Shown one piece after another: positions 1 through 43,618 of a DNA stretch of 43,618 bases (positions within the stretch are counted from its first letter, which is position 1; every line of letters begins with the position of its first letter). The notes under the pieces were generated by a model, which had not been told where the DNA came from, did not search any database, and saw nothing but the letters and a program-made list of their open reading frames with translations. The position numbers were made by a program, and so were the translations under genes. Source of the stretch: a virus; IMG/VR virus record IMGVR_UViG_3300025919_000003, positions 1 through 43,618 of that record, one strand, 5' to 3'.

Positions 1-99
1 GTTCGCTTAACGACAGCGACAACCCGCTGCCGATGCGGGCCATATTGGCTCTGGCCGAACACGCCAAGGCTACCATAGCTCGCGACACCGCACAGGAAG
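1..99. repeat. Left copy of 99-bp terminal overlap
   Basis: These bases are identical to 43520-43618. A reading frame continues through the joined copy without interruption, so the two ends are one sequence seen twice and the molecule is circular or circularly permuted. The length (99) equals a common assembler k-mer, which argues that it is an assembly overlap and not a packaged terminal repeat. Confidence 0.95.
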
Positions 100-119
100 G
101 GGATTGCTCCCATGAATAA
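1..119 (+). CDS. 3' part of small gene spanning the circle junction
   Basis: This is the end of the gene that starts at 43462. Joined through the 99-bp overlap the product is 58 residues, begins MTLEQAVSAVNRW and ends DTAQEGDCSHE. It reads codons from position 3, and its stop TAA (117-119) overlaps the ATG of the next gene at 112. I do not recognise a family. It is a short, mostly helical, acidic protein in the chain of small rightward genes. The words encoding its DTAQE stretch recur as an 18-bp repeat at 540-557. Confidence 0.6.
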   Translation, partial: SLNDSDNPLPMRAILALAEHAKATIARDTAQEGDCSHE

Positions 120-312
120 CCAGACCTTCGCGTGGACCCTCTTCCTTGTCGCCATGACAAGGCCGGCCATCCTGTTCGTCATCGGGGCCGGGGCCTTGAT
201 CCTCGGCCTTATGGCCCTCGCCGACTCCCGTGGCGGGCGATCCCCCGGTTCAACCCTCTGCGCCGTACTGCTGCTGCCGTTGGGCGTTACCCTTCTCGGA
301 GTGCTGCTATGA
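112..312 (+). CDS. Small two-helix membrane protein
   Basis: 66 residues with two hydrophobic segments (about residues 16-38 and 48-66) separated by a short basic/Gly-rich loop (DSRGGRSPGS), so it is predicted to be a membrane hairpin protein. A purine-rich stretch (AGGAAGGGG, ending about 9 nt before the ATG) serves as ribosome site. Its stop overlaps the start of the next gene. Family and role unknown. Its place in the rightward early operon, far from the lysis cassette, argues against it being the main holin. Confidence 0.6.
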   Translation: MNNQTFAWTLFLVAMTRPAILFVIGAGALILGLMALADSRGGRSPGSTLCAVLLLPLGVTLLGVLL

Positions 313-539
313 ACCGCGATCCGTTTGCGTGCCTGAAAGTCGCGATGTGGCCGATCGCCTTCCTCGCCTTCCTCTGCTTCATGGCGTCGCTGACGCAAGG
401 GTGCACGTCCATCGATGAGCGGCGGGCTTATCGCGTCTGCGGACCCGACGGCACGGTCGATTGGGATAACTATCCGGCCAGGCCAGCCTGCAACCGCAAC
501 GGCTGGAATGGCCATAGTTATCAGGGGCAGGAGCTATGA
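309..539 (+). CDS. Small membrane-anchored or lipoprotein-like protein
   Basis: 76 residues. The start at 309 is chosen because ATG overlaps the upstream stop (ATGA). One hydrophobic segment (residues 11-30) is followed by LTQGC (Cys32), which resembles but does not match a canonical lipobox (Gln at -2, Thr at -3). A polar C-terminal domain with two more Cys residues (VCGPDG and PACNR) follows and would lie in the periplasm if the segment is a signal anchor. Family unknown. Confidence 0.55.
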   Translation: MNRDPFACLKVAMWPIAFLAFLCFMASLTQGCTSIDERRAYRVCGPDGTVDWDNYPARPACNRNGWNGHSYQGQEL

Positions 540-985
540 GCGACACCGCACAGGAAGAGAAATTGCGGGGGGCGGTGGCGCGCAAGCTATGCGAGCAGCA
601 CGGCGGCGACGCTGATGCAGTGGCGACCGAAGAGCATGATTGTTGGGAAGGGGCACTCTGGAAGGTTTTCCTAGCCGACGCCGACGCCATCCTCTCCCTT
701 ATCGCATCCTCCCCGATGAATGCCGTTAGGGAGGGGGAAGAGCTTCGCGGCAAGCTGCGCATGATCGTGTCACACGCGACAGGTGGCGCATCGCAGGACA
801 TAGACGCCTCGATCAACGACATATGCGTCGAGATAACGCGCAGGGTGAATCGCGTGTGGGAGCACGCGCAGGAGGCCGAGAGAGAAGCGTGCGCGAAGGT
901 CGTGGAGGCATTCCCTTCCAGAAAGAATGACGAGATCGCCCAAGCAATTCGCTCCCGTACTATTGGGGGAGAGGGCAATGGGTAA
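536..985 (+). CDS. Hypothetical protein
   Basis: 149 residues, soluble, mainly helical, with several Cys and acidic residues in the N-terminal third (LCEQHGGDADAVATEEHDC). The start overlaps the upstream stop as ATGA. The C-terminal half has a pattern common in phage proteins that pack as a long helix (RVWEHAQEAEREACAKVVEAF). The opening MSDTAQEE shares its DNA with the end of the gene at the circle junction. No function can be assigned. Confidence 0.6.
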   Translation: MSDTAQEEKLRGAVARKLCEQHGGDADAVATEEHDCWEGALWKVFLADADAILSLIASSPMNAVREGEELRGKLRMIVSHATGGASQDIDASINDICVEITRRVNRVWEHAQEAEREACAKVVEAFPSRKNDEIAQAIRSRTIGGEGNG

Positions 986-1214
986 GGATGAGAAGGACTT
1001 AGGGCGCTTGCCTGACGGCACCGGGCTCTCGCAAGCCGAGCCTGAAGTCTCGGCCCTTCGGGCTTCGATCCCTAGCGCTGATCAACATGATCCCATGGAA
1101 CGGCAAATAGACGGCCTGTTGCTTGGTTTTTATGCCAAGGGGTTGGATCATCTCGACGAATACCGTGCCGCATTTCTCGCGCTTCACTATCGGCATGGAG
1201 GCCAACATGCGTAA
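978..1214 (+). CDS. Small hypothetical protein
   Basis: 78 residues. ATG at 978 overlaps the upstream TAA and follows a strong GGGGGAGAGGG ribosome site. The N-terminal third is charged and disordered-looking. The middle (ALRASIPSADQ) is encoded by DNA containing a GCCC-TTC-GGGC hairpin that matches a copy upstream of the gene at 6382, so this region may be an inserted palindromic element. The C-terminal half (LLLGFYAKGLDHLDEYRAAF) looks helical. Family unknown. Confidence 0.5.
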   Translation: MGKDEKDLGRLPDGTGLSQAEPEVSALRASIPSADQHDPMERQIDGLLLGFYAKGLDHLDEYRAAFLALHYRHGGQHA

Positions 1215-1635
1215 CCAGCGCCCAGTCATGGTGGATATTGACGATGCCGATCCGGCCGACGCGATAAACGCGTTCCTGCACGTTCTTAATAAGCAGCGCT
1301 CACTTGGGCTGAGCCCGCGCACCGAACACCTGCTCGCCGAACACCTGCTTCGGGGAGACGCTCAAATCGTGTTCTACAGCAGTGGTGGCGGCGGCTGCAT
1401 CGCGCTCGCGCAGGATGAGCAAAGCCTCAACGACGAAGATGCATTCGAGACGGTGATGTTCATTCTGGAGCGTCGTAAGAAGCGTCTCCAAGAGCGACGT
1501 GCGCGAGAGGCTGAAGCTGCGTCAGCGATCGAAACGGGCACCGCCGAGACCGAAGGGCTCGGGCCGAAGGCTGAGAGCGCGGTCGCTGAAAGCGAGACGC
1601 CCAACACCTCTCAGGACACCAATCATGCCATCTAA
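1207..1635 (+). CDS. Hypothetical protein with charged C-terminal tail
   Basis: 142 residues. ATG at 1207 is preferred over in-frame upstream starts because GGAGG lies 5 nt before it. The N-terminal 85 residues look like a folded alpha/beta domain, with AQIVFYSSGGGGCIALAQ near its centre. The C-terminal 50 residues are a basic helix (RRKKRLQERRAREAEA) followed by a Glu/Ala/Thr-rich tail. Overlaps the preceding gene. Family unknown. Confidence 0.55.
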   Translation: MRNQRPVMVDIDDADPADAINAFLHVLNKQRSLGLSPRTEHLLAEHLLRGDAQIVFYSSGGGGCIALAQDEQSLNDEDAFETVMFILERRKKRLQERRAREAEAASAIETGTAETEGLGPKAESAVAESETPNTSQDTNHAI

Positions 1636-2407
1636 CCTTATGGCTCTAGCTGAACGGGTAGAGGGGGCACGTCGCGAGAGGCCGATGCTGGCTTTCGCTG
1701 TCACCGAAGAGGATGAAGGCACGGGCGGCATTGTGTTCGCTCGCCATGCTATCGTTGCCCGACGCGAAGGCGCGAATGAATATGCAGGTGGGGAATTTGA
1801 TTACGTCTCCTGCCGACGCGCTTCCTGGGCTGACCATTGCGCGGAAAGCCGCGTTGTGCCCGCATCCTTGATGATCGAGCATGGGTGGCACTTCGAATGC
1901 GGCGGATGCGGCAATCGGATTGACGAGGACTATCTAGCGGAGCGCGATCTGCGCCTAGAAGACGTGCAGGGTTTTCAGCACACTTCCGTCCATTGTTCCC
2001 CGCTGTGCGAGGCGCGACACAACCTCCGGCGCGCTGAAGCTAAGTATCGTGAGACTAGGTGGATCCGGCGATTTGAGAAGATAATCAAGCGCCGCTTTCC
2101 GGACGCCACGATCATCAGATCAAGTGACCACTGCAAGCCGCACGCATATGCGACGCAGGATCGCGACGGTAAATGGCGAATTGAACAGGTCATCGTCTCA
2201 TTCAATTGGCCCGGACAGGATATCGGTCCTGCGTGCCTTCGTATCGATACTCGCACAGAATGGCCGCGAAACGGAAAGTCATTCCATAAGCGGTCCAAGC
2301 CTTATTGGACATGCTGCACGGGAGACCGAGCGGCCTTTGAGGCTTACGCTGAAGCAGCAGCACTAAAGGCCCGCGCCTCCCAGGTTATCGCTGGGGAGGA
2401 GAGCTAA
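1625..2407 (+). CDS. Hypothetical protein with Cys pairs, possible zinc binding
   Basis: 260 residues. The start overlaps the upstream gene by 11 nt and has only a weak ribosome site (CAGGACACC). The central region carries CGGCGNRID and, about 45 residues later, HCSPLC, a spacing compatible with a zinc ribbon. After this come a basic helical segment (RRFEKIIKRRFPDA) and a C-terminal domain rich in aromatics. It may bind nucleic acid, but that is inference from composition only. I do not recognise the family. Confidence 0.6.
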   Translation: MPSNLMALAERVEGARRERPMLAFAVTEEDEGTGGIVFARHAIVARREGANEYAGGEFDYVSCRRASWADHCAESRVVPASLMIEHGWHFECGGCGNRIDEDYLAERDLRLEDVQGFQHTSVHCSPLCEARHNLRRAEAKYRETRWIRRFEKIIKRRFPDATIIRSSDHCKPHAYATQDRDGKWRIEQVIVSFNWPGQDIGPACLRIDTRTEWPRNGKSFHKRSKPYWTCCTGDRAAFEAYAEAAALKARASQVIAGEES

Positions 2408-2409
2408 CC

Positions 2410-2868
2410 ATGGCATACGCAAAAGACACAGAGGTTCCGTTCGAGCGATCGATTTCGGAAATTGTGGGCCTCCTGCGCACCGCCGGCGCCGACCAGATCG
2501 GGCAGATGGAAAGCCGGTCCAGCTTTACGCTCCAATTCACGATGGAGGAGCGCATGGTCCGCTTCAGGGTCACGTTCCCGACGCCGGAAGAGATCAAGGC
2601 CATGACCGGGCCACGGCAGGAAACCGCGCGCGTCGAAGCCCAATGGCGCCGCCAGCGCGGGCGGGCCCTCCTACTCGTCATCAAGGCCAAGTTGGAAAGC
2701 GTTACGAGCCAGGTTGAAACCTTCGAACAGGCATTCTTGGCCAACGTTGTACTGGCGGATGGATCGACACTTTACGACCGGGTTCGTGGGCCGATCGCTA
2801 TCGAATACCAATCGGGGAAGCCGCAGATGATGCTCCTCGAAGGCCCGTCAGACAATGGAGGGCGGTGA
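2410..2868 (+). CDS. Conserved-looking phage hypothetical protein
   Basis: 152 residues, with a strong GGGGAGGAGAG ribosome site before ATG. The sequence looks like a compact alpha/beta domain (ITFQF-type strands around residues 36-55, then a long basic helix RVEAQWRRQRGRALLLVIKAKLESV). Proteins of this look occur in alphaproteobacterial phages beside recombination genes, from memory of the family pattern only. Its stop overlaps the start of the excisionase-like gene (TGATG), so it may be co-expressed with it. Confidence 0.6.
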   Translation: MAYAKDTEVPFERSISEIVGLLRTAGADQIGQMESRSSFTLQFTMEERMVRFRVTFPTPEEIKAMTGPRQETARVEAQWRRQRGRALLLVIKAKLESVTSQVETFEQAFLANVVLADGSTLYDRVRGPIAIEYQSGKPQMMLLEGPSDNGGR

Positions 2869-3194
2869 TGGGGGCGCTGGAGAAACCATTCTCGCCTGAG
2901 ACCCTGGCGGATCGCTGGGGTTGCTCGGCGGAGAAAATCCGGCGCATGTACCACGATGGCCAAATCGGCGGCTTCCGACTGGGGAAGCTGATTCGCATTC
3001 CGGCCAACGAGGTCGAGCGCGTCGAATGCCAGAATACCGGCTCGTCACCCATCGGGGAAAGTACAGCCTCGCATACAATGACCCAGAGCGAGGCCGGGTT
3101 CGCATCGCGCTTGGCACGGATGACGCCGGACGGGCAGAGGCTATCGCTCGTCAGATCTGGAGCAAGCGAACCGAACCGGCAAGCGAGCGAATAG
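2868..3194 (+). CDS. Excisionase-like helix-turn-helix protein
   Basis: 108 residues from ATG 2868 (a GTG immediately upstream is also possible). Residues 7-52 (FSPETLADRWGCSAEKIRRM, then GGFRLGKLIRIP) form the winged HTH typical of the excisionase/HTH_17 group, which bind DNA and bend attachment sites. The domain ends where the integrase start begins. The remaining 56 codons overlap the integrase in another frame, look non-globular, and are probably an out-of-frame tail. Position just before int supports a role as Xis or recombination directionality factor. This is inference, not shown. Confidence 0.65.
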   Translation: MGALEKPFSPETLADRWGCSAEKIRRMYHDGQIGGFRLGKLIRIPANEVERVECQNTGSSPIGESTASHTMTQSEAGFASRLARMTPDGQRLSLVRSGASEPNRQASE

Positions 3195-3994
3195 GCGACT
3201 TATGGCCCGCCTACATAGCGGACAGGAAGGCGGAGGGCATTCCCACTACGCGCCTGGACAATGCCTGGAAAGCGCTCGGGCCACATTTCGCGCATCGCCT
3301 TGGGCCTGCGATCATGGCGCAGGACTGCAAGGATTACGCCGCCGCCAGAAAGAGGCAAGGTCGTTCGGACAGCACAGTCAGGACCGAGCTGGAGTATCTG
3401 CGCGCCTGCCTGAACAAGCGGTACAAGGGAAAGTTCGGTTTCTGGACCCCTCCCCCGTCCAAGCCTCGCGACCGATATTTAACGCGCGAGGAAGCGAACA
3501 AACTCCTGGACAGCATCGAGACGCCCCATGTGAGGCTGTTCGTGCTGATGGCCATTGCGACGGGCGCGCGCATGACGGCGCTACTGGAACTGACATGGGA
3601 TCGCGTGGACCTGGAGCGCCGCACCGTCGATCTTATGCCAGCCGGTCGCCACAAGACAAACAAGGGCCGCGCTGTGGTTCCAGTGAACCAGCGCGCGTGG
3701 GAGGCACTGGAGGAAGCTTATCGGGGCCGACTGACCGATCATGTCATCGAGCATGGAGGGAAGCCCGTCGCGAGCATCAAGAAAGCGATTCGCGCCGCCG
3801 CGAAGCGATCTGGCGTCCCCTGCTCCCCACACGTCTTTCGGCACACCACTGCGGTCTGGATGGCGGAAAGCGGTCGTTCCATGGACGAGATCGCGCAGTT
3901 TCTCGGGCATACGAACACGCGGCTCACGACTCGGGTCTATGCCCGGTTCAGCCCCGATTTTCTGCGCGGAGCGAGCGCGGCGACCGAGTTCTAG
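3026..3994 (+). CDS. int: Tyrosine recombinase (phage integrase)
   Basis: 322 residues. It catalyses site-specific recombination between attP and the host attB. The catalytic set is visible: Arg182 (GARMTALLELTW), His269 and Arg272 (HVFRHTTAVWM), His295 (FLGHTNTR) and Tyr305 (RVYARF). The N-terminal 55 residues resemble an arm-binding domain and residues 57-140 a core-binding SAM-like domain. The start is inside the excisionase-like gene, which it overlaps by 169 nt. The ribosome site is weak, so translation may be coupled. A hairpin terminator and then the attP/tRNA-Val 3' end follow directly, the usual int-attP layout. Confidence 0.95.
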   Translation: MPEYRLVTHRGKYSLAYNDPERGRVRIALGTDDAGRAEAIARQIWSKRTEPASERIGDLWPAYIADRKAEGIPTTRLDNAWKALGPHFAHRLGPAIMAQDCKDYAAARKRQGRSDSTVRTELEYLRACLNKRYKGKFGFWTPPPSKPRDRYLTREEANKLLDSIETPHVRLFVLMAIATGARMTALLELTWDRVDLERRTVDLMPAGRHKTNKGRAVVPVNQRAWEALEEAYRGRLTDHVIEHGGKPVASIKKAIRAAAKRSGVPCSPHVFRHTTAVWMAESGRSMDEIAQFLGHTNTRLTTRVYARFSPDFLRGASAATEF

Positions 3995-4008
3995 GGTTCA
4001 TCAGTACC

Positions 4009-4050
4009 GCCCGACCCCTGTGCGGGATCGGGCTAAGTACTTGTTTTATA
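4009..4050 (+). terminator. Probable rho-independent terminator after int
   Basis: GCCCGA (4009-4014) pairs with TCGGGC (4028-4033), with an inner CCC/GGG stack and a short loop. A T-rich tail (TTGTTTTAT) follows about 8 nt later. The position 15 nt after the integrase stop suits a terminator, although the T-run is interrupted and not adjacent. Confidence 0.5.
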
Positions 4051-4100
4051 TGGTGGGCGCAGCAGGGTTTGAACCTGCGACCCCTGCGGTGTGAACACAA
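4051..4100 (-). other. attP core: 3' half of tRNA-Val(CAC)
   Basis: The minus strand reads as the anticodon-to-CCA part of a tRNA: anticodon loop TTCACAC (anticodon CAC), variable loop GGGTC, T stem GCAGG/CCTGC with loop TTCAAAC, acceptor strand TGCGCCC, discriminator A and CCA. The D arm and 5' acceptor strand are absent, so this is not a functional tRNA but the identity segment that restores the host gene on integration. It lies 56 bp after the integrase stop. The tRNA identity rests on the loop fit; the exact crossover is not known. Confidence 0.8.
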
Positions 4101-4116
4101 GACACCCGCGCAAATC

Positions 4117-4156
4117 TGCCATTTTCTCGCAAACGAATGGCGGAATTTCGCCAATC
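4117..4156. promoter_or_regulatory. Inverted repeats beside attP, candidate arm or accessory sites
   Basis: GCCATT and AATGGC form an inverted repeat around a 12-nt centre, immediately followed by a near-perfect palindrome GGCGGAATTTCGCC. They sit 20-55 bp from the tRNA segment, where integrase arm sites or Xis/IHF sites would be expected. The second also resembles the repressor operator core (GAAATTTC), with differences. Confidence 0.35.
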
Positions 4157-4291
4157 TAGGCGCTTTTCGTTCGCTTTCCGTACTCACATCTGGTACGAGA
4201 CGAACCACCCGAACACTGCGGTTTCGGGCGGGCCGGAGCGACGCGCCAACGTCATCCCCGACCCTGACCAAGACGCGAAAGGACCGCGCAT

Positions 4292-4765
4292 ATGGCTAGT
4301 TCCGGCTATACCGAGTGGAGATCGAGACAGCCAGCCTTTCGGGGCACAGATGGCTTGCCGTTAGCACTTGGTGAATACTCTCTGCGCTGGCGGGACGATC
4401 AATGGCATCTGCAGTCTAAGGCTTCGTCCGAGCCGGTTGGCTCGTGCGTGAGCGAGGCCAGAGCCCGCATGGCCGCTGCGCATGACGCGTTTCTCGCAGT
4501 GCTTCCCAAGCGCCAGGTCTATTTTATCGGAGAGGCCGCTAAGCTCGGCAAACCGGTCAAGATTGGCGTGTCCGATGATCCCGTGAAGCGCCTGCGGCAA
4601 CTGGAGCGAGGAAGCCCCTACCCTCTTCGCATCTTGGCCACTGTCGAGGGCGACGAGGATGCCGAGCGCATCTATCACGCCCAATTCGCTCGCCTTCGCC
4701 AGCGGGGCGAGTGGTTCAAGATCAGCAAGGCCATTCTGCGCGAGATCGAAAGGTTGAGTGCATGA
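4292..4765 (+). CDS. T5orf172/MUG113-type (GIY-YIG superfamily) protein
   Basis: 157 residues, with AAGGA upstream of ATG. Residues 76-144 match the T5orf172/MUG113 domain of GIY-YIG nuclease-like proteins: YFIG (77-80), KIG (90-92), a basic helix PVKRLRQLE with Arg100, a His at 129 and GEWF (139-142). Such domains cut or bind DNA; catalysis here is inferred. The N-terminal 70 residues have no recognised domain. It is the first gene after attP, so in the prophage it would lie at one end. This is typical of cargo genes such as anti-phage or regulatory functions, though none is shown. Confidence 0.75.
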   Translation: MASSGYTEWRSRQPAFRGTDGLPLALGEYSLRWRDDQWHLQSKASSEPVGSCVSEARARMAAAHDAFLAVLPKRQVYFIGEAAKLGKPVKIGVSDDPVKRLRQLERGSPYPLRILATVEGDEDAERIYHAQFARLRQRGEWFKISKAILREIERLSA

Positions 4766-4896
4766 TCTCATGTAAAGAAAGGATTGAGCGGAAACGGCTC
4801 GAATCCACGCGTTTCGCGCGCACCGATAGGAAAACTTCCGGGTTTTCGCACCTCTTGAGCGGGTGCGAATGGAAAACCGTAGCGGTGGCGCTGTGA
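4762..4896 (+). CDS. Short basic hypothetical protein
   Basis: 44 residues, very basic at the start (KERIERKRLESTRFARTDRK). Its ATG overlaps the stop of the T5orf172 gene (ATGA) and its stop overlaps a possible GTG start of the methyltransferase (GTGA at 4893). That double coupling is the main support. It may simply be a translational bridge. No family recognised. Confidence 0.4.
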   Translation: MISCKERIERKRLESTRFARTDRKTSGFSHLLSGCEWKTVAVAL

Positions 4897-5663
4897 GCCG
4901 CCTCTCAAAAGCTCAGATCAAGGCGCACCGCGAGGCGGAAGAGATCCTGGCCAAGGATCGGCTCACAGACGACGAACGCCAATTCGTGCTTGATAACTGG
5001 CAGGAGAGCGCAAACCACGTCAATTCGGCGGCCGGGGCGTTCTTCACGCCGTCAGAATTGGCGGTGGACGCCTCGCTGTTCCTCGGGCTCTATGAGGGCG
5101 GCCGGGTCATCGACCTGTGTGCTGGGATCGGCGCCCTTGCGCTTTCGACCTTCTGGCGCTGGAGAAATGTCGAACTTGTCTGCGTGGAGGTCAACCCGGC
5201 CTATGTCGAGGTTGGGCGTAAGCTGCTGCCCGAAGCGCGGTGGATCTGCAGCAGCGTGACTGACCTGCCGTCCGACCTGGGGCACTTCACGGCTGCAATC
5301 TCAAATCCGCCTTTCGGAAAGACCGCTAAGATCGCTAGCCCGCGCTACTCCGGCGAAGACGATTTAGCCGTAGTCGATATCGCATCCGACCTCGCAGACT
5401 ATGGCGTGTTCATATTGCCGGCCATGTCGGTGCCGTTCGCGTTCAGCGGACAGCCTCACTATCGCACGCGGTCGGCTCCGAAGTACGACAAGTTCCACGC
5501 TGCCACTGGGATAACTATCAACTGCGAGAGCATCGATTGCGCCGTGCATCGGGATTCCTGGCGTGGTGTAAGCCCGAAAGTCGAGGTGGCCAGCGCCGAT
5601 TTTGTTGAGGTGCGCGAAGCCCGGAGTCCGGCTCAGGCCAGTCTTTTCGGGATCGCGGCATGA
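4869..5663 (+). CDS. DNA N6-adenine methyltransferase
   Basis: 264 residues from ATG 4869; GTG 4893 (256 residues), overlapping the upstream stop, is an equally good start. SAM-binding motif I is IDLCAGIG (residues 81-88), an acidic residue closes the next strand (VCVEVN), and the catalytic motif IV is NPPF (146-149). This order (I before NPPF) and the upstream FTPSELA motif fit the gamma-class N6-adenine enzymes common in phages. No target-recognition domain or partner nuclease is seen, so it is probably an orphan methylase that protects phage DNA or alters host methylation. Confidence 0.85.
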   Translation: MENRSGGAVSRLSKAQIKAHREAEEILAKDRLTDDERQFVLDNWQESANHVNSAAGAFFTPSELAVDASLFLGLYEGGRVIDLCAGIGALALSTFWRWRNVELVCVEVNPAYVEVGRKLLPEARWICSSVTDLPSDLGHFTAAISNPPFGKTAKIASPRYSGEDDLAVVDIASDLADYGVFILPAMSVPFAFSGQPHYRTRSAPKYDKFHAATGITINCESIDCAVHRDSWRGVSPKVEVASADFVEVREARSPAQASLFGIAA

Positions 5664-5872
5664 ACCCGGAGGAATGGCCTTGTGTCCGCCGCTGTGGAAC
5701 CTGTGGCGCATGGAAAGCAGGGGAATGCTGGTCGATGGACCGCCTCGACGGCGATCAGTCCAAGGGGCCGGCCGGATTCACCAGCTCGCGTCAAAGCTGT
5801 GAAGCATGGGAGACCCCCACCTTGACCCCTCCAATCCTCCGCGCCGGGTCTAGTTTAGGGGAAAAGCGGTGA
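5660..5872 (+). CDS. Small Cys-rich protein
   Basis: 70 residues. Its start overlaps the methyltransferase stop (ATGA). The N-terminal half has closely spaced cysteines (CVRRCGTCGAWKAGECW), compatible with a small zinc site, and one more Cys near residue 47. The C-terminal part is Pro/Ser-rich. Short Cys-rich proteins of this kind are common in alphaproteobacterial phage operons, but no function is known to me. Confidence 0.55.
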   Translation: MNPEEWPCVRRCGTCGAWKAGECWSMDRLDGDQSKGPAGFTSSRQSCEAWETPTLTPPILRAGSSLGEKR

Positions 5873-5908
5873 GCGTAACAAATGCGGCCGAAGGATGGCC
5901 GGGAGAAT

Positions 5909-6082
5909 ATGGATGATCATCTGTGGGCCGAAACCGAAGATGGCCTTTGGTGCGAGTGCTGCGGCAACCATATCGCGGCCCGATGGCATCTCGACGACGA
6001 GGATTACACGCCCCCGCAGGAATGCCGACAGTGCGGCTTTCCCGATCCTGAGGCGGTTGCCGAATATCACTGTGGAGAATGA
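5909..6082 (+). CDS. Small zinc-ribbon-like protein
   Basis: 57 residues. Start 5909 is favoured by CGGGAG just upstream; an in-frame ATG at 5882 would add 9 residues. Two Cys pairs (WCECCGN and CRQCGF) about 25 residues apart form a classical zinc-ribbon arrangement, with acidic residues around. Stop overlaps the next gene. Binding of nucleic acid or protein is possible but unknown. Confidence 0.6.
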   Translation: MDDHLWAETEDGLWCECCGNHIAARWHLDDEDYTPPQECRQCGFPDPEAVAEYHCGE

Positions 6083-6246
6083 CGGTGGATGAACTTGAGC
6101 AAATTGCCGATCTGGCTAAGCGTCAACGCGAAGGCGGCTTCACAACCGAAGCTGACGCAATGTTCGCGCTGGACCTGATAGAGCGCCTCGCCCGCGCCGT
6201 CCGATCCATGGAGCAAGAGGCGATCAACCGAAGCCTTGGAGGGTGA
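6079..6246 (+). CDS. Small helical hypothetical protein
   Basis: 55 residues. Its ATG overlaps the upstream stop as ATGA, with GGAGA 3-7 nt before it. The sequence is one or two amphipathic helices (ELEQIADLAKRQ and FALDLIERLARAVRSMEQEA). Coupling and composition support a real gene. No family recognised. Confidence 0.55.
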   Translation: MTVDELEQIADLAKRQREGGFTTEADAMFALDLIERLARAVRSMEQEAINRSLGG

Positions 6247-6301
6247 TCCCCCGCCTAACCCTGTTTCGGGTCCATATTAGGATGTAGCATGTTTTCAGGA
6301 C

Positions 6302-6363
6302 CTTATCCGGCTTTCGCGCTTCGCGTCGAGCCGTTCCGTCTCGCCCCTGACGGGCTTCAATCC
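6302..6363 (+). repeat. Intergenic hairpin repeat, copy A
   Basis: It begins CTTATCCGGCTTTCGC and ends with a GCCC-CTGAC-GGGC hairpin followed by CTTCAATCC and GGGG. A diverged second copy lies at 7073-7139. Both stand directly before a start codon (6382 and 7145). The second half also matches 1047-1071. The rest of the gap 6247-6381 shows nothing else I recognise. Confidence 0.5.
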
Positions 6364-6381
6364 GGGGTAAAGGATAGAAAC

Positions 6382-6567
6382 ATGAGCGTTGATGATGCGA
6401 AAGCCAAAACCACCGCAGCCGAGCGCTTCGAGCTCGAAAGTTTGCGGCGCATGACCATGAGCGAGCGCTTCGAAGAATGGAAAGCGCAGCAATATGAGAT
6501 GCTCAATTCCAAGTGGAGCCGTATCTACGACGGTACACGCGCGAGGTCCGATGGTAAGCTCCGATAG
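6382..6567 (+). CDS. Small charged helical protein
   Basis: 61 residues. ATG 6382 has AAAGGAT 7 nt upstream, better than the in-frame ATG at 6289, which would read through the hairpin repeat. The product is a highly charged helix (ERFELESLRRMTMSERFEEW) without hydrophobic core segments or known motifs. Confidence 0.5.
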   Translation: MSVDDAKAKTTAAERFELESLRRMTMSERFEEWKAQQYEMLNSKWSRIYDGTRARSDGKLR

Positions 6568-6640
6568 TATCGGACCTACTCCGATGGTAGACCGCAACCT
6601 TGTCGTCGCCATGCTCTCAGCTATCGAGGAACCCCAATGA
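6551..6640 (+). CDS. Very short coupled ORF
   Basis: 29 residues. ATG at 6551 follows GAGG, overlaps the preceding gene by 17 nt, and the stop overlaps the next start (ATGA). The coding DNA holds a short repeat (TCCGATGGTA twice) and the palindrome TCCGATAGTATCGGA. Support rests on the coupling only. Confidence 0.35.
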   Translation: MVSSDSIGPTPMVDRNLVVAMLSAIEEPQ

Positions 6641-7065
6641 CCGACCTACAATCCTCCCTCAACCGTCTACGCCTGTTCCGCCAGTCCTTTGAGGATGGAT
6701 CAGAGATATGCGAGGAGACGGGGCTTAGTACGGATGACTTGGATGTGATCCTTGGGGCAGCAGGGCAACCCGACGCTGATGCCAAGGCGTGGAAAAACGT
6801 CGCGCACCGCCTTGCCGGTCATTTGGATTGCATGATGCTCTATTGCACCTATCCGAATGACAGCCACCCCCGTTCGGCAATGGCCGCACTTCAGGCGCTG
6901 TGGAAGCCGCTTGGGTTCGGTGGCCAGCCGAGAATGACGGGGCAGATCAAGCCGAATGAGTACATCATTCCTCCGCTGCCAGCCGAGACTCTCCGTCAGC
7001 CTGACCCCGGCATCCCAGTCTACCGTACTATTGATGCTACAGACCAGTTTGTGAAGCCGGAATGA
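6637..7065 (+). CDS. Hypothetical protein
   Basis: 142 residues, acidic N-terminal half (SFEDGSEICEETGLSTDDLD), then an apparently helical core with several Cys and Met residues and a Pro-rich C-terminus (EYIIPPLPAETLRQPDPGIP). The start is coupled to the tiny upstream ORF, with GAGGAACCCC before ATG. It is followed by the second hairpin repeat. No family recognised. Confidence 0.6.
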   Translation: MTDLQSSLNRLRLFRQSFEDGSEICEETGLSTDDLDVILGAAGQPDADAKAWKNVAHRLAGHLDCMMLYCTYPNDSHPRSAMAALQALWKPLGFGGQPRMTGQIKPNEYIIPPLPAETLRQPDPGIPVYRTIDATDQFVKPE

Positions 7066-7072
7066 TTTGGAG

Positions 7073-7139
7073 CTTATCCCGCTTTCGCCTTCGGTCGAAC
7101 ACCTTCGGTGATCGATGGCTTCGCCACTTCAATCGGGGC
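7073..7139 (+). repeat. Intergenic hairpin repeat, copy B
   Basis: It aligns with copy A through CTTATCCCGCTTTCGC and the closing ACTTCAATCGGGG. Inside, TCGA-A-CACC-TTC-GGTG-A-TCGA is a near-perfect stem with a UUCG-type loop, followed by a small GGC-TTC-GCC hairpin. The element ends 5 nt before the start at 7145. Confidence 0.5.
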
Positions 7140-7144
7140 TATTC

Positions 7145-7606
7145 ATGCCGGTAGCTGTAGCCAAACCGCCCGAATATGGATTGATCGTTGTGGTGTGCGG
7201 GTCGCGCGCGACGACTGATCGTGATTGGGTATTCAGCGAATTGGATGGCCTAGATGCGCGATGCAGGATCGGCGGGGTGATAGAGGGCGGCCAGCGGAAA
7301 TACGAGAAAGGAAAGCCCGTTGGTGGCGTCGATTTCTTGGCGCACGAATGGGCTGTGGCGCGGGATCGAGATTGGACAACGGTGGCCGCCGATTGGACTA
7401 AGCTTAAGCGGGCGGCGGGGCCGTTACGCAACGATCGCATGGCCTCGATCTTGGCGCGCTATGCCAGCGTAGGGCAGAGTGTCGCCGTGGTGCGCTTTCC
7501 CGGTGGCGCCGGAACTGCAAACATGGAGCAATGCGCCCGAGATAGGGAAATCGAAGTGATTGAGATCGCAGCGCAAGGGACGGAAGCCCGTAGGGCCGAG
7601 ACGTGA
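7145..7606 (+). CDS. DUF2493/YspA-like SLOG-fold protein
   Basis: 153 residues from ATG 7145, with GGGG at a suitable distance; an in-frame ATG at 7115 would translate the hairpin repeat. The motifs of the DUF2493 (YspA, cpYpsA-related SLOG) family are present in order: CGSR (18-21), a Gly/Asp turn GGVD (60-63), EWA (68-70), AGPLRN (91-96) and FPGGAGT (118-124). SLOG domains bind nucleotides or nucleotide-derived ligands, and some act in defence signalling. The role of the phage copies is unknown. Near the attP-proximal cargo region. Confidence 0.75.
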   Translation: MPVAVAKPPEYGLIVVVCGSRATTDRDWVFSELDGLDARCRIGGVIEGGQRKYEKGKPVGGVDFLAHEWAVARDRDWTTVAADWTKLKRAAGPLRNDRMASILARYASVGQSVAVVRFPGGAGTANMEQCARDREIEVIEIAAQGTEARRAET

Positions 7607-7716
7607 AACAGGCTCGGTTCACGACGGCCCGGTCCGAAGGATGCGCCATAACTTTGTCCATGGCAGACGAAGACATGGAGATGTGGTGGGTATTTAACCC
7701 GGTGAGGGGGAAGTAG
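7603..7716 (+). CDS. Short last gene of the rightward unit
   Basis: 37 residues. Start GTG overlaps the upstream stop (GTGA). An internal ATG would give only 18 residues (MADEDMEMWWVFNPVRGK). The stop lies 3 bp from the stop of the convergent leftward esterase gene. No family recognised. Confidence 0.4.
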   Translation: MKQARFTTARSEGCAITLSMADEDMEMWWVFNPVRGK

Positions 7717-7719
7717 CTC

Positions 7720-9567
7720 TCACATCGCCGCGAACGGCGCCTGGAAGTTGCTGACGAACGTCGCCTGCGCCCCGTCGCCGGGGTGAACGCCGTCACCGCT
7801 TCCGCCCGAATAGCTGCCGGTGCTGCCGGCCGTCGCATTGGCCGACATGGTATAGGTACCTACTCCGCCACCACCCGGAGCCGCCGTCAGCGTTGTTCCA
7901 GCCGGGATGCCTGTCCCGGTTATGCTCGATCCAACAAAGACGTTGCCGTTGCCCGTCGTCATGCTGTTGATCACGATCTGGTTGCTGCCATTCGTAACCG
8001 TCGCATTGCAGGTGAAGTTATTCAGCCCGTTGCTGAAATAGGTGCCATAAGGCGGGCTGTTCGGACATGCTCCATCGACGCCTAAATTCGGATCACTGGA
8101 TAGCGCGACGAACGCATCCATGTAGCCGGTCTGGTTGGCGGGCGTGCCCCAATAGCCAGTCCACAGGGCTTTTTCCGCTCCGCGATTGGCGTAGTCGGTC
8201 GTGTCCCAGAACAGGACCTTGCCGCATGCCCTGAGCGCGGTGAGCGTGGCTTTCGTTGCCGTAACCGACGCGCTGCTCGCGATCGGGGCGGTTGCTCCGG
8301 AGCGCTGGTTATAGAACTCGCCATAGGTGCATTTGACGGGAACGCCGATGGTCGTAGCGATGCTCGAAAGTTGTTCTGCTGCAATGATATTGGCACAGTC
8401 CGTCGCGTTTGCACCGATGAATCCAAGATTGCTCCACGCGCCAAATGGGAGAGATAGCGCCGACGCCAACAGATAAGGCCAGCCGTTGCTGCGCCCGGTC
8501 GTACCGTATGTATAGGTGATACTGTCGCCGGTGTTGAGCATGTAATAGCCGGGAGCGGTCCAAGGGTATGCCTGCCCGTAATAATCCCGCACAGCCCTTT
8601 CGGCCTGTAGCGCTTCGTTGAGCGTGAGTTTCTTATTCCAGACGAGGATCTTGAGTATTTCGCCCTTATAGGGTCCGGTTCCGTTGCTGGTCGCCCCGAT
8701 GCCGAGTTGCGAGGTGGTTCCAGTGAATGCCGCCGCCTGCTGGGCGACGATGCTGCCGTTGAGCAGGACCTGGTGTTGCGTCGTATGCCCGCTGAAATAG
8801 GCGGATGTGTATGTCAGCATTCCAGTGGTGAAACCGCTGCTGGTATATGGCACGGTCTCGCTGCCGGATGGCGCACCGGCAGATGAGCCATTGTGCCGCC
8901 AGTTGAGGCCTGTCGAGATGGTCGTGCTGGCGACAAAACCGGAGGTGGAGGTCTGCGCGTTGGTGATCACGACCATGATCGTGACGTTCTTCGCCGCAAC
9001 CGCCGTCATGACCTGCGATGCAGCGCCCGTCAGATATTGCGTCGTGCCGTTGAAGGACAGTGACGGCTTGGTCCCGACAGCATTGTTCTTGTAAGTCGGG
9101 GCAGCTGTTCCGTTGGTCAGGACTTGCGCATTGACGCGATCGGTCCAGCTTGTGACGGCGGTTCCATCGGCCACTACCGCAAGGTCGGTCGTGTCCCAAT
9201 GGCCGATGAGATTGGCCTGAGCGGGCAGGCTCATGGTGACAGAAACGCTGTTCGAAGTTGCCGCCGTCGATCCGCCTGCATTGGTCGCCGTCACGACGCA
9301 GGTCACGTTCGAGCTCGCATCGGCATTTACGAGGGTGTAGGTCGATGATGTGGCGCCACCGATCGATACTCCGCCGCGCTTCCACTGATAAGTGTAGCCT
9401 GTCGGGGAGCCGGTCCATGTGCCGTTATCGGTGGTCAGCACTTGCCCGACCTGGGATGTGCCGGTGACGGCGGGAGCTACGGTGTTGGTCGGCGCTGCGG
9501 CTCCAGCCCCACTGCTTAGAGCAGAGCTACCGAGCCAAAAGCCAAAGCCCATCTTCATCGCGGTCAT
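7720..9567 (-). CDS. SGNH-hydrolase-like virion protein with Ig-like and LamG-like domains
   Basis: 615 residues. The start overlaps the upstream gene as ATGA. Residues about 28-112 are a bacterial Ig-like domain (TYQWKRGGVSIGGATSSTYT type), residues about 115-335 look like a concanavalin/LamG fold, and an SGNH esterase follows: block I GDSI with Ser349, and the C-terminal Asp592 and His595 in DGVHPGDG. A Gly/Thr-rich beta module (about 525-585) is inserted just before that motif. Likely a tail- or capsule-associated deacetylase. It ends the leftward unit, after the lysis genes. Confidence 0.75.
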   Translation of the reverse strand: MTAMKMGFGFWLGSSALSSGAGAAAPTNTVAPAVTGTSQVGQVLTTDNGTWTGSPTGYTYQWKRGGVSIGGATSSTYTLVNADASSNVTCVVTATNAGGSTAATSNSVSVTMSLPAQANLIGHWDTTDLAVVADGTAVTSWTDRVNAQVLTNGTAAPTYKNNAVGTKPSLSFNGTTQYLTGAASQVMTAVAAKNVTIMVVITNAQTSTSGFVASTTISTGLNWRHNGSSAGAPSGSETVPYTSSGFTTGMLTYTSAYFSGHTTQHQVLLNGSIVAQQAAAFTGTTSQLGIGATSNGTGPYKGEILKILVWNKKLTLNEALQAERAVRDYYGQAYPWTAPGYYMLNTGDSITYTYGTTGRSNGWPYLLASALSLPFGAWSNLGFIGANATDCANIIAAEQLSSIATTIGVPVKCTYGEFYNQRSGATAPIASSASVTATKATLTALRACGKVLFWDTTDYANRGAEKALWTGYWGTPANQTGYMDAFVALSSDPNLGVDGACPNSPPYGTYFSNGLNNFTCNATVTNGSNQIVINSMTTGNGNVFVGSSITGTGIPAGTTLTAAPGGGGVGTYTMSANATAGSTGSYSGGSGDGVHPGDGAQATFVSNFQAPFAAM

Positions 9568-10964
9568 TGAACATTCCCTTTTCGCGCAAACGGCCACGCG
9601 CGCCGATTGTAAGCCGCGATCTGCTGCCCCTGCGGATAAGGCGTCGCGTCATAGTCCGGAGCCTGCCCGAACACGCCCTGCGCGGCCGAGGTATAGAAGC
9701 AGCCGAAGTCCATACCGGCAGCGTCGGCGGCATCGACCAGCGCGCGATAGATCGCACCGGCGCGTGGGCTGGCGAGCGCCTTCATGCAGAAAGCGAGTTG
9801 ATCGGGGCCGCTGGCGAAGGGAGACAGCGCCTCTTCGTAGCGCGGCGCCCGGATGCCATAAGCCTTCGTCAAGGCCACGATCTGCGGAAAGATCGCCGCG
9901 GCTGCCTTCGCGCTCGTTTCGAGATCGCTGAGCAGGCCGTCTGTATCGCCCGCCGCCATGCGTGCCGCGATCGTATTCGGCCCGACATAGGGATAGGGCG
10001 CGGTCGCCAGCCCGTAGAGGATGCCGCGCGGTCCGCCGCCCGCCAGATAGGAGTCCAGCACCTTCTTGCGGTCGCCACCAGCCCCTGCTCCCCAGAACTG
10101 CCATGCGAGCATGATGAAGCAGTTGGGCAGGTGCGCCGCGTCGAGCGCCTTCGCGAACGCTCCAACGCGGTTGCCGTACCAGGTCGCCGGTCCACCGGCT
10201 GGCTTGAGGGTCGACAGATAGCGGCCGGTCATGAAGCCGTTGGCCGTGTTCCAGACCTCATTCGACCATTCGACGAACAGGCGCGACCATGACGGCAGCA
10301 AAGCCCGGATGCGAGCGATCAGCGCCACCGCGGCCGTGTCGGGCATGCTCGCCGGGACGTTGAACCACATATCGGCACCGACACGTGCGCAGATATCGGC
10401 CATGTCCTCGACCGGCATAGCGGCCCAGCTATAGGAAACCGCGCTCTGGGGCGTCCATGTGGTCAGCGGGGCATCGTCGGGCTTGTAGGCGTTGACCCGG
10501 CACAGATCCATGAAGCGAAGGCAAGGCTTGCCCTCCACGGTGTCGACGAAGCCCGGCCGCCACTTGTCGCCGGCGAGATAACCATCAACCTCATCGGCCT
10601 GGACGATCGCCCAGCGCGCGCGACCATTGGTGCCGACGTTGATATCGGCATAGCCGTTTGAATTTGCCGCTGCGGTGAAGGCGATGCGGCCATCGGCGCC
10701 AGGCTGAAATCGCTGGCCGCTGGCCGTCACGCGGACATAGGAGATCGCGCCTTCGAGTGGGATCAGCACATAGGACCGCGGATCGTCCGCCATCGGCACA
10801 TGGCTGTTATATTCGCTTGCCGATCCGGGCCAGCCGTCGGGGTCGATCGAGCCCTTGCCCGGCCATTGCGGCTGCGGCGCGTGCGCGGCTCGCATGAGAT
10901 CGCGGTACGGACATGGCGAGCCGTAATTGAGCGGGGCGAGGTTAAGGCCGATCGGGTTATACAT
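9564..10964 (-). CDS. Glycoside-hydrolase-like virion protein
   Basis: 466 residues from ATG 10964, with GGAG upstream. The N-terminal 170 residues are beta-rich. The C-terminal part has TIM-barrel-like segments and the motif VEWSNEVWN (231-239), where Asn235-Glu236 matches the acid/base pair of clan GH-A type glycosidases. A possible nucleophile region is RYEEALSPF. No signal peptide. It is translationally coupled to the SGNH protein, which suggests that the pair modifies the same surface polysaccharide. The exact GH family and substrate are not known to me. Confidence 0.65.
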   Translation of the reverse strand: MYNPIGLNLAPLNYGSPCPYRDLMRAAHAPQPQWPGKGSIDPDGWPGSASEYNSHVPMADDPRSYVLIPLEGAISYVRVTASGQRFQPGADGRIAFTAAANSNGYADINVGTNGRARWAIVQADEVDGYLAGDKWRPGFVDTVEGKPCLRFMDLCRVNAYKPDDAPLTTWTPQSAVSYSWAAMPVEDMADICARVGADMWFNVPASMPDTAAVALIARIRALLPSWSRLFVEWSNEVWNTANGFMTGRYLSTLKPAGGPATWYGNRVGAFAKALDAAHLPNCFIMLAWQFWGAGAGGDRKKVLDSYLAGGGPRGILYGLATAPYPYVGPNTIAARMAAGDTDGLLSDLETSAKAAAAIFPQIVALTKAYGIRAPRYEEALSPFASGPDQLAFCMKALASPRAGAIYRALVDAADAAGMDFGCFYTSAAQGVFGQAPDYDATPYPQGQQIAAYNRRAWPFARKGNVQ

Positions 10965-10975
10965 TGACGCCACTC

Positions 10976-11248
10976 CTACCGGGTACACGGCCCGATCACG
11001 GCCATCAGCTTGCGGCCCCAAACACGGAGGTCTTTCGCCTGAGACGCAGCCAGATCGGCAGCCAGGCGAGCGTCGAGCGGTAGGGAGACAGTGCCGGGTT
11101 CAGCCGGGATAAGCGCTGGATCGACGCACGCGACCGCGACAGGCTCTTTGACCACCTGCGTGACCACTTTGGGAGGCGGGCAGTTTGGCGCGCAGGAGGC
11201 GAGCGCGAGGGCCGCAACCTGTGCAAAAAATGCACGAGTTCGTTTCAT
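10976..11248 (-). CDS. Rz1: Rz1-like outer-membrane spanin lipoprotein
   Basis: 90 residues. A basic start and hydrophobic stretch end in a canonical lipobox LASC (Cys19), followed by a Pro-rich segment (NCPPPK) as in Rz1 proteins. The mature part would sit on the inner face of the outer membrane and bind the Rz-type partner to fuse the membranes at lysis. It follows the Rz-like gene with a 4-nt overlap. Confidence 0.8.
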   Translation of the reverse strand: MKRTRAFFAQVAALALASCAPNCPPPKVVTQVVKEPVAVACVDPALIPAEPGTVSLPLDARLAADLAASQAKDLRVWGRKLMAVIGPCTR

Positions 11249-11658
11249 ATCGCCCCCGCCTTCTGCAGCGTCTCACTGATCGGGCATGGAGTCGCATCGA
11301 CCTTGCGCTTGGCGCTGGCCCGCAATGCCTCTGCCGTCTCGGATAGGCTGGCATTCGCACGCTGCGCGTCGCTCAGGGCCTTTTTGCCATCGGCGGCCCG
11401 CTTGTCGCCTTCGGCCTTCAGAGCAGCCACAGCGGCGTTCTGCTGGTCGAGCGCTGCCTTTAATTGATCGGCGTTCGCCTTGTAGCCGTCGCGCTGGGCG
11501 GTGACTGCAGCAATGACCGCCTGATCCTCGGCCTTCTGGCGATGCTCAGCCCACGGTGCGCGCCAGATCAGAATGGCGATCGTGAGCGCCGCTACAGCCG
11601 CGCCGATATATTTCCATGGGAGCGATTTAATCGCGGTCCAGGTGAGCCATGCTGGCAT
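11245..11658 (-). CDS. Rz: Rz-like inner-membrane spanin
   Basis: 137 residues. ATG 11658 overlaps the upstream stop (TAATG). One transmembrane helix (about residues 18-33, IGAAVAALTIAILIW) is followed by a long periplasmic coiled coil (AEHRQKAEDQAVI through DAQRANASLSETAEALRASA) and a Cys near the C-terminus. This is the architecture of i-spanins. The Rz1-like lipoprotein follows directly. Confidence 0.85.
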   Translation of the reverse strand: MPAWLTWTAIKSLPWKYIGAAVAALTIAILIWRAPWAEHRQKAEDQAVIAAVTAQRDGYKANADQLKAALDQQNAAVAALKAEGDKRAADGKKALSDAQRANASLSETAEALRASAKRKVDATPCPISETLQKAGAI

Positions 11659-11951
11659 TATTTGGCCTCCGTGCTGGTATCGCTGAGCGGGGGCATCGCC
11701 TGCGTTTGCCGCGCGACAGCAACGTTCTTGTCCTTGTTGCCGATCGCCAGAACACCAGAGGTGATCAGGCCACCCAAGCCGAGCCCGTATCCGCCACAGA
11801 AGGCAGCCGGGTCCCAATGCCCGTTCTTGAAGGTGTCGATGCCTTGAAATACGACCGGAGCGATCACCATCGAGCCCGTGCCGATCGACAGCCAGACGCG
11901 CCCGATCTCGAACTCGCCGTTTATGTTTTTGAGGATCTGGAAGATTTTCAC
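11658..11951 (-). CDS. Small membrane protein of the lysis cassette
   Basis: 97 residues. The GTG start overlaps the muramidase stop (GTGA). Two hydrophobic, Gly-rich segments (GSMVIAPVVFQGI and GYGLGLGGLITSGVLAIG) suggest a membrane hairpin. It lies between the endolysin and spanins, so it may be a holin, antiholin or accessory lysis protein. The role is inferred from position. Confidence 0.6.
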   Translation of the reverse strand: MKIFQILKNINGEFEIGRVWLSIGTGSMVIAPVVFQGIDTFKNGHWDPAAFCGGYGLGLGGLITSGVLAIGNKDKNVAVARQTQAMPPLSDTSTEAK

Positions 11952-12568
11952 GCCGCCGCCTTCCCGGCGAACTTCGTCCACCATTCCGACTTCGGCAGAT
12001 AATAAGCCGTGCGATTGCGCCAGCCGTTACGGAACTGCGCATTCTGCGGCCGGGCAGCTATGATCTGCTCGTAGAAAGCGTTGCGCGCCGCTCCATAATC
12101 CTGCGCCGCCACCTCAAGCCCATGGTAGTCGAGATATTGATGATAGGCGTTCGCGGTGAACGGGCCGATCTGGCCATCGTCAGCGACCGCGATCATACGC
12201 TGCATGAGCTTGATCGCTTGTCCCGGGCCACTCCCCCAGCCCATGTCGAAGATGCTCGCCGTGACCTGGTTCCAGTCGAGCATGTCCAGCTTTGGGCCGC
12301 GATAGAATTTGGCGATGGCGATGCCAGTTGCCTCGCTCAGCGTGAGCATGTGCATTTCGGCACGCGAGACGGGGGCGCCGCGCCATTCGGTTAGCACGGC
12401 CGGGGTCACGCCGTGGTTCGAGCCGATCAGCTCGCCAACGCCCTGCCGTCCGCCGCTCCAATTGCCATTGTCGGCGGGTATCAGCGAATGCGTGCGGTTC
12501 GGATCTGTCGATTGGCCATCTTCCCAATGGAAGATGAAGTCGCTCGCGAAGTCGGGCGGGGTCATCAT
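11948..12568 (-). CDS. Endolysin, GH108-type N-acetylmuramidase
   Basis: 206 residues; ATG 12568 or the adjacent ATG 12565, overlapping the upstream stop. The catalytic Glu is in FHWEDG (Glu16), matching the HEGG motif of GH108 lysozyme-like muramidases, with Gly/Asn-rich segments around it. The C-terminal half (DGQIGPFTANAY, then YEQIIAARPQNAQFRNGWRNR) fits the PG_binding_3 domain that normally follows. There is no signal peptide, so release should need a holin. Confidence 0.85.
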   Translation of the reverse strand: MMTPPDFASDFIFHWEDGQSTDPNRTHSLIPADNGNWSGGRQGVGELIGSNHGVTPAVLTEWRGAPVSRAEMHMLTLSEATGIAIAKFYRGPKLDMLDWNQVTASIFDMGWGSGPGQAIKLMQRMIAVADDGQIGPFTANAYHQYLDYHGLEVAAQDYGAARNAFYEQIIAARPQNAQFRNGWRNRTAYYLPKSEWWTKFAGKAAA

Positions 12569-12927
12569 CGGCCGAGCTTCCCGTTCGCCCATGCGACGAG
12601 CAGGCCAAGACCGGTCGCGACCAATGCGAAGGGCCAATGCTTCGCCAGCCAACCGACCACACCGATTGCGCCTTCGCGCCGATCGCGGTCCGACTCCAGC
12701 GCATCGATCTTCTCAAGCGCTTTCTCGATCCTCTCCTCCAGCTTGGCGACGGTCTCGTTGACACGGTTGGCCTCGATCCGCGCCAGGCGTTCCAGCATCG
12801 TGATCTGTGTCTGCTGGACGCCGCGCAGGACCTCGCTCTGTTGTCGCACGCTCTCCGCCAAGCTGCGGATCACATCGAACTGGAAGCGAACATCGCTCTC
12901 CGGCGGGATGATCATGCCTTCGGGCAT
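12565..12927 (-). CDS. Holin-like protein (coiled coil plus C-terminal TM)
   Basis: 120 residues. A long coiled coil (about residues 15-90, with heptads such as VAKLEERIEKALEKIDALE) is followed by a single C-terminal transmembrane helix (FALVATGLGLLVAWANG) and a basic tail. This resembles XhlA-type hemolysin/holin partners. It is directly upstream of and coupled to the muramidase, so a role in lysis is likely. GTG 12930 is an alternative start. Confidence 0.65.
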   Translation of the reverse strand: MPEGMIIPPESDVRFQFDVIRSLAESVRQQSEVLRGVQQTQITMLERLARIEANRVNETVAKLEERIEKALEKIDALESDRDRREGAIGVVGWLAKHWPFALVATGLGLLVAWANGKLGR

Positions 12928-12992
12928 CACGACGCGGACCGCACGCCGGCGCCGCCAAGAGTCAGGCCAGATATGCAGAGGAGGTTATCCAT
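12927..12992 (-). CDS. Possible micro-gene between tailspike and holin
   Basis: 21 residues (begins MDNLLCISGLTLGGAG), overlapping the holin-like start as TGATG. There is no ribosome site upstream, so support is the coupling and the hydrophobic, Gly-rich composition only. Confidence 0.25.
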   Translation of the reverse strand: MDNLLCISGLTLGGAGVRSAS

Positions 12993-13025
12993 GGCGCGCA
13001 ACAAGTATCTGGCTCGCGGCTTGCA

Positions 13026-14489
13026 TCAGTTTTTCAACGACAGTGCGTTGACGGTGGAATTGTAATAGAGATCTCCGAAGGTCAGCCCGGCGGCGCCAGC
13101 AGCCGCGTCGTTCGCGTAAAGGCGGAACTGCATGATCTTGGGAAACGACATCAAAGATGTGTTGTCCCAGGACGGAATTTCCTCGACGGTCCCTCCACTC
13201 AGCAGGCGGCGACTGTTCGTCACGCGCATGCTGAGCTGAGGCAGGAGCGATGTGGTGGCCGCAACCGGCAAGGTCGCGCTCGTATAGGCGTCGGCGAACA
13301 CGACGCAGCTATCGAACTCGACCGATCCCAACAGAGTTGCAGGGGGTGTCCAAACCCCGTTTCCGGTCGCGGTTGCTGCGGGCTGGAACAGCGCGCCCTT
13401 GACTGTGAAAGTATGGTGATAAATGCTGGTGAGCAGATTGCCGAAGACCGACGTTACGGTCTGCTCGAACCAGCAACCGTCGAACAGGAGTTGTCGGCAG
13501 GGGTTCGCATTAAAGACAACATCGAACGTGTTGCCGACCCACGTTCCGCCGATGAAACTTCCCCCGCCGATAGAATATCCGCCGGCCTGCTGATCAACCT
13601 CGATTCCATAATGACAGAGACGATAGGTGCATCCTTCGTGTCGATTGCCCGACCCGCTCAGCACTTCACCGATGATCGAGCAGTTATAAAAGTCGACCTT
13701 GATCAGAACGCTGTCAAACAGCGTGAACGCCTTCGTGCCTCCCCACGTACCGGTCGTGCAGTTGATGATCTGCACGTTCTCCCAGAGCATGTGCGCCGTG
13801 GTTTCGGTGTCCGATCCCACAAAAATCCCGACTGCCGTGCTGTGACCGTCAATCGATATGTCCCGGATCGACGAGCCATTAGTCCAGACGTTGGACCACG
13901 ACAGAACACTGCCCGTATGCTGGCCCTGGATGACCGACATTCCTTGCCCGTCGCCTACGATCTTGCGCGGGCCAGAGCAGTTGAGCGTAGCCGTGGTGAC
14001 GTAGGTCCCAGAGGGGAAATAGAGCGGCTTACCGCTATCCAGCGCCGCCTGTATCGCGGCGGTGTCGTTCGTTGTCCCGTCACCCTTGGCGTTATAGGGC
14101 GCGTCCTTCACCGAAACATACTGGTTAAGGGCGGCGCCAAATGTGCCGGACCCATAGTTCGTGCTGTGCGAGAACGGGAGGTTCCCAGCGGATGCCGTCT
14201 TATAAGGGTCAATATCGGGAGTGATTGTGGCGCCCTGGGCGGTGCGAAGCGCGACACGATACGTCACCGCATCGTCGAGATAGATATTCGGGAAACGGCC
14301 AAACGAGTCCGCGGTCACACCGGATACGCCTGCTCCATTTGCGGCCTGGCTGATCGGATTTCCGGCGGCGTCATAGACCGGAGTAAGCGTCGACGTGCCG
14401 GTCAGATAGAAGGCCATTTTCGCGTTCGGCGCGATCGCGCCGGGGTTCACCAGCGTGGGATTGAACACGAATGGGAATAGGCTAGCCAT
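13026..14489 (-). CDS. Tailspike with pectate-lyase-like beta-helix
   Basis: 487 residues. Residues 1-100 (FPFVFNPTLVNPGAI... through VTYRVALRTAQG) look like a virion-attachment domain found on tail fibres. The motif VKDAPYNAKGDGTTNDTAAI (about 127-146) starts a pectate-lyase-3 type right-handed beta-helix that recurs in phage depolymerases. The C-terminal 130 residues are probably the trimerisation tip. It should bind and cut a surface polysaccharide at adsorption. It follows the ejection genes, as tail genes do in P22-like phages. Confidence 0.85.
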   Translation of the reverse strand: MASLFPFVFNPTLVNPGAIAPNAKMAFYLTGTSTLTPVYDAAGNPISQAANGAGVSGVTADSFGRFPNIYLDDAVTYRVALRTAQGATITPDIDPYKTASAGNLPFSHSTNYGSGTFGAALNQYVSVKDAPYNAKGDGTTNDTAAIQAALDSGKPLYFPSGTYVTTATLNCSGPRKIVGDGQGMSVIQGQHTGSVLSWSNVWTNGSSIRDISIDGHSTAVGIFVGSDTETTAHMLWENVQIINCTTGTWGGTKAFTLFDSVLIKVDFYNCSIIGEVLSGSGNRHEGCTYRLCHYGIEVDQQAGGYSIGGGSFIGGTWVGNTFDVVFNANPCRQLLFDGCWFEQTVTSVFGNLLTSIYHHTFTVKGALFQPAATATGNGVWTPPATLLGSVEFDSCVVFADAYTSATLPVAATTSLLPQLSMRVTNSRRLLSGGTVEEIPSWDNTSLMSFPKIMQFRLYANDAAAGAAGLTFGDLYYNSTVNALSLKN

Positions 14490-14566
14490 TATCGCGGCCC
14501 CGCGCTAAGGTGAGGAATGCACTCCAACCTGTTTCTGGCCTTCGCGCTCAAGGGTTTGATTGTCAC
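14489..14566 (-). CDS. Micro-gene upstream of tailspike
   Basis: 25 residues with a GTG start, a GAGG ribosome site overlapping the stop of the ejection gene, and a stop that overlaps the tailspike start (TAATG). The opening MTIKPLSAKARNRL resembles the start of short phage proteins with PLSxKARNR. Here it appears truncated soon after. Confidence 0.4.
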   Translation of the reverse strand: MTIKPLSAKARNRLECIPHLSAGPR

Positions 14567-14576
14567 CGGCTGGGCC

Positions 14577-17324
14577 TCAATTCGAGAGTTTCTGAAGAAG
14601 AAGCGGGCTGCCCACGGCGCCGCCAAGGTTGGTATTGCGGCGGAGTAGATCGCCGAGCGTGTCGAGCTTGCGCCCGCGCGAACCGGCCAGAATGCTTTGA
14701 GTGACCCTGAGCCCGGGGCGCGTGAAAGCCGCTGCGCCGAGCAGCGCCCCACCGAGCGTGCCAATGGGTGTTTCATGGCCAGCACCGCCGCCGAGGACGG
14801 CCCCGGCAGCGGGCGCGCCAAGCTTGCCAGCCACGAGGCCTAGTGCAGCGCGTCCCGACGTGCCGCTATCCGGAACAGCGGATGGCAGGATGGTCGACGC
14901 GTCCGTCGCAAGTTGCTGCATCGGCGCACTGCCTGAAGCGACATTGCGCGTCGTGGTGCCGTAGCCGCGCTTGGTGACGGCCTGGCGGAATTGGTTTGGC
15001 GAGAAAACGCCATCCTTCGACTTGGCGGCGGCGGCTTCGACCCGCGACAGGAAGGAATGCGCGCGGTTCGCGCTCGCAAAGTCGGCGGCTGAGGCGGGAT
15101 CGGTGCGACCGGCAAGATTGAGTACCGCGTCCCGGGCTTCTCCCAGCCGATCCGCCAATTCCCGATCCTGCGGACTAGCCCCTTGGCCGGATAGCGACGA
15201 TATGCGCTTGTCGAGCCCCTGCTTGATTGCCTGCAGATCGCTGCCGTCGAGTTCCGTCTTACCGTGCAGATAAGGCTGGAGATCGGTATCGAGGATGTTG
15301 CTCAAGCGCTCGCGGTAGTCGGCCGAAAGCGTCTTTGCCTTTGCCCCCACTTCTTTCAGGTCGGCGGTGAACGTGGCGTCAGGCGTGGCAGACATGCCGC
15401 CGAGCGCCTTTTGATAGGCGTCGCTGACTTTCTGTCGGGCATCGGCAATTCCGGAATGGCCAACATCTGCGGCGGTCTCGCCGATCGGCGCCAGAGCGTC
15501 ATTGATCGCAGAGCGGTTGAAGTCCTCGACCCCGCCACGGCGAGCATTGTTGATGATGTCGCCGACGATGGGGAAGCCCGCCGCGCGATCCTCTATGCCT
15601 TTAACCGTTCTGCCAACCACACCTCCGCCAGCGCCAAGGATCTGACCCGGTGTGAGAGTCACGCCCGCATCGGTGAGGCGGCGCACGGCTGCGCTAGCGA
15701 CAGGGGACGCGATAGCCGCAGCGCCCTTGACGACGCCGCGACCGACCACGCCGCCGCCGCCGGCCAGCACGGCACCTTTGAGGATATTTCCCGGCAGGTC
15801 GGCCAGATGATCGGTCGAGCCAGCGCCATACGCTGCGCCGTATAGCGCGTCGCCAGCAAGGGGGCGGAGTGTCCCAGGAATACGCCCCGCGATCTTGGAC
15901 ACGCCCGGAATAGCCGAAATCATCCCGTCGCCAGCAATGAAGCCACCGACATTTCCACCAAGGTAAGCGAGAGGGTGCGCCTGCTCGATCGCGTCGCGAG
16001 TGGCGTTCGCGGTGCCAAGATTGGTGTCGTAGATGTCGCCGATCGACCGGTTATCGCCCGATAGACGCTCGCCGATAGCAGACACCCCAGCCGCGACCTT
16101 GGGGAGAACCCCCAAGCTTGCCGAATCGACAAAGCCGGTAGCGGCCGCAGCCGGCGCGGTACCTAGCGCGCGCTGCATCAACGTATTGTCTGCGGTGCGC
16201 ACCGCACGCCCGAACGATCCTGCGTAGTTCGGATGCGCCTTCAGATAATCCTGCGCAGCCGTCACCGCCGCCGGGTCGACCGGATGAAACGGCCCGAGTT
16301 TGGTGATTTCGGCGTTGATCTGGTCCGCCGTCGCGCCTTGGCGGATCAGGCGGTCGATCAGCGCCGATGCTTGCGGATCAACCTCATCGTGCGTTGGGCC
16401 GAACGAAATTGCCGTCGGCGTCGTGCTTGGGCCATCCATGGCACCGGGACCGGGGGCGGCCGGCGGACTTCCTGCGGGAGGAGCGCCCGTAGGAGCAGGT
16501 GGGGCAGGAGTGCCGCCTGCGGGTGGTGCGCCTGGAGGGCTGCCGGGCGGCATGCCGGGAGGACCGACGACAGGTGGCTGATTATCACCGCCGAGGAGGG
16601 GCGCGACCGCGCCATAGCCCTTCTCAAGATAGTCCTTGCTCTGGAAGCGGGCGAGCGCATCGTTTGCGTGGGCATTGAGCAGCGGGAGGGGCTGGTCCGT
16701 CGTGCCCATGCCCGCATTGTAGCTGTCGCCCATCGCCTGAACGCGAGACTGGAGAAGCTGAGCGGCCTGCTGGATCGCGCCGCGGAGCTGAGCCGGCGAC
16801 TGAGCAGCGGAGATATTGGCTTCCCACTGCTCCAGGTCGTGGACGTTGCCGCCGGTTCCGCGAAATGCACGCGTGAGCTCGTCGACGACCGCCGTCTTGG
16901 CGATGTTGAAATTCGATTTGCGCGGATCGCCGACGGCCGATTCGACAGAGTTGGCAATGCCGTTCCAAAGCGGGAAAGAGCCGTTATGCAAATCCTCCGC
17001 ACGCTGCGCCAAGGTTCCCAAGTGGCCGAGCGCCGTGTTGAACGACGAAATATTCTGGCCCTGCTTGCCCGAGGTGAACGCCTTTCGCGTCGCCTCGCGC
17101 GCACCGGCATTGGCTGCGTCGAACGTCGGATCGTATTGCGCAACGTCCGACAGAAGCTGCTGCCCCATGGGCGAGCGCATGCCCATGCTGCTCGGCAGCT
17201 TCATGCGGCCTTCGGCGAGGGCCTTGACCATCGAAGCGCGATCAGGCGGGAGCGCCTTCAGAAAGGCGTCGCCGGTCGGCGCGTCCTGATCTTGCTGCCA
17301 CCAATTTGCGGATGCGTCGGCCAT
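14577..17324 (-). CDS. Large DNA-ejection protein (gp16 position)
   Basis: 915 residues, larger than the about 600 of P22 gp16. The first 240 residues form a helical domain, residues 249-295 are a Pro/Gly/Ala linker (PPGMPPGSPPGAPPAGG type), and the rest is Ala/Gly-rich with glycine-zipper stretches (AGGGGVVGRGVVKGAAAIA) that could insert in a membrane. It is third of three ejection-type genes in gp7-gp20-gp16 order. It would be packaged in the virion and pass into the cell envelope with the DNA. No lytic transglycosylase motif was seen. Confidence 0.7.
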   Translation of the reverse strand: MADASANWWQQDQDAPTGDAFLKALPPDRASMVKALAEGRMKLPSSMGMRSPMGQQLLSDVAQYDPTFDAANAGAREATRKAFTSGKQGQNISSFNTALGHLGTLAQRAEDLHNGSFPLWNGIANSVESAVGDPRKSNFNIAKTAVVDELTRAFRGTGGNVHDLEQWEANISAAQSPAQLRGAIQQAAQLLQSRVQAMGDSYNAGMGTTDQPLPLLNAHANDALARFQSKDYLEKGYGAVAPLLGGDNQPPVVGPPGMPPGSPPGAPPAGGTPAPPAPTGAPPAGSPPAAPGPGAMDGPSTTPTAISFGPTHDEVDPQASALIDRLIRQGATADQINAEITKLGPFHPVDPAAVTAAQDYLKAHPNYAGSFGRAVRTADNTLMQRALGTAPAAAATGFVDSASLGVLPKVAAGVSAIGERLSGDNRSIGDIYDTNLGTANATRDAIEQAHPLAYLGGNVGGFIAGDGMISAIPGVSKIAGRIPGTLRPLAGDALYGAAYGAGSTDHLADLPGNILKGAVLAGGGGVVGRGVVKGAAAIASPVASAAVRRLTDAGVTLTPGQILGAGGGVVGRTVKGIEDRAAGFPIVGDIINNARRGGVEDFNRSAINDALAPIGETAADVGHSGIADARQKVSDAYQKALGGMSATPDATFTADLKEVGAKAKTLSADYRERLSNILDTDLQPYLHGKTELDGSDLQAIKQGLDKRISSLSGQGASPQDRELADRLGEARDAVLNLAGRTDPASAADFASANRAHSFLSRVEAAAAKSKDGVFSPNQFRQAVTKRGYGTTTRNVASGSAPMQQLATDASTILPSAVPDSGTSGRAALGLVAGKLGAPAAGAVLGGGAGHETPIGTLGGALLGAAAFTRPGLRVTQSILAGSRGRKLDTLGDLLRRNTNLGGAVGSPLLLQKLSN

Positions 17325-18355
17325 CAGTGCTTGATCTTCACGGTGCCGTCAGGCGCGCGATATCGTGTCCCTGAAGGCAGTTGGTCATAAGCCGCCTTGG
17401 TCATCGGCGAAGGGAGCGGTGACATGACGCCGGCGCCGGGGACTGGCTTGTTGGCCTCGCGCGTCTCCTTGGCGCGATCGAGCGCGAGATGACCGGCAGC
17501 AATCCCCACGTTCTGCTGGTCGATCGCTATGTGGGCGGCGCCCTGGCCTTCGTCGACCTTCTCGTGGCGTATCTGGTCGGAGAACTTCGCGTCCTCCCGG
17601 TTGCCGGAAAGAACGTCCTTCACCGCCATGGCCTGATTAACGAAGTGATCGAGCGACGTGTCGTCGAGCGGGGCGGATTGAATCTGTTGCGGCGTCACAT
17701 GGTGCTGGAGCAGATCCGGCGCCAATTGCTGAAGCTTAGCCGCGCGCTGCTCCATCGGCAGCGACTTGAGCGTCAATGCCGCGTGGGCCAGCGCATCCTG
17801 CTTATCGTCTAGATACTTCTTCTGCTGCTCGTCCATGCTGCCGACAAGGCCGACGAAGTGCTGAGCGTCCTCGATCGATGCGCCTGAACTTACGAGGGCA
17901 GAGATTGCCTGGGGCAGATTGCCTTGGGCAGACGGGTGCGGAGCTGTGATGACGACTTCATTGGGGTCGGCAGGCGCAGGCGCACCGCCCGTCGTGATCG
18001 GGGCAGGGCTGGACGCAGAAACAGGGGCGCTCGGAGCAACGGCCGGAGACGCAGTGACCGTTCCCGACGGCTTCGAGCCGCCGGCACCGAAATACTTGCC
18101 TACCGCGTCACCGAACGCAGCAGCCTTGTTCAGCTCATGCTTTTGCTCGGCATAGCGCAGGGATGTGCCCAGCAATGCCGCGCCGGTTGCAGGATCTGCG
18201 CGCAAGATGGGTAGAATGGTTTCTGGGCGCTCCAGGTCGATGTTCGCCATCGCGCCGTCGAGTTGCTTCTGCCGGCCCAAAGCTTGCCCGGCCTGATAGC
18301 CGGACATTGCCGCAGCAGCGAAATTGGGCTGACCGAGGAGGGAAAAGTCTGCCAT
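17324..18355 (-). CDS. DNA-ejection protein (gp20 position)
   Basis: 343 residues. ATG 18355 overlaps the upstream stop (TAATG), which makes it better than the GTG 15 nt earlier. An N-terminal helical region (MSGYQAGQALGRQKQLDGAM) precedes an Ala/Pro/Ser linker (about residues 100-135), followed by a Gln/Asp-rich helical C-terminal part. It is recognised by position between the gp7- and gp16-like genes and composition, not by a specific motif. Confidence 0.65.
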   Translation of the reverse strand: MADFSLLGQPNFAAAAMSGYQAGQALGRQKQLDGAMANIDLERPETILPILRADPATGAALLGTSLRYAEQKHELNKAAAFGDAVGKYFGAGGSKPSGTVTASPAVAPSAPVSASSPAPITTGGAPAPADPNEVVITAPHPSAQGNLPQAISALVSSGASIEDAQHFVGLVGSMDEQQKKYLDDKQDALAHAALTLKSLPMEQRAAKLQQLAPDLLQHHVTPQQIQSAPLDDTSLDHFVNQAMAVKDVLSGNREDAKFSDQIRHEKVDEGQGAAHIAIDQQNVGIAAGHLALDRAKETREANKPVPGAGVMSPLPSPMTKAAYDQLPSGTRYRAPDGTVKIKH

Positions 18356-19086
18356 TATGCCCCCAGCCACGCTTCGCCGAGGGATGGCGTTTCGTACTCT
18401 CCGCCGCTGAATTGACCTCCCAGGCTCGGTTGATACATGCCGCCGAGCACCGCACCGCCTCCGCCGTAGCTGCTCTTGAGGCCCTGGTTCAGCGCATAGG
18501 CCGAGACGCCGTTCTGCAGCACGCCGTTGATCGTCCCTGCGGTCGACAGCGCGGCATTGCCGGTCGTGTTCGCGGCATTGTTATTGTTCGCGCTGACCGA
18601 ATTGGCGTAATTGATGCCAACGCCAGCCTGTGCGCCGGCTGCCGAAAGTCCTACGCCCTGTTGGCCGGTGAGATAGCCCAGATATTTGCTGAACTCGTCC
18701 GAGCCCGCTCCTTGTCCATAATTGAGCAGCGACTTCTGGGCCGCCCCGCTGTCGAGGTAGCCGCGCGCACCAAGGCCAGACAGAACCTGCTTTTGACCTT
18801 GCGCGAGGCGGAACTTGTAGCCGTCGCTGTTCGTGAATGCGTTGAAGGCGTCACTCGCTGCGCCGCTGCCGTCCTCGCCAAGAAGCGCGCTGATCGAGCT
18901 CGTCGCCTTGTTGCCGGCCTGGACATAAGGCGAAAGCGTAGCCGCGTTCTGGCTGTAGATGTTCTGCTGAAGCGCGTTGTTCTCATCGGCCGCGTGCGTG
19001 GCAGCCTTGGACGCGTTGTGAGACGCGATGATCGACGCACCACCGCCGATCACGGCCGCGCCGACGACTGCTGCTGCTAGCGGCAT
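18355..19086 (-). CDS. DNA-ejection protein (gp7-like)
   Basis: 243 residues, near the length of P22 gp7 (about 230). A hydrophobic Gly/Ala N-terminus (LAAAVVGAAVIGGGASI) is followed by Ala/Asn-rich low-complexity helices and a Gly-rich tail. This profile and its place as the first of three ejection-type genes match P22-like DNA transfer proteins. It would be packaged in the virion and form part of the envelope-spanning conduit. Confidence 0.75.
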   Translation of the reverse strand: MPLAAAVVGAAVIGGGASIIASHNASKAATHAADENNALQQNIYSQNAATLSPYVQAGNKATSSISALLGEDGSGAASDAFNAFTNSDGYKFRLAQGQKQVLSGLGARGYLDSGAAQKSLLNYGQGAGSDEFSKYLGYLTGQQGVGLSAAGAQAGVGINYANSVSANNNNAANTTGNAALSTAGTINGVLQNGVSAYALNQGLKSSYGGGGAVLGGMYQPSLGGQFSGGEYETPSLGEAWLGA

Positions 19087-19550
19087 GAGGCGCGCTCCAG
19101 CACGAAGGTTTCAACCTCGATCGGATCTTCGCCGGGAAGCAGTCGGGCGAACGAAATCCCCTCGCTCTTGAATCCGAGAAGGCGATTGAAGAAGCGACAC
19201 GCGCGATTTTCGACCGGGGTCATCGCCCATACCATGCGCGCGCCGTACAGGTCGAAGATGGCGTCGAGCATTGCTCGCGAAGCCACCATTGCCCATTTGC
19301 CGCGGCCTTCCGGAAGGAAGAAATCGTGGGCGTCGTAGACACCGGGTGCCGACCAATGGAACATGGCCCCGCCATGCTCACCGATTAGGAAGATGTTGCG
19401 CTTTTCAGCGATGCTTTCGGTTACATCGAGCGGACCCGCGCCAAGGCCAAGCGTCGGGAGGACTTCAGGATGATTGCAGACAGCATTGATCCGCGCCGCG
19501 TCGAACGTGCGCTGAATCGCAATTCCGTCGTGAAGCGGCGCTGTCGCCAA
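19077..19550 (-). CDS. GNAT-fold-like protein of the virion module
   Basis: 157 residues with a TTG start preceded by AGGGG. The sequence order fits an N-acetyltransferase (GNAT) fold: an N-terminal helix, a strand with MFHWSAPGVYDAHDFF, the loop and helix EGRGKWAMVASRAML, and TPVENRACRFFNRLLGF as the typical C-terminal helix. GNAT-like proteins occur at this spot in other podophages, next to needle and ejection genes, with unknown function. It could be an analogue of P22 gp14. No substrate can be inferred. Confidence 0.65.
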   Translation of the reverse strand: MATAPLHDGIAIQRTFDAARINAVCNHPEVLPTLGLGAGPLDVTESIAEKRNIFLIGEHGGAMFHWSAPGVYDAHDFFLPEGRGKWAMVASRAMLDAIFDLYGARMVWAMTPVENRACRFFNRLLGFKSEGISFARLLPGEDPIEVETFVLERASCR

Positions 19551-19622
19551 GATCGACCCCTGTAGCTAGTCCCGCTATCGGGTCGATCTGTCATTACGGG
19601 TATATCAAACGACCGGCTTTGT

Positions 19623-20258
19623 CTAGGGCTCGACATAGCCAGGATATTGAGGCCCGCGGCCACCCGGAAAAGTACCAGCCGAAGGAACGGTTACGGCCCC
19701 TACGACGTGAATATCATTCCCTTGAACGGGCGGCGTCGTGCTGCATTGATAGGTCACCGATCCACCAGCGCGCGATGGATCGCTATAGAAGACGTAATCG
19801 ATCGTTCCCGTAGCGCCAATCGTGGACACTGATCCGCCTGACACCGAAACAGTCGTCCCATCTCCATATACGCGGGTATGCGGCGCTATCGAGATTGTGG
19901 TCGACGAAACGGTAAGCACCGACGTTGGTGAAATCCCGCTCGTCACCAGAGCCTGCTCGCGCGCGTTCGCGGTGGTATCGCCCTGCGCGGTAGTAGCGGT
20001 CGCTTGAGCGGTCGCGGCCGCAGCGGTTGCCGTCGTAGCCGAAGCCTGGGCCGTGACAGCGGCGGCTTGAGCGGTCACCGCCGCCGCCTGCGCTGCATCC
20101 GCCGCGTTTTGGGCGTCGATCACGCCGTTCACGCTGCTTTCGAGCTGATCGCAGACGCTGTTCCACCATATCGCGAACGTCGTGCTCGCCGAATTGTTAT
20201 CCTCGACGATTGGCGTCCCGATCGGCAGCCGAGGCAGTTTTATTTCCTGGATCGACAT
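19623..20258 (-). CDS. Tail needle or fibre-like protein with heptad repeats
   Basis: 211 residues, near the 233 of P22 gp26. Residues 1-45 are probably the portal/tail-hub binding end (IKLPRLPIGTPIVEDN). Residues 57-91 are seven-residue repeats of QAAAVTA type, expected to form a trimeric coiled coil, and residues 105-211 look like a beta-rich tip. It follows the gp10-like gene as the needle gene does in P22-like phages, where it plugs the tail. Confidence 0.7.
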   Translation of the reverse strand: MSIQEIKLPRLPIGTPIVEDNNSASTTFAIWWNSVCDQLESSVNGVIDAQNAADAAQAAAVTAQAAAVTAQASATTATAAAATAQATATTAQGDTTANAREQALVTSGISPTSVLTVSSTTISIAPHTRVYGDGTTVSVSGGSVSTIGATGTIDYVFYSDPSRAGGSVTYQCSTTPPVQGNDIHVVGAVTVPSAGTFPGGRGPQYPGYVEP

Positions 20259-21608
20259 CTATCGACCCCGGCCGCCAAGGGCCTCGTTTACTCGAATATA
20301 GCTGACGCGCGACGGGCGCGGATCAGTGATGCGAATTTCAGCGAGCAGGTTGCCTTGGTCCACTATACCTACCCGACGGAAGCCGACACGTTTGCGCCAT
20401 TTGCCCTGTTCGCCCAGCGTCGATTGCCGCCAGTTGCCCCACGTGTCGCCACCATTGCGAGAAGTTCGCATTTCGAGCACGCCGGGCGGCTGGTCGATCG
20501 GCGCGGTGCCGGTCGTGCAATCAAACATCATATTGTCGATGAAGCCGTTATTCTGGAAAATCACCGAGAAAATGCGCTGGATCGGGTCTGATCCATCGGC
20601 GTAGACGCCATCGCTCAGCCGCCACAGCGCGCCCGTGCTGTCATCGCCGGCGATGATATCCGTCCCGTAGAGCACGCCCAGAGCGGCGCGCCACCGATCG
20701 CGGCCATAGCTGCCAAGATCATGCCATTGTTGGGTTGCCGCGTCATAGCAGGTGGTGCCGTCGGAGAGGTGGAGGACATAGAAATCGTGTCCTAACCAAG
20801 GGAACGACCACGCTTTGATGTCCTCCACGGAGCTCGCCGCAATACGCTCTTCGATCCCATGATCGGAAATACGAACAGGCGTTCCCTCGCCGCGATAGAC
20901 GATGCCGTTATTGCCTACCCAGACAACCGTATTGTCATACGCGACGATGCTGTCCCGCACCCGCGCGCCGCGGTTGAACACGCGCCCTTGCACCGCTTGG
21001 ATGGGCGTGTCGGATATCCCGGTCAGAACGAATATCTCGATCTTGTCGTTCGAGAAGGTCCAAAGCTGGTCGCCGATGATGCAGGCGCCGACGAGATTGG
21101 ATGCCGATTGCTCTGCGCTCACATAATCGAGCGCATCCCACGTCGTTATGTCGAGCGTGAAATAGATACGCCGGCTCGACGCTCGGATCGCAAAGGCATA
21201 GCCGCCGAGAAAGCCAGCCCAGATCACTCCGGCATCGTCTGGAAAGGATACCGTGCTCACTGTCGCGCCGTCACTGCGCTGCAGACCGATCCCTGTGGCG
21301 ATGAGTAGCCCTTGCGTGTCGCCCGCCATCACAACGCGGTCTGATCCGGCAATAGCGCCGAGCGAGCTTGAGCCGGAATAAAGCGATCCACCGGACACGG
21401 TGAGCAACGCACTGCCCAGCACGCCGTCTTCATAGAACATGCCGCGTATCGGGCCGCCGCCTATCGTGTCGTAAGCTTCCAGTGCGGGGCGGGGCAGAAG
21501 CGCAACACCGTTCGGGTTTTCCGGCACCTTCTCGACATACTGATTGAGGAGCCGGATCTGGGGAATATCCGAACGCTTATATGCACCGATGCCGTAGGGA
21601 ATAAGCAT
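20259..21608 (-). CDS. P22 gp10-like tail hub / DNA-stabilisation protein
   Basis: 449 residues against 472 in P22 gp10. The N-terminus (MLIPYGIGAYKRSDIPQIRL) and the repeated short beta motifs (SDRVVMAGDTQGLLIATG, VGNNGIVYRGEG) fit the packaged-DNA stabilisation protein family. It would form the hexameric hub below the gp4-like ring and hold needle and tailspikes. It lies between the gp4-like and needle genes, as expected. Confidence 0.8.
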   Translation of the reverse strand: MLIPYGIGAYKRSDIPQIRLLNQYVEKVPENPNGVALLPRPALEAYDTIGGGPIRGMFYEDGVLGSALLTVSGGSLYSGSSSLGAIAGSDRVVMAGDTQGLLIATGIGLQRSDGATVSTVSFPDDAGVIWAGFLGGYAFAIRASSRRIYFTLDITTWDALDYVSAEQSASNLVGACIIGDQLWTFSNDKIEIFVLTGISDTPIQAVQGRVFNRGARVRDSIVAYDNTVVWVGNNGIVYRGEGTPVRISDHGIEERIAASSVEDIKAWSFPWLGHDFYVLHLSDGTTCYDAATQQWHDLGSYGRDRWRAALGVLYGTDIIAGDDSTGALWRLSDGVYADGSDPIQRIFSVIFQNNGFIDNMMFDCTTGTAPIDQPPGVLEMRTSRNGGDTWGNWRQSTLGEQGKWRKRVGFRRVGIVDQGNLLAEIRITDPRPSRVSYIRVNEALGGRGR

Positions 21609-21612
21609 CTGA

Positions 21613-22032
21613 TCAGGTGAAGTCGCCGACGCCGATCACCGAGACGTTCGCGCCGGTCGTTACTTTCCACGGTCCCGAAACGCTCTTTACCCCCAGCGGG
21701 ATCGCAAAAGGGATAACGCTGGTCAGGGTGCCGCCTGCGAACACCGTAATGGACGTCGCGCCGTCGAGAATGCTGATCGCGCCAGGCGAGGTAGTGGCGG
21801 GAACCACCAGCAACCCAGTCAGTAGGTCGCCCACGGCCCCGGTACTGCCAAGCACTTGCGCCGTCTGACTAGCAGCGACCGTCTCATATTCGACGCCTGG
21901 ATCTAGAGTCGCGATCGGGTTCGCTTGCGAGCCGGCGGCGGCGGTCGAAGAGGCAGACATGCCTCCTCCAAGCGTTACCAGATCAGCGATGCGATTCTGC
22001 CCTCCGACAGAAAGAGTGACAACATCAGCCAT
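21613..22032 (-). CDS. Small beta-rich structural protein
   Basis: 139 residues, Ser/Thr/Gly/Val-rich, without Cys, with repeating strand-like segments (GAISILDGATSITVFAGG, IPLGVKSVSGPWKVTT). It is inserted between the gp4- and gp10-like genes with overlap or 4-nt spacing to both, so it is probably a virion component. No family recognised. Confidence 0.55.
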   Translation of the reverse strand: MADVVTLSVGGQNRIADLVTLGGGMSASSTAAAGSQANPIATLDPGVEYETVAASQTAQVLGSTGAVGDLLTGLLVVPATTSPGAISILDGATSITVFAGGTLTSVIPFAIPLGVKSVSGPWKVTTGANVSVIGVGDFT

Positions 22033-22724
22033 CAGAAATACCTTTCGTCGTAAGCGCCCATGAAAATTGAACCTGGACGATCCTGGTCAAACATCAATTG
22101 CTCAAGCGCGGTGGCACGCTGGGCGATCGCGGCAGCAGCGGTCGGATCGATGCGGCTAACCCCGAAAGTCGCCACCAGCCGCGCCGCCAATGCGACGTAG
22201 ACCGTCTCCATCCACGCCTGCGGGATGTCGATCGTCTGCGCGCCGTCGGTCACGTCCTCGGGCACGCGTGAATAGGTGTAGAGTATCGTGCTGTTAGCCT
22301 GCGGGACGGGCCACACCGTCATGGTGACGCCATCCACGGCCTTCGTGATCATGTAAGCGACCGGATAGCCGGGGGTCGCCTTGTTCGGGATCTGGCGGTA
22401 TTGCCCATTCTCCCAGCGCTGCAGTGGGCGCTGAAATGCGCTCGACTGGACATAGCGCGCCTCCAGCACGTCGATCGGCGGCGGCGAGAGCGTCACGCTG
22501 GCATTGTTCGCGGTGAAGTTGGCCGTTCCCTGCGCCTCGCGCCAGAGATTGACCCCCCGCGCCGTCGCCCAGCTTTTGAGCATCCATGAAAGCGACCGCA
22601 GGCCGACGGTCAATTCTTCCGCTTCCGGTTCCTCGCCGGCCGACAAGACGCCGAGCTCCTGCATCGCCGCCTGGACGATCTCGCTCGCGATCATTGTCTC
22701 GCTGGTTGTTCCGGAAGTCGTCAT
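22032..22724 (-). CDS. P22 gp4-like head-to-tail adaptor
   Basis: 230 residues. Residues from about 15 to 60 (IVQAAMQELGVLSAGEEPEAEELTVGLRSL split by a short turn) match the start of the P22 gp4/tail accessory factor family: helices with an acidic loop before a long helix ending MLKSWATARG. The C-terminal half contains AWMETVYVALAARLVATFG, also typical. It binds under the portal ring and seals the filled head. Confidence 0.85.
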   Translation of the reverse strand: MTTSGTTSETMIASEIVQAAMQELGVLSAGEEPEAEELTVGLRSLSWMLKSWATARGVNLWREAQGTANFTANNASVTLSPPPIDVLEARYVQSSAFQRPLQRWENGQYRQIPNKATPGYPVAYMITKAVDGVTMTVWPVPQANSTILYTYSRVPEDVTDGAQTIDIPQAWMETVYVALAARLVATFGVSRIDPTAAAAIAQRATALEQLMFDQDRPGSIFMGAYDERYF

Positions 22725-22972
22725 AGATCGCCTGGCAGGACCTGCGATTGAATGAAGGTATCGGGCGGCTCAGGCGCGGCGTCGGGTCGCGGCAAGCCTT
22801 CCGGAAAAACATTCGGCGGGTTCATCGTGTCGGGCTTCGGGTCCCAGTCGTCCTTGCAGACCCTGAGACCCGACCATTCAAGCTGAAGCTCGTTCAACCG
22901 GAATTTGAACCCGCAACGTTGACAAATTCCCCAAGCGCCGTCGGGTTGGTAAGCGACAGGAACAACCCGCAT
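22721..22972 (-). CDS. Small zinc-ribbon-like phage protein
   Basis: 83 residues. ATG 22972 has a strong GGGAGGGTGAG before it. CQRCG and, about 20 residues later, VCKDDWD form a zinc-ribbon-like pair seen in short proteins next to capsid genes in podophages. The C-terminal half is Pro-rich (NPPNVFPEGLPRPDAAPEPP). It lies between capsid and the gp4-like adaptor. The role is unknown. Confidence 0.6.
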   Translation of the reverse strand: MRVVPVAYQPDGAWGICQRCGFKFRLNELQLEWSGLRVCKDDWDPKPDTMNPPNVFPEGLPRPDAAPEPPDTFIQSQVLPGDL

Positions 22973-22998
22973 CTCACCCTCCCGACGGCAATTGGTGA

Positions 22999-23913
22999 CT
23001 AACCAGACACGCTGGCATTTCCGAACACCGCGCGCCAATCGGCCGCGCCGCAGCTGAAGCGCATCGTTGCCTTCGCCTTGGCGTTCTCAGTGTCGAAGTC
23101 GTTGTCCTTCTCGAGCTCGACCTGGCGGCGCCACATCGAAACGAGGCCGTTCGGCACATCGGTCTGGACATACCATGCGTTCAGACTGGTCAGATATTTG
23201 TTGACCACGATATCCGGCACGATGCCCATCGCGTTGAGAGCATTGATGTCGTTATTGTTGGTGCCCGAACGCAGCACCGAGTTGAGGACCCGGGTCGCGT
23301 TGAAGGCGACGTTGGTCGGGATGATCAGCCGCTTGACGCCCGCATTGATCGGGAAGCCGCGGTTGTTCTTGATCGCCCAGACATTCTTGGTCGCATCCTC
23401 CATCGCCGCTTCCGAGAAGTCGGCGGCGGTGAGGAGGTTCGACTGGTTGCCCGAAAGTGTCGGGTGCGCGGCCGAGAACAGGGCTGCGCCGTCGCCGATC
23501 GGATAGGCGGTCGAAAAGCCGCGATTGAACACGTTCGCATGAACATATTCGGCGGTGGTCGACATCGACCAGGCGAGGTTGCCGGAACGAGCCTGGCTGA
23601 CTTGCTCATAGAGGTCGTCCTCCAGCTCTTCACGCGTCACGATGTAGCCCAGGCCGTAAACGGCATGGGTGAACGTCGCGACATAGCCTTCCTGATCCGA
23701 GTCATACTGGATCGGCGCGGCTTCCGACTTGGTAGGCGCGAGGCCGAAGGTCGTGCCCTCGGCGATGCGCTCCTGATACTTGTTCGAAGACATCTTCTCG
23801 AAGATCTTCGACCAGGTAGCGGGAACCTTGTCGTATTCCAGACCAAACCAGGCTTTGACGCCGGGCCAGAGTGCGTCGGGATGAGCCGAGCGAGTGATGA
23901 TACCTGCGGGCAT
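22999..23913 (-). CDS. Major capsid protein
   Basis: 304 residues. It has the feel of an HK97-fold capsid of the Mu gpT-like group: an N-terminal arm, the segment SNKYQERIAEGTTFGLAPTK, an acidic helix TREELEDDLYEQVSQ, the Asn/Gly-rich loop AAHPTLSGNQSN, and INAGVKRLIIPTNVAF. Position after the scaffold and decoration-like genes, before the head-tail genes, fits. The name rests on pattern and place; no direct homology could be run. Confidence 0.8.
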   Translation of the reverse strand: MPAGIITRSAHPDALWPGVKAWFGLEYDKVPATWSKIFEKMSSNKYQERIAEGTTFGLAPTKSEAAPIQYDSDQEGYVATFTHAVYGLGYIVTREELEDDLYEQVSQARSGNLAWSMSTTAEYVHANVFNRGFSTAYPIGDGAALFSAAHPTLSGNQSNLLTAADFSEAAMEDATKNVWAIKNNRGFPINAGVKRLIIPTNVAFNATRVLNSVLRSGTNNNDINALNAMGIVPDIVVNKYLTSLNAWYVQTDVPNGLVSMWRRQVELEKDNDFDTENAKAKATMRFSCGAADWRAVFGNASVSG

Positions 23914-23928
23914 TGCTCAGAGCTCCCC

Positions 23929-24537
23929 TTAAACGCCGGTCGAGCCGGCAGCGCCGGTTTCGGTCGGAAGGTTGATGGCGACGAGCCACTTGGAATAAGC
24001 GGCACCGGCCGTACCGTTGGCACCGATTAGGGTGTTGTCGGCACGACGCTGGTTTTCGACGATGCGGACCTGCAACGTGTTCGTGGTCGCCGCCGACGTG
24101 CTGTCGAGCGTGAAACCAGACTGGCGGGTCGACGTGTTGCCGGAACCGACGATCAGATTGGCATTCTTGCCCATCGCCGCGGCGGTAAGTGCCGCACCAT
24201 CGGTGGCAGCACTTTCCTGCACCTCGAACAGCAGATCAGGATCGTCGGCGACGATCACATATTCTGCGGTAGATGCTGCGCGATAGCCGTTCGCTATCAT
24301 GGTAGCGCTCGGGCGGAACCCGATTACAACGCCCGTGATGCGTCCGGTTGCGCCGGCGCGCGTGACGCTGGCGAAGCCGTTAAGGTCAGAACCAGCGACG
24401 ATGACAACCGGATCGCCGATGAACAGCGCGGTCGAGTCCGTAGCCGGAACATAATAGTGACGAGCCGCCCCCATCCAGGGGGAGCCGTTGCGGTAGCGGC
24501 GGGGAGTGAGCCCCGACGGTGCGTTTGCGTTTGCCAT
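23929..24537 (-). CDS. Capsid decoration / head-stabilising-like protein
   Basis: 202 residues, beta-rich, with Gly, Ala and Thr (GDPVVIVAGSDLNGFASVTRAG split by short turns, GRITGVVIGF). It precedes the major capsid gene by 15 nt, the usual place for a decoration or cement protein. Its start is 3 nt after an 8-bp hairpin that contains its ribosome site. The function is inferred from position. Confidence 0.6.
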   Translation of the reverse strand: MANANAPSGLTPRRYRNGSPWMGAARHYYVPATDSTALFIGDPVVIVAGSDLNGFASVTRAGATGRITGVVIGFRPSATMIANGYRAASTAEYVIVADDPDLLFEVQESAATDGAALTAAAMGKNANLIVGSGNTSTRQSGFTLDSTSAATTNTLQVRIVENQRRADNTLIGANGTAGAAYSKWLVAINLPTETGAAGSTGV

Positions 24538-24540
24538 GCT

Positions 24541-24561
24541 TCAACCCCTTGACGGGGCTGA
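24541..24561 (-). promoter_or_regulatory. Hairpin covering the RBS of the decoration-like gene
   Basis: TCAGCCCC-GTCAA-GGGGTTGA on the minus strand forms an 8-bp stem (one G-U pair) ending 3 nt before the ATG at 24537. The GGGG of the 3' arm is the only ribosome-site candidate, so the hairpin could limit translation or mark an RNA processing site ahead of the highly expressed decoration and capsid genes. Confidence 0.45.
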
Positions 24562-24564
24562 AAA

Positions 24565-25071
24565 CTACAGACCCCGTTCGCGTGTGATGCGGTTGGCCTG
24601 GCGATCCGGGACACGAAGCCCCTCGCTAGACCGGCTGCCATCGCGGACTTGGCCTGCCATCATCGCTGCTTCGCGCTCATCAATGAGCTGCTCGTCGCGG
24701 CGCTGATCATCTTCATGCCAATCGCGATATTTGGAGCAGAGAACGAGGCGCTCGTCCGTGCCAGCCATGGGGTTGGCCTGGACTGGTTCAACACCGGGGA
24801 CGCGATCCCAGTCATTAGCTTCAGCTGAAGCCATCGTGGTATCGAGAATCCAGCGAAAGACCTTGCCTTCGCGTTTCAACTGATCCTGAATTTCTTGGGA
24901 AACGCCGAGCTTCATGCCGGCCATCCGGTCTAGATCGCCATCGTCACGACGGCGGCGCTCTCTGCGCGTCTCGGCGGCGCGGGCAGAAACCGGCGCCTCA
25001 GTAACGATCGCCGGTTCTTCCGACGGTGTCGCCTGTGCGACTGCGTTACGACGATAGGGGCCACGGGGCAT
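24565..25071 (-). CDS. Head-region hypothetical protein
   Basis: 168 residues, strongly charged. A basic N-terminus and an Arg/Asp-rich segment (RRERRRRDDGDLDR) precede a small fold around EIQDQLKREGKVFRWILDT, and a long acidic/basic helix (DDQRRDEQLIDEREAAMM) follows. It lies between scaffold and decoration genes, so a head assembly role is possible. No family recognised. Confidence 0.55.
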   Translation of the reverse strand: MPRGPYRRNAVAQATPSEEPAIVTEAPVSARAAETRRERRRRDDGDLDRMAGMKLGVSQEIQDQLKREGKVFRWILDTTMASAEANDWDRVPGVEPVQANPMAGTDERLVLCSKYRDWHEDDQRRDEQLIDEREAAMMAGQVRDGSRSSEGLRVPDRQANRITRERGL

Positions 25072-25109
25072 ATCGCAATGATCCTTCTATTCTATTGCCG
25101 ACCGAAAAG

Positions 25110-25925
25110 TCAAGCGGGCTGATCTTCGAAATAGTCCTTAGCGTATTGCGCCTGGAACTTGGCTTTATCGATATCGCGGCCCCGCGCCTTGGCGGCCTCG
25201 TAGAACCGCTCGCACGCTGCTTTCGCGGCAGGAGCCATGTCGGCGAACGTCTTGGTGCGAGGTGCGCTGACGGCGCGCGAGCTGGGAGCGTTGACGCCTG
25301 CTTGGGGCTTGGGTTCGGCCTTGCCGTCCTCGAAATGCTCGGGGAAGCGCTTCTTCACCGCGGCGAGCACCGCTTCGAGCTGCTTGGCGGGGTCGGTGTT
25401 GCCCTTCTTGGCCTGCAACCGGGATTGCGCGATCGCGTATTCGGTCGCGTCTTCATCGGTGCCGTACCAAGGGTTGCTCTTGGCGAAATCGGCCTCCACG
25501 TCATTTGACGCGGGTGGGGCCTGCTCCTGCTCCAGCTTGCGCAGATCTTTGACCGCTTCCGCCGCGCCGGCCTTGTCCTTGTTCTCGACCGCGGATTCGA
25601 AGCGCGACTGGATTTCCGCCAGTTGCTCCTGTACCTCGCGCTTGACCTGCTTGTCGGCGACCGCAACGATCCGCTCGACGCTCGCTTTCAGATCCTTCAC
25701 CTCGCGCTTGAGGTTGCGGTTGTTCGCGTTGGTCGACTTGATCCAGTCGGTCGCCGGCCGCCATTTGGTCGGGTCGCCGTTGTAGCTGGCTTGCGGCTCC
25801 CAGCCCATCTCGGCGGCCAGCGCCTCGACCTCGGACAGCTGCGGGGCTCCGGAGCCATGGTCGCCGCCGTCATTGTCGGCGGCTGGGGTGAGAACTTGGT
25901 CCTCAACAGGTGCTGCGCTGGCCAT
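25110..25925 (-). CDS. Scaffolding-type protein
   Basis: 271 residues, highly helical and charged. A disordered acidic start, a coiled-coil region (about residues 68-135, VKDLKASVERIVAVADKQVK onward) and a short basic/aromatic C-terminal helix that ends KFQAQYAKDYFEDQPA fit internal scaffold proteins, which bind capsid through their C-terminus. Its ATG overlaps the stop of the HslV-like gene (TAATG), so the protease and the scaffold are made together. The protease may remove it from the prohead; that is inference. Confidence 0.75.
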   Translation of the reverse strand: MASAAPVEDQVLTPAADNDGGDHGSGAPQLSEVEALAAEMGWEPQASYNGDPTKWRPATDWIKSTNANNRNLKREVKDLKASVERIVAVADKQVKREVQEQLAEIQSRFESAVENKDKAGAAEAVKDLRKLEQEQAPPASNDVEADFAKSNPWYGTDEDATEYAIAQSRLQAKKGNTDPAKQLEAVLAAVKKRFPEHFEDGKAEPKPQAGVNAPSSRAVSAPRTKTFADMAPAAKAACERFYEAAKARGRDIDKAKFQAQYAKDYFEDQPA

Positions 25926-26371
25926 TATGCGACCTCCTCAAGTCTTGGTGTCAGGTATTCGACTTTGATCCGTCCCCCGGAATGGGGATCGCGCTTACAC
26001 GCGATGTTGACGGCCTCACCGGGGGTCGCGCCGGCCATCATCGCCCCTATGGCGATGTCCTGGCCGCTGCCGATGGCGATGGGCGCTGGCGTGGCGATCT
26101 CGCGGCCCTTGTGATCGACCCACAGGATTCCGTCAGAGGAAAGGATCAGCGCGCCGAAGCGATCATCCTGGACAGGGCAATCGCCTTTTTTTCCGCCTTC
26201 TACCCAAGCGGCCCAGCTGTCAGCATCAAAGCTGCTGCCGGACGCACCCACAATCCTCCCATCTGCCAGGCGGCGCACCTTTGGCCGCGTATGATCGACG
26301 ATCGTTCCGCGGTGATCCACGGCGAGGCCGTCGCCCGCCATGGACTGGCCATCGGTCGCGATCGTGGTCAT
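25925..26371 (-). CDS. HslV-like Ntn-hydrolase (threonine protease)
   Basis: 148 residues. After Met removal the N-terminus is TTIATDG, matching the TTI start of HslV. The HslV/proteasome-beta catalytic set is visible: Thr1, Asp in AGDG (Asp13 after processing) and Lys in KVRRL (Lys30), with GRIVGASGSSFDADSWAAW and FGALILSSDGILW filling the remaining strands. It is shorter than E. coli HslV (about 175) at the C-terminus. No HslU-like ATPase is encoded. Coupled to the GroES-like gene before and the scaffold after, so a role as a prohead maturation or scaffold-removing protease is likely but unproven. Confidence 0.8.
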   Translation of the reverse strand: MTTIATDGQSMAGDGLAVDHRGTIVDHTRPKVRRLADGRIVGASGSSFDADSWAAWVEGGKKGDCPVQDDRFGALILSSDGILWVDHKGREIATPAPIAIGSGQDIAIGAMMAGATPGEAVNIACKRDPHSGGRIKVEYLTPRLEEVA

Positions 26372-26709
26372 TCTGATTCCTCAATAATCGCGATCACATC
26401 CCGGTCCTGGATGAGCCTGTATTCCCTGCCATCGGCGCCGGTTGTCATGACGCCGGCAAGCTTGGCGAACTGCACCGCATCACCCTCTTTCGGGGTCGAG
26501 CCTTCCGGGAAATTGGCGAAGTCGAAACAGGCGGGAGACATGCTCACCACGCGACCCTGGACGCCAGTCAGCCTCTCCTTTTCGCGCACTGCGTCGGGAA
26601 GGTGGATGCTTCCTATCTTCTCGGCGGTTGGAGCGACGGCGACAACCATCGCGAATCCTGTCGCGCGAAGGCCGGGGCGACAATCGGCTAGTGCTGGTAT
26701 TCCACCCAC
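26368..26709 (-). CDS. GroES-like co-chaperonin
   Basis: 113 residues with a GTG start preceded by AAGGAG at good spacing. The pattern follows the chaperonin-10 fold: a first strand region FAMVVAVAP, a mobile-loop-like segment SIHLPD whose I35-H36-L37 matches the hydrophobic I-x-L/V contact with GroEL, the strand TGVQGRVVSMSP, KEGDAVQFAKLAG as the loop after the beta-barrel, and REYRLIQDRDVIAII as the conserved C-terminus. It may replace host GroES for folding capsid proteins, as T4 gp31 does. Coupled by ATGA to the HslV-like gene. Confidence 0.8.
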   Translation of the reverse strand: MGGIPALADCRPGLRATGFAMVVAVAPTAEKIGSIHLPDAVREKERLTGVQGRVVSMSPACFDFANFPEGSTPKEGDAVQFAKLAGVMTTGADGREYRLIQDRDVIAIIEESE

Positions 26710-26737
26710 TGAGGGCGCTCCTTAATTCGACCACCGA

Positions 26738-27019
26738 CTATTCGGTAAGGTCTGGTTCTTCTTCCAAGGCGCTGCAAAACGCCTCGTAATCGGTCTCGGC
26801 GATCGCTCGGTAAGCGTCCGCCCGCGTTCTCAATTCGATCAGCAGCGTCTGGTCACTGACCCCCTGCTCCCACGACGCCTGCTCCCACTCCTGCTGCTGG
26901 GCCTGCGCCTGGCGCTCCAGCGCCGCCAGCACCCACTGGGATACCGGATGCGCCCGCCACGTCAGGAAGTCCGCCAACGCCACCGTAGCCTTCGGCTTCA
27001 CCGAGTTGATGTCCGACAT
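26738..27019 (-). CDS. Hypothetical protein overprinted on the portal 3' end
   Basis: 93 residues, ATG 27019, with GGTGGG upstream. The sequence looks protein-like (an N-terminal domain ATVALADFLTWRAHPVSQW, then a Gln/Glu-rich helix ERQAQAQQQEWEQASWEQ, then an acidic C-terminus). Its first 56 codons lie in a different frame inside the portal gene, over the portal's Gly/Ala-rich tail. The rest lies after the portal stop. Likely a head protein. No family recognised. Confidence 0.65.
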   Translation of the reverse strand: MSDINSVKPKATVALADFLTWRAHPVSQWVLAALERQAQAQQQEWEQASWEQGVSDQTLLIELRTRADAYRAIAETDYEAFCSALEEEPDLTE

Positions 27020-29000
27020 CGACGCCCACCTTTGTTGCCATCGCGCCGGCCTGCTGGGCGCGCGCGTTATTGAGTGCTGCCGTGGAGGTTTTCACCGCGA
27101 GCTCGGCGAGAGCCATCGGATCCGGGCCAGACTGCGGCGCGAACAGCGCGTCGATATTCTCGATGCCGGCCGCCTGATAAACGCGGGTCAGCGCCTCTTT
27201 CTGGTCGATCAGCGGGTTGCCCTGCGCCGTCTGCATGACGATCTGCGCCTTCGCCAGCCGTTGCTGCGAGGTGACGGCGGTGGGATCGGCGACCGGCTTG
27301 ATGTCGATGTCCCCGTCAGCAAAATCCTTCTCGAAATTCGCTGCGGGATCGTCGAGCACGTTCATGTAATCTTCGGCAGCTTCATCGCCACCGAAGCGCG
27401 CGATATTGTTGAAGATCAGCGAAAATTCCTGGCCCAGCGAACGATAGATGCGCTTGTAGATAGCCGTGAACACCTGAAGCCCTTGCTCGATCAGCGCGAG
27501 CGTGGTGCCGACGGGGGCCGTGTTCGGCGCATCGCCGGTCGTGATGTCCTTGACGCTGGTGACTTCCTTGGCCGCACCCAGCATCAATTCGAGCAGGTTG
27601 AATATGATCTGCGACGGGTTCGGGAATGTGCGCTCGTAGATGCCATTCCGCAGGTCGCCACCTGCGACGTTCACAACCTTATATTCGCCGGGCATCCAGC
27701 GCATCGTCTCGGTTCGATTGTTCGACTGCAGACGGAGCGATGCGGCAATGAAGCCGCCACCCGCAATCTGGGCATGGCCTGCGTCGAGTATCTGGTTGAT
27801 CGCGGCGTTGATGACATCGCCTAGTTGCTCAATCAGGTGGCCGAAGCCGATATCGTAGAAGCCGCCCTTCGGATCGGGCAGGAACGGATATTTGACGTAG
27901 AACTGCTCTTTATCGATGCGGGCGATCGTGCCGTCGGCGTTGACCTTGACCTGATCCGGGCCGAAATTGGCTTCCAGCTTCAGAACCTGGCTCGTCTCCT
28001 TGTCGACCGTGACGATATAGGGCTCGTCGACGCCATCATCGTCCAGGTCGAGCAGGCGGTGCTGTTCGAGCAACAGCCGCGGTTCTTCCATATCATCGCT
28101 GGGCGACGGGAAATCGACCGTTCGATATTCCTTTGCGTTCATCCGCTGGCGCAGCTGATATGGATAAACGTTCGACATGCGCTCGGTGGCGCGCGGCGTC
28201 GTCTCCAGGCTCTTGGCCGACATCGGCACGACCAGATCCAGCGCGGGGATGTAGGCGGCCTTCTGCTCGCCCTCGGCCCACCACAGCTTGCGGAAGCCGC
28301 AGCCCACGATCGGGACCTGCATCAGCATCAGGTCGGTATCTTCCTCCCAATCGTCCATGCGAAATTCGAGATAGACGTTGAGATAATCGGCGACGCGATC
28401 GGCGCGCGCTTGCTTGGCGCCCGGCGGGATCTGCCACAGCGGCTGCGGTTCGGGGAGATCTGGCTGGCCTGGTTGGCCTGGCGCCGGCGGGGGTGCGCTG
28501 GCTTGCGCCTGCTGCATCGCGGCCTGAGCGGCGCTGATCGTCATGGGCTGGCCGTTGACCGAAACCAGCGGCTCACCGGATTGCGGATCAACCTGCGGGC
28601 GGCCCTTGTCGGAGCCGATCACCTTCACCCGCACCATCTCGCCGGGCTTGCAGATCGCGGGATAGGAGCGCGCGTTAAATTGCTGCGCGGCCACGGTCAG
28701 AATCGGATAATCAACATGGCTGCGGCGGTATGGCGGCGGGTTTTCGGGCAGGTTCTTTTCCTGCGCGGCCCGGGCAAGTGCCTTCGTGACCGTTTCTTCC
28801 CAGTCGTGCCGATCCTGGCAGTCGCGATCGTAATCCTGGACGACATCCGCGCCGATCTTGGTCAGCGTCTGCTCATCGAGCATGTAGGAAATATCGCCGC
28901 GCGACTGGGCGATTTTCGCGATTAGGGTCAGCGGCCCCGCATCATTCGCAGGCGTGTCAACGTCCGCGTCTTCCGCAACGATTGGGGCCGCTGAAGCCAT
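26853..29000 (-). CDS. Portal protein (P22 gp1-like)
   Basis: 715 residues, near the 725 of P22 gp1. The N-terminal third includes LARAAQEKNLPENPPPYRRS and a helical stem region; the middle carries the short motifs YPFLPDPKGGFYDIGFGHLI and INQILDAGHAQIAGGG; the C-terminal part shows a long helix (TAIYKRIYRSLGQEFSLIF) of the crown/barrel, and a Gly/Ala/Pro-rich tail (residues about 640-715) overprinted by the next gene. It forms the dodecameric DNA channel at one vertex, and docks the gp4-like adaptor and the terminase. Confidence 0.9.
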   Translation of the reverse strand: MASAAPIVAEDADVDTPANDAGPLTLIAKIAQSRGDISYMLDEQTLTKIGADVVQDYDRDCQDRHDWEETVTKALARAAQEKNLPENPPPYRRSHVDYPILTVAAQQFNARSYPAICKPGEMVRVKVIGSDKGRPQVDPQSGEPLVSVNGQPMTISAAQAAMQQAQASAPPPAPGQPGQPDLPEPQPLWQIPPGAKQARADRVADYLNVYLEFRMDDWEEDTDLMLMQVPIVGCGFRKLWWAEGEQKAAYIPALDLVVPMSAKSLETTPRATERMSNVYPYQLRQRMNAKEYRTVDFPSPSDDMEEPRLLLEQHRLLDLDDDGVDEPYIVTVDKETSQVLKLEANFGPDQVKVNADGTIARIDKEQFYVKYPFLPDPKGGFYDIGFGHLIEQLGDVINAAINQILDAGHAQIAGGGFIAASLRLQSNNRTETMRWMPGEYKVVNVAGGDLRNGIYERTFPNPSQIIFNLLELMLGAAKEVTSVKDITTGDAPNTAPVGTTLALIEQGLQVFTAIYKRIYRSLGQEFSLIFNNIARFGGDEAAEDYMNVLDDPAANFEKDFADGDIDIKPVADPTAVTSQQRLAKAQIVMQTAQGNPLIDQKEALTRVYQAAGIENIDALFAPQSGPDPMALAELAVKTSTAALNNARAQQAGAMATKVGVDVGHQLGEAEGYGGVGGLPDVAGASGIPVGAGGAGAPGAGPAAGVGAGVVGAGGQ

Positions 29001-29302
29001 TATGCGATGTCGCTGCCAGGCCCGGTCGAATGCGGGTTGGGAGCAGGATCGTTCGCCTTGTCCGGATGCTTGGCGTCCTCGCGAGCATCCTTCACGCCCT
29101 CGTAGGCGTCTTTCTGCTGCTGCGAGCTATCCTCGCCGTGATATCCGGAGATATCCTTGGCGTCCTGGTTGGTGGTGTTCGCGTCGACGTGCGCGAGCTC
29201 GGTGACGGGCTTGTCCGCCGTGTCGTCACGCTGTGCGGCGGCACGGGCGTTCTGCGCGACCTTGTTGAGCTTGGTCGGCGCCTTGTTGGTAGCTTTGGCC
29301 AT
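29000..29302 (-). CDS. Small hydrophilic head-region protein
   Basis: 100 residues, almost without hydrophobic residues, rich in Asp, Ala, Lys and Gln (DAKDISGYHGEDSSQQQKDA), and predicted to be disordered. Its stop overlaps the portal start (TAATG). Its start lies 3 nt downstream of a strong hairpin that holds the GGGAG ribosome site. No function can be assigned. Confidence 0.55.
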   Translation of the reverse strand: MAKATNKAPTKLNKVAQNARAAAQRDDTADKPVTELAHVDANTTNQDAKDISGYHGEDSSQQQKDAYEGVKDAREDAKHPDKANDPAPNPHSTGPGSDIA

Positions 29303-29305
29303 TTC

Positions 29306-29335
29306 AGTCTCCCGGCAAACCCCGCCGGGGAGACT
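29306..29335 (-). promoter_or_regulatory. Strong hairpin covering the RBS upstream of the portal pair
   Basis: On the minus strand AGTCTCCCCGGC pairs with GCCGGGAGACT over 11 bp with one bulged C and a 7-nt loop. It ends 3 nt before the ATG at 29302, with GGGAG, the ribosome site, in the 3' arm. There is no T-run, so a translational or RNA-processing role is more likely than termination. Confidence 0.5.
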
Positions 29336-29362
29336 AAGTAGACCTATTGGACAGCAGCGAAA

Positions 29363-29575
29363 CTAGGCTTTTATGCCTGCCGTGCTCCATTTCTCCTCGA
29401 TCGCGGCAATCTCCGCATCCCGCATGTGTGCGGCAAACACCGAAAACGATATGCGCGCCATTTCGAGGTGGCGATCGGTTACCGGAATATCGGCATCGTC
29501 GCCCATCGCGGGATGCATATCAGCCCATTCGTATCGGGCGAGCATTTTGGCCGCCTCGGCGACGCAATCGGTCAT
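29363..29575 (-). CDS. Small hypothetical protein
   Basis: 70 residues from ATG 29575. A TTG at 29599 would add 8 residues but has no better ribosome site. The sequence is helical with several Met and acidic residues (EAAKMLARYEWADMHPAMGDDAD). It lies between terminase and portal genes. No family recognised. Confidence 0.5.
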   Translation of the reverse strand: MTDCVAEAAKMLARYEWADMHPAMGDDADIPVTDRHLEMARISFSVFAAHMRDAEIAAIEEKWSTAGIKA

Positions 29576-29613
29576 TCTGTCTGTCAAGCGACCCTCCAAG
29601 CCAGAGGACAGAC

Positions 29614-29844
29614 CTATTGCCGCTGTTTCTCCAGTTCGGCAATCCGCGCCTCGATTTCGGCCGCGTTTTCCTTGTAGCCGGGCTTTCCCTTGCGGGCGGC
29701 GAGTTTGCGCTTGAGGTCGTCAATTTCGGCCATAATACCAGTCCCTTTCCACCAGTCGATCAGGAGAGTTGATGGGGAGCCGTCTTCATTCTGGATGATT
29801 GCACCAATGGGAAGGAGCCTAAATGCTCCGTCCGCCCCGCTCAC
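29614..29844 (-). CDS. Small coiled-coil protein
   Basis: 76 residues. GTG 29844 overlaps the upstream stop (GTGA). A second in-frame ATG at 29733 would give a 39-residue product. The N-terminal half is a short beta-like region (LLPIGAIIQNEDGSPSTLLI); the C-terminal half is a lysine- and glutamate-rich helix (MAEIDDLKRKLAARKG and NAAEIEARIAELEKQRQ). Unknown function. Confidence 0.5.
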   Translation of the reverse strand: MSGADGAFRLLPIGAIIQNEDGSPSTLLIDWWKGTGIMAEIDDLKRKLAARKGKPGYKENAAEIEARIAELEKQRQ

Positions 29845-30170
29845 TGTACCGTCTCCCGATGCGGCCTAACCTCGCCGCGAGCAACCATCGCGGGAAGCTG
29901 GCTCATGGTCATGTCGAGCGCCATGCAGCGGGTTGCCAGCACGTTCAGATCGTCGCCATCCCAGCGGAACCCATATTCGTATTCCTTGCCCCGGATCTTC
30001 ATCGACGCCACGACCGCGAGCCAGTCCGCGCCGCCTTCAACATGGTGCGGGACCAACCAGTCGACGACGCGATAATCGTTCAGCTTGGCGCACTGCTCAA
30101 GCCGGCGCTTGCAGTCGTCGGTCGTATAGCCTCCGATGATCGTCGGGCGATGGTGTGCATCGGGAATCAT
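29841..30170 (-). CDS. Hypothetical protein after large terminase
   Basis: 109 residues with strand-like segments (DYRVVDWLVPHHVEGGADWLAV split by turns, KEYEYGFRWDGDDLN) and two helices. It begins 3 nt after the terminase stop and overlaps the next gene. Soluble, no Cys clusters beyond DDCKRRLEQC. No family recognised. Confidence 0.6.
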   Translation of the reverse strand: MIPDAHHRPTIIGGYTTDDCKRRLEQCAKLNDYRVVDWLVPHHVEGGADWLAVVASMKIRGKEYEYGFRWDGDDLNVLATRCMALDMTMSQLPAMVARGEVRPHRETVQ

Positions 30171-30173
30171 GGG

Positions 30174-31784
30174 TCAATATCCTGCGGTTGATGCCGGTCT
30201 ATCATAATCGCGCTCGGTTTTCTCGAACGCTTCCGCGAACATCGGTACCGCGAATGTGAGCGCCAGCGCGTCGCCCAGATCGGGCGAGAAGCCCATGCGC
30301 TTGCGGATGCTATCCTTGCTCTCGATCACGAGCTCGTTGTTCGATTTGTGCCGCGTCTGGCCCGCTCCCCAAGCAGGCGACGTCAAATCGGCATGCAACG
30401 TGTCGTCGTCTGGAATTTGCACACCTGCCGGATCGTTGAACCAGTCGCGCATCACATCCCACATCTCGGCGCGGCGGTTCTCATATAGCTCGTCTCCGGT
30501 CGGCCCGATTCCAACGGGCGAACTGCCGAAGTTGACCGGGTTGACCTGATGGAAGCCCATCTCGCGCAAGCGGTCGTAAATTCCGGCACCTAGGCCGCCC
30601 ACGTCGACATTCACCGCGGCGGGTTGGTGCAGTCTGATCAGGTTGGCGATACGGCCCACGATCACCATCGTGTCGTCTAGGTCCCATATTTCGCTGATCA
30701 GGTGACCAACGCGACGACCGCGGCGATCGACAACGCCGGTCTTGTCTCCCCCGCCTCGCGCCGGATCGACGCCGATTATCAGGGGCCCGACCGGGAGCAC
30801 GGGATTGCGTGGCTTGCGTGCCGTCGCGACCTTGAGCGAAGGAATGAAGCTGTTTCCGGCGGTCTGGAACGCCTCCTCGGCCGTCGAGGGATATTCCTGC
30901 TTGAACTTCCAGCACGGCGTGTCCTCGGTTTCGCCCGTAGCCGACGCCATGTCGCGGTTCTTGTTGTAGGCCCAATATAGCTGAAACCAGTCGAGATTGT
31001 TGCGCTCGGCATAATCATCCCAGCTTTCGCGGGTGTCGGCATCGCCAGCAACGTGCGGCGGCTCCCATCCATCCGGCGGCTCCAGCCGGTATTCGTCCGA
31101 CCAGAACCATGGCATGAACACCGGGAGGTATGAGCTTCCGCGCTGGGCGGCGGCGTATCGGCGCTGAAACAGGTTGCCGATGCCGTTCCCGGTGCTTTCG
31201 AGAATAGCCTCTGTGCCGTCCACGTCGGCAAGCGCCTGCTCAAGCCCGGCGACATGATCCTCGGCATTGGGCCAGAATGCGACTTCCGAACCGTGCCATA
31301 GCTGCATCGTCGCCGATCGGCCGACTTCCTTCGTGCCAGCCGTGGCGACGCTGTATGAGCAATCGCGCCCGGCGAAGGCGAGTTCCTTGGCGTTGGCCGA
31401 TTGTGTCGGGTGAGCGAGCGCAGGCGGGACGTTATCGTGGTAGCGCTTCGCCATCGAGAACAGGTTGTCGGTCGCCGCCTGCTCGTGCGTCAGGATGAAG
31501 GCCCGCAGCCCCTTTCCGCCCCACAGGCGCCAGTAGAACCGCCCCTCGATGTACGTCGACGCGCCCATCTGGCGGCCCTTGACGATGATCGCGCGAACCC
31601 GGCCTTTCTCGCGGCGCTGCTTTTCCAGGCAGTCGTGAAGATGGCGCTGTGCTTTGTTGAGGATCAGCGGCTCAAGCTGGCCGGCCTTGGACCTGATGCG
31701 CAGGCAGTGGCGTGCGAAATACTCAAAGTCATCCCGCAGCCTGCGAAGTTTTTCGCGGTCGAAGTCAGCCGTCGAGTTGGTCAA
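30174..31784 (-). CDS. terL: Terminase large subunit
   Basis: 536 residues. ATPase domain: the Walker A-like KGRQMGAS (69-76) and a Glu in AILESTGNG (Glu196). C-terminal nuclease: Asp340 in GVDPARGGGDKTG and Asp394 in VNVDVGGLGAG, with a final DALALTFA near the C-terminus. This is the motor that pumps DNA and cuts concatemers; P22-like relatives use headful packaging, which fits the circularly permuted map. It overlaps the small terminase by 20 nt. Confidence 0.95.
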   Translation of the reverse strand: MTNSTADFDREKLRRLRDDFEYFARHCLRIRSKAGQLEPLILNKAQRHLHDCLEKQRREKGRVRAIIVKGRQMGASTYIEGRFYWRLWGGKGLRAFILTHEQAATDNLFSMAKRYHDNVPPALAHPTQSANAKELAFAGRDCSYSVATAGTKEVGRSATMQLWHGSEVAFWPNAEDHVAGLEQALADVDGTEAILESTGNGIGNLFQRRYAAAQRGSSYLPVFMPWFWSDEYRLEPPDGWEPPHVAGDADTRESWDDYAERNNLDWFQLYWAYNKNRDMASATGETEDTPCWKFKQEYPSTAEEAFQTAGNSFIPSLKVATARKPRNPVLPVGPLIIGVDPARGGGDKTGVVDRRGRRVGHLISEIWDLDDTMVIVGRIANLIRLHQPAAVNVDVGGLGAGIYDRLREMGFHQVNPVNFGSSPVGIGPTGDELYENRRAEMWDVMRDWFNDPAGVQIPDDDTLHADLTSPAWGAGQTRHKSNNELVIESKDSIRKRMGFSPDLGDALALTFAVPMFAEAFEKTERDYDRPASTAGY

Positions 31785-32037
31785 GAGCCGACCCGATCGT
31801 GATGTGGCCGGTGATATTTGCTTCCACGCTGGCTAGGCGGGGGTGGATATACGGCGCTGCAGCCTTAGCCATGTCCCTGCGAACTTCCGCTGACTCTTGA
31901 TCATCGCGAAGACGCTGAAGCATATATTCCAGCGGAGTGATACCATTGGCAACAGCACCTTCGGCAATCGCCCTGGTCTTTCGCGTTACTTCACCGACCT
32001 TGCGACCGGCACCTGGTCGTGCGCCACCGCGGGCCAT
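31765..32037 (-). CDS. terS: Terminase small subunit (likely)
   Basis: 90 residues from ATG 32037. The opening ARGGARPGAGRKVGE is the basic GARPGAGRK signature seen at the start of many small terminases. A helical region (LEYMLQRLRDDQESAEVRRDMAKAAAPY) and a Gly/Ile-rich tail follow. It is smaller than typical (100-180), so it may be a reduced form. Its location directly before terL supports the call. Confidence 0.7.
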   Translation of the reverse strand: MARGGARPGAGRKVGEVTRKTRAIAEGAVANGITPLEYMLQRLRDDQESAEVRRDMAKAAAPYIHPRLASVEANITGHITIGSALDQLDG

Positions 32038-32056
32038 TGACCAAAATTCCGGATTT

Positions 32057-32206
32057 TCAAAAAAGCCCGAGCTGCTTGAGCACCACGACAAGCGCGATGA
32101 TCGCAACCACGGCGATGATGATGTTACGGATGTTCGCGTCGAGCGGGAGGAATGGCAGTGCCACCCCGATCACCAACAGGACGACTAGGAGCGTGATCAG
32201 GGTCAC
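32057..32206 (-). CDS. Small two-helix membrane protein (Thivi_2564-like)
   Basis: 49 residues with a GTG start. Two hydrophobic helices (LITLLVVLLVIGVALPFLPL and IIIAVVAIIALVVVLKQLGL) are joined by a short polar turn. The opening MTLITLLVVLLVIGV matches the look of the Thivi_2564 membrane protein family found in phages and bacteria. It stands between a short gene and the small terminase. Function unknown, possibly an accessory lysis or envelope protein. Confidence 0.6.
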   Translation of the reverse strand: MTLITLLVVLLVIGVALPFLPLDANIRNIIIAVVAIIALVVVLKQLGLF

Positions 32207-32209
32207 GGC

Positions 32210-32350
32210 CTAAACCTTGACGGTCGAGGTTGGCTTCTTCGCTCCCGGCAGGCTCTGCGCCGTCGCCTTGGGATAGCCGCGCTGCATCGCGCTCGTCACG
32301 CTGCCTGGCATGGGCTTGGTCGACTGTCCGTTGATCTTCGCGTCGGGCAT
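32210..32350 (-). CDS. Short basic hypothetical protein
   Basis: 46 residues, with AAGGAG 7 nt before ATG. Pro, Ser, Lys-rich and without hydrophobic core (DAKINGQSTKPMPGS, then AMQRGYPKATAQS). The strong ribosome site supports a real gene. The 68 nt upstream hold no gene I can support. Confidence 0.5.
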   Translation of the reverse strand: MPDAKINGQSTKPMPGSVTSAMQRGYPKATAQSLPGAKKPTSTVKV

Positions 32351-32418
32351 GGATAGCTCCTTCTAGGCTTAAATAGCGGATCGTCCGAGCCGCCATAATA
32401 GGCCATAATCATTTTGCT

Positions 32419-32649
32419 CTATGCGAGGCTCGTCAGCCGAATGCGACGAACGCGACCTGCGCCGACGCGGCGGACCTTGCCGACCTTTTCGAGCCTGCAG
32501 ACCAGCTTCCTGACCTCGCCGGCACTACCCACATCCAGATCCTTCTGGATCATGCTGTAGCTCGGCGCCACGCCATCCCGACTGATCACGGCCTTGACGT
32601 AATCCAGGAGCTCGCGTTGCCGCGTTGCCGGCCTTCCTCGGTTTTTCAC
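32419..32649 (-). CDS. LexA-type winged-helix DNA-binding protein
   Basis: 76 residues. The GTG start overlaps the thermonuclease stop (GTGA) and has GGGAG before it. The pattern TRQRELLDYVKAVISRDGVA, then SYSMIQKDLDVGSAGEVRKL and a basic tail resembles the LexA N-terminal winged helix without the protease domain. It could be a late regulator or bind the adjacent repeat array. Which site it binds is unknown. Confidence 0.65.
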   Translation of the reverse strand: MKNRGRPATRQRELLDYVKAVISRDGVAPSYSMIQKDLDVGSAGEVRKLVCRLEKVGKVRRVGAGRVRRIRLTSLA

Positions 32650-33014
32650 AATCCACACTCCCGCTTGATGCGCTGCCCGCGATCCCAGCGAGCCCAATAT
32701 CGGGCATGTCCCGCAGCGAGTTGGAGACACGAAAGCGACCGCCCATCTGCAAACACATCCGCCACCGTCCGCCCGTAGCGATCCACCCCAAGCCGCTCGA
32801 TCGTGAGCGTGGCCCGCAGATCGTCCTGCAGCGCCTGCTTCGAAGCGAATGGATCGCCCGGCGCGCAGTCTCGGCCCCCGCGGCAGTGTCCGGGCATTTC
32901 CGGCGCGTCTATCGCGGTCAGGCGGATGCGCTCGGAGCCGCAGCGGATCGTATCGCCGTCGACTGCGTGGCATGGGGCGGACAGTGCGACCGCAGCGAGT
33001 AGAAACAAGACCAT
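32646..33014 (-). CDS. Secreted thermonuclease-like (SNase) protein
   Basis: 122 residues from ATG 33014, with GGGAGGGAAGG upstream. A signal peptide (MVLFLLAAVALSAPCHA) should be cleaved after Ala17. The staphylococcal nuclease fold follows: VDGDT (19-22), Arg31 and the core IDAPE (35-39), and GVDRYGRT, which together supply the Asp, Arg, Glu and Arg catalytic residues. It would cut DNA or RNA in the periplasm or outside the cell, perhaps against competing DNA. Its location beside the terminase module is unusual. Confidence 0.8.
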   Translation of the reverse strand: MVLFLLAAVALSAPCHAVDGDTIRCGSERIRLTAIDAPEMPGHCRGGRDCAPGDPFASKQALQDDLRATLTIERLGVDRYGRTVADVFADGRSLSCLQLAAGHARYWARWDRGQRIKRECGL

Positions 33015-33184
33015 CACCTTCCCTCCCCAAAATCCCGGTTGAGCACGGGGTTGTCCGAACCAGGGGCACGAACAGGCGAACAAACTGGGGTCCCCCTAAA
33101 GGGGGACACCCCGCAATGTTCGCTAATCTGTTCGCACTGCCCCTGCGCGACGATGTTCGCGATTGTTCGGAAATGTTCGCTCAT
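33014..33184 (-). CDS. Short ORF carrying the repeat array
   Basis: 56 residues. The start overlaps the primase-helicase stop (ATGA) and the stop overlaps the thermonuclease start (TGATG). Its repeated codons SEH (AGC GAA CAT) are the TGTTCG repeats read on this strand, and the middle is the hairpin. Both-ended coupling suggests translation, but the protein has no recognisable fold and may be incidental to a DNA element. Confidence 0.35.
   Translation of the reverse strand: MSEHFRTIANIVAQGQCEQISEHCGVSPFRGTPVCSPVRAPGSDNPVLNRDFGEGR
33052..33181. repeat. Phased TGTTCGC repeat array, candidate replication origin
   Basis: Copies of (A/C/T)TGTTCG(C/G) lie at 33117, 33129, 33154, 33164 and 33174. 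The last three are exactly 10 bp apart, and inverted copies are at 33068 and 33077 with a weaker one at 33052. The central hairpin GTCCCCC-TAAA-GGGGGAC (33091-33108) sits among them. Phased short repeats at the end of a primase-helicase gene look like an iteron origin. A binding site for a regulator is the alternative. Confidence 0.55.
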
Positions 33185-35241
33185 GCGTTTATTGCCCACA
33201 CAACGTCGTTCCATGCCCCGACGAGACCCTTGTTTTGAAGATCAGTAACTGCGCGCCGGAAGGTCGCCGCAGCGCTCTCCGGTGACTTCCCACTGCCGGC
33301 AATTGCGGTCCACCTTTGCTGCCAAGCGGCCCGCGTCGTCATCTTCCCGCCGACCATGTTGCCGCGCATGTCGATCGGGAAACCGTGCGGAGTGGTGCAG
33401 GGGCAGGCCTCAAGCGTGGCCAGAAGCTCGTTATGCGCCTGCCTTTGAGTCGAGCTAAGCGCGGGTCCGGCACCACGTTGTGCCATCGGCCTATCCTCGG
33501 TCGGCACGACCACGCAGGAGGTTACTTCGTCGCCGTCCTCATCATGGCCGAGCTCGACGACCTTGAGCTTGAACTGAGTTTTCCAGCCGTCCTCGGCATC
33601 CTTCTGCTTCTTGCAGAGGACAGTGCGGATCCCGGTTTCCTGATCGGCCGAGACGACCAGAGATGTCTCGATCGCGCCGCGTAATGAGCCGTGGCCTCGC
33701 TCGCTGACCGTCTCGCTGTTCTTTGGGATGTGATGCACGACGATCGCTGTGCAGCCGAACTCCCGTTGGATGCGGCCGACGTTCTCGACATATTCGGACA
33801 TGTCGGTGCCGTTTTCGTCGCCGCCGCCAAAGGTCCGATTGAGCGTGTCGACAACGAGAACCGATAAATCGATGCCGATATGGTGCAGCGCCGCGCGGAT
33901 CGTCTCGAAAAGCTTGGGAAGGTCGGCTTCCCGATCGCGCAGGTTGACGGCAACCGGTATCATCGCGAACGCCAGGCCGGCGGCACCGTAGTGCTGCTTC
34001 CACGCCTCGACGCGGTTTTGCTGCCCGCGCTGGCCCTCGGCGGCGAGATATAGCACGAGGCCCTTTCTGACCTTGCGCCCCTGCCATGGTTCGCCCGCGG
34101 CTATGTGCAGGGCTAGGTCGAGCGCAAGGAAGGATTTGCCGCAGCCAGGATGCCCGATGATGGTCGCGAAGGCGTTGGCCGGCAGCACATTCTTGACGAT
34201 CCAGTTCCCCGCCAGGAGCGGCTTGTTATCGTCGAACCAGATGAGCGGAAGTGGCGGCGCGAATTGCGCAGGGTCGCCGGGTCCCATGAAAATCTTGCGC
34301 ACCTCTTCGGCGCCGAACTCGCGGAGCATGTCGTTGAAGTCGTCGCCGCCTTCCGTAACCAGCCCGCTCATGTCGGGAAATATGGCGCGGCCCGGGAGCG
34401 CTCGGGCCATGGCAAGGGCCGACTCCTTGCCGACATTGCGCTGCACCTTGGGATGATCGAGCAGATGCCAATCATCGTCGCCAGCAACAATCATCTCGCG
34501 GCCGACCCAGCGATGTCCAGCCCAGCGCGCCACCGGAACCATGTTCGCGCTGGTCACGCACATCACGACCGGATAGCCGGTCGCATCATGGATCGACGCC
34601 GCGGTCGAGAACCCCTCGCAAAACACGATCGGGCTTGATCCATCGTCCTTGCCGACGAGGAAGTGTGAGCCTTCATGCGTGCTGTTCGGCCAGAACCGGC
34701 GCTCGCCATCTTCGCGGATCGCCTGCAGCGACATCGGCTTTCCATCGCCGTTTGAAAGCGGAACGATGACGCATGGCACGTCGCCCAGGCCGAAGCGCTT
34801 GCCCGACCCCTGCCTGGTCCCAAGCTGCGACGACACGCCCTTGGCCGCGAGATAGGGATGAAGTCCGTCGTTCAGCGGCGCGCACGACTTCCAGAAATCT
34901 AGCGCGTCCGCGGCTGCATCCTCAAAGCCGCGAAGTTGATCGAGCTGGCGCGCGCTGCGCCGGCGGGCGATTTCCTCGCGGTCGAGCGTTTCGTAGGATC
35001 CGTCCGGCTTCCATTTGTGCCGCGTGTTGCCATCGCGCCAGTCCATGAAAATGCCGTTGGGCCGACCGTCGAGGTGCAGAAGATAGCGGCCCGGCTTGCT
35101 ACCCTTGTGGCGCGTGTCGCTGATACGGAAGCGATGCCACCGTCCGTCCGCGACGATTGCACCTGGATCGGTGTTGCAGGCCTGAATTATGAACTGGCGG
35201 AACTGCTCCGCGAGATCATCCGCGCGCTGGGTTGCCATCAT
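33181..35241 (-). CDS. Primase-helicase: Toprim plus RecA-like ATPase
   Basis: 686 residues. Residues 30-130 resemble the N-terminal part of phage primases (GRWHRFRI, GIFMDWRDG). The Toprim core has Glu209 in CEGFSTAASI and the acidic AGDDD near 253-257, with DFND (301-304). The RecA-like domain has the Walker A GHPGCGKS (363-370) and VLVVDTLNRTFGGGDENG as Walker B, then VVHHIPKN. It should prime and unwind DNA for phage replication. There is no N-terminal zinc finger. It overlaps its neighbours by ATGA. Confidence 0.85.
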   Translation of the reverse strand: MMATQRADDLAEQFRQFIIQACNTDPGAIVADGRWHRFRISDTRHKGSKPGRYLLHLDGRPNGIFMDWRDGNTRHKWKPDGSYETLDREEIARRRSARQLDQLRGFEDAAADALDFWKSCAPLNDGLHPYLAAKGVSSQLGTRQGSGKRFGLGDVPCVIVPLSNGDGKPMSLQAIREDGERRFWPNSTHEGSHFLVGKDDGSSPIVFCEGFSTAASIHDATGYPVVMCVTSANMVPVARWAGHRWVGREMIVAGDDDWHLLDHPKVQRNVGKESALAMARALPGRAIFPDMSGLVTEGGDDFNDMLREFGAEEVRKIFMGPGDPAQFAPPLPLIWFDDNKPLLAGNWIVKNVLPANAFATIIGHPGCGKSFLALDLALHIAAGEPWQGRKVRKGLVLYLAAEGQRGQQNRVEAWKQHYGAAGLAFAMIPVAVNLRDREADLPKLFETIRAALHHIGIDLSVLVVDTLNRTFGGGDENGTDMSEYVENVGRIQREFGCTAIVVHHIPKNSETVSERGHGSLRGAIETSLVVSADQETGIRTVLCKKQKDAEDGWKTQFKLKVVELGHDEDGDEVTSCVVVPTEDRPMAQRGAGPALSSTQRQAHNELLATLEACPCTTPHGFPIDMRGNMVGGKMTTRAAWQQRWTAIAGSGKSPESAAATFRRAVTDLQNKGLVGAWNDVVWAINA

Positions 35242-35414
35242 GCGGCCTCCAACCCGAGAAGCTGGATCCAGTCATGGGCCTCCTGCTCGCTGAACACGCC
35301 GGTTTCGCGCGCTATCAGGATGCGCTCCTTGCGCTGGGCAGGATCGTCGCAACCGACAATGGCGCGCTCGACGATCGCCTTGAAGGCGTTTGCTATGGGT
35401 TGCGGGCCCGTCAC
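35238..35414 (-). CDS. Small helical hypothetical protein
   Basis: 58 residues. GTG 35414 overlaps the VRR-NUC stop (GTGA) and has GAGGGCG upstream; ATG 35483 would overlap that gene by 73 nt and is less likely. The sequence is two or three helices (IANAFKAIVERAIVG, FSEQEAHDWIQLLGL). It may be an accessory to the primase-helicase, only by position. Confidence 0.5.
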   Translation of the reverse strand: MTGPQPIANAFKAIVERAIVGCDDPAQRKERILIARETGVFSEQEAHDWIQLLGLEAA

Positions 35415-35854
35415 TGCCGCGCCCTCGGCACCGGTGCGCCAATCGACGCCAGCCAACGCAATGCGCCTTCCAGCGTCCGACACACTGCGACCGGATGGCC
35501 CCGCCGGTGATACCAGTTGAGCGCCGCGACTTGGTTCTGATCGGGCATGGACTGGCCATCCTTGAACTCTATGCGGGCGGTAGGGGCGTCGGCCCAGCTT
35601 GTGGCGGTGTCAGGCTCTCCCGCCGTCATGCCCTCACGCAGGCGCTTGCCCGCTTCCCATCTTGAGCGCTTGCCCGCGTTGGGGACTCCAATCGCGCGGC
35701 ACGCCTTGGCGTGTTTCCGAATGAAGGCGATATATTCAGCCTGGCGCGTGTCCTCGCTCGCCGGATCCTTGTCCTTCGGCTCGACATAGATGCCGGGATC
35801 CAGCGCTACTTTGACGCGCGGGTCGGCTTCTTCGATGGCGAGGAAGGCGTTCAT
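35411..35854 (-). CDS. VRR-NUC family nuclease
   Basis: 147 residues. The active-site set is in order: Glu40, PNAGKR (58-63), GEPD (79-82), the strand ending in IEFK (Glu96, Lys98), and QNQ (106-108). This is the VRR-NUC (PF08774-type) fold related to Holliday-junction resolvases and seen in phage replication modules and in FAN1. The C-terminal HPVAVCRTLEGALRWL completes the fold. It likely processes branched or recombining phage DNA. Confidence 0.8.
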   Translation of the reverse strand: MNAFLAIEEADPRVKVALDPGIYVEPKDKDPASEDTRQAEYIAFIRKHAKACRAIGVPNAGKRSRWEAGKRLREGMTAGEPDTATSWADAPTARIEFKDGQSMPDQNQVAALNWYHRRGHPVAVCRTLEGALRWLASIGAPVPRARQ

Positions 35855-35859
35855 CGCGA

Positions 35860-36306
35860 TCAGAGGAATGCGAGCTGCATGCCGAGGGCGTTGGCGTACG
35901 TTTCGAGCAACGCCTGCGCTTCGTCGCGCTGATGCTTCTCCATCTTCCGCAGCGCCACGATCCGGCGCATCGTCTTTGCGTCGTAGCCCTGGCTCTTCGC
36001 CTCGGCGTAAACATCGCGGATATCGTCCGCCATGTCCTTCTTTTCCTCCTCCAGGCGCTCAATTCGCTCGATGAAGAGGCGCAGCTGGTCGGCCGCCACA
36101 GTGTCGGTCATATCCTGCTCCTTGCTGTTGTGACCAATCGGAGCAGGCTCGCTCAGATCCAGGTCCGAATATTCTCCGGCCGCCTCCGCCGCGTCATGCA
36201 GGCGCGCTTCCTCGAGCCCGATTCCGTGTGCGGAGGCGGCCACCTCGCGCGAGACGCCTGCACGGCGATCACGGAGGTATCTGCGAAATTGAAGCGACCC
36301 CTTCAC
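35860..36306 (-). CDS. GapR-like (DUF2312) protein with N-terminal extension
   Basis: 148 residues. Residues 66-148 are the GapR fold: [20 protein letters not shown], then [20 protein letters not shown] and the final helix. GapR binds overtwisted AT-rich DNA in alphaproteobacteria and supports chromosome replication. The IGHNS motif at 57-61 is typical of phage DUF2312 proteins. A second start at 36111 (AAGGAG 7 nt upstream) would give an 83-residue GapR alone, so two forms are possible. It may support replication or alter host nucleoid structure. Confidence 0.8.
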
Positions 36307-36506
36307 GCCACGCGCTCCCGGATGCGCTTCTGCCGCGCGATATCCGCCGTGACGTCGGCGATCTGGAGCCCGTACGATCGGGCTAAACTTTCGGGTTTCG
36401 CGGTGTTGAGCGCCTCATCCGAGCAGCCGTTTAACCACAGCGTAAATGCCGTGCGGTTCTGCACATTGGTCATCCGTGCTGGCGGAAATCCCCCGGTGCG
36501 GCGCAT
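36303..36506 (-). CDS. Small hypothetical protein with HTH-like segment
   Basis: 67 residues. Start and stop overlap both neighbours. The C-terminal third ([20 protein letters not shown]) has the spacing of a short helix-turn-helix, and the N-terminal part is basic and polar. The early leftward position fits a regulator, but this is uncertain. Confidence 0.5.
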
Positions 36507-36751
36507 CAGGCACGATCCTCGCGCTTCACGCGGGCGATCTTCGCCTGCAGCAACCGCTTTGCCCGGAAAGCCGGATCGCTATGGTAGCGCTCGCGAAACG
36601 AGCTGCAGATTGCCTCGCGATTGGCGTGATAGCGCGCCTTCATCGCGGCGACCTTCCTTTCGCGGTTCAGCTTGTACCAGGAGCGCAAACGGGCGCGGTC
36701 CTTCTCGCGAAGGATCTCGTCGATCTGCTCGTCGGTAAGCTCGCCGCTCAT
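36506..36751 (-). CDS. Small charged helical protein
   Basis: 81 residues, strongly basic and helical. It begins with an acidic helix (LTDEQIDEILREKDRARLRS) and continues with Arg/Lys/Ala helices, often containing RYH (RYHANREAI, RYHSDPAFR). It overlaps both neighbours. It could bind nucleic acid. No family recognised. Confidence 0.55.
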   Translation of the reverse strand: MSGELTDEQIDEILREKDRARLRSWYKLNRERKVAAMKARYHANREAICSSFRERYHSDPAFRAKRLLQAKIARVKREDRA

Positions 36752-36918
36752 GCTGCCCGGCGCTCCGCATCCCTGATCTTGTTCGCCCGTGCGATCTTCT
36801 CGATCGTGGAGAGGGTCAGACCTGTTTCGCGGGCTACGTCGGCGCGCGACTGCGTGCGCAGGCGTTCGACGATCACACTATGGGCACGCGGCGATATCCG
36901 GGGAGCGCGCGGTGTCAC
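36748..36918 (-). CDS. Small helix-turn-helix protein
   Basis: 56 residues. The GTG start overlaps the upstream stop (GTGA). The segment SRADVARETGLTLSTIEKIA with its preceding helix has helix-turn-helix spacing, and the C-terminus is basic. Likely a transcription regulator in the early leftward unit. Confidence 0.55.
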   Translation of the reverse strand: MTPRAPRISPRAHSVIVERLRTQSRADVARETGLTLSTIEKIARANKIRDAERRAA

Positions 36919-37004
36919 TGGCCGCCATCCCGGCAAAGCGCGGCGCGCACCCCGGCAGCGATCAGCAGCAAGCCGGCGGTATAGGTTATGGCGGCGGCGA
37001 TCAT
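36915..37004 (-). CDS. 29-residue single-helix membrane peptide
   Basis: MIAAAITYTAGLLLIAAGVR is one hydrophobic helix, followed by a polar tail. The start overlaps the upstream stop as ATGA and the stop overlaps the next GTG (GTGA), so it is in the chain of coupled genes. Tiny membrane peptides in early phage operons sometimes act on host transport or envelope, but this one is unidentified. Confidence 0.5.
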   Translation of the reverse strand: MIAAAITYTAGLLLIAAGVRAALCRDGGQ

Positions 37005-37477
37005 GCTGCGTCCCTTTCCCGTTCGATCTGGCAAATCTCGGCAGCGACCTCGATCGACAGCCGGCGCAGTTCAGGGAGATATGCGAGGCGTTCCCGCAGC
37101 GTTTCGCGCGCACCGCCAGGCGACTTCTCCGACCGGGCCACAGCGACCTTGTGGCCGACCAAGGTGAGGCGAGGCAGTAAATCGCGCCCGCCTTCAGGCT
37201 CGCGAGCGACCGCACGACCGCCGGCAAGCGCCAGGTACGGGTCGAGCATGTGGACACCGTAAGCCCGACCGATCCGGTTCAGGAATATCGGGTTCAGGTC
37301 GGCTTTCTTGTTCGCGGCGTTGCTGATCGTGCCCAGCGACACGTCGATCCGCTCGCTGATTTCAAGCAAGGTCGTGCCGTGATCGTTCTGCACATTGCGC
37401 AGAATCTCGGCGACGGCGGACCGGTAAGCCTCTTGTTCCTCGACGGCGTTGACGCGCAATACGTTGCACTGCGACAT
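37001..37477 (-). CDS. XRE-type helix-turn-helix regulator (CII/Cro-like position)
   Basis: 158 residues, with a TATATAAT-rich leader and GGGGGTGA upstream. A central helix-turn-helix (residues about 34-68: TTLLEISERIDVSLGTISNAA, then KKADLNP) is of the XRE type. The C-terminal half is basic and helical (LRERLAYLPELRRLSIEVAAEI), a possible dimer region. In this position of the leftward early unit it may act as a second regulator of the lytic/lysogenic choice. No operator of its own was seen. Confidence 0.6.
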   Translation of the reverse strand: MSQCNVLRVNAVEEQEAYRSAVAEILRNVQNDHGTTLLEISERIDVSLGTISNAANKKADLNPIFLNRIGRAYGVHMLDPYLALAGGRAVAREPEGGRDLLPRLTLVGHKVAVARSEKSPGGARETLRERLAYLPELRRLSIEVAAEICQIERERDAA

Positions 37478-37479
37478 GA

Positions 37480-37656
37480 TTATATATCACCCCCGTTATG
37501 AAGTCCTTCGCCACCCCAATCGGCACCCTCGCAGCCGTCATCGCCACCCGCGCTTTGTCCCGCGCGCGCTGCAATGCGGATGACGATCGCGAGACAGGCC
37601 AGCGCCGCGATGACGCCGAGGGCGATCCAGGAAAGAGCAGCGTCGGGGCCGGTCAT
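37480..37656 (-). CDS. Small membrane protein
   Basis: 58 residues. ATG 37656 overlaps the upstream stop (ATGA). A strong N-terminal transmembrane helix (ALSWIALGVIAALACLAIVI) is followed by a basic turn and an acidic, Gly-rich tail (GGDDGCEGADWGGEG). No family recognised. Confidence 0.5.
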   Translation of the reverse strand: MTGPDAALSWIALGVIAALACLAIVIRIAARAGQSAGGDDGCEGADWGGEGLHNGGDI

Positions 37657-37856
37657 GGCTGCCACGCGCTGTCAGACGGCACTTGCGAAAGGTTGCCCGC
37701 GCGGCAATTTGGGGATAGCCGCGCGGGCTCACCGGACCCCGGGGGGAGCGGCCGGTGATCTTGAAAGGGGATGAAGCGGAGCGGCGTGAACAGCGTGTCG
37801 TGCGTCCCGTCGAAACAAGGAAGCGCGCGCCGCAGCCAGCATTGGGCGGTGGTCAT
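37653..37856 (-). CDS. Small hypothetical protein
   Basis: 67 residues. Its start overlaps the stop of the first leftward gene and its stop overlaps the next start (ATGA at both ends). The composition is Pro, Arg and aromatic-rich (LFTPLRFIPFQDHRPLPPG), with little secondary structure apparent. No family recognised. Confidence 0.45.
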   Translation of the reverse strand: MTTAQCWLRRALPCFDGTHDTLFTPLRFIPFQDHRPLPPGSGEPARLSPNCRAGNLSQVPSDSAWQP

Positions 37857-38053
37857 GCTGCATCAGCCTGCAAGGCGGGCTTATACGTCACCATAAAGTG
37901 CCGCACGCGCGCCTCGGTTTTGCGACGAAGCTCGCGACCTTCGCGAAGTTGGCGGATCAGGTGCCGGTCGTTCAGCGCTTGCTCGCCAAACTCCCATTCG
38001 CTCAGCGAATGAGTTTCCGTGAACCTGATGATCTCAGATAGCAGCGTGTCCAT
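37853..38053 (-). CDS. First gene of the leftward early unit
   Basis: 66 residues, mainly helical and charged (SLSEWEFGEQALNDRHLIRQ, LREGRELRRKTEARVRHFM). It begins 8 nt after the -10 box of the leftward promoter, so its mRNA would be nearly leaderless. Immediate-early position and basic helices would suit an antirepressor or regulator, but no motif proves it. Confidence 0.55.
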   Translation of the reverse strand: MDTLLSEIIRFTETHSLSEWEFGEQALNDRHLIRQLREGRELRRKTEARVRHFMVTYKPALQADAA

Positions 38054-38061
38054 GACGCCGC

Positions 38062-38090
38062 ATTCTATGTGGGAAATTTCCCCCGGTCAA
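38062..38090 (-). promoter_or_regulatory. Leftward early promoter (PL-like)
   Basis: On the minus strand TTGACC (38085-38090) and TAGAAT (38062-38067) are separated by exactly 17 bp, an excellent sigma-70 promoter. The operator copy O1 (38069-38084) fills the spacer, so repressor binding would block the promoter. The start codon at 38053 is 8 nt from the -10 box. Confidence 0.85.
38069..38084. promoter_or_regulatory. Operator O1
   Basis: GTGGGAAATTTCCCCC, centred on the palindrome GGGAAATTTCCC. It belongs to the five-copy family with dyad GTGnGAAATTTCnCAC and lies inside the spacer of the leftward promoter. Confidence 0.85.
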
Positions 38091-38100
38091 TCCGTGCCGC

Positions 38101-38116
38101 GTGGGATATTTCGCGG
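38101..38116. promoter_or_regulatory. Operator O2
   Basis: GTGGGATATTTCGCGG, the second copy, 32 bp from O1, upstream of the repressor gene. It is the most diverged at the right end. Confidence 0.7.
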
Positions 38117-38121
38117 GTCCC

Positions 38122-38153
38122 TATCGCACCGCACAATGTGCGATATTTCCCTA
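38122..38153. promoter_or_regulatory. Operator O3 with inverted half site
   Basis: O3 is GTGCGATATTTCCCTA (38138-38153), ending directly before the repressor ATG at 38154. An inverted half site TATCGCAC (38122-38129) mirrors its first eight bases across an 8-bp gap. Binding here would cover the repressor start and its promoter, so it probably mediates autoregulation. Confidence 0.7.
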
Positions 38154-38771
38154 ATGGCCAGCAAACCAGATATTGCCGCTATTCGAGAATCGATCGTGCG
38201 AGCGATGGAGGAAAAGGGCTTTAGCCGCCGTAGCCTTTCTATAAAGGCAGGGCTCAGCCAAACGTCGGTTCGTGATGTGCTGGAGCGCACGGACAATCCC
38301 GGCATAGGCACGCTGCACAAAATAGCGGAAGCGCTTGATTTGCCGCCGGAAGCAATAAATGGTGCGAGTTCTGTCCCGCTCATGGGGCAGATCGGAGCCG
38401 GTGGCTTGGTCGCGTATTTTAAAGACGACGAGGAGAGAGAAACTGTTCCGAGGCCGCCACTTGCGGCTGGTCCGCTTATGGCTTTGGTCGTTTCCGGCTC
38501 ATCTATGCTTCCCAAATACGAGCCCGGTGACGTGATCTATGTCCGACGCGATCATGAGGGCGTCCTGCCGTCGTACCTGAACCTTTATTGCGCCGTTCAT
38601 CTGACGGACGGCGGGACATACCTTAAGATCCTCGCACCTGGCACGATACCGGGGCGCTACACCCTTCGCTCGCTCAATGCGGCCGACATGGTTGATGTCG
38701 AGGTCGTATGGGCCGCGCCGGTCCTGTTCGTAATGCCCGCCCACGCTCGCCGCGAGCCTGCCAACGGATAA
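38154..38771 (+). CDS. CI/LexA-type repressor, autocleavable
   Basis: 205 residues from ATG 38154; an ATG at 38136 lies inside operator O3 and is less likely. Residues 25-66 form the HTH (RRSLSIKAGLSQTSVRDVLE). The S24 peptidase domain follows: cleavage site Ala82-Gly83 in GQIGAGG, Ser117 in SGSSM, Lys158 in YLKIL. It should bind the five GAAATTTC operators and hold lysogeny until RecA-stimulated self-cleavage after DNA damage. No ribosome site is seen, consistent with a leaderless mRNA. It faces the rightward unit. Confidence 0.9.
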   Translation: MASKPDIAAIRESIVRAMEEKGFSRRSLSIKAGLSQTSVRDVLERTDNPGIGTLHKIAEALDLPPEAINGASSVPLMGQIGAGGLVAYFKDDEERETVPRPPLAAGPLMALVVSGSSMLPKYEPGDVIYVRRDHEGVLPSYLNLYCAVHLTDGGTYLKILAPGTIPGRYTLRSLNAADMVDVEVVWAAPVLFVMPAHARREPANG

Positions 38772-38784
38772 TTTTTCCGTGAAC

Positions 38785-38800
38785 GTGTGAAATTTCCCAT
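38785..38800. promoter_or_regulatory. Operator O4
   Basis: GTGTGAAATTTCCCAT, 31 bp (three helical turns) from O5 and just upstream of the -35 box of the rightward promoter, suitable for cooperative binding with O5. Confidence 0.85.
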
Positions 38801-38807
38801 TCGGTGC

Positions 38808-38836
38808 TTGACGCCGTGTGAAATTTCCCACATACC
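38808..38836 (+). promoter_or_regulatory. Rightward early promoter (PR-like)
   Basis: TTGACG (38808-38813), a 17-bp spacer and CATACC (38831-38836). The -10 box is weak (three of six consensus bases), but geometry is exact and operator O5 fills the spacer, the same design as the leftward promoter. Transcription would start near 38843 and give a leader of about 33 nt with the hairpin GGGCC-TTCG-GGCTC (one G-U pair). Confidence 0.7.
38816..38831. promoter_or_regulatory. Operator O5
   Basis: GTGTGAAATTTCCCAC, the copy closest to the perfect dyad. It sits between the -35 and -10 boxes of the rightward promoter. Confidence 0.85.
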
Positions 38837-38875
38837 ACTCCTAACGGGCCTTCGGGCTCATTGGGAGCGAAGACC

Positions 38876-39196
38876 ATGGCCGACACGCCATCCGTTGCAG
38901 AGGTTCTGGAACAAGCCGCTGAGCTGCTGAGCAAGCCGGGGGCGTGGACGCAGGGCCGTTTGTCCGGGGGTCTGGGTGCCGACAAGTGCTTCTGCGCTCT
39001 CGGTGCGCTTATCGAGGTATCGCCTGTCGGTTTTTCAGCCGCCGAATATCTGGAAAAAATGCTTCCCCGCGTCACCGCGACGGACGCTTACCGTCCCCTT
39101 GCAAAGTGGAACGACACCCCCGGCCGCACCCAAGAAGAGGTAGTCGCCAAGCTTCGTGAAGCCGCCGCACTGGCCCGCGCGGAGCAAGTCGCATGA
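38876..39196 (+). CDS. DUF6197-like small phage protein
   Basis: 106 residues, first gene of the rightward unit, with GGGAG 8-10 nt upstream. The pattern AAELLSKPGAWTQGRLSG, then CFCALGALIEVS resembles the DUF6197 group (a helix, a Trp-Gln-Gly loop, then a Cys-Ala-x-Gly-Ala helix) found in phages and actinobacteria. No function known. Its first-gene position suggests an immediate-early product. Confidence 0.6.
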   Translation: MADTPSVAEVLEQAAELLSKPGAWTQGRLSGGLGADKCFCALGALIEVSPVGFSAAEYLEKMLPRVTATDAYRPLAKWNDTPGRTQEEVVAKLREAAALARAEQVA

Positions 39197-39468
39197 CCTG
39201 CTCAGACGCCCCCTTTGGCATTCCCTATTCCTCTCCATGCTGGCCAGCTCGCGCAGATCGTGAAGCTTACCGGGAAAGGATGAGGAGGGAATATCCCCGC
39301 GCAACGGAAGCACAGATCGAACAGCTAGGCGCTGCCCTCGCTATGCTCGACAAGAATACGAAGAGCTTCGTGGCGGTGGATCAGGAAGAGGCTGAGGATT
39401 TGGCCTTTACCCGCGCCGTTCCGCATTCGCCCTATGGCTTCGCGATCATTGATCGGAATGCGGCATGA
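39193..39468 (+). CDS. Small hypothetical protein
   Basis: 91 residues. Start overlaps the preceding stop (ATGA) and its stop overlaps the next start. An aromatic/Pro N-terminus is followed by a basic helix (ADREAYRERMRREYPRATEA) and a small domain (FVAVDQEEAEDLAFTRAV). No family recognised. Confidence 0.55.
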   Translation: MTCSDAPFGIPYSSPCWPARADREAYRERMRREYPRATEAQIEQLGAALAMLDKNTKSFVAVDQEEAEDLAFTRAVPHSPYGFAIIDRNAA

Positions 39469-39719
39469 GCGCGCAGTGCACCATGCCGCCGATCGGGTGG
39501 GCTTGCACCCGTGAGCCGGGCCACGAAGGCCCATGTGCTGCCGTTCCAGTGGTTCTCACGAGTGGATGGTGCAGCCCGACCTTAGCCCGCGCCTATGCGG
39601 ACATCGAAAAACTGCGGTCCGATCTGGCCCAGCATCCCGAAAGCGGCATCGATGAGAGCCTGAAGCGGGTGCTGGAAGCGATCGAGAAGGCCGACTGTGA
39701 ACTGGAGGCCGTCGCATGA
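39465..39719 (+). CDS. Small Cys-containing phage protein
   Basis: 84 residues. The opening (CTMPPIGWACTREPGHEGPC) contains a Cys/His cluster seen in many short phage proteins that could hold a zinc ion. The C-terminal half is a helix with acidic residues (IEKLRSDLAQHPESGIDESL). Coupled to both neighbours by ATGA. Unknown function. Confidence 0.55.
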   Translation: MSAQCTMPPIGWACTREPGHEGPCAAVPVVLTSGWCSPTLARAYADIEKLRSDLAQHPESGIDESLKRVLEAIEKADCELEAVA

Positions 39720-39991
39720 GCGCGCAGCATACACCGGGGCCGTGGGAGTTTCGTCCGTCTTCGAGCAGTACGTTTGACGTGTCTCTTCCCATACGGGCGG
39801 AAGACAAGGGCGGTGTCGTTGTCGCGACAGTTTTTATGGGAGAGCCCTACGCCCGCCTAATCGCCGCCGCTCCTGAATTGCTGGAGGCGCTGATCGCGGC
39901 CGAGAGCCTGTTTGATCACACATGGGCGATGGGCGGCACGATCCACAAGCAGATGAAGGCCGCAATCGCCAAAGCGCGGGGTGAGGCATGA
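39716..39991 (+). CDS. HTPGPW-type small phage protein
   Basis: 91 residues. Opening AQHTPGPWEF and closing ARLIAAAPELLEALIAAES then KAAIAKARGEA are the recognised marks of a widely occurring small phage protein group of unknown function. The middle has a small beta domain. Coupled to both neighbours. Confidence 0.65.
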   Translation: MSAQHTPGPWEFRPSSSSTFDVSLPIRAEDKGGVVVATVFMGEPYARLIAAAPELLEALIAAESLFDHTWAMGGTIHKQMKAAIAKARGEA

Positions 39992-40194
39992 CCGCCCTAG
40001 ACTTCGCCATGGAGCCCGAACTCCCGATCCCCGGCAACGACATGGGTCCACTCAGTACGCGTCCGGTCAAGGACATTCTCAATGATCTGGTTGGGGCTTT
40101 CGATCGGCTTTCTGAAGAGGTCGAGAGATCACTCAAGGTCAGGGATGAGTGGGATGCTCGGGTTAATGCTCAGAGGGAGGCTAGGAATGCTTAA
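39988..40194 (+). CDS. Small hypothetical protein
   Basis: 68 residues. Pro-rich start (MEPELPIPGNDMGPL) and a helical, charged C-terminal half (FDRLSEEVERSLKVRDEW). Its start is coupled (ATGA). The stop overlaps the start of the next gene. No family recognised. Confidence 0.5.
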   Translation: MTALDFAMEPELPIPGNDMGPLSTRPVKDILNDLVGAFDRLSEEVERSLKVRDEWDARVNAQREARNA

Positions 40195-40372
40195 CCCGAC
40201 AGATATTGGGCGCGTCCACTTTGTGGACCGGGCTACTCAGGCTGCGCCCCGAGCCGCCGAAGCGTCTCGGCCATCCGGTGAGTATCCCTCGCGCATGAAC
40301 ACAATAGGCTGGCTCGCCACGTCCTACGTGTTCGGCATGCTGACAGTCATCCTGATCGTGAGGTTCGGGTGA
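40187..40372 (+). CDS. Small protein with C-terminal TM helix
   Basis: 61 residues with GGAGG 8 nt upstream. A polar N-terminal half is encoded by DNA containing the hairpin GTCCAC-TTT-GTGGAC (40214-40228). The C-terminal half is one transmembrane helix (TIGWLATSYVFGMLTVILIV). An internal ATG at 40295 would give the helix alone. Unknown function. Confidence 0.5.
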   Translation: MLNPTDIGRVHFVDRATQAAPRAAEASRPSGEYPSRMNTIGWLATSYVFGMLTVILIVRFG

Positions 40373-40563
40373 TGGCCCACATCGATGTCAAGATCAGCGA
40401 GCAGCCAGACGGTACGACCCTCGTTTCGTGGGATGAGCCTGGGGTTGGCGAGGTGGTTTATACCGCGCCCAAAGGCACGCAGCTCCACGACATCATGCAG
40501 CTTCTAAGCGACGTTGGAACCCCGTCGATCACTAAGGTTCGACGCGGCGAGAGGTCGCATTGA
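40372..40563 (+). CDS. Small beta-rich hypothetical protein
   Basis: 63 residues from ATG 40372 (GTG 40369 also possible), overlapping the preceding stop as TGATG. Strand-like segments (IDVKISEQPDGTTLVSW, GEVVYTAPKG) and a short helix suggest a small beta-roll or hairpin fold. No family recognised. Confidence 0.5.
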   Translation: MAHIDVKISEQPDGTTLVSWDEPGVGEVVYTAPKGTQLHDIMQLLSDVGTPSITKVRRGERSH

Positions 40564-40607
40564 AACCCCTTTCAGCCTCCCCGTCTCATCAAGAGAAGGC
40601 CCCTACA

Positions 40608-40634
40608 GCACAGGTAATCGGGGATATCCTGTGC
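40608..40634 (+). promoter_or_regulatory. Hairpin upstream of ERF gene
   Basis: GCACAGG (40608-40614) pairs perfectly with CCTGTGC (40628-40634) around a 13-nt loop. It lies in the 85-nt gap before the ERF gene and ends just before GGAAAGG, the ribosome site. A small GAAA-CCC-CTTTC hairpin precedes it. A role in translation or transcript stability is possible. Confidence 0.4.
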
Positions 40635-40648
40635 GGAAAGGCTCAACA

Positions 40649-41683
40649 GTGAACGCCGTGACTAAATCGGCCGCTACCGAGGTAGCGCCTGCCGAAGTGC
40701 AGGACTATTCGAGCGGCTTGCTTGCCGTGATCGAGCGAGCGGCGCGCGACCCGGCCGTGGACATCGACAAGATGGAGCGGCTTCTAGCTCTGCAAGAGCG
40801 GGTTCAGGAGCGCAATGCCGTTGCCGCGTTTAACGACGCTCTGGCGGAAATGCAGCCCCGGCTTCCGATCATCACGGAACGCGGTCGCATCATAATCCGA
40901 GACAAGAGCGACAGCGCCAAAATCACGCAGGAAACGCCCTACGCCCTGTGGGAGGACATCAACGAGGCAATCCGCCCGCTGCTTCACGAACACGGCTTCG
41001 CGCTCACGTTCAAGACGGGCACGGCGGCGGACGGGAAGCTCGTTGTCACAGGCATCCTGAAGCACCGTTTCGGGCATCAGGAAGAAGCCGCAATCCCGCT
41101 TCCGCATGATAGCTCCGGCAGCAAGAACGCCGTCCAGGCGATCGGTTCCAGCCTATCCTATGGCAAGCGCTACGCCGCCATTCAACTCCTGAATATCACG
41201 ACCAAGGGTGAGGATGATGACGGAGCGACGGCAACGAACATGCGGGCGGGCGGCGAAGAGCCTATGCCGCGCGCAAAGCTGGAAGGTAAATATCCCAGCG
41301 CATCGCAGTTGAAGGCGGCTCTGCGCGAGTTTTCCAACAAGCTCCGCACAACCGGCGACGTGGACGCCCTGCAGCGCGAGTATAAGGACGCACTTACGCA
41401 GGCGAAACGCGACCTGCCGAAGTGGATCGACGGCGACGGCTCGCCCGAGAATATCGGGATCAAGGCCGCTATCGCAAACCGTCGCGAGGAACTGGCGTCG
41501 AGCCCGTCATTCCAGATGCTGCTCAAGGGGCTGGAGGGCTGCGAAACCACGCAGGCCCTTACCTCCTACGCCGATAGCCATAGCGCCGTAATCGACGAGC
41601 TGGACGACCTCCAGCGCCGCGAATTCGAGCGCGCCTACGATGCTCGCGAAAGCGCAGTCAAAACCATGGGTGCAAGGAACTGA
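40649..41683 (+). CDS. erf: ERF-family single-strand annealing recombinase
   Basis: 344 residues with a GTG start and GGAAAGG upstream. Residues about 30-200 hold the ERF core: LERVQERNAVAAFNDALAEM-type helices, PYALWEDINEAIRPLLHEHG, GILKHRFGHQEE, and the signature NAVQAIGSSLSYGKRYAA. ERF anneals complementary single strands for recombination and circularisation of phage DNA. The C-terminal 140 residues are a charged, helical region of unknown role. SSB follows directly, the usual partner. Confidence 0.9.
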   Translation: MNAVTKSAATEVAPAEVQDYSSGLLAVIERAARDPAVDIDKMERLLALQERVQERNAVAAFNDALAEMQPRLPIITERGRIIIRDKSDSAKITQETPYALWEDINEAIRPLLHEHGFALTFKTGTAADGKLVVTGILKHRFGHQEEAAIPLPHDSSGSKNAVQAIGSSLSYGKRYAAIQLLNITTKGEDDDGATATNMRAGGEEPMPRAKLEGKYPSASQLKAALREFSNKLRTTGDVDALQREYKDALTQAKRDLPKWIDGDGSPENIGIKAAIANRREELASSPSFQMLLKGLEGCETTQALTSYADSHSAVIDELDDLQRREFERAYDARESAVKTMGARN

Positions 41684-41684
41684 T

Positions 41685-42188
41685 ATGGGTGGATCGCTTA
41701 ACAAGGTGCAGCTTATCGGCAAGCTGGGGCGTGACCCCGAAAGCCGTTCTTTCCAGAACGGAGGGAAGGTCTGCGAACTGCGCCTGGCCACGTCCGAGAC
41801 GTGGAAGGACCGCACGACCGGCGAGAAGAAGGAAAAGACCGAATGGCATACCGTCAAGGTATGGAATGAGGCGACCGCCAACTTCTGCGAAAACTATCTC
41901 CGCAAGGGTTCCGAAGTCTACGTGGAGGGCTCGCTCGAAACACGCAAATGGCAGGACCAGAGCGGCGCGGATCGGTATTCGACCGAAATAGCAATTCGGC
42001 CATATGGCGGCGAGATCATCCAGCTTGGAGGTCGGACCGACCGCAATCGCGGGGACAGGGACGATCCTGCAAACGGAGGCGGCTTTGGCAACGGCACAGC
42101 GGCCGGAATGCCTGCCTTCGATAGCGACCTGGACGACGATGTTCCATTTGCGACCTGCGACCCTGCTCAGGAATACCGGGTGCGGTAA
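41685..42188 (+). CDS. ssb: Single-stranded DNA-binding protein
   Basis: 167 residues. The OB fold is clear: LNKVQLIGKLGRDPESR at the start, WHTVKVWN and YVEGSLETRKWQDQSG as the central strands, and an acidic/Gly-rich linker from about residue 110. The usual C-terminal tip DDDVPF is present but followed by 12 extra residues (ATCDPAQEYRVR). The tip recruits partners such as RecO in normal SSBs, so exposure may be changed. Starts two nt after the ERF stop. Confidence 0.95.
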   Translation: MGGSLNKVQLIGKLGRDPESRSFQNGGKVCELRLATSETWKDRTTGEKKEKTEWHTVKVWNEATANFCENYLRKGSEVYVEGSLETRKWQDQSGADRYSTEIAIRPYGGEIIQLGGRTDRNRGDRDDPANGGGFGNGTAAGMPAFDSDLDDDVPFATCDPAQEYRVR

Positions 42189-42578
42189 ATGGCCGTCAAC
42201 GTCTCCTCCCGCCGCAAGAATAGCCACAGGGCGCAGAAAGAGCGCTCCTGTGAGCCGTTCAAGCAATGGCTTCGTGGTCGCCCCTGCTTCCTTGAGAGCA
42301 AGGGCGGTTGCGGGCTGATCCCCGAGCGTAAGCCGGTGGAGTTTGCGCATGTCGATTGCGCTGGCGGGAAGGGGATGAGCCTTAAGGTCGGGGATTGGAA
42401 CGGCCTGCCATTGTGCCCACGCCACCATGACGAACAGCATGGGCAGATCGGTTCTTTCCGGTCTCGCGGCGGCTGGAAAACGTTTCAACTCAAGTACGGG
42501 TTCGATGCTGTGGCCGTTGCGGCCGAATATTGGCGCAAGTGGCCCGGTCGCTCCCGGTGGGAGGCTGACAATGGCTGA
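42189..42578 (+). CDS. HNH-type nuclease (DUF968-like)
   Basis: 129 residues, beginning directly after the SSB stop. The Cys/His order of an HNH/DUF968-like domain is visible: CFLESKGGCG, EFAHVD, then GKGMSLKVGDWNGLPLCPRH and HDEQHG. In phage recombination modules this protein resembles a junction-processing enzyme, next to NinB as here. The exact cleavage role is inferred. Confidence 0.75.
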   Translation: MAVNVSSRRKNSHRAQKERSCEPFKQWLRGRPCFLESKGGCGLIPERKPVEFAHVDCAGGKGMSLKVGDWNGLPLCPRHHDEQHGQIGSFRSRGGWKTFQLKYGFDAVAVAAEYWRKWPGRSRWEADNG

Positions 42579-42963
42579 CGGGCAAACCGTAGTGCTTACC
42601 GGACAGCGCGCACGCCAAGAGGCTATGCGGCTGATCGAGGTCGCCCCGGCTGGCGCAATCGTCAACGTCCGGGCCGCCAAGCGCACGAACGACCAGAACA
42701 GCCTTATGTGGGCGCTGCTCTCGGATCTGTCCCGCGCAAAGCCGGAAGGCCGCTGCCACGTTCCCGAGGTCTGGAAAAACCTGATGATGCACGCCTGCGG
42801 ACACGCCGTGCAATTCGAGATGGGCTTGAACGGGCAGCCGTTCCCCACGGGGTTTAGTTCGTCGCGTCTGACCAAGGCTCAGATGAGCGATTTGGTCGAA
42901 TGCATCCTGGAATACGGCGCTCGCCATGGGGTGCGCTGGAGCAATGAAAGGGAAGCAGCATGA
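42571..42963 (+). CDS. ninB: NinB-like recombination protein
   Basis: 130 residues; ATG 42571 overlaps the HNH stop by 8 nt. Conserved NinB features: RAAKRTNDQNSLMWALLSDL (65-90 region), a helix KNLMMHACGH, then FPTGFSSSRLTKAQMSDLVE and WSNE near the end. NinB (lambda Orf) binds single-stranded DNA and helps load recombination proteins. Part of an ERF-SSB-HNH-NinB module. Confidence 0.85.
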   Translation: MADGQTVVLTGQRARQEAMRLIEVAPAGAIVNVRAAKRTNDQNSLMWALLSDLSRAKPEGRCHVPEVWKNLMMHACGHAVQFEMGLNGQPFPTGFSSSRLTKAQMSDLVECILEYGARHGVRWSNEREAA

Positions 42964-43472
42964 CCCGGCAAGCCGATCAAAGCGCGACAGCGGCGAGACC
43001 CGGAACGGGGCTCGATCCGAAGGACGCGAGCGGCGGTCCGCGTAGCGGATGCCCCAAAGACAGTAGCGAACGCAACCTCTCCCTGGAAACAGGGGATGGG
43101 GGAAGGGTGCTGCGTGGCATGCGGTTGATGATGCCGGATGGGCAGCGGCTTGAATGCGAATATCCTGAAAGTAAGGATTGGGCGAAGTCATGGACGACGC
43201 GCGGCGTGGGTGGTGGCTGCGCGACCGGCGAACAAGACTGGGAGATCGTGGAGCGCTTCGGTCTCACCGCGATCATTGAGGCTATCATACGAGCCCTCTC
43301 CACCCCCGCTCGCGACACCGATGTTACCGATCGAGTGCGTCGCCTCGTCATTGCCGCGCGTGTTTGCGCCTACAACGAAGACCCGCCCGAGCAATCCGAC
43401 CTGACCGCGCTGGACAAAGCCGTAGAGGCCTTTGCAGCCGATATCCCATGGGAGAACGTCGATGACGCTTGA
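42960..43472 (+). CDS. Hypothetical protein
   Basis: 170 residues. The start overlaps the NinB stop (ATGA). The first 55 residues are low-complexity and encoded by DNA with a hairpin TCCGC-GTA-GCGGA (about 43037-43049), while the remaining part looks folded (MPDGQRLECEYPESKDW, then long helices ATGEQDWEIVERFGLTAII). It may be a hypothetical with an inserted element. No family recognised. Confidence 0.55.
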   Translation: MTRQADQSATAARPGTGLDPKDASGGPRSGCPKDSSERNLSLETGDGGRVLRGMRLMMPDGQRLECEYPESKDWAKSWTTRGVGGGCATGEQDWEIVERFGLTAIIEAIIRALSTPARDTDVTDRVRRLVIAARVCAYNEDPPEQSDLTALDKAVEAFAADIPWENVDDA

Positions 43473-43618
43473 GCAAGCCGTATCGGCCGTAAACAGGTGG
43501 GCAAACTATCCAGGTTCGGGTTCGCTTAACGACAGCGACAACCCGCTGCCGATGCGGGCCATATTGGCTCTGGCCGAACACGCCAAGGCTACCATAGCTC
43601 GCGACACCGCACAGGAAG
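43462..43618 (+). CDS. 5' part of small gene spanning the circle junction
   Basis: ATG overlaps the upstream gene's end by 11 nt. The reading frame is open to the right edge and continues from position 3 of the window to the stop at 117-119, giving 58 residues in all. No stop occurs in the joined frame, which is the best evidence that the circle closure is correct. Confidence 0.6.
   Translation, partial: MTLEQAVSAVNRWANYPGSGSLNDSDNPLPMRAILALAEHAKATIARDTAQE
43520..43618. repeat. Right copy of 99-bp terminal overlap
   Basis: Identical to positions 1-99. Removing one copy gives a 43,519-bp circle. Confidence 0.95.

Follow-up and report, generated by a model that had tools for sequence, protein, structure and literature searches.

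The late head operon of the viral sequence analyzed here (43,618 nucleotides, the whole of which we call the window) carries a gene for a small proteasome homolog that fits the published PPH family, and that is absent from close relatives possessing the same head module. With moderate confidence, we consider this protein to be an accessory, mobile, late-expressed proteasome homolog, independent of HslU and acting in the infected cell. The initial annotation had described the gene as an HslV-like threonine hydrolase that may work alone inside the prohead. The assignment as a hydrolase of this kind was supported by the fold and by the intact catalytic residues. The enzyme is not of a new type, PPH having already been published; as detailed below, a maturation role inside the prohead was not supported.

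The annotated gene was confirmed as a single open reading frame (Table 1), and the protein encoded at 26371-25925 begins MTTIATDGQSMAGDGLAVDHRGTIVDHTRPKVRRL. Along the minus strand, the head operon reads TerL, portal, small gene, GroES-like, PPH, scaffold, two more genes and MCP. The stop codon of the GroES-like gene overlaps the start of PPH (ATGA), while the stop of PPH overlaps the ATG of the scaffold gene (TAATG), in keeping with the earlier remark that PPH lies directly before a scaffold-like gene. Given these two overlaps, PPH is expected to be co-translated with the head genes. The scaffold itself must be considered putative, since no PHROG scaffold family matched this gene. The module had been termed 'P22-type', but this holds only loosely, in that portal, scaffold and coat are separate; it is not a matter of family, as the portal is of the SU10 type and the MCP belongs to the Phage_capsid_4/Mu gpT group, not to a P22 coat family.

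Table 1. Genes of the head operon and adjacent features in the window
Feature	Coordinates	Strand	Basis of assignment
TerL (terminase large subunit)	30174..31784	-	phrog_2 E 8.2e-27
Portal protein	26853..29000	-	SU10_portal PF23899; phrog_1216 E 3.3e-18
Small gene, function unassigned	26738..27019	-	between portal and GroES-like gene
GroES-like co-chaperonin	26368..26709	-	Cpn10 PF00166 24.7 bits (cut-off 21.1); phrog_3188 E 4.5e-11
PPH-family proteasome homolog, 148 aa	25925..26371	-	phrog_1040, AlphaFold2, Foldseek, 32-row alignment, PMC8665760 family definition
Putative scaffold, 271 aa, coiled-coil-like	25110..25925	-	position between portal and MCP; alignment with relatives
MCP (major capsid protein), 304 aa	22999..23913	-	Phage_capsid_4 E 1.1e-12 (Phage_capsid_4 / Mu gpT-like)

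A few other features of the operon were recorded. More than 140 bases of the small gene lie within the 3' end of the portal gene, in a different reading frame, and this overlap is also kept in at least one relative (L016, 7381-7638). The GroES-like gene is a near-constant presence between portal and scaffold (L016-L030, L101, L106, L113), recurring in head modules whose MCPs span 98% to about 41% identity. A ribosome-binding-like sequence ending CGCATAATGG precedes the scaffold start (25925-25945 in the window); the window and the sibling locus L103 have this element in the 3' end of PPH, and the relative L022 has it in the 3' end of GroES (~7980-8010). It looks as if the PPH cassette had been joined in a way that left the translation of the scaffold undisturbed.

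The PPH protein matched PHROG 1040 ('peptidase HslV family') with an E-value of 2.9e-32, and a sequence comparison with the solved HslV chains in the PDB gave a weak match (E 3e-4). An AlphaFold2 model, obtained from a 32-sequence alignment, had a pLDDT of 95.9 and a pTM of 0.88, and its top Foldseek matches were HslV structures (E 2e-9, probability 1.0), followed by proteasome subunits and BPH. The predicted structure thus bears out the Ntn fold anticipated by the annotation; structural alignments with solved HslV chains showed just 18-27% identity. The score against the Pfam Proteasome model (PF00227) was 17.9 bits, below the gathering score of 22.4, the strong structural match notwithstanding, while the score against the HslV equivalog model TIGR03692 was 18.4 bits, far under the cut-off of 157.75.

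The TTI start and the AGDG and KVRRL motifs, previously read as the sites of the HslV-like Thr, Asp and Lys, aligned as proposed: Thr2 of PPH corresponds to the mature Thr1, Asp14 to Asp17, Lys31 to Lys33 and, in addition, Gly45 to Gly47. There is no propeptide, the Thr being encoded by codon 2. Across the alignment of 32 relatives Thr, Asp and Gly were invariant and Lys was found in all sequences except one (31/32), with the conservation of Thr and Asp partly forced by the search patterns, which included these two residues.

Despite sharing the Ntn fold and the above motifs with HslV (ClpQ), PPH differs from it by falling under the equivalog cut-off, by lacking the second helix (H2) and by the absence of HslU from the record. 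The model shows one helix (47-58) before strand 73-78, and then helices 104-112 and 117-127; in a pairwise alignment, the stretch from H1 to the next strand was 13 residues long, as compared to 31 in S. aureus HslV. The HslU-docking pocket of HslV comprises F54, F57, A79, K80 and Q114, and Ala79/Lys80 are among the residues that take the HslU tail (PMC6429459). Both A79 and K80 fall in the stretch that is absent from PPH, leaving the docking pocket incomplete. A search with the HslU model TIGR00390 found no match in IMGVR_UViG_3300025919_000003, as the annotation had stated, or in six related records. PPH may use a host HslU.

The published PPH family (PMC8665760) comprises proteins of about 140 residues without H2, occurring in phages and their hosts; that survey reported no genomic context suggestive of function. 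The window protein shares with the family the length class (~140-148 aa), the Thr/Asp/Lys triad, the lack of H2, the occurrence in tailed phages and the lack of an AAA+ partner, and we noted no structural difference. It thus appears as a new member of a known family, rather than a new kind of enzyme. The slot before the scaffold gene in a late head operon, in contrast, is undescribed in that paper.

To see how the gene is distributed, relatives of the module were gathered through the MCP, independently of PPH. L016 (whose MCP is 91.8% identical to that of the window), L022 (79%), L017 (77%), L018 (69%) and L019-L021 (63-65%) all have the same portal-GroES-scaffold-MCP order, with GroES running straight into scaffold and no PPH. 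A PPH profile search in the records of L016, L017, L018, L021 and L022 (not certified complete) returned nothing, and PPH was not found anywhere in the 44.6 kb L022 record. Among the MCP-collected loci spanning portal to MCP, none had PPH between the two. The presence of PPH is therefore patchy. Carriers and non-carriers showed no material difference in MCP length or N-terminus, the latter being near-identical in the relatives devoid of PPH, and no carrier-specific segment was found in the scaffold alignment. Relatives close enough to share almost the entire shell protein sequence thus do without PPH, which is probably an optional extra.

The closest sibling module, L103, has an MCP 97.7% identical to that of the window and a PPH in the same slot, but the two PPHs are only 46% identical, versus 66-82% for portal, GroES and scaffold. 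These data weakly suggest an exchange of PPH relative to L103, an effect that fast PPH evolution could mimic. The L103 PPH (L103:6316-6756) keeps Thr1 and Asp17 but has Arg at the position of the catalytic Lys33. In yeast beta5, the K33R replacement eliminates chymotrypsin-like activity (PMC4792962), and the L103 PPH is predicted to be inactive.

Two further loci, L114 and L109, encode PPH plus an annotated head maturation protease (phrog_976, E 3e-42; phrog_530, E 3e-84). Such proteases are likewise found in or beside head modules, but their family assignment is unrelated to that of PPH, and they coexist with it instead of being replaced by it. PPH, then, is neither conserved with its head module, being absent in L016-L022, nor does it stand in place of another maturation protease, L109 and L114 having both. 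Together with the loss of the Lys in L103 and the location of PPH outside the head module in several phages, these findings argue against PPH being the obligatory prohead maturation protease, and the proposal that it works in this capacity, alone inside the prohead, was not supported. Comparison of the window and L103, which have the gene, with L016 and L022, which do not, speaks against an essential capsid protease; position alone is insufficient to name phage 'HslV' genes prohead proteases.

In the PPH gene tree, the window sequence grouped with L098 and L099 (support 100/99). The PPHs of these two loci are 64-66% identical to that of the window, but the loci belong to other types of phage with unrelated head modules; their TerLs are only 39% and 35% identical, and PPH lies after the portal gene in L098 and before the small terminase gene (TerS) in L099. 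A clade uniting the window and L103 PPHs was rejected weakly (p-AU 0.038). In view of these incongruent relationships, we consider PPH to be probably a mobile accessory gene, passed between phages as a single cassette.

We examined some 25 distinct loci, assigning genes mostly by eye and in some cases by PHROG. PPH was found before TerS, before TerL, in the TerL-portal interval, after portal or beside GroES, while a few loci had no such neighbor. A prophage of Sphingomonas asaccharolytica (L128) likewise carries PPH in its packaging/head operon. (The collection search for PPH relatives used a closer three-sequence alignment, another alignment being too divergent.) Among the 12 IMG/VR records having both a phrog_2 terminase and PPH, nine had PPH within 4 kb of TerL, where 3.2 were expected (P 4.8e-4; 96 of 200,000 random placements), a result that is suggestive but not final, because independence of the records was assumed and the 4 kb limit was set once the loci had been seen. 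PPH adjoins GroES in the window, L101, L103, L106 and L113. A specific PPH-GroES pairing was considered but has little behind it: GroES occupies the portal-scaffold interval in any case, and its proximity to PPH is weak evidence by itself.

Other phages have the gene in different surroundings. PPH is about 6-7 kb after portal in the two Dolichocephalovirinae jumbo phages examined, follows PhoH far from TerL in Stephanstirmvirinae, adjoins holin and endolysin in Jerseyvirus, lies beside primase or RNA ligase in Erythrobacter phages and, in Vibrio phage VpV262, occurs in a metabolic region, the structural genes being on the other strand. The HslV-family proteins of Jerseyvirus, Stephanstirmvirinae, CcrColossus and VpV262 are homologous to that of the window (mostly 24-37% identity over nearly the full length), but their genes are outside the head module, next to holin/endolysin, PhoH/lysozyme or hypothetical genes, or in a metabolic operon.

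As for how an accessory PPH could operate, the cassette, slotted into the late head operon, would be translated alongside the GroES-like and scaffold genes. Late expression is favored by the two start/stop overlaps and by the closeness to TerL in the IMG/VR records. By analogy with HslV and the proteasome, from which we infer Met removal, oligomerization and activity alike, the start Met would be cleaved off to expose Thr1, and the subunits would form rings; these would assemble without HslU, given that H2 and part of the HslU-docking pocket are absent. The resulting particle might act, independently of ATP, on unfolded proteins or peptides of the phage or host late in infection, presumably in the cytoplasm of the infected cell, although both this site and the target are guesses. 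In the literature, we found no activity reported for any PPH, and the structurally related Anbu showed no detectable peptidase activity (PMC6376114). A literature search for virion proteomics of PPH-carrying phages yielded nothing usable: the phiCbK paper contains no reference to Ntn, proteasome or protease, the rV5 paper is silent on both proteasome and HslV, and no papers joining 'HslV-like' and 'bacteriophage' were retrieved.

The recurring placement by packaging and head genes could signal a real role in head formation or packaging. It is conceivable, albeit unlikely, that PPH is a protease linked to packaging or to the head, repeatedly inserted beside TerS, TerL, portal, GroES or scaffold in small-genome phages. 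The repeated independent insertions would then be explained by PPH acting on head-assembly proteins, for example by clearing misfolded capsid protein with the neighboring GroES-like co-chaperonin, and PPH would be the first proteasome homolog, as far as known, with a role in virus assembly. Another reading, which we rate as quite improbable, has PPH packaged into the prohead as a facultative protease that digests the scaffold and hastens its exit, while relatives lacking PPH would release the scaffold intact. The location between the GroES-like and scaffold genes (window, L103) or near portal/scaffold (L101, L106, L113) and the positional enrichment near TerL are consistent with this possibility, as is the fact that most carriers examined have a separate scaffold and no recognized classical protease, judging partly by eye. 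However, the same module exists without PPH, the scaffold lacks a carrier-specific element, and the position relative to the scaffold ranges from before TerS to after GroES; moreover, PPH occurs alongside the annotated maturation proteases of L109 and L114, and the Lys33-to-Arg change that removes chymotrypsin-like activity in yeast beta5 is found in L103, the locus with the 97.7% identical MCP.

Two other explanations place the function of PPH elsewhere. A non-degradative or highly specific enzyme (an endoprotease, an amidase or a connectase-like ligase), whose substrate would be a single protein of the phage or host and whose role might be, for instance, in counter-defense, would suit a family with diverse architectures, in which connectase is a ligase (PMC8665760), as well as a gene that is mobile and accessory like many counter-defense genes. 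Nevertheless, its active site is laid out as in HslV and no defense-related neighbors were recognized among the loci examined, and we deem this option improbable to much the same degree as the prohead-internal one. Interference with host HslVU, whereby PPH subunits would enter the HslV rings of the host or vie for host factors and so alter host proteolysis, strikes us as very unlikely. PPH does have the HslV fold and no ATPase of its own. When 299 Sphingomonadaceae genomes were surveyed, only two clear PPH matches were obtained (G042, G043), along with seven of lower score, about 56 bits, that are probably host HslV. Yet PPH has low identity to solved HslV chains and is missing both H2 and part of the HslU pocket, which disfavors such mixing.

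The recurring placement of PPH in late operons, on the packaging side, is new and provides a testable lead for function, as do the naturally occurring pairs of relatives that differ in having PPH. Some divergent forms of the gene were also observed. Seven distant members of the MCP-collected set, all environmental phage contigs (L071, L075, L079, L080, L084, L092 and L095), have a divergent PPH-like gene (L079:11278-11712) shortly downstream of MCP, in the opposite orientation and adjoining a 116-aa gene. Long C-terminal extensions occur in Stephanstirmvirinae, where the PPH of Klebsiella phage FBKp34 (L006:8001-8915) reaches 304 aa and that of L005 (L005:8001-8654) 217 aa; these extended versions resemble the published RPC group.
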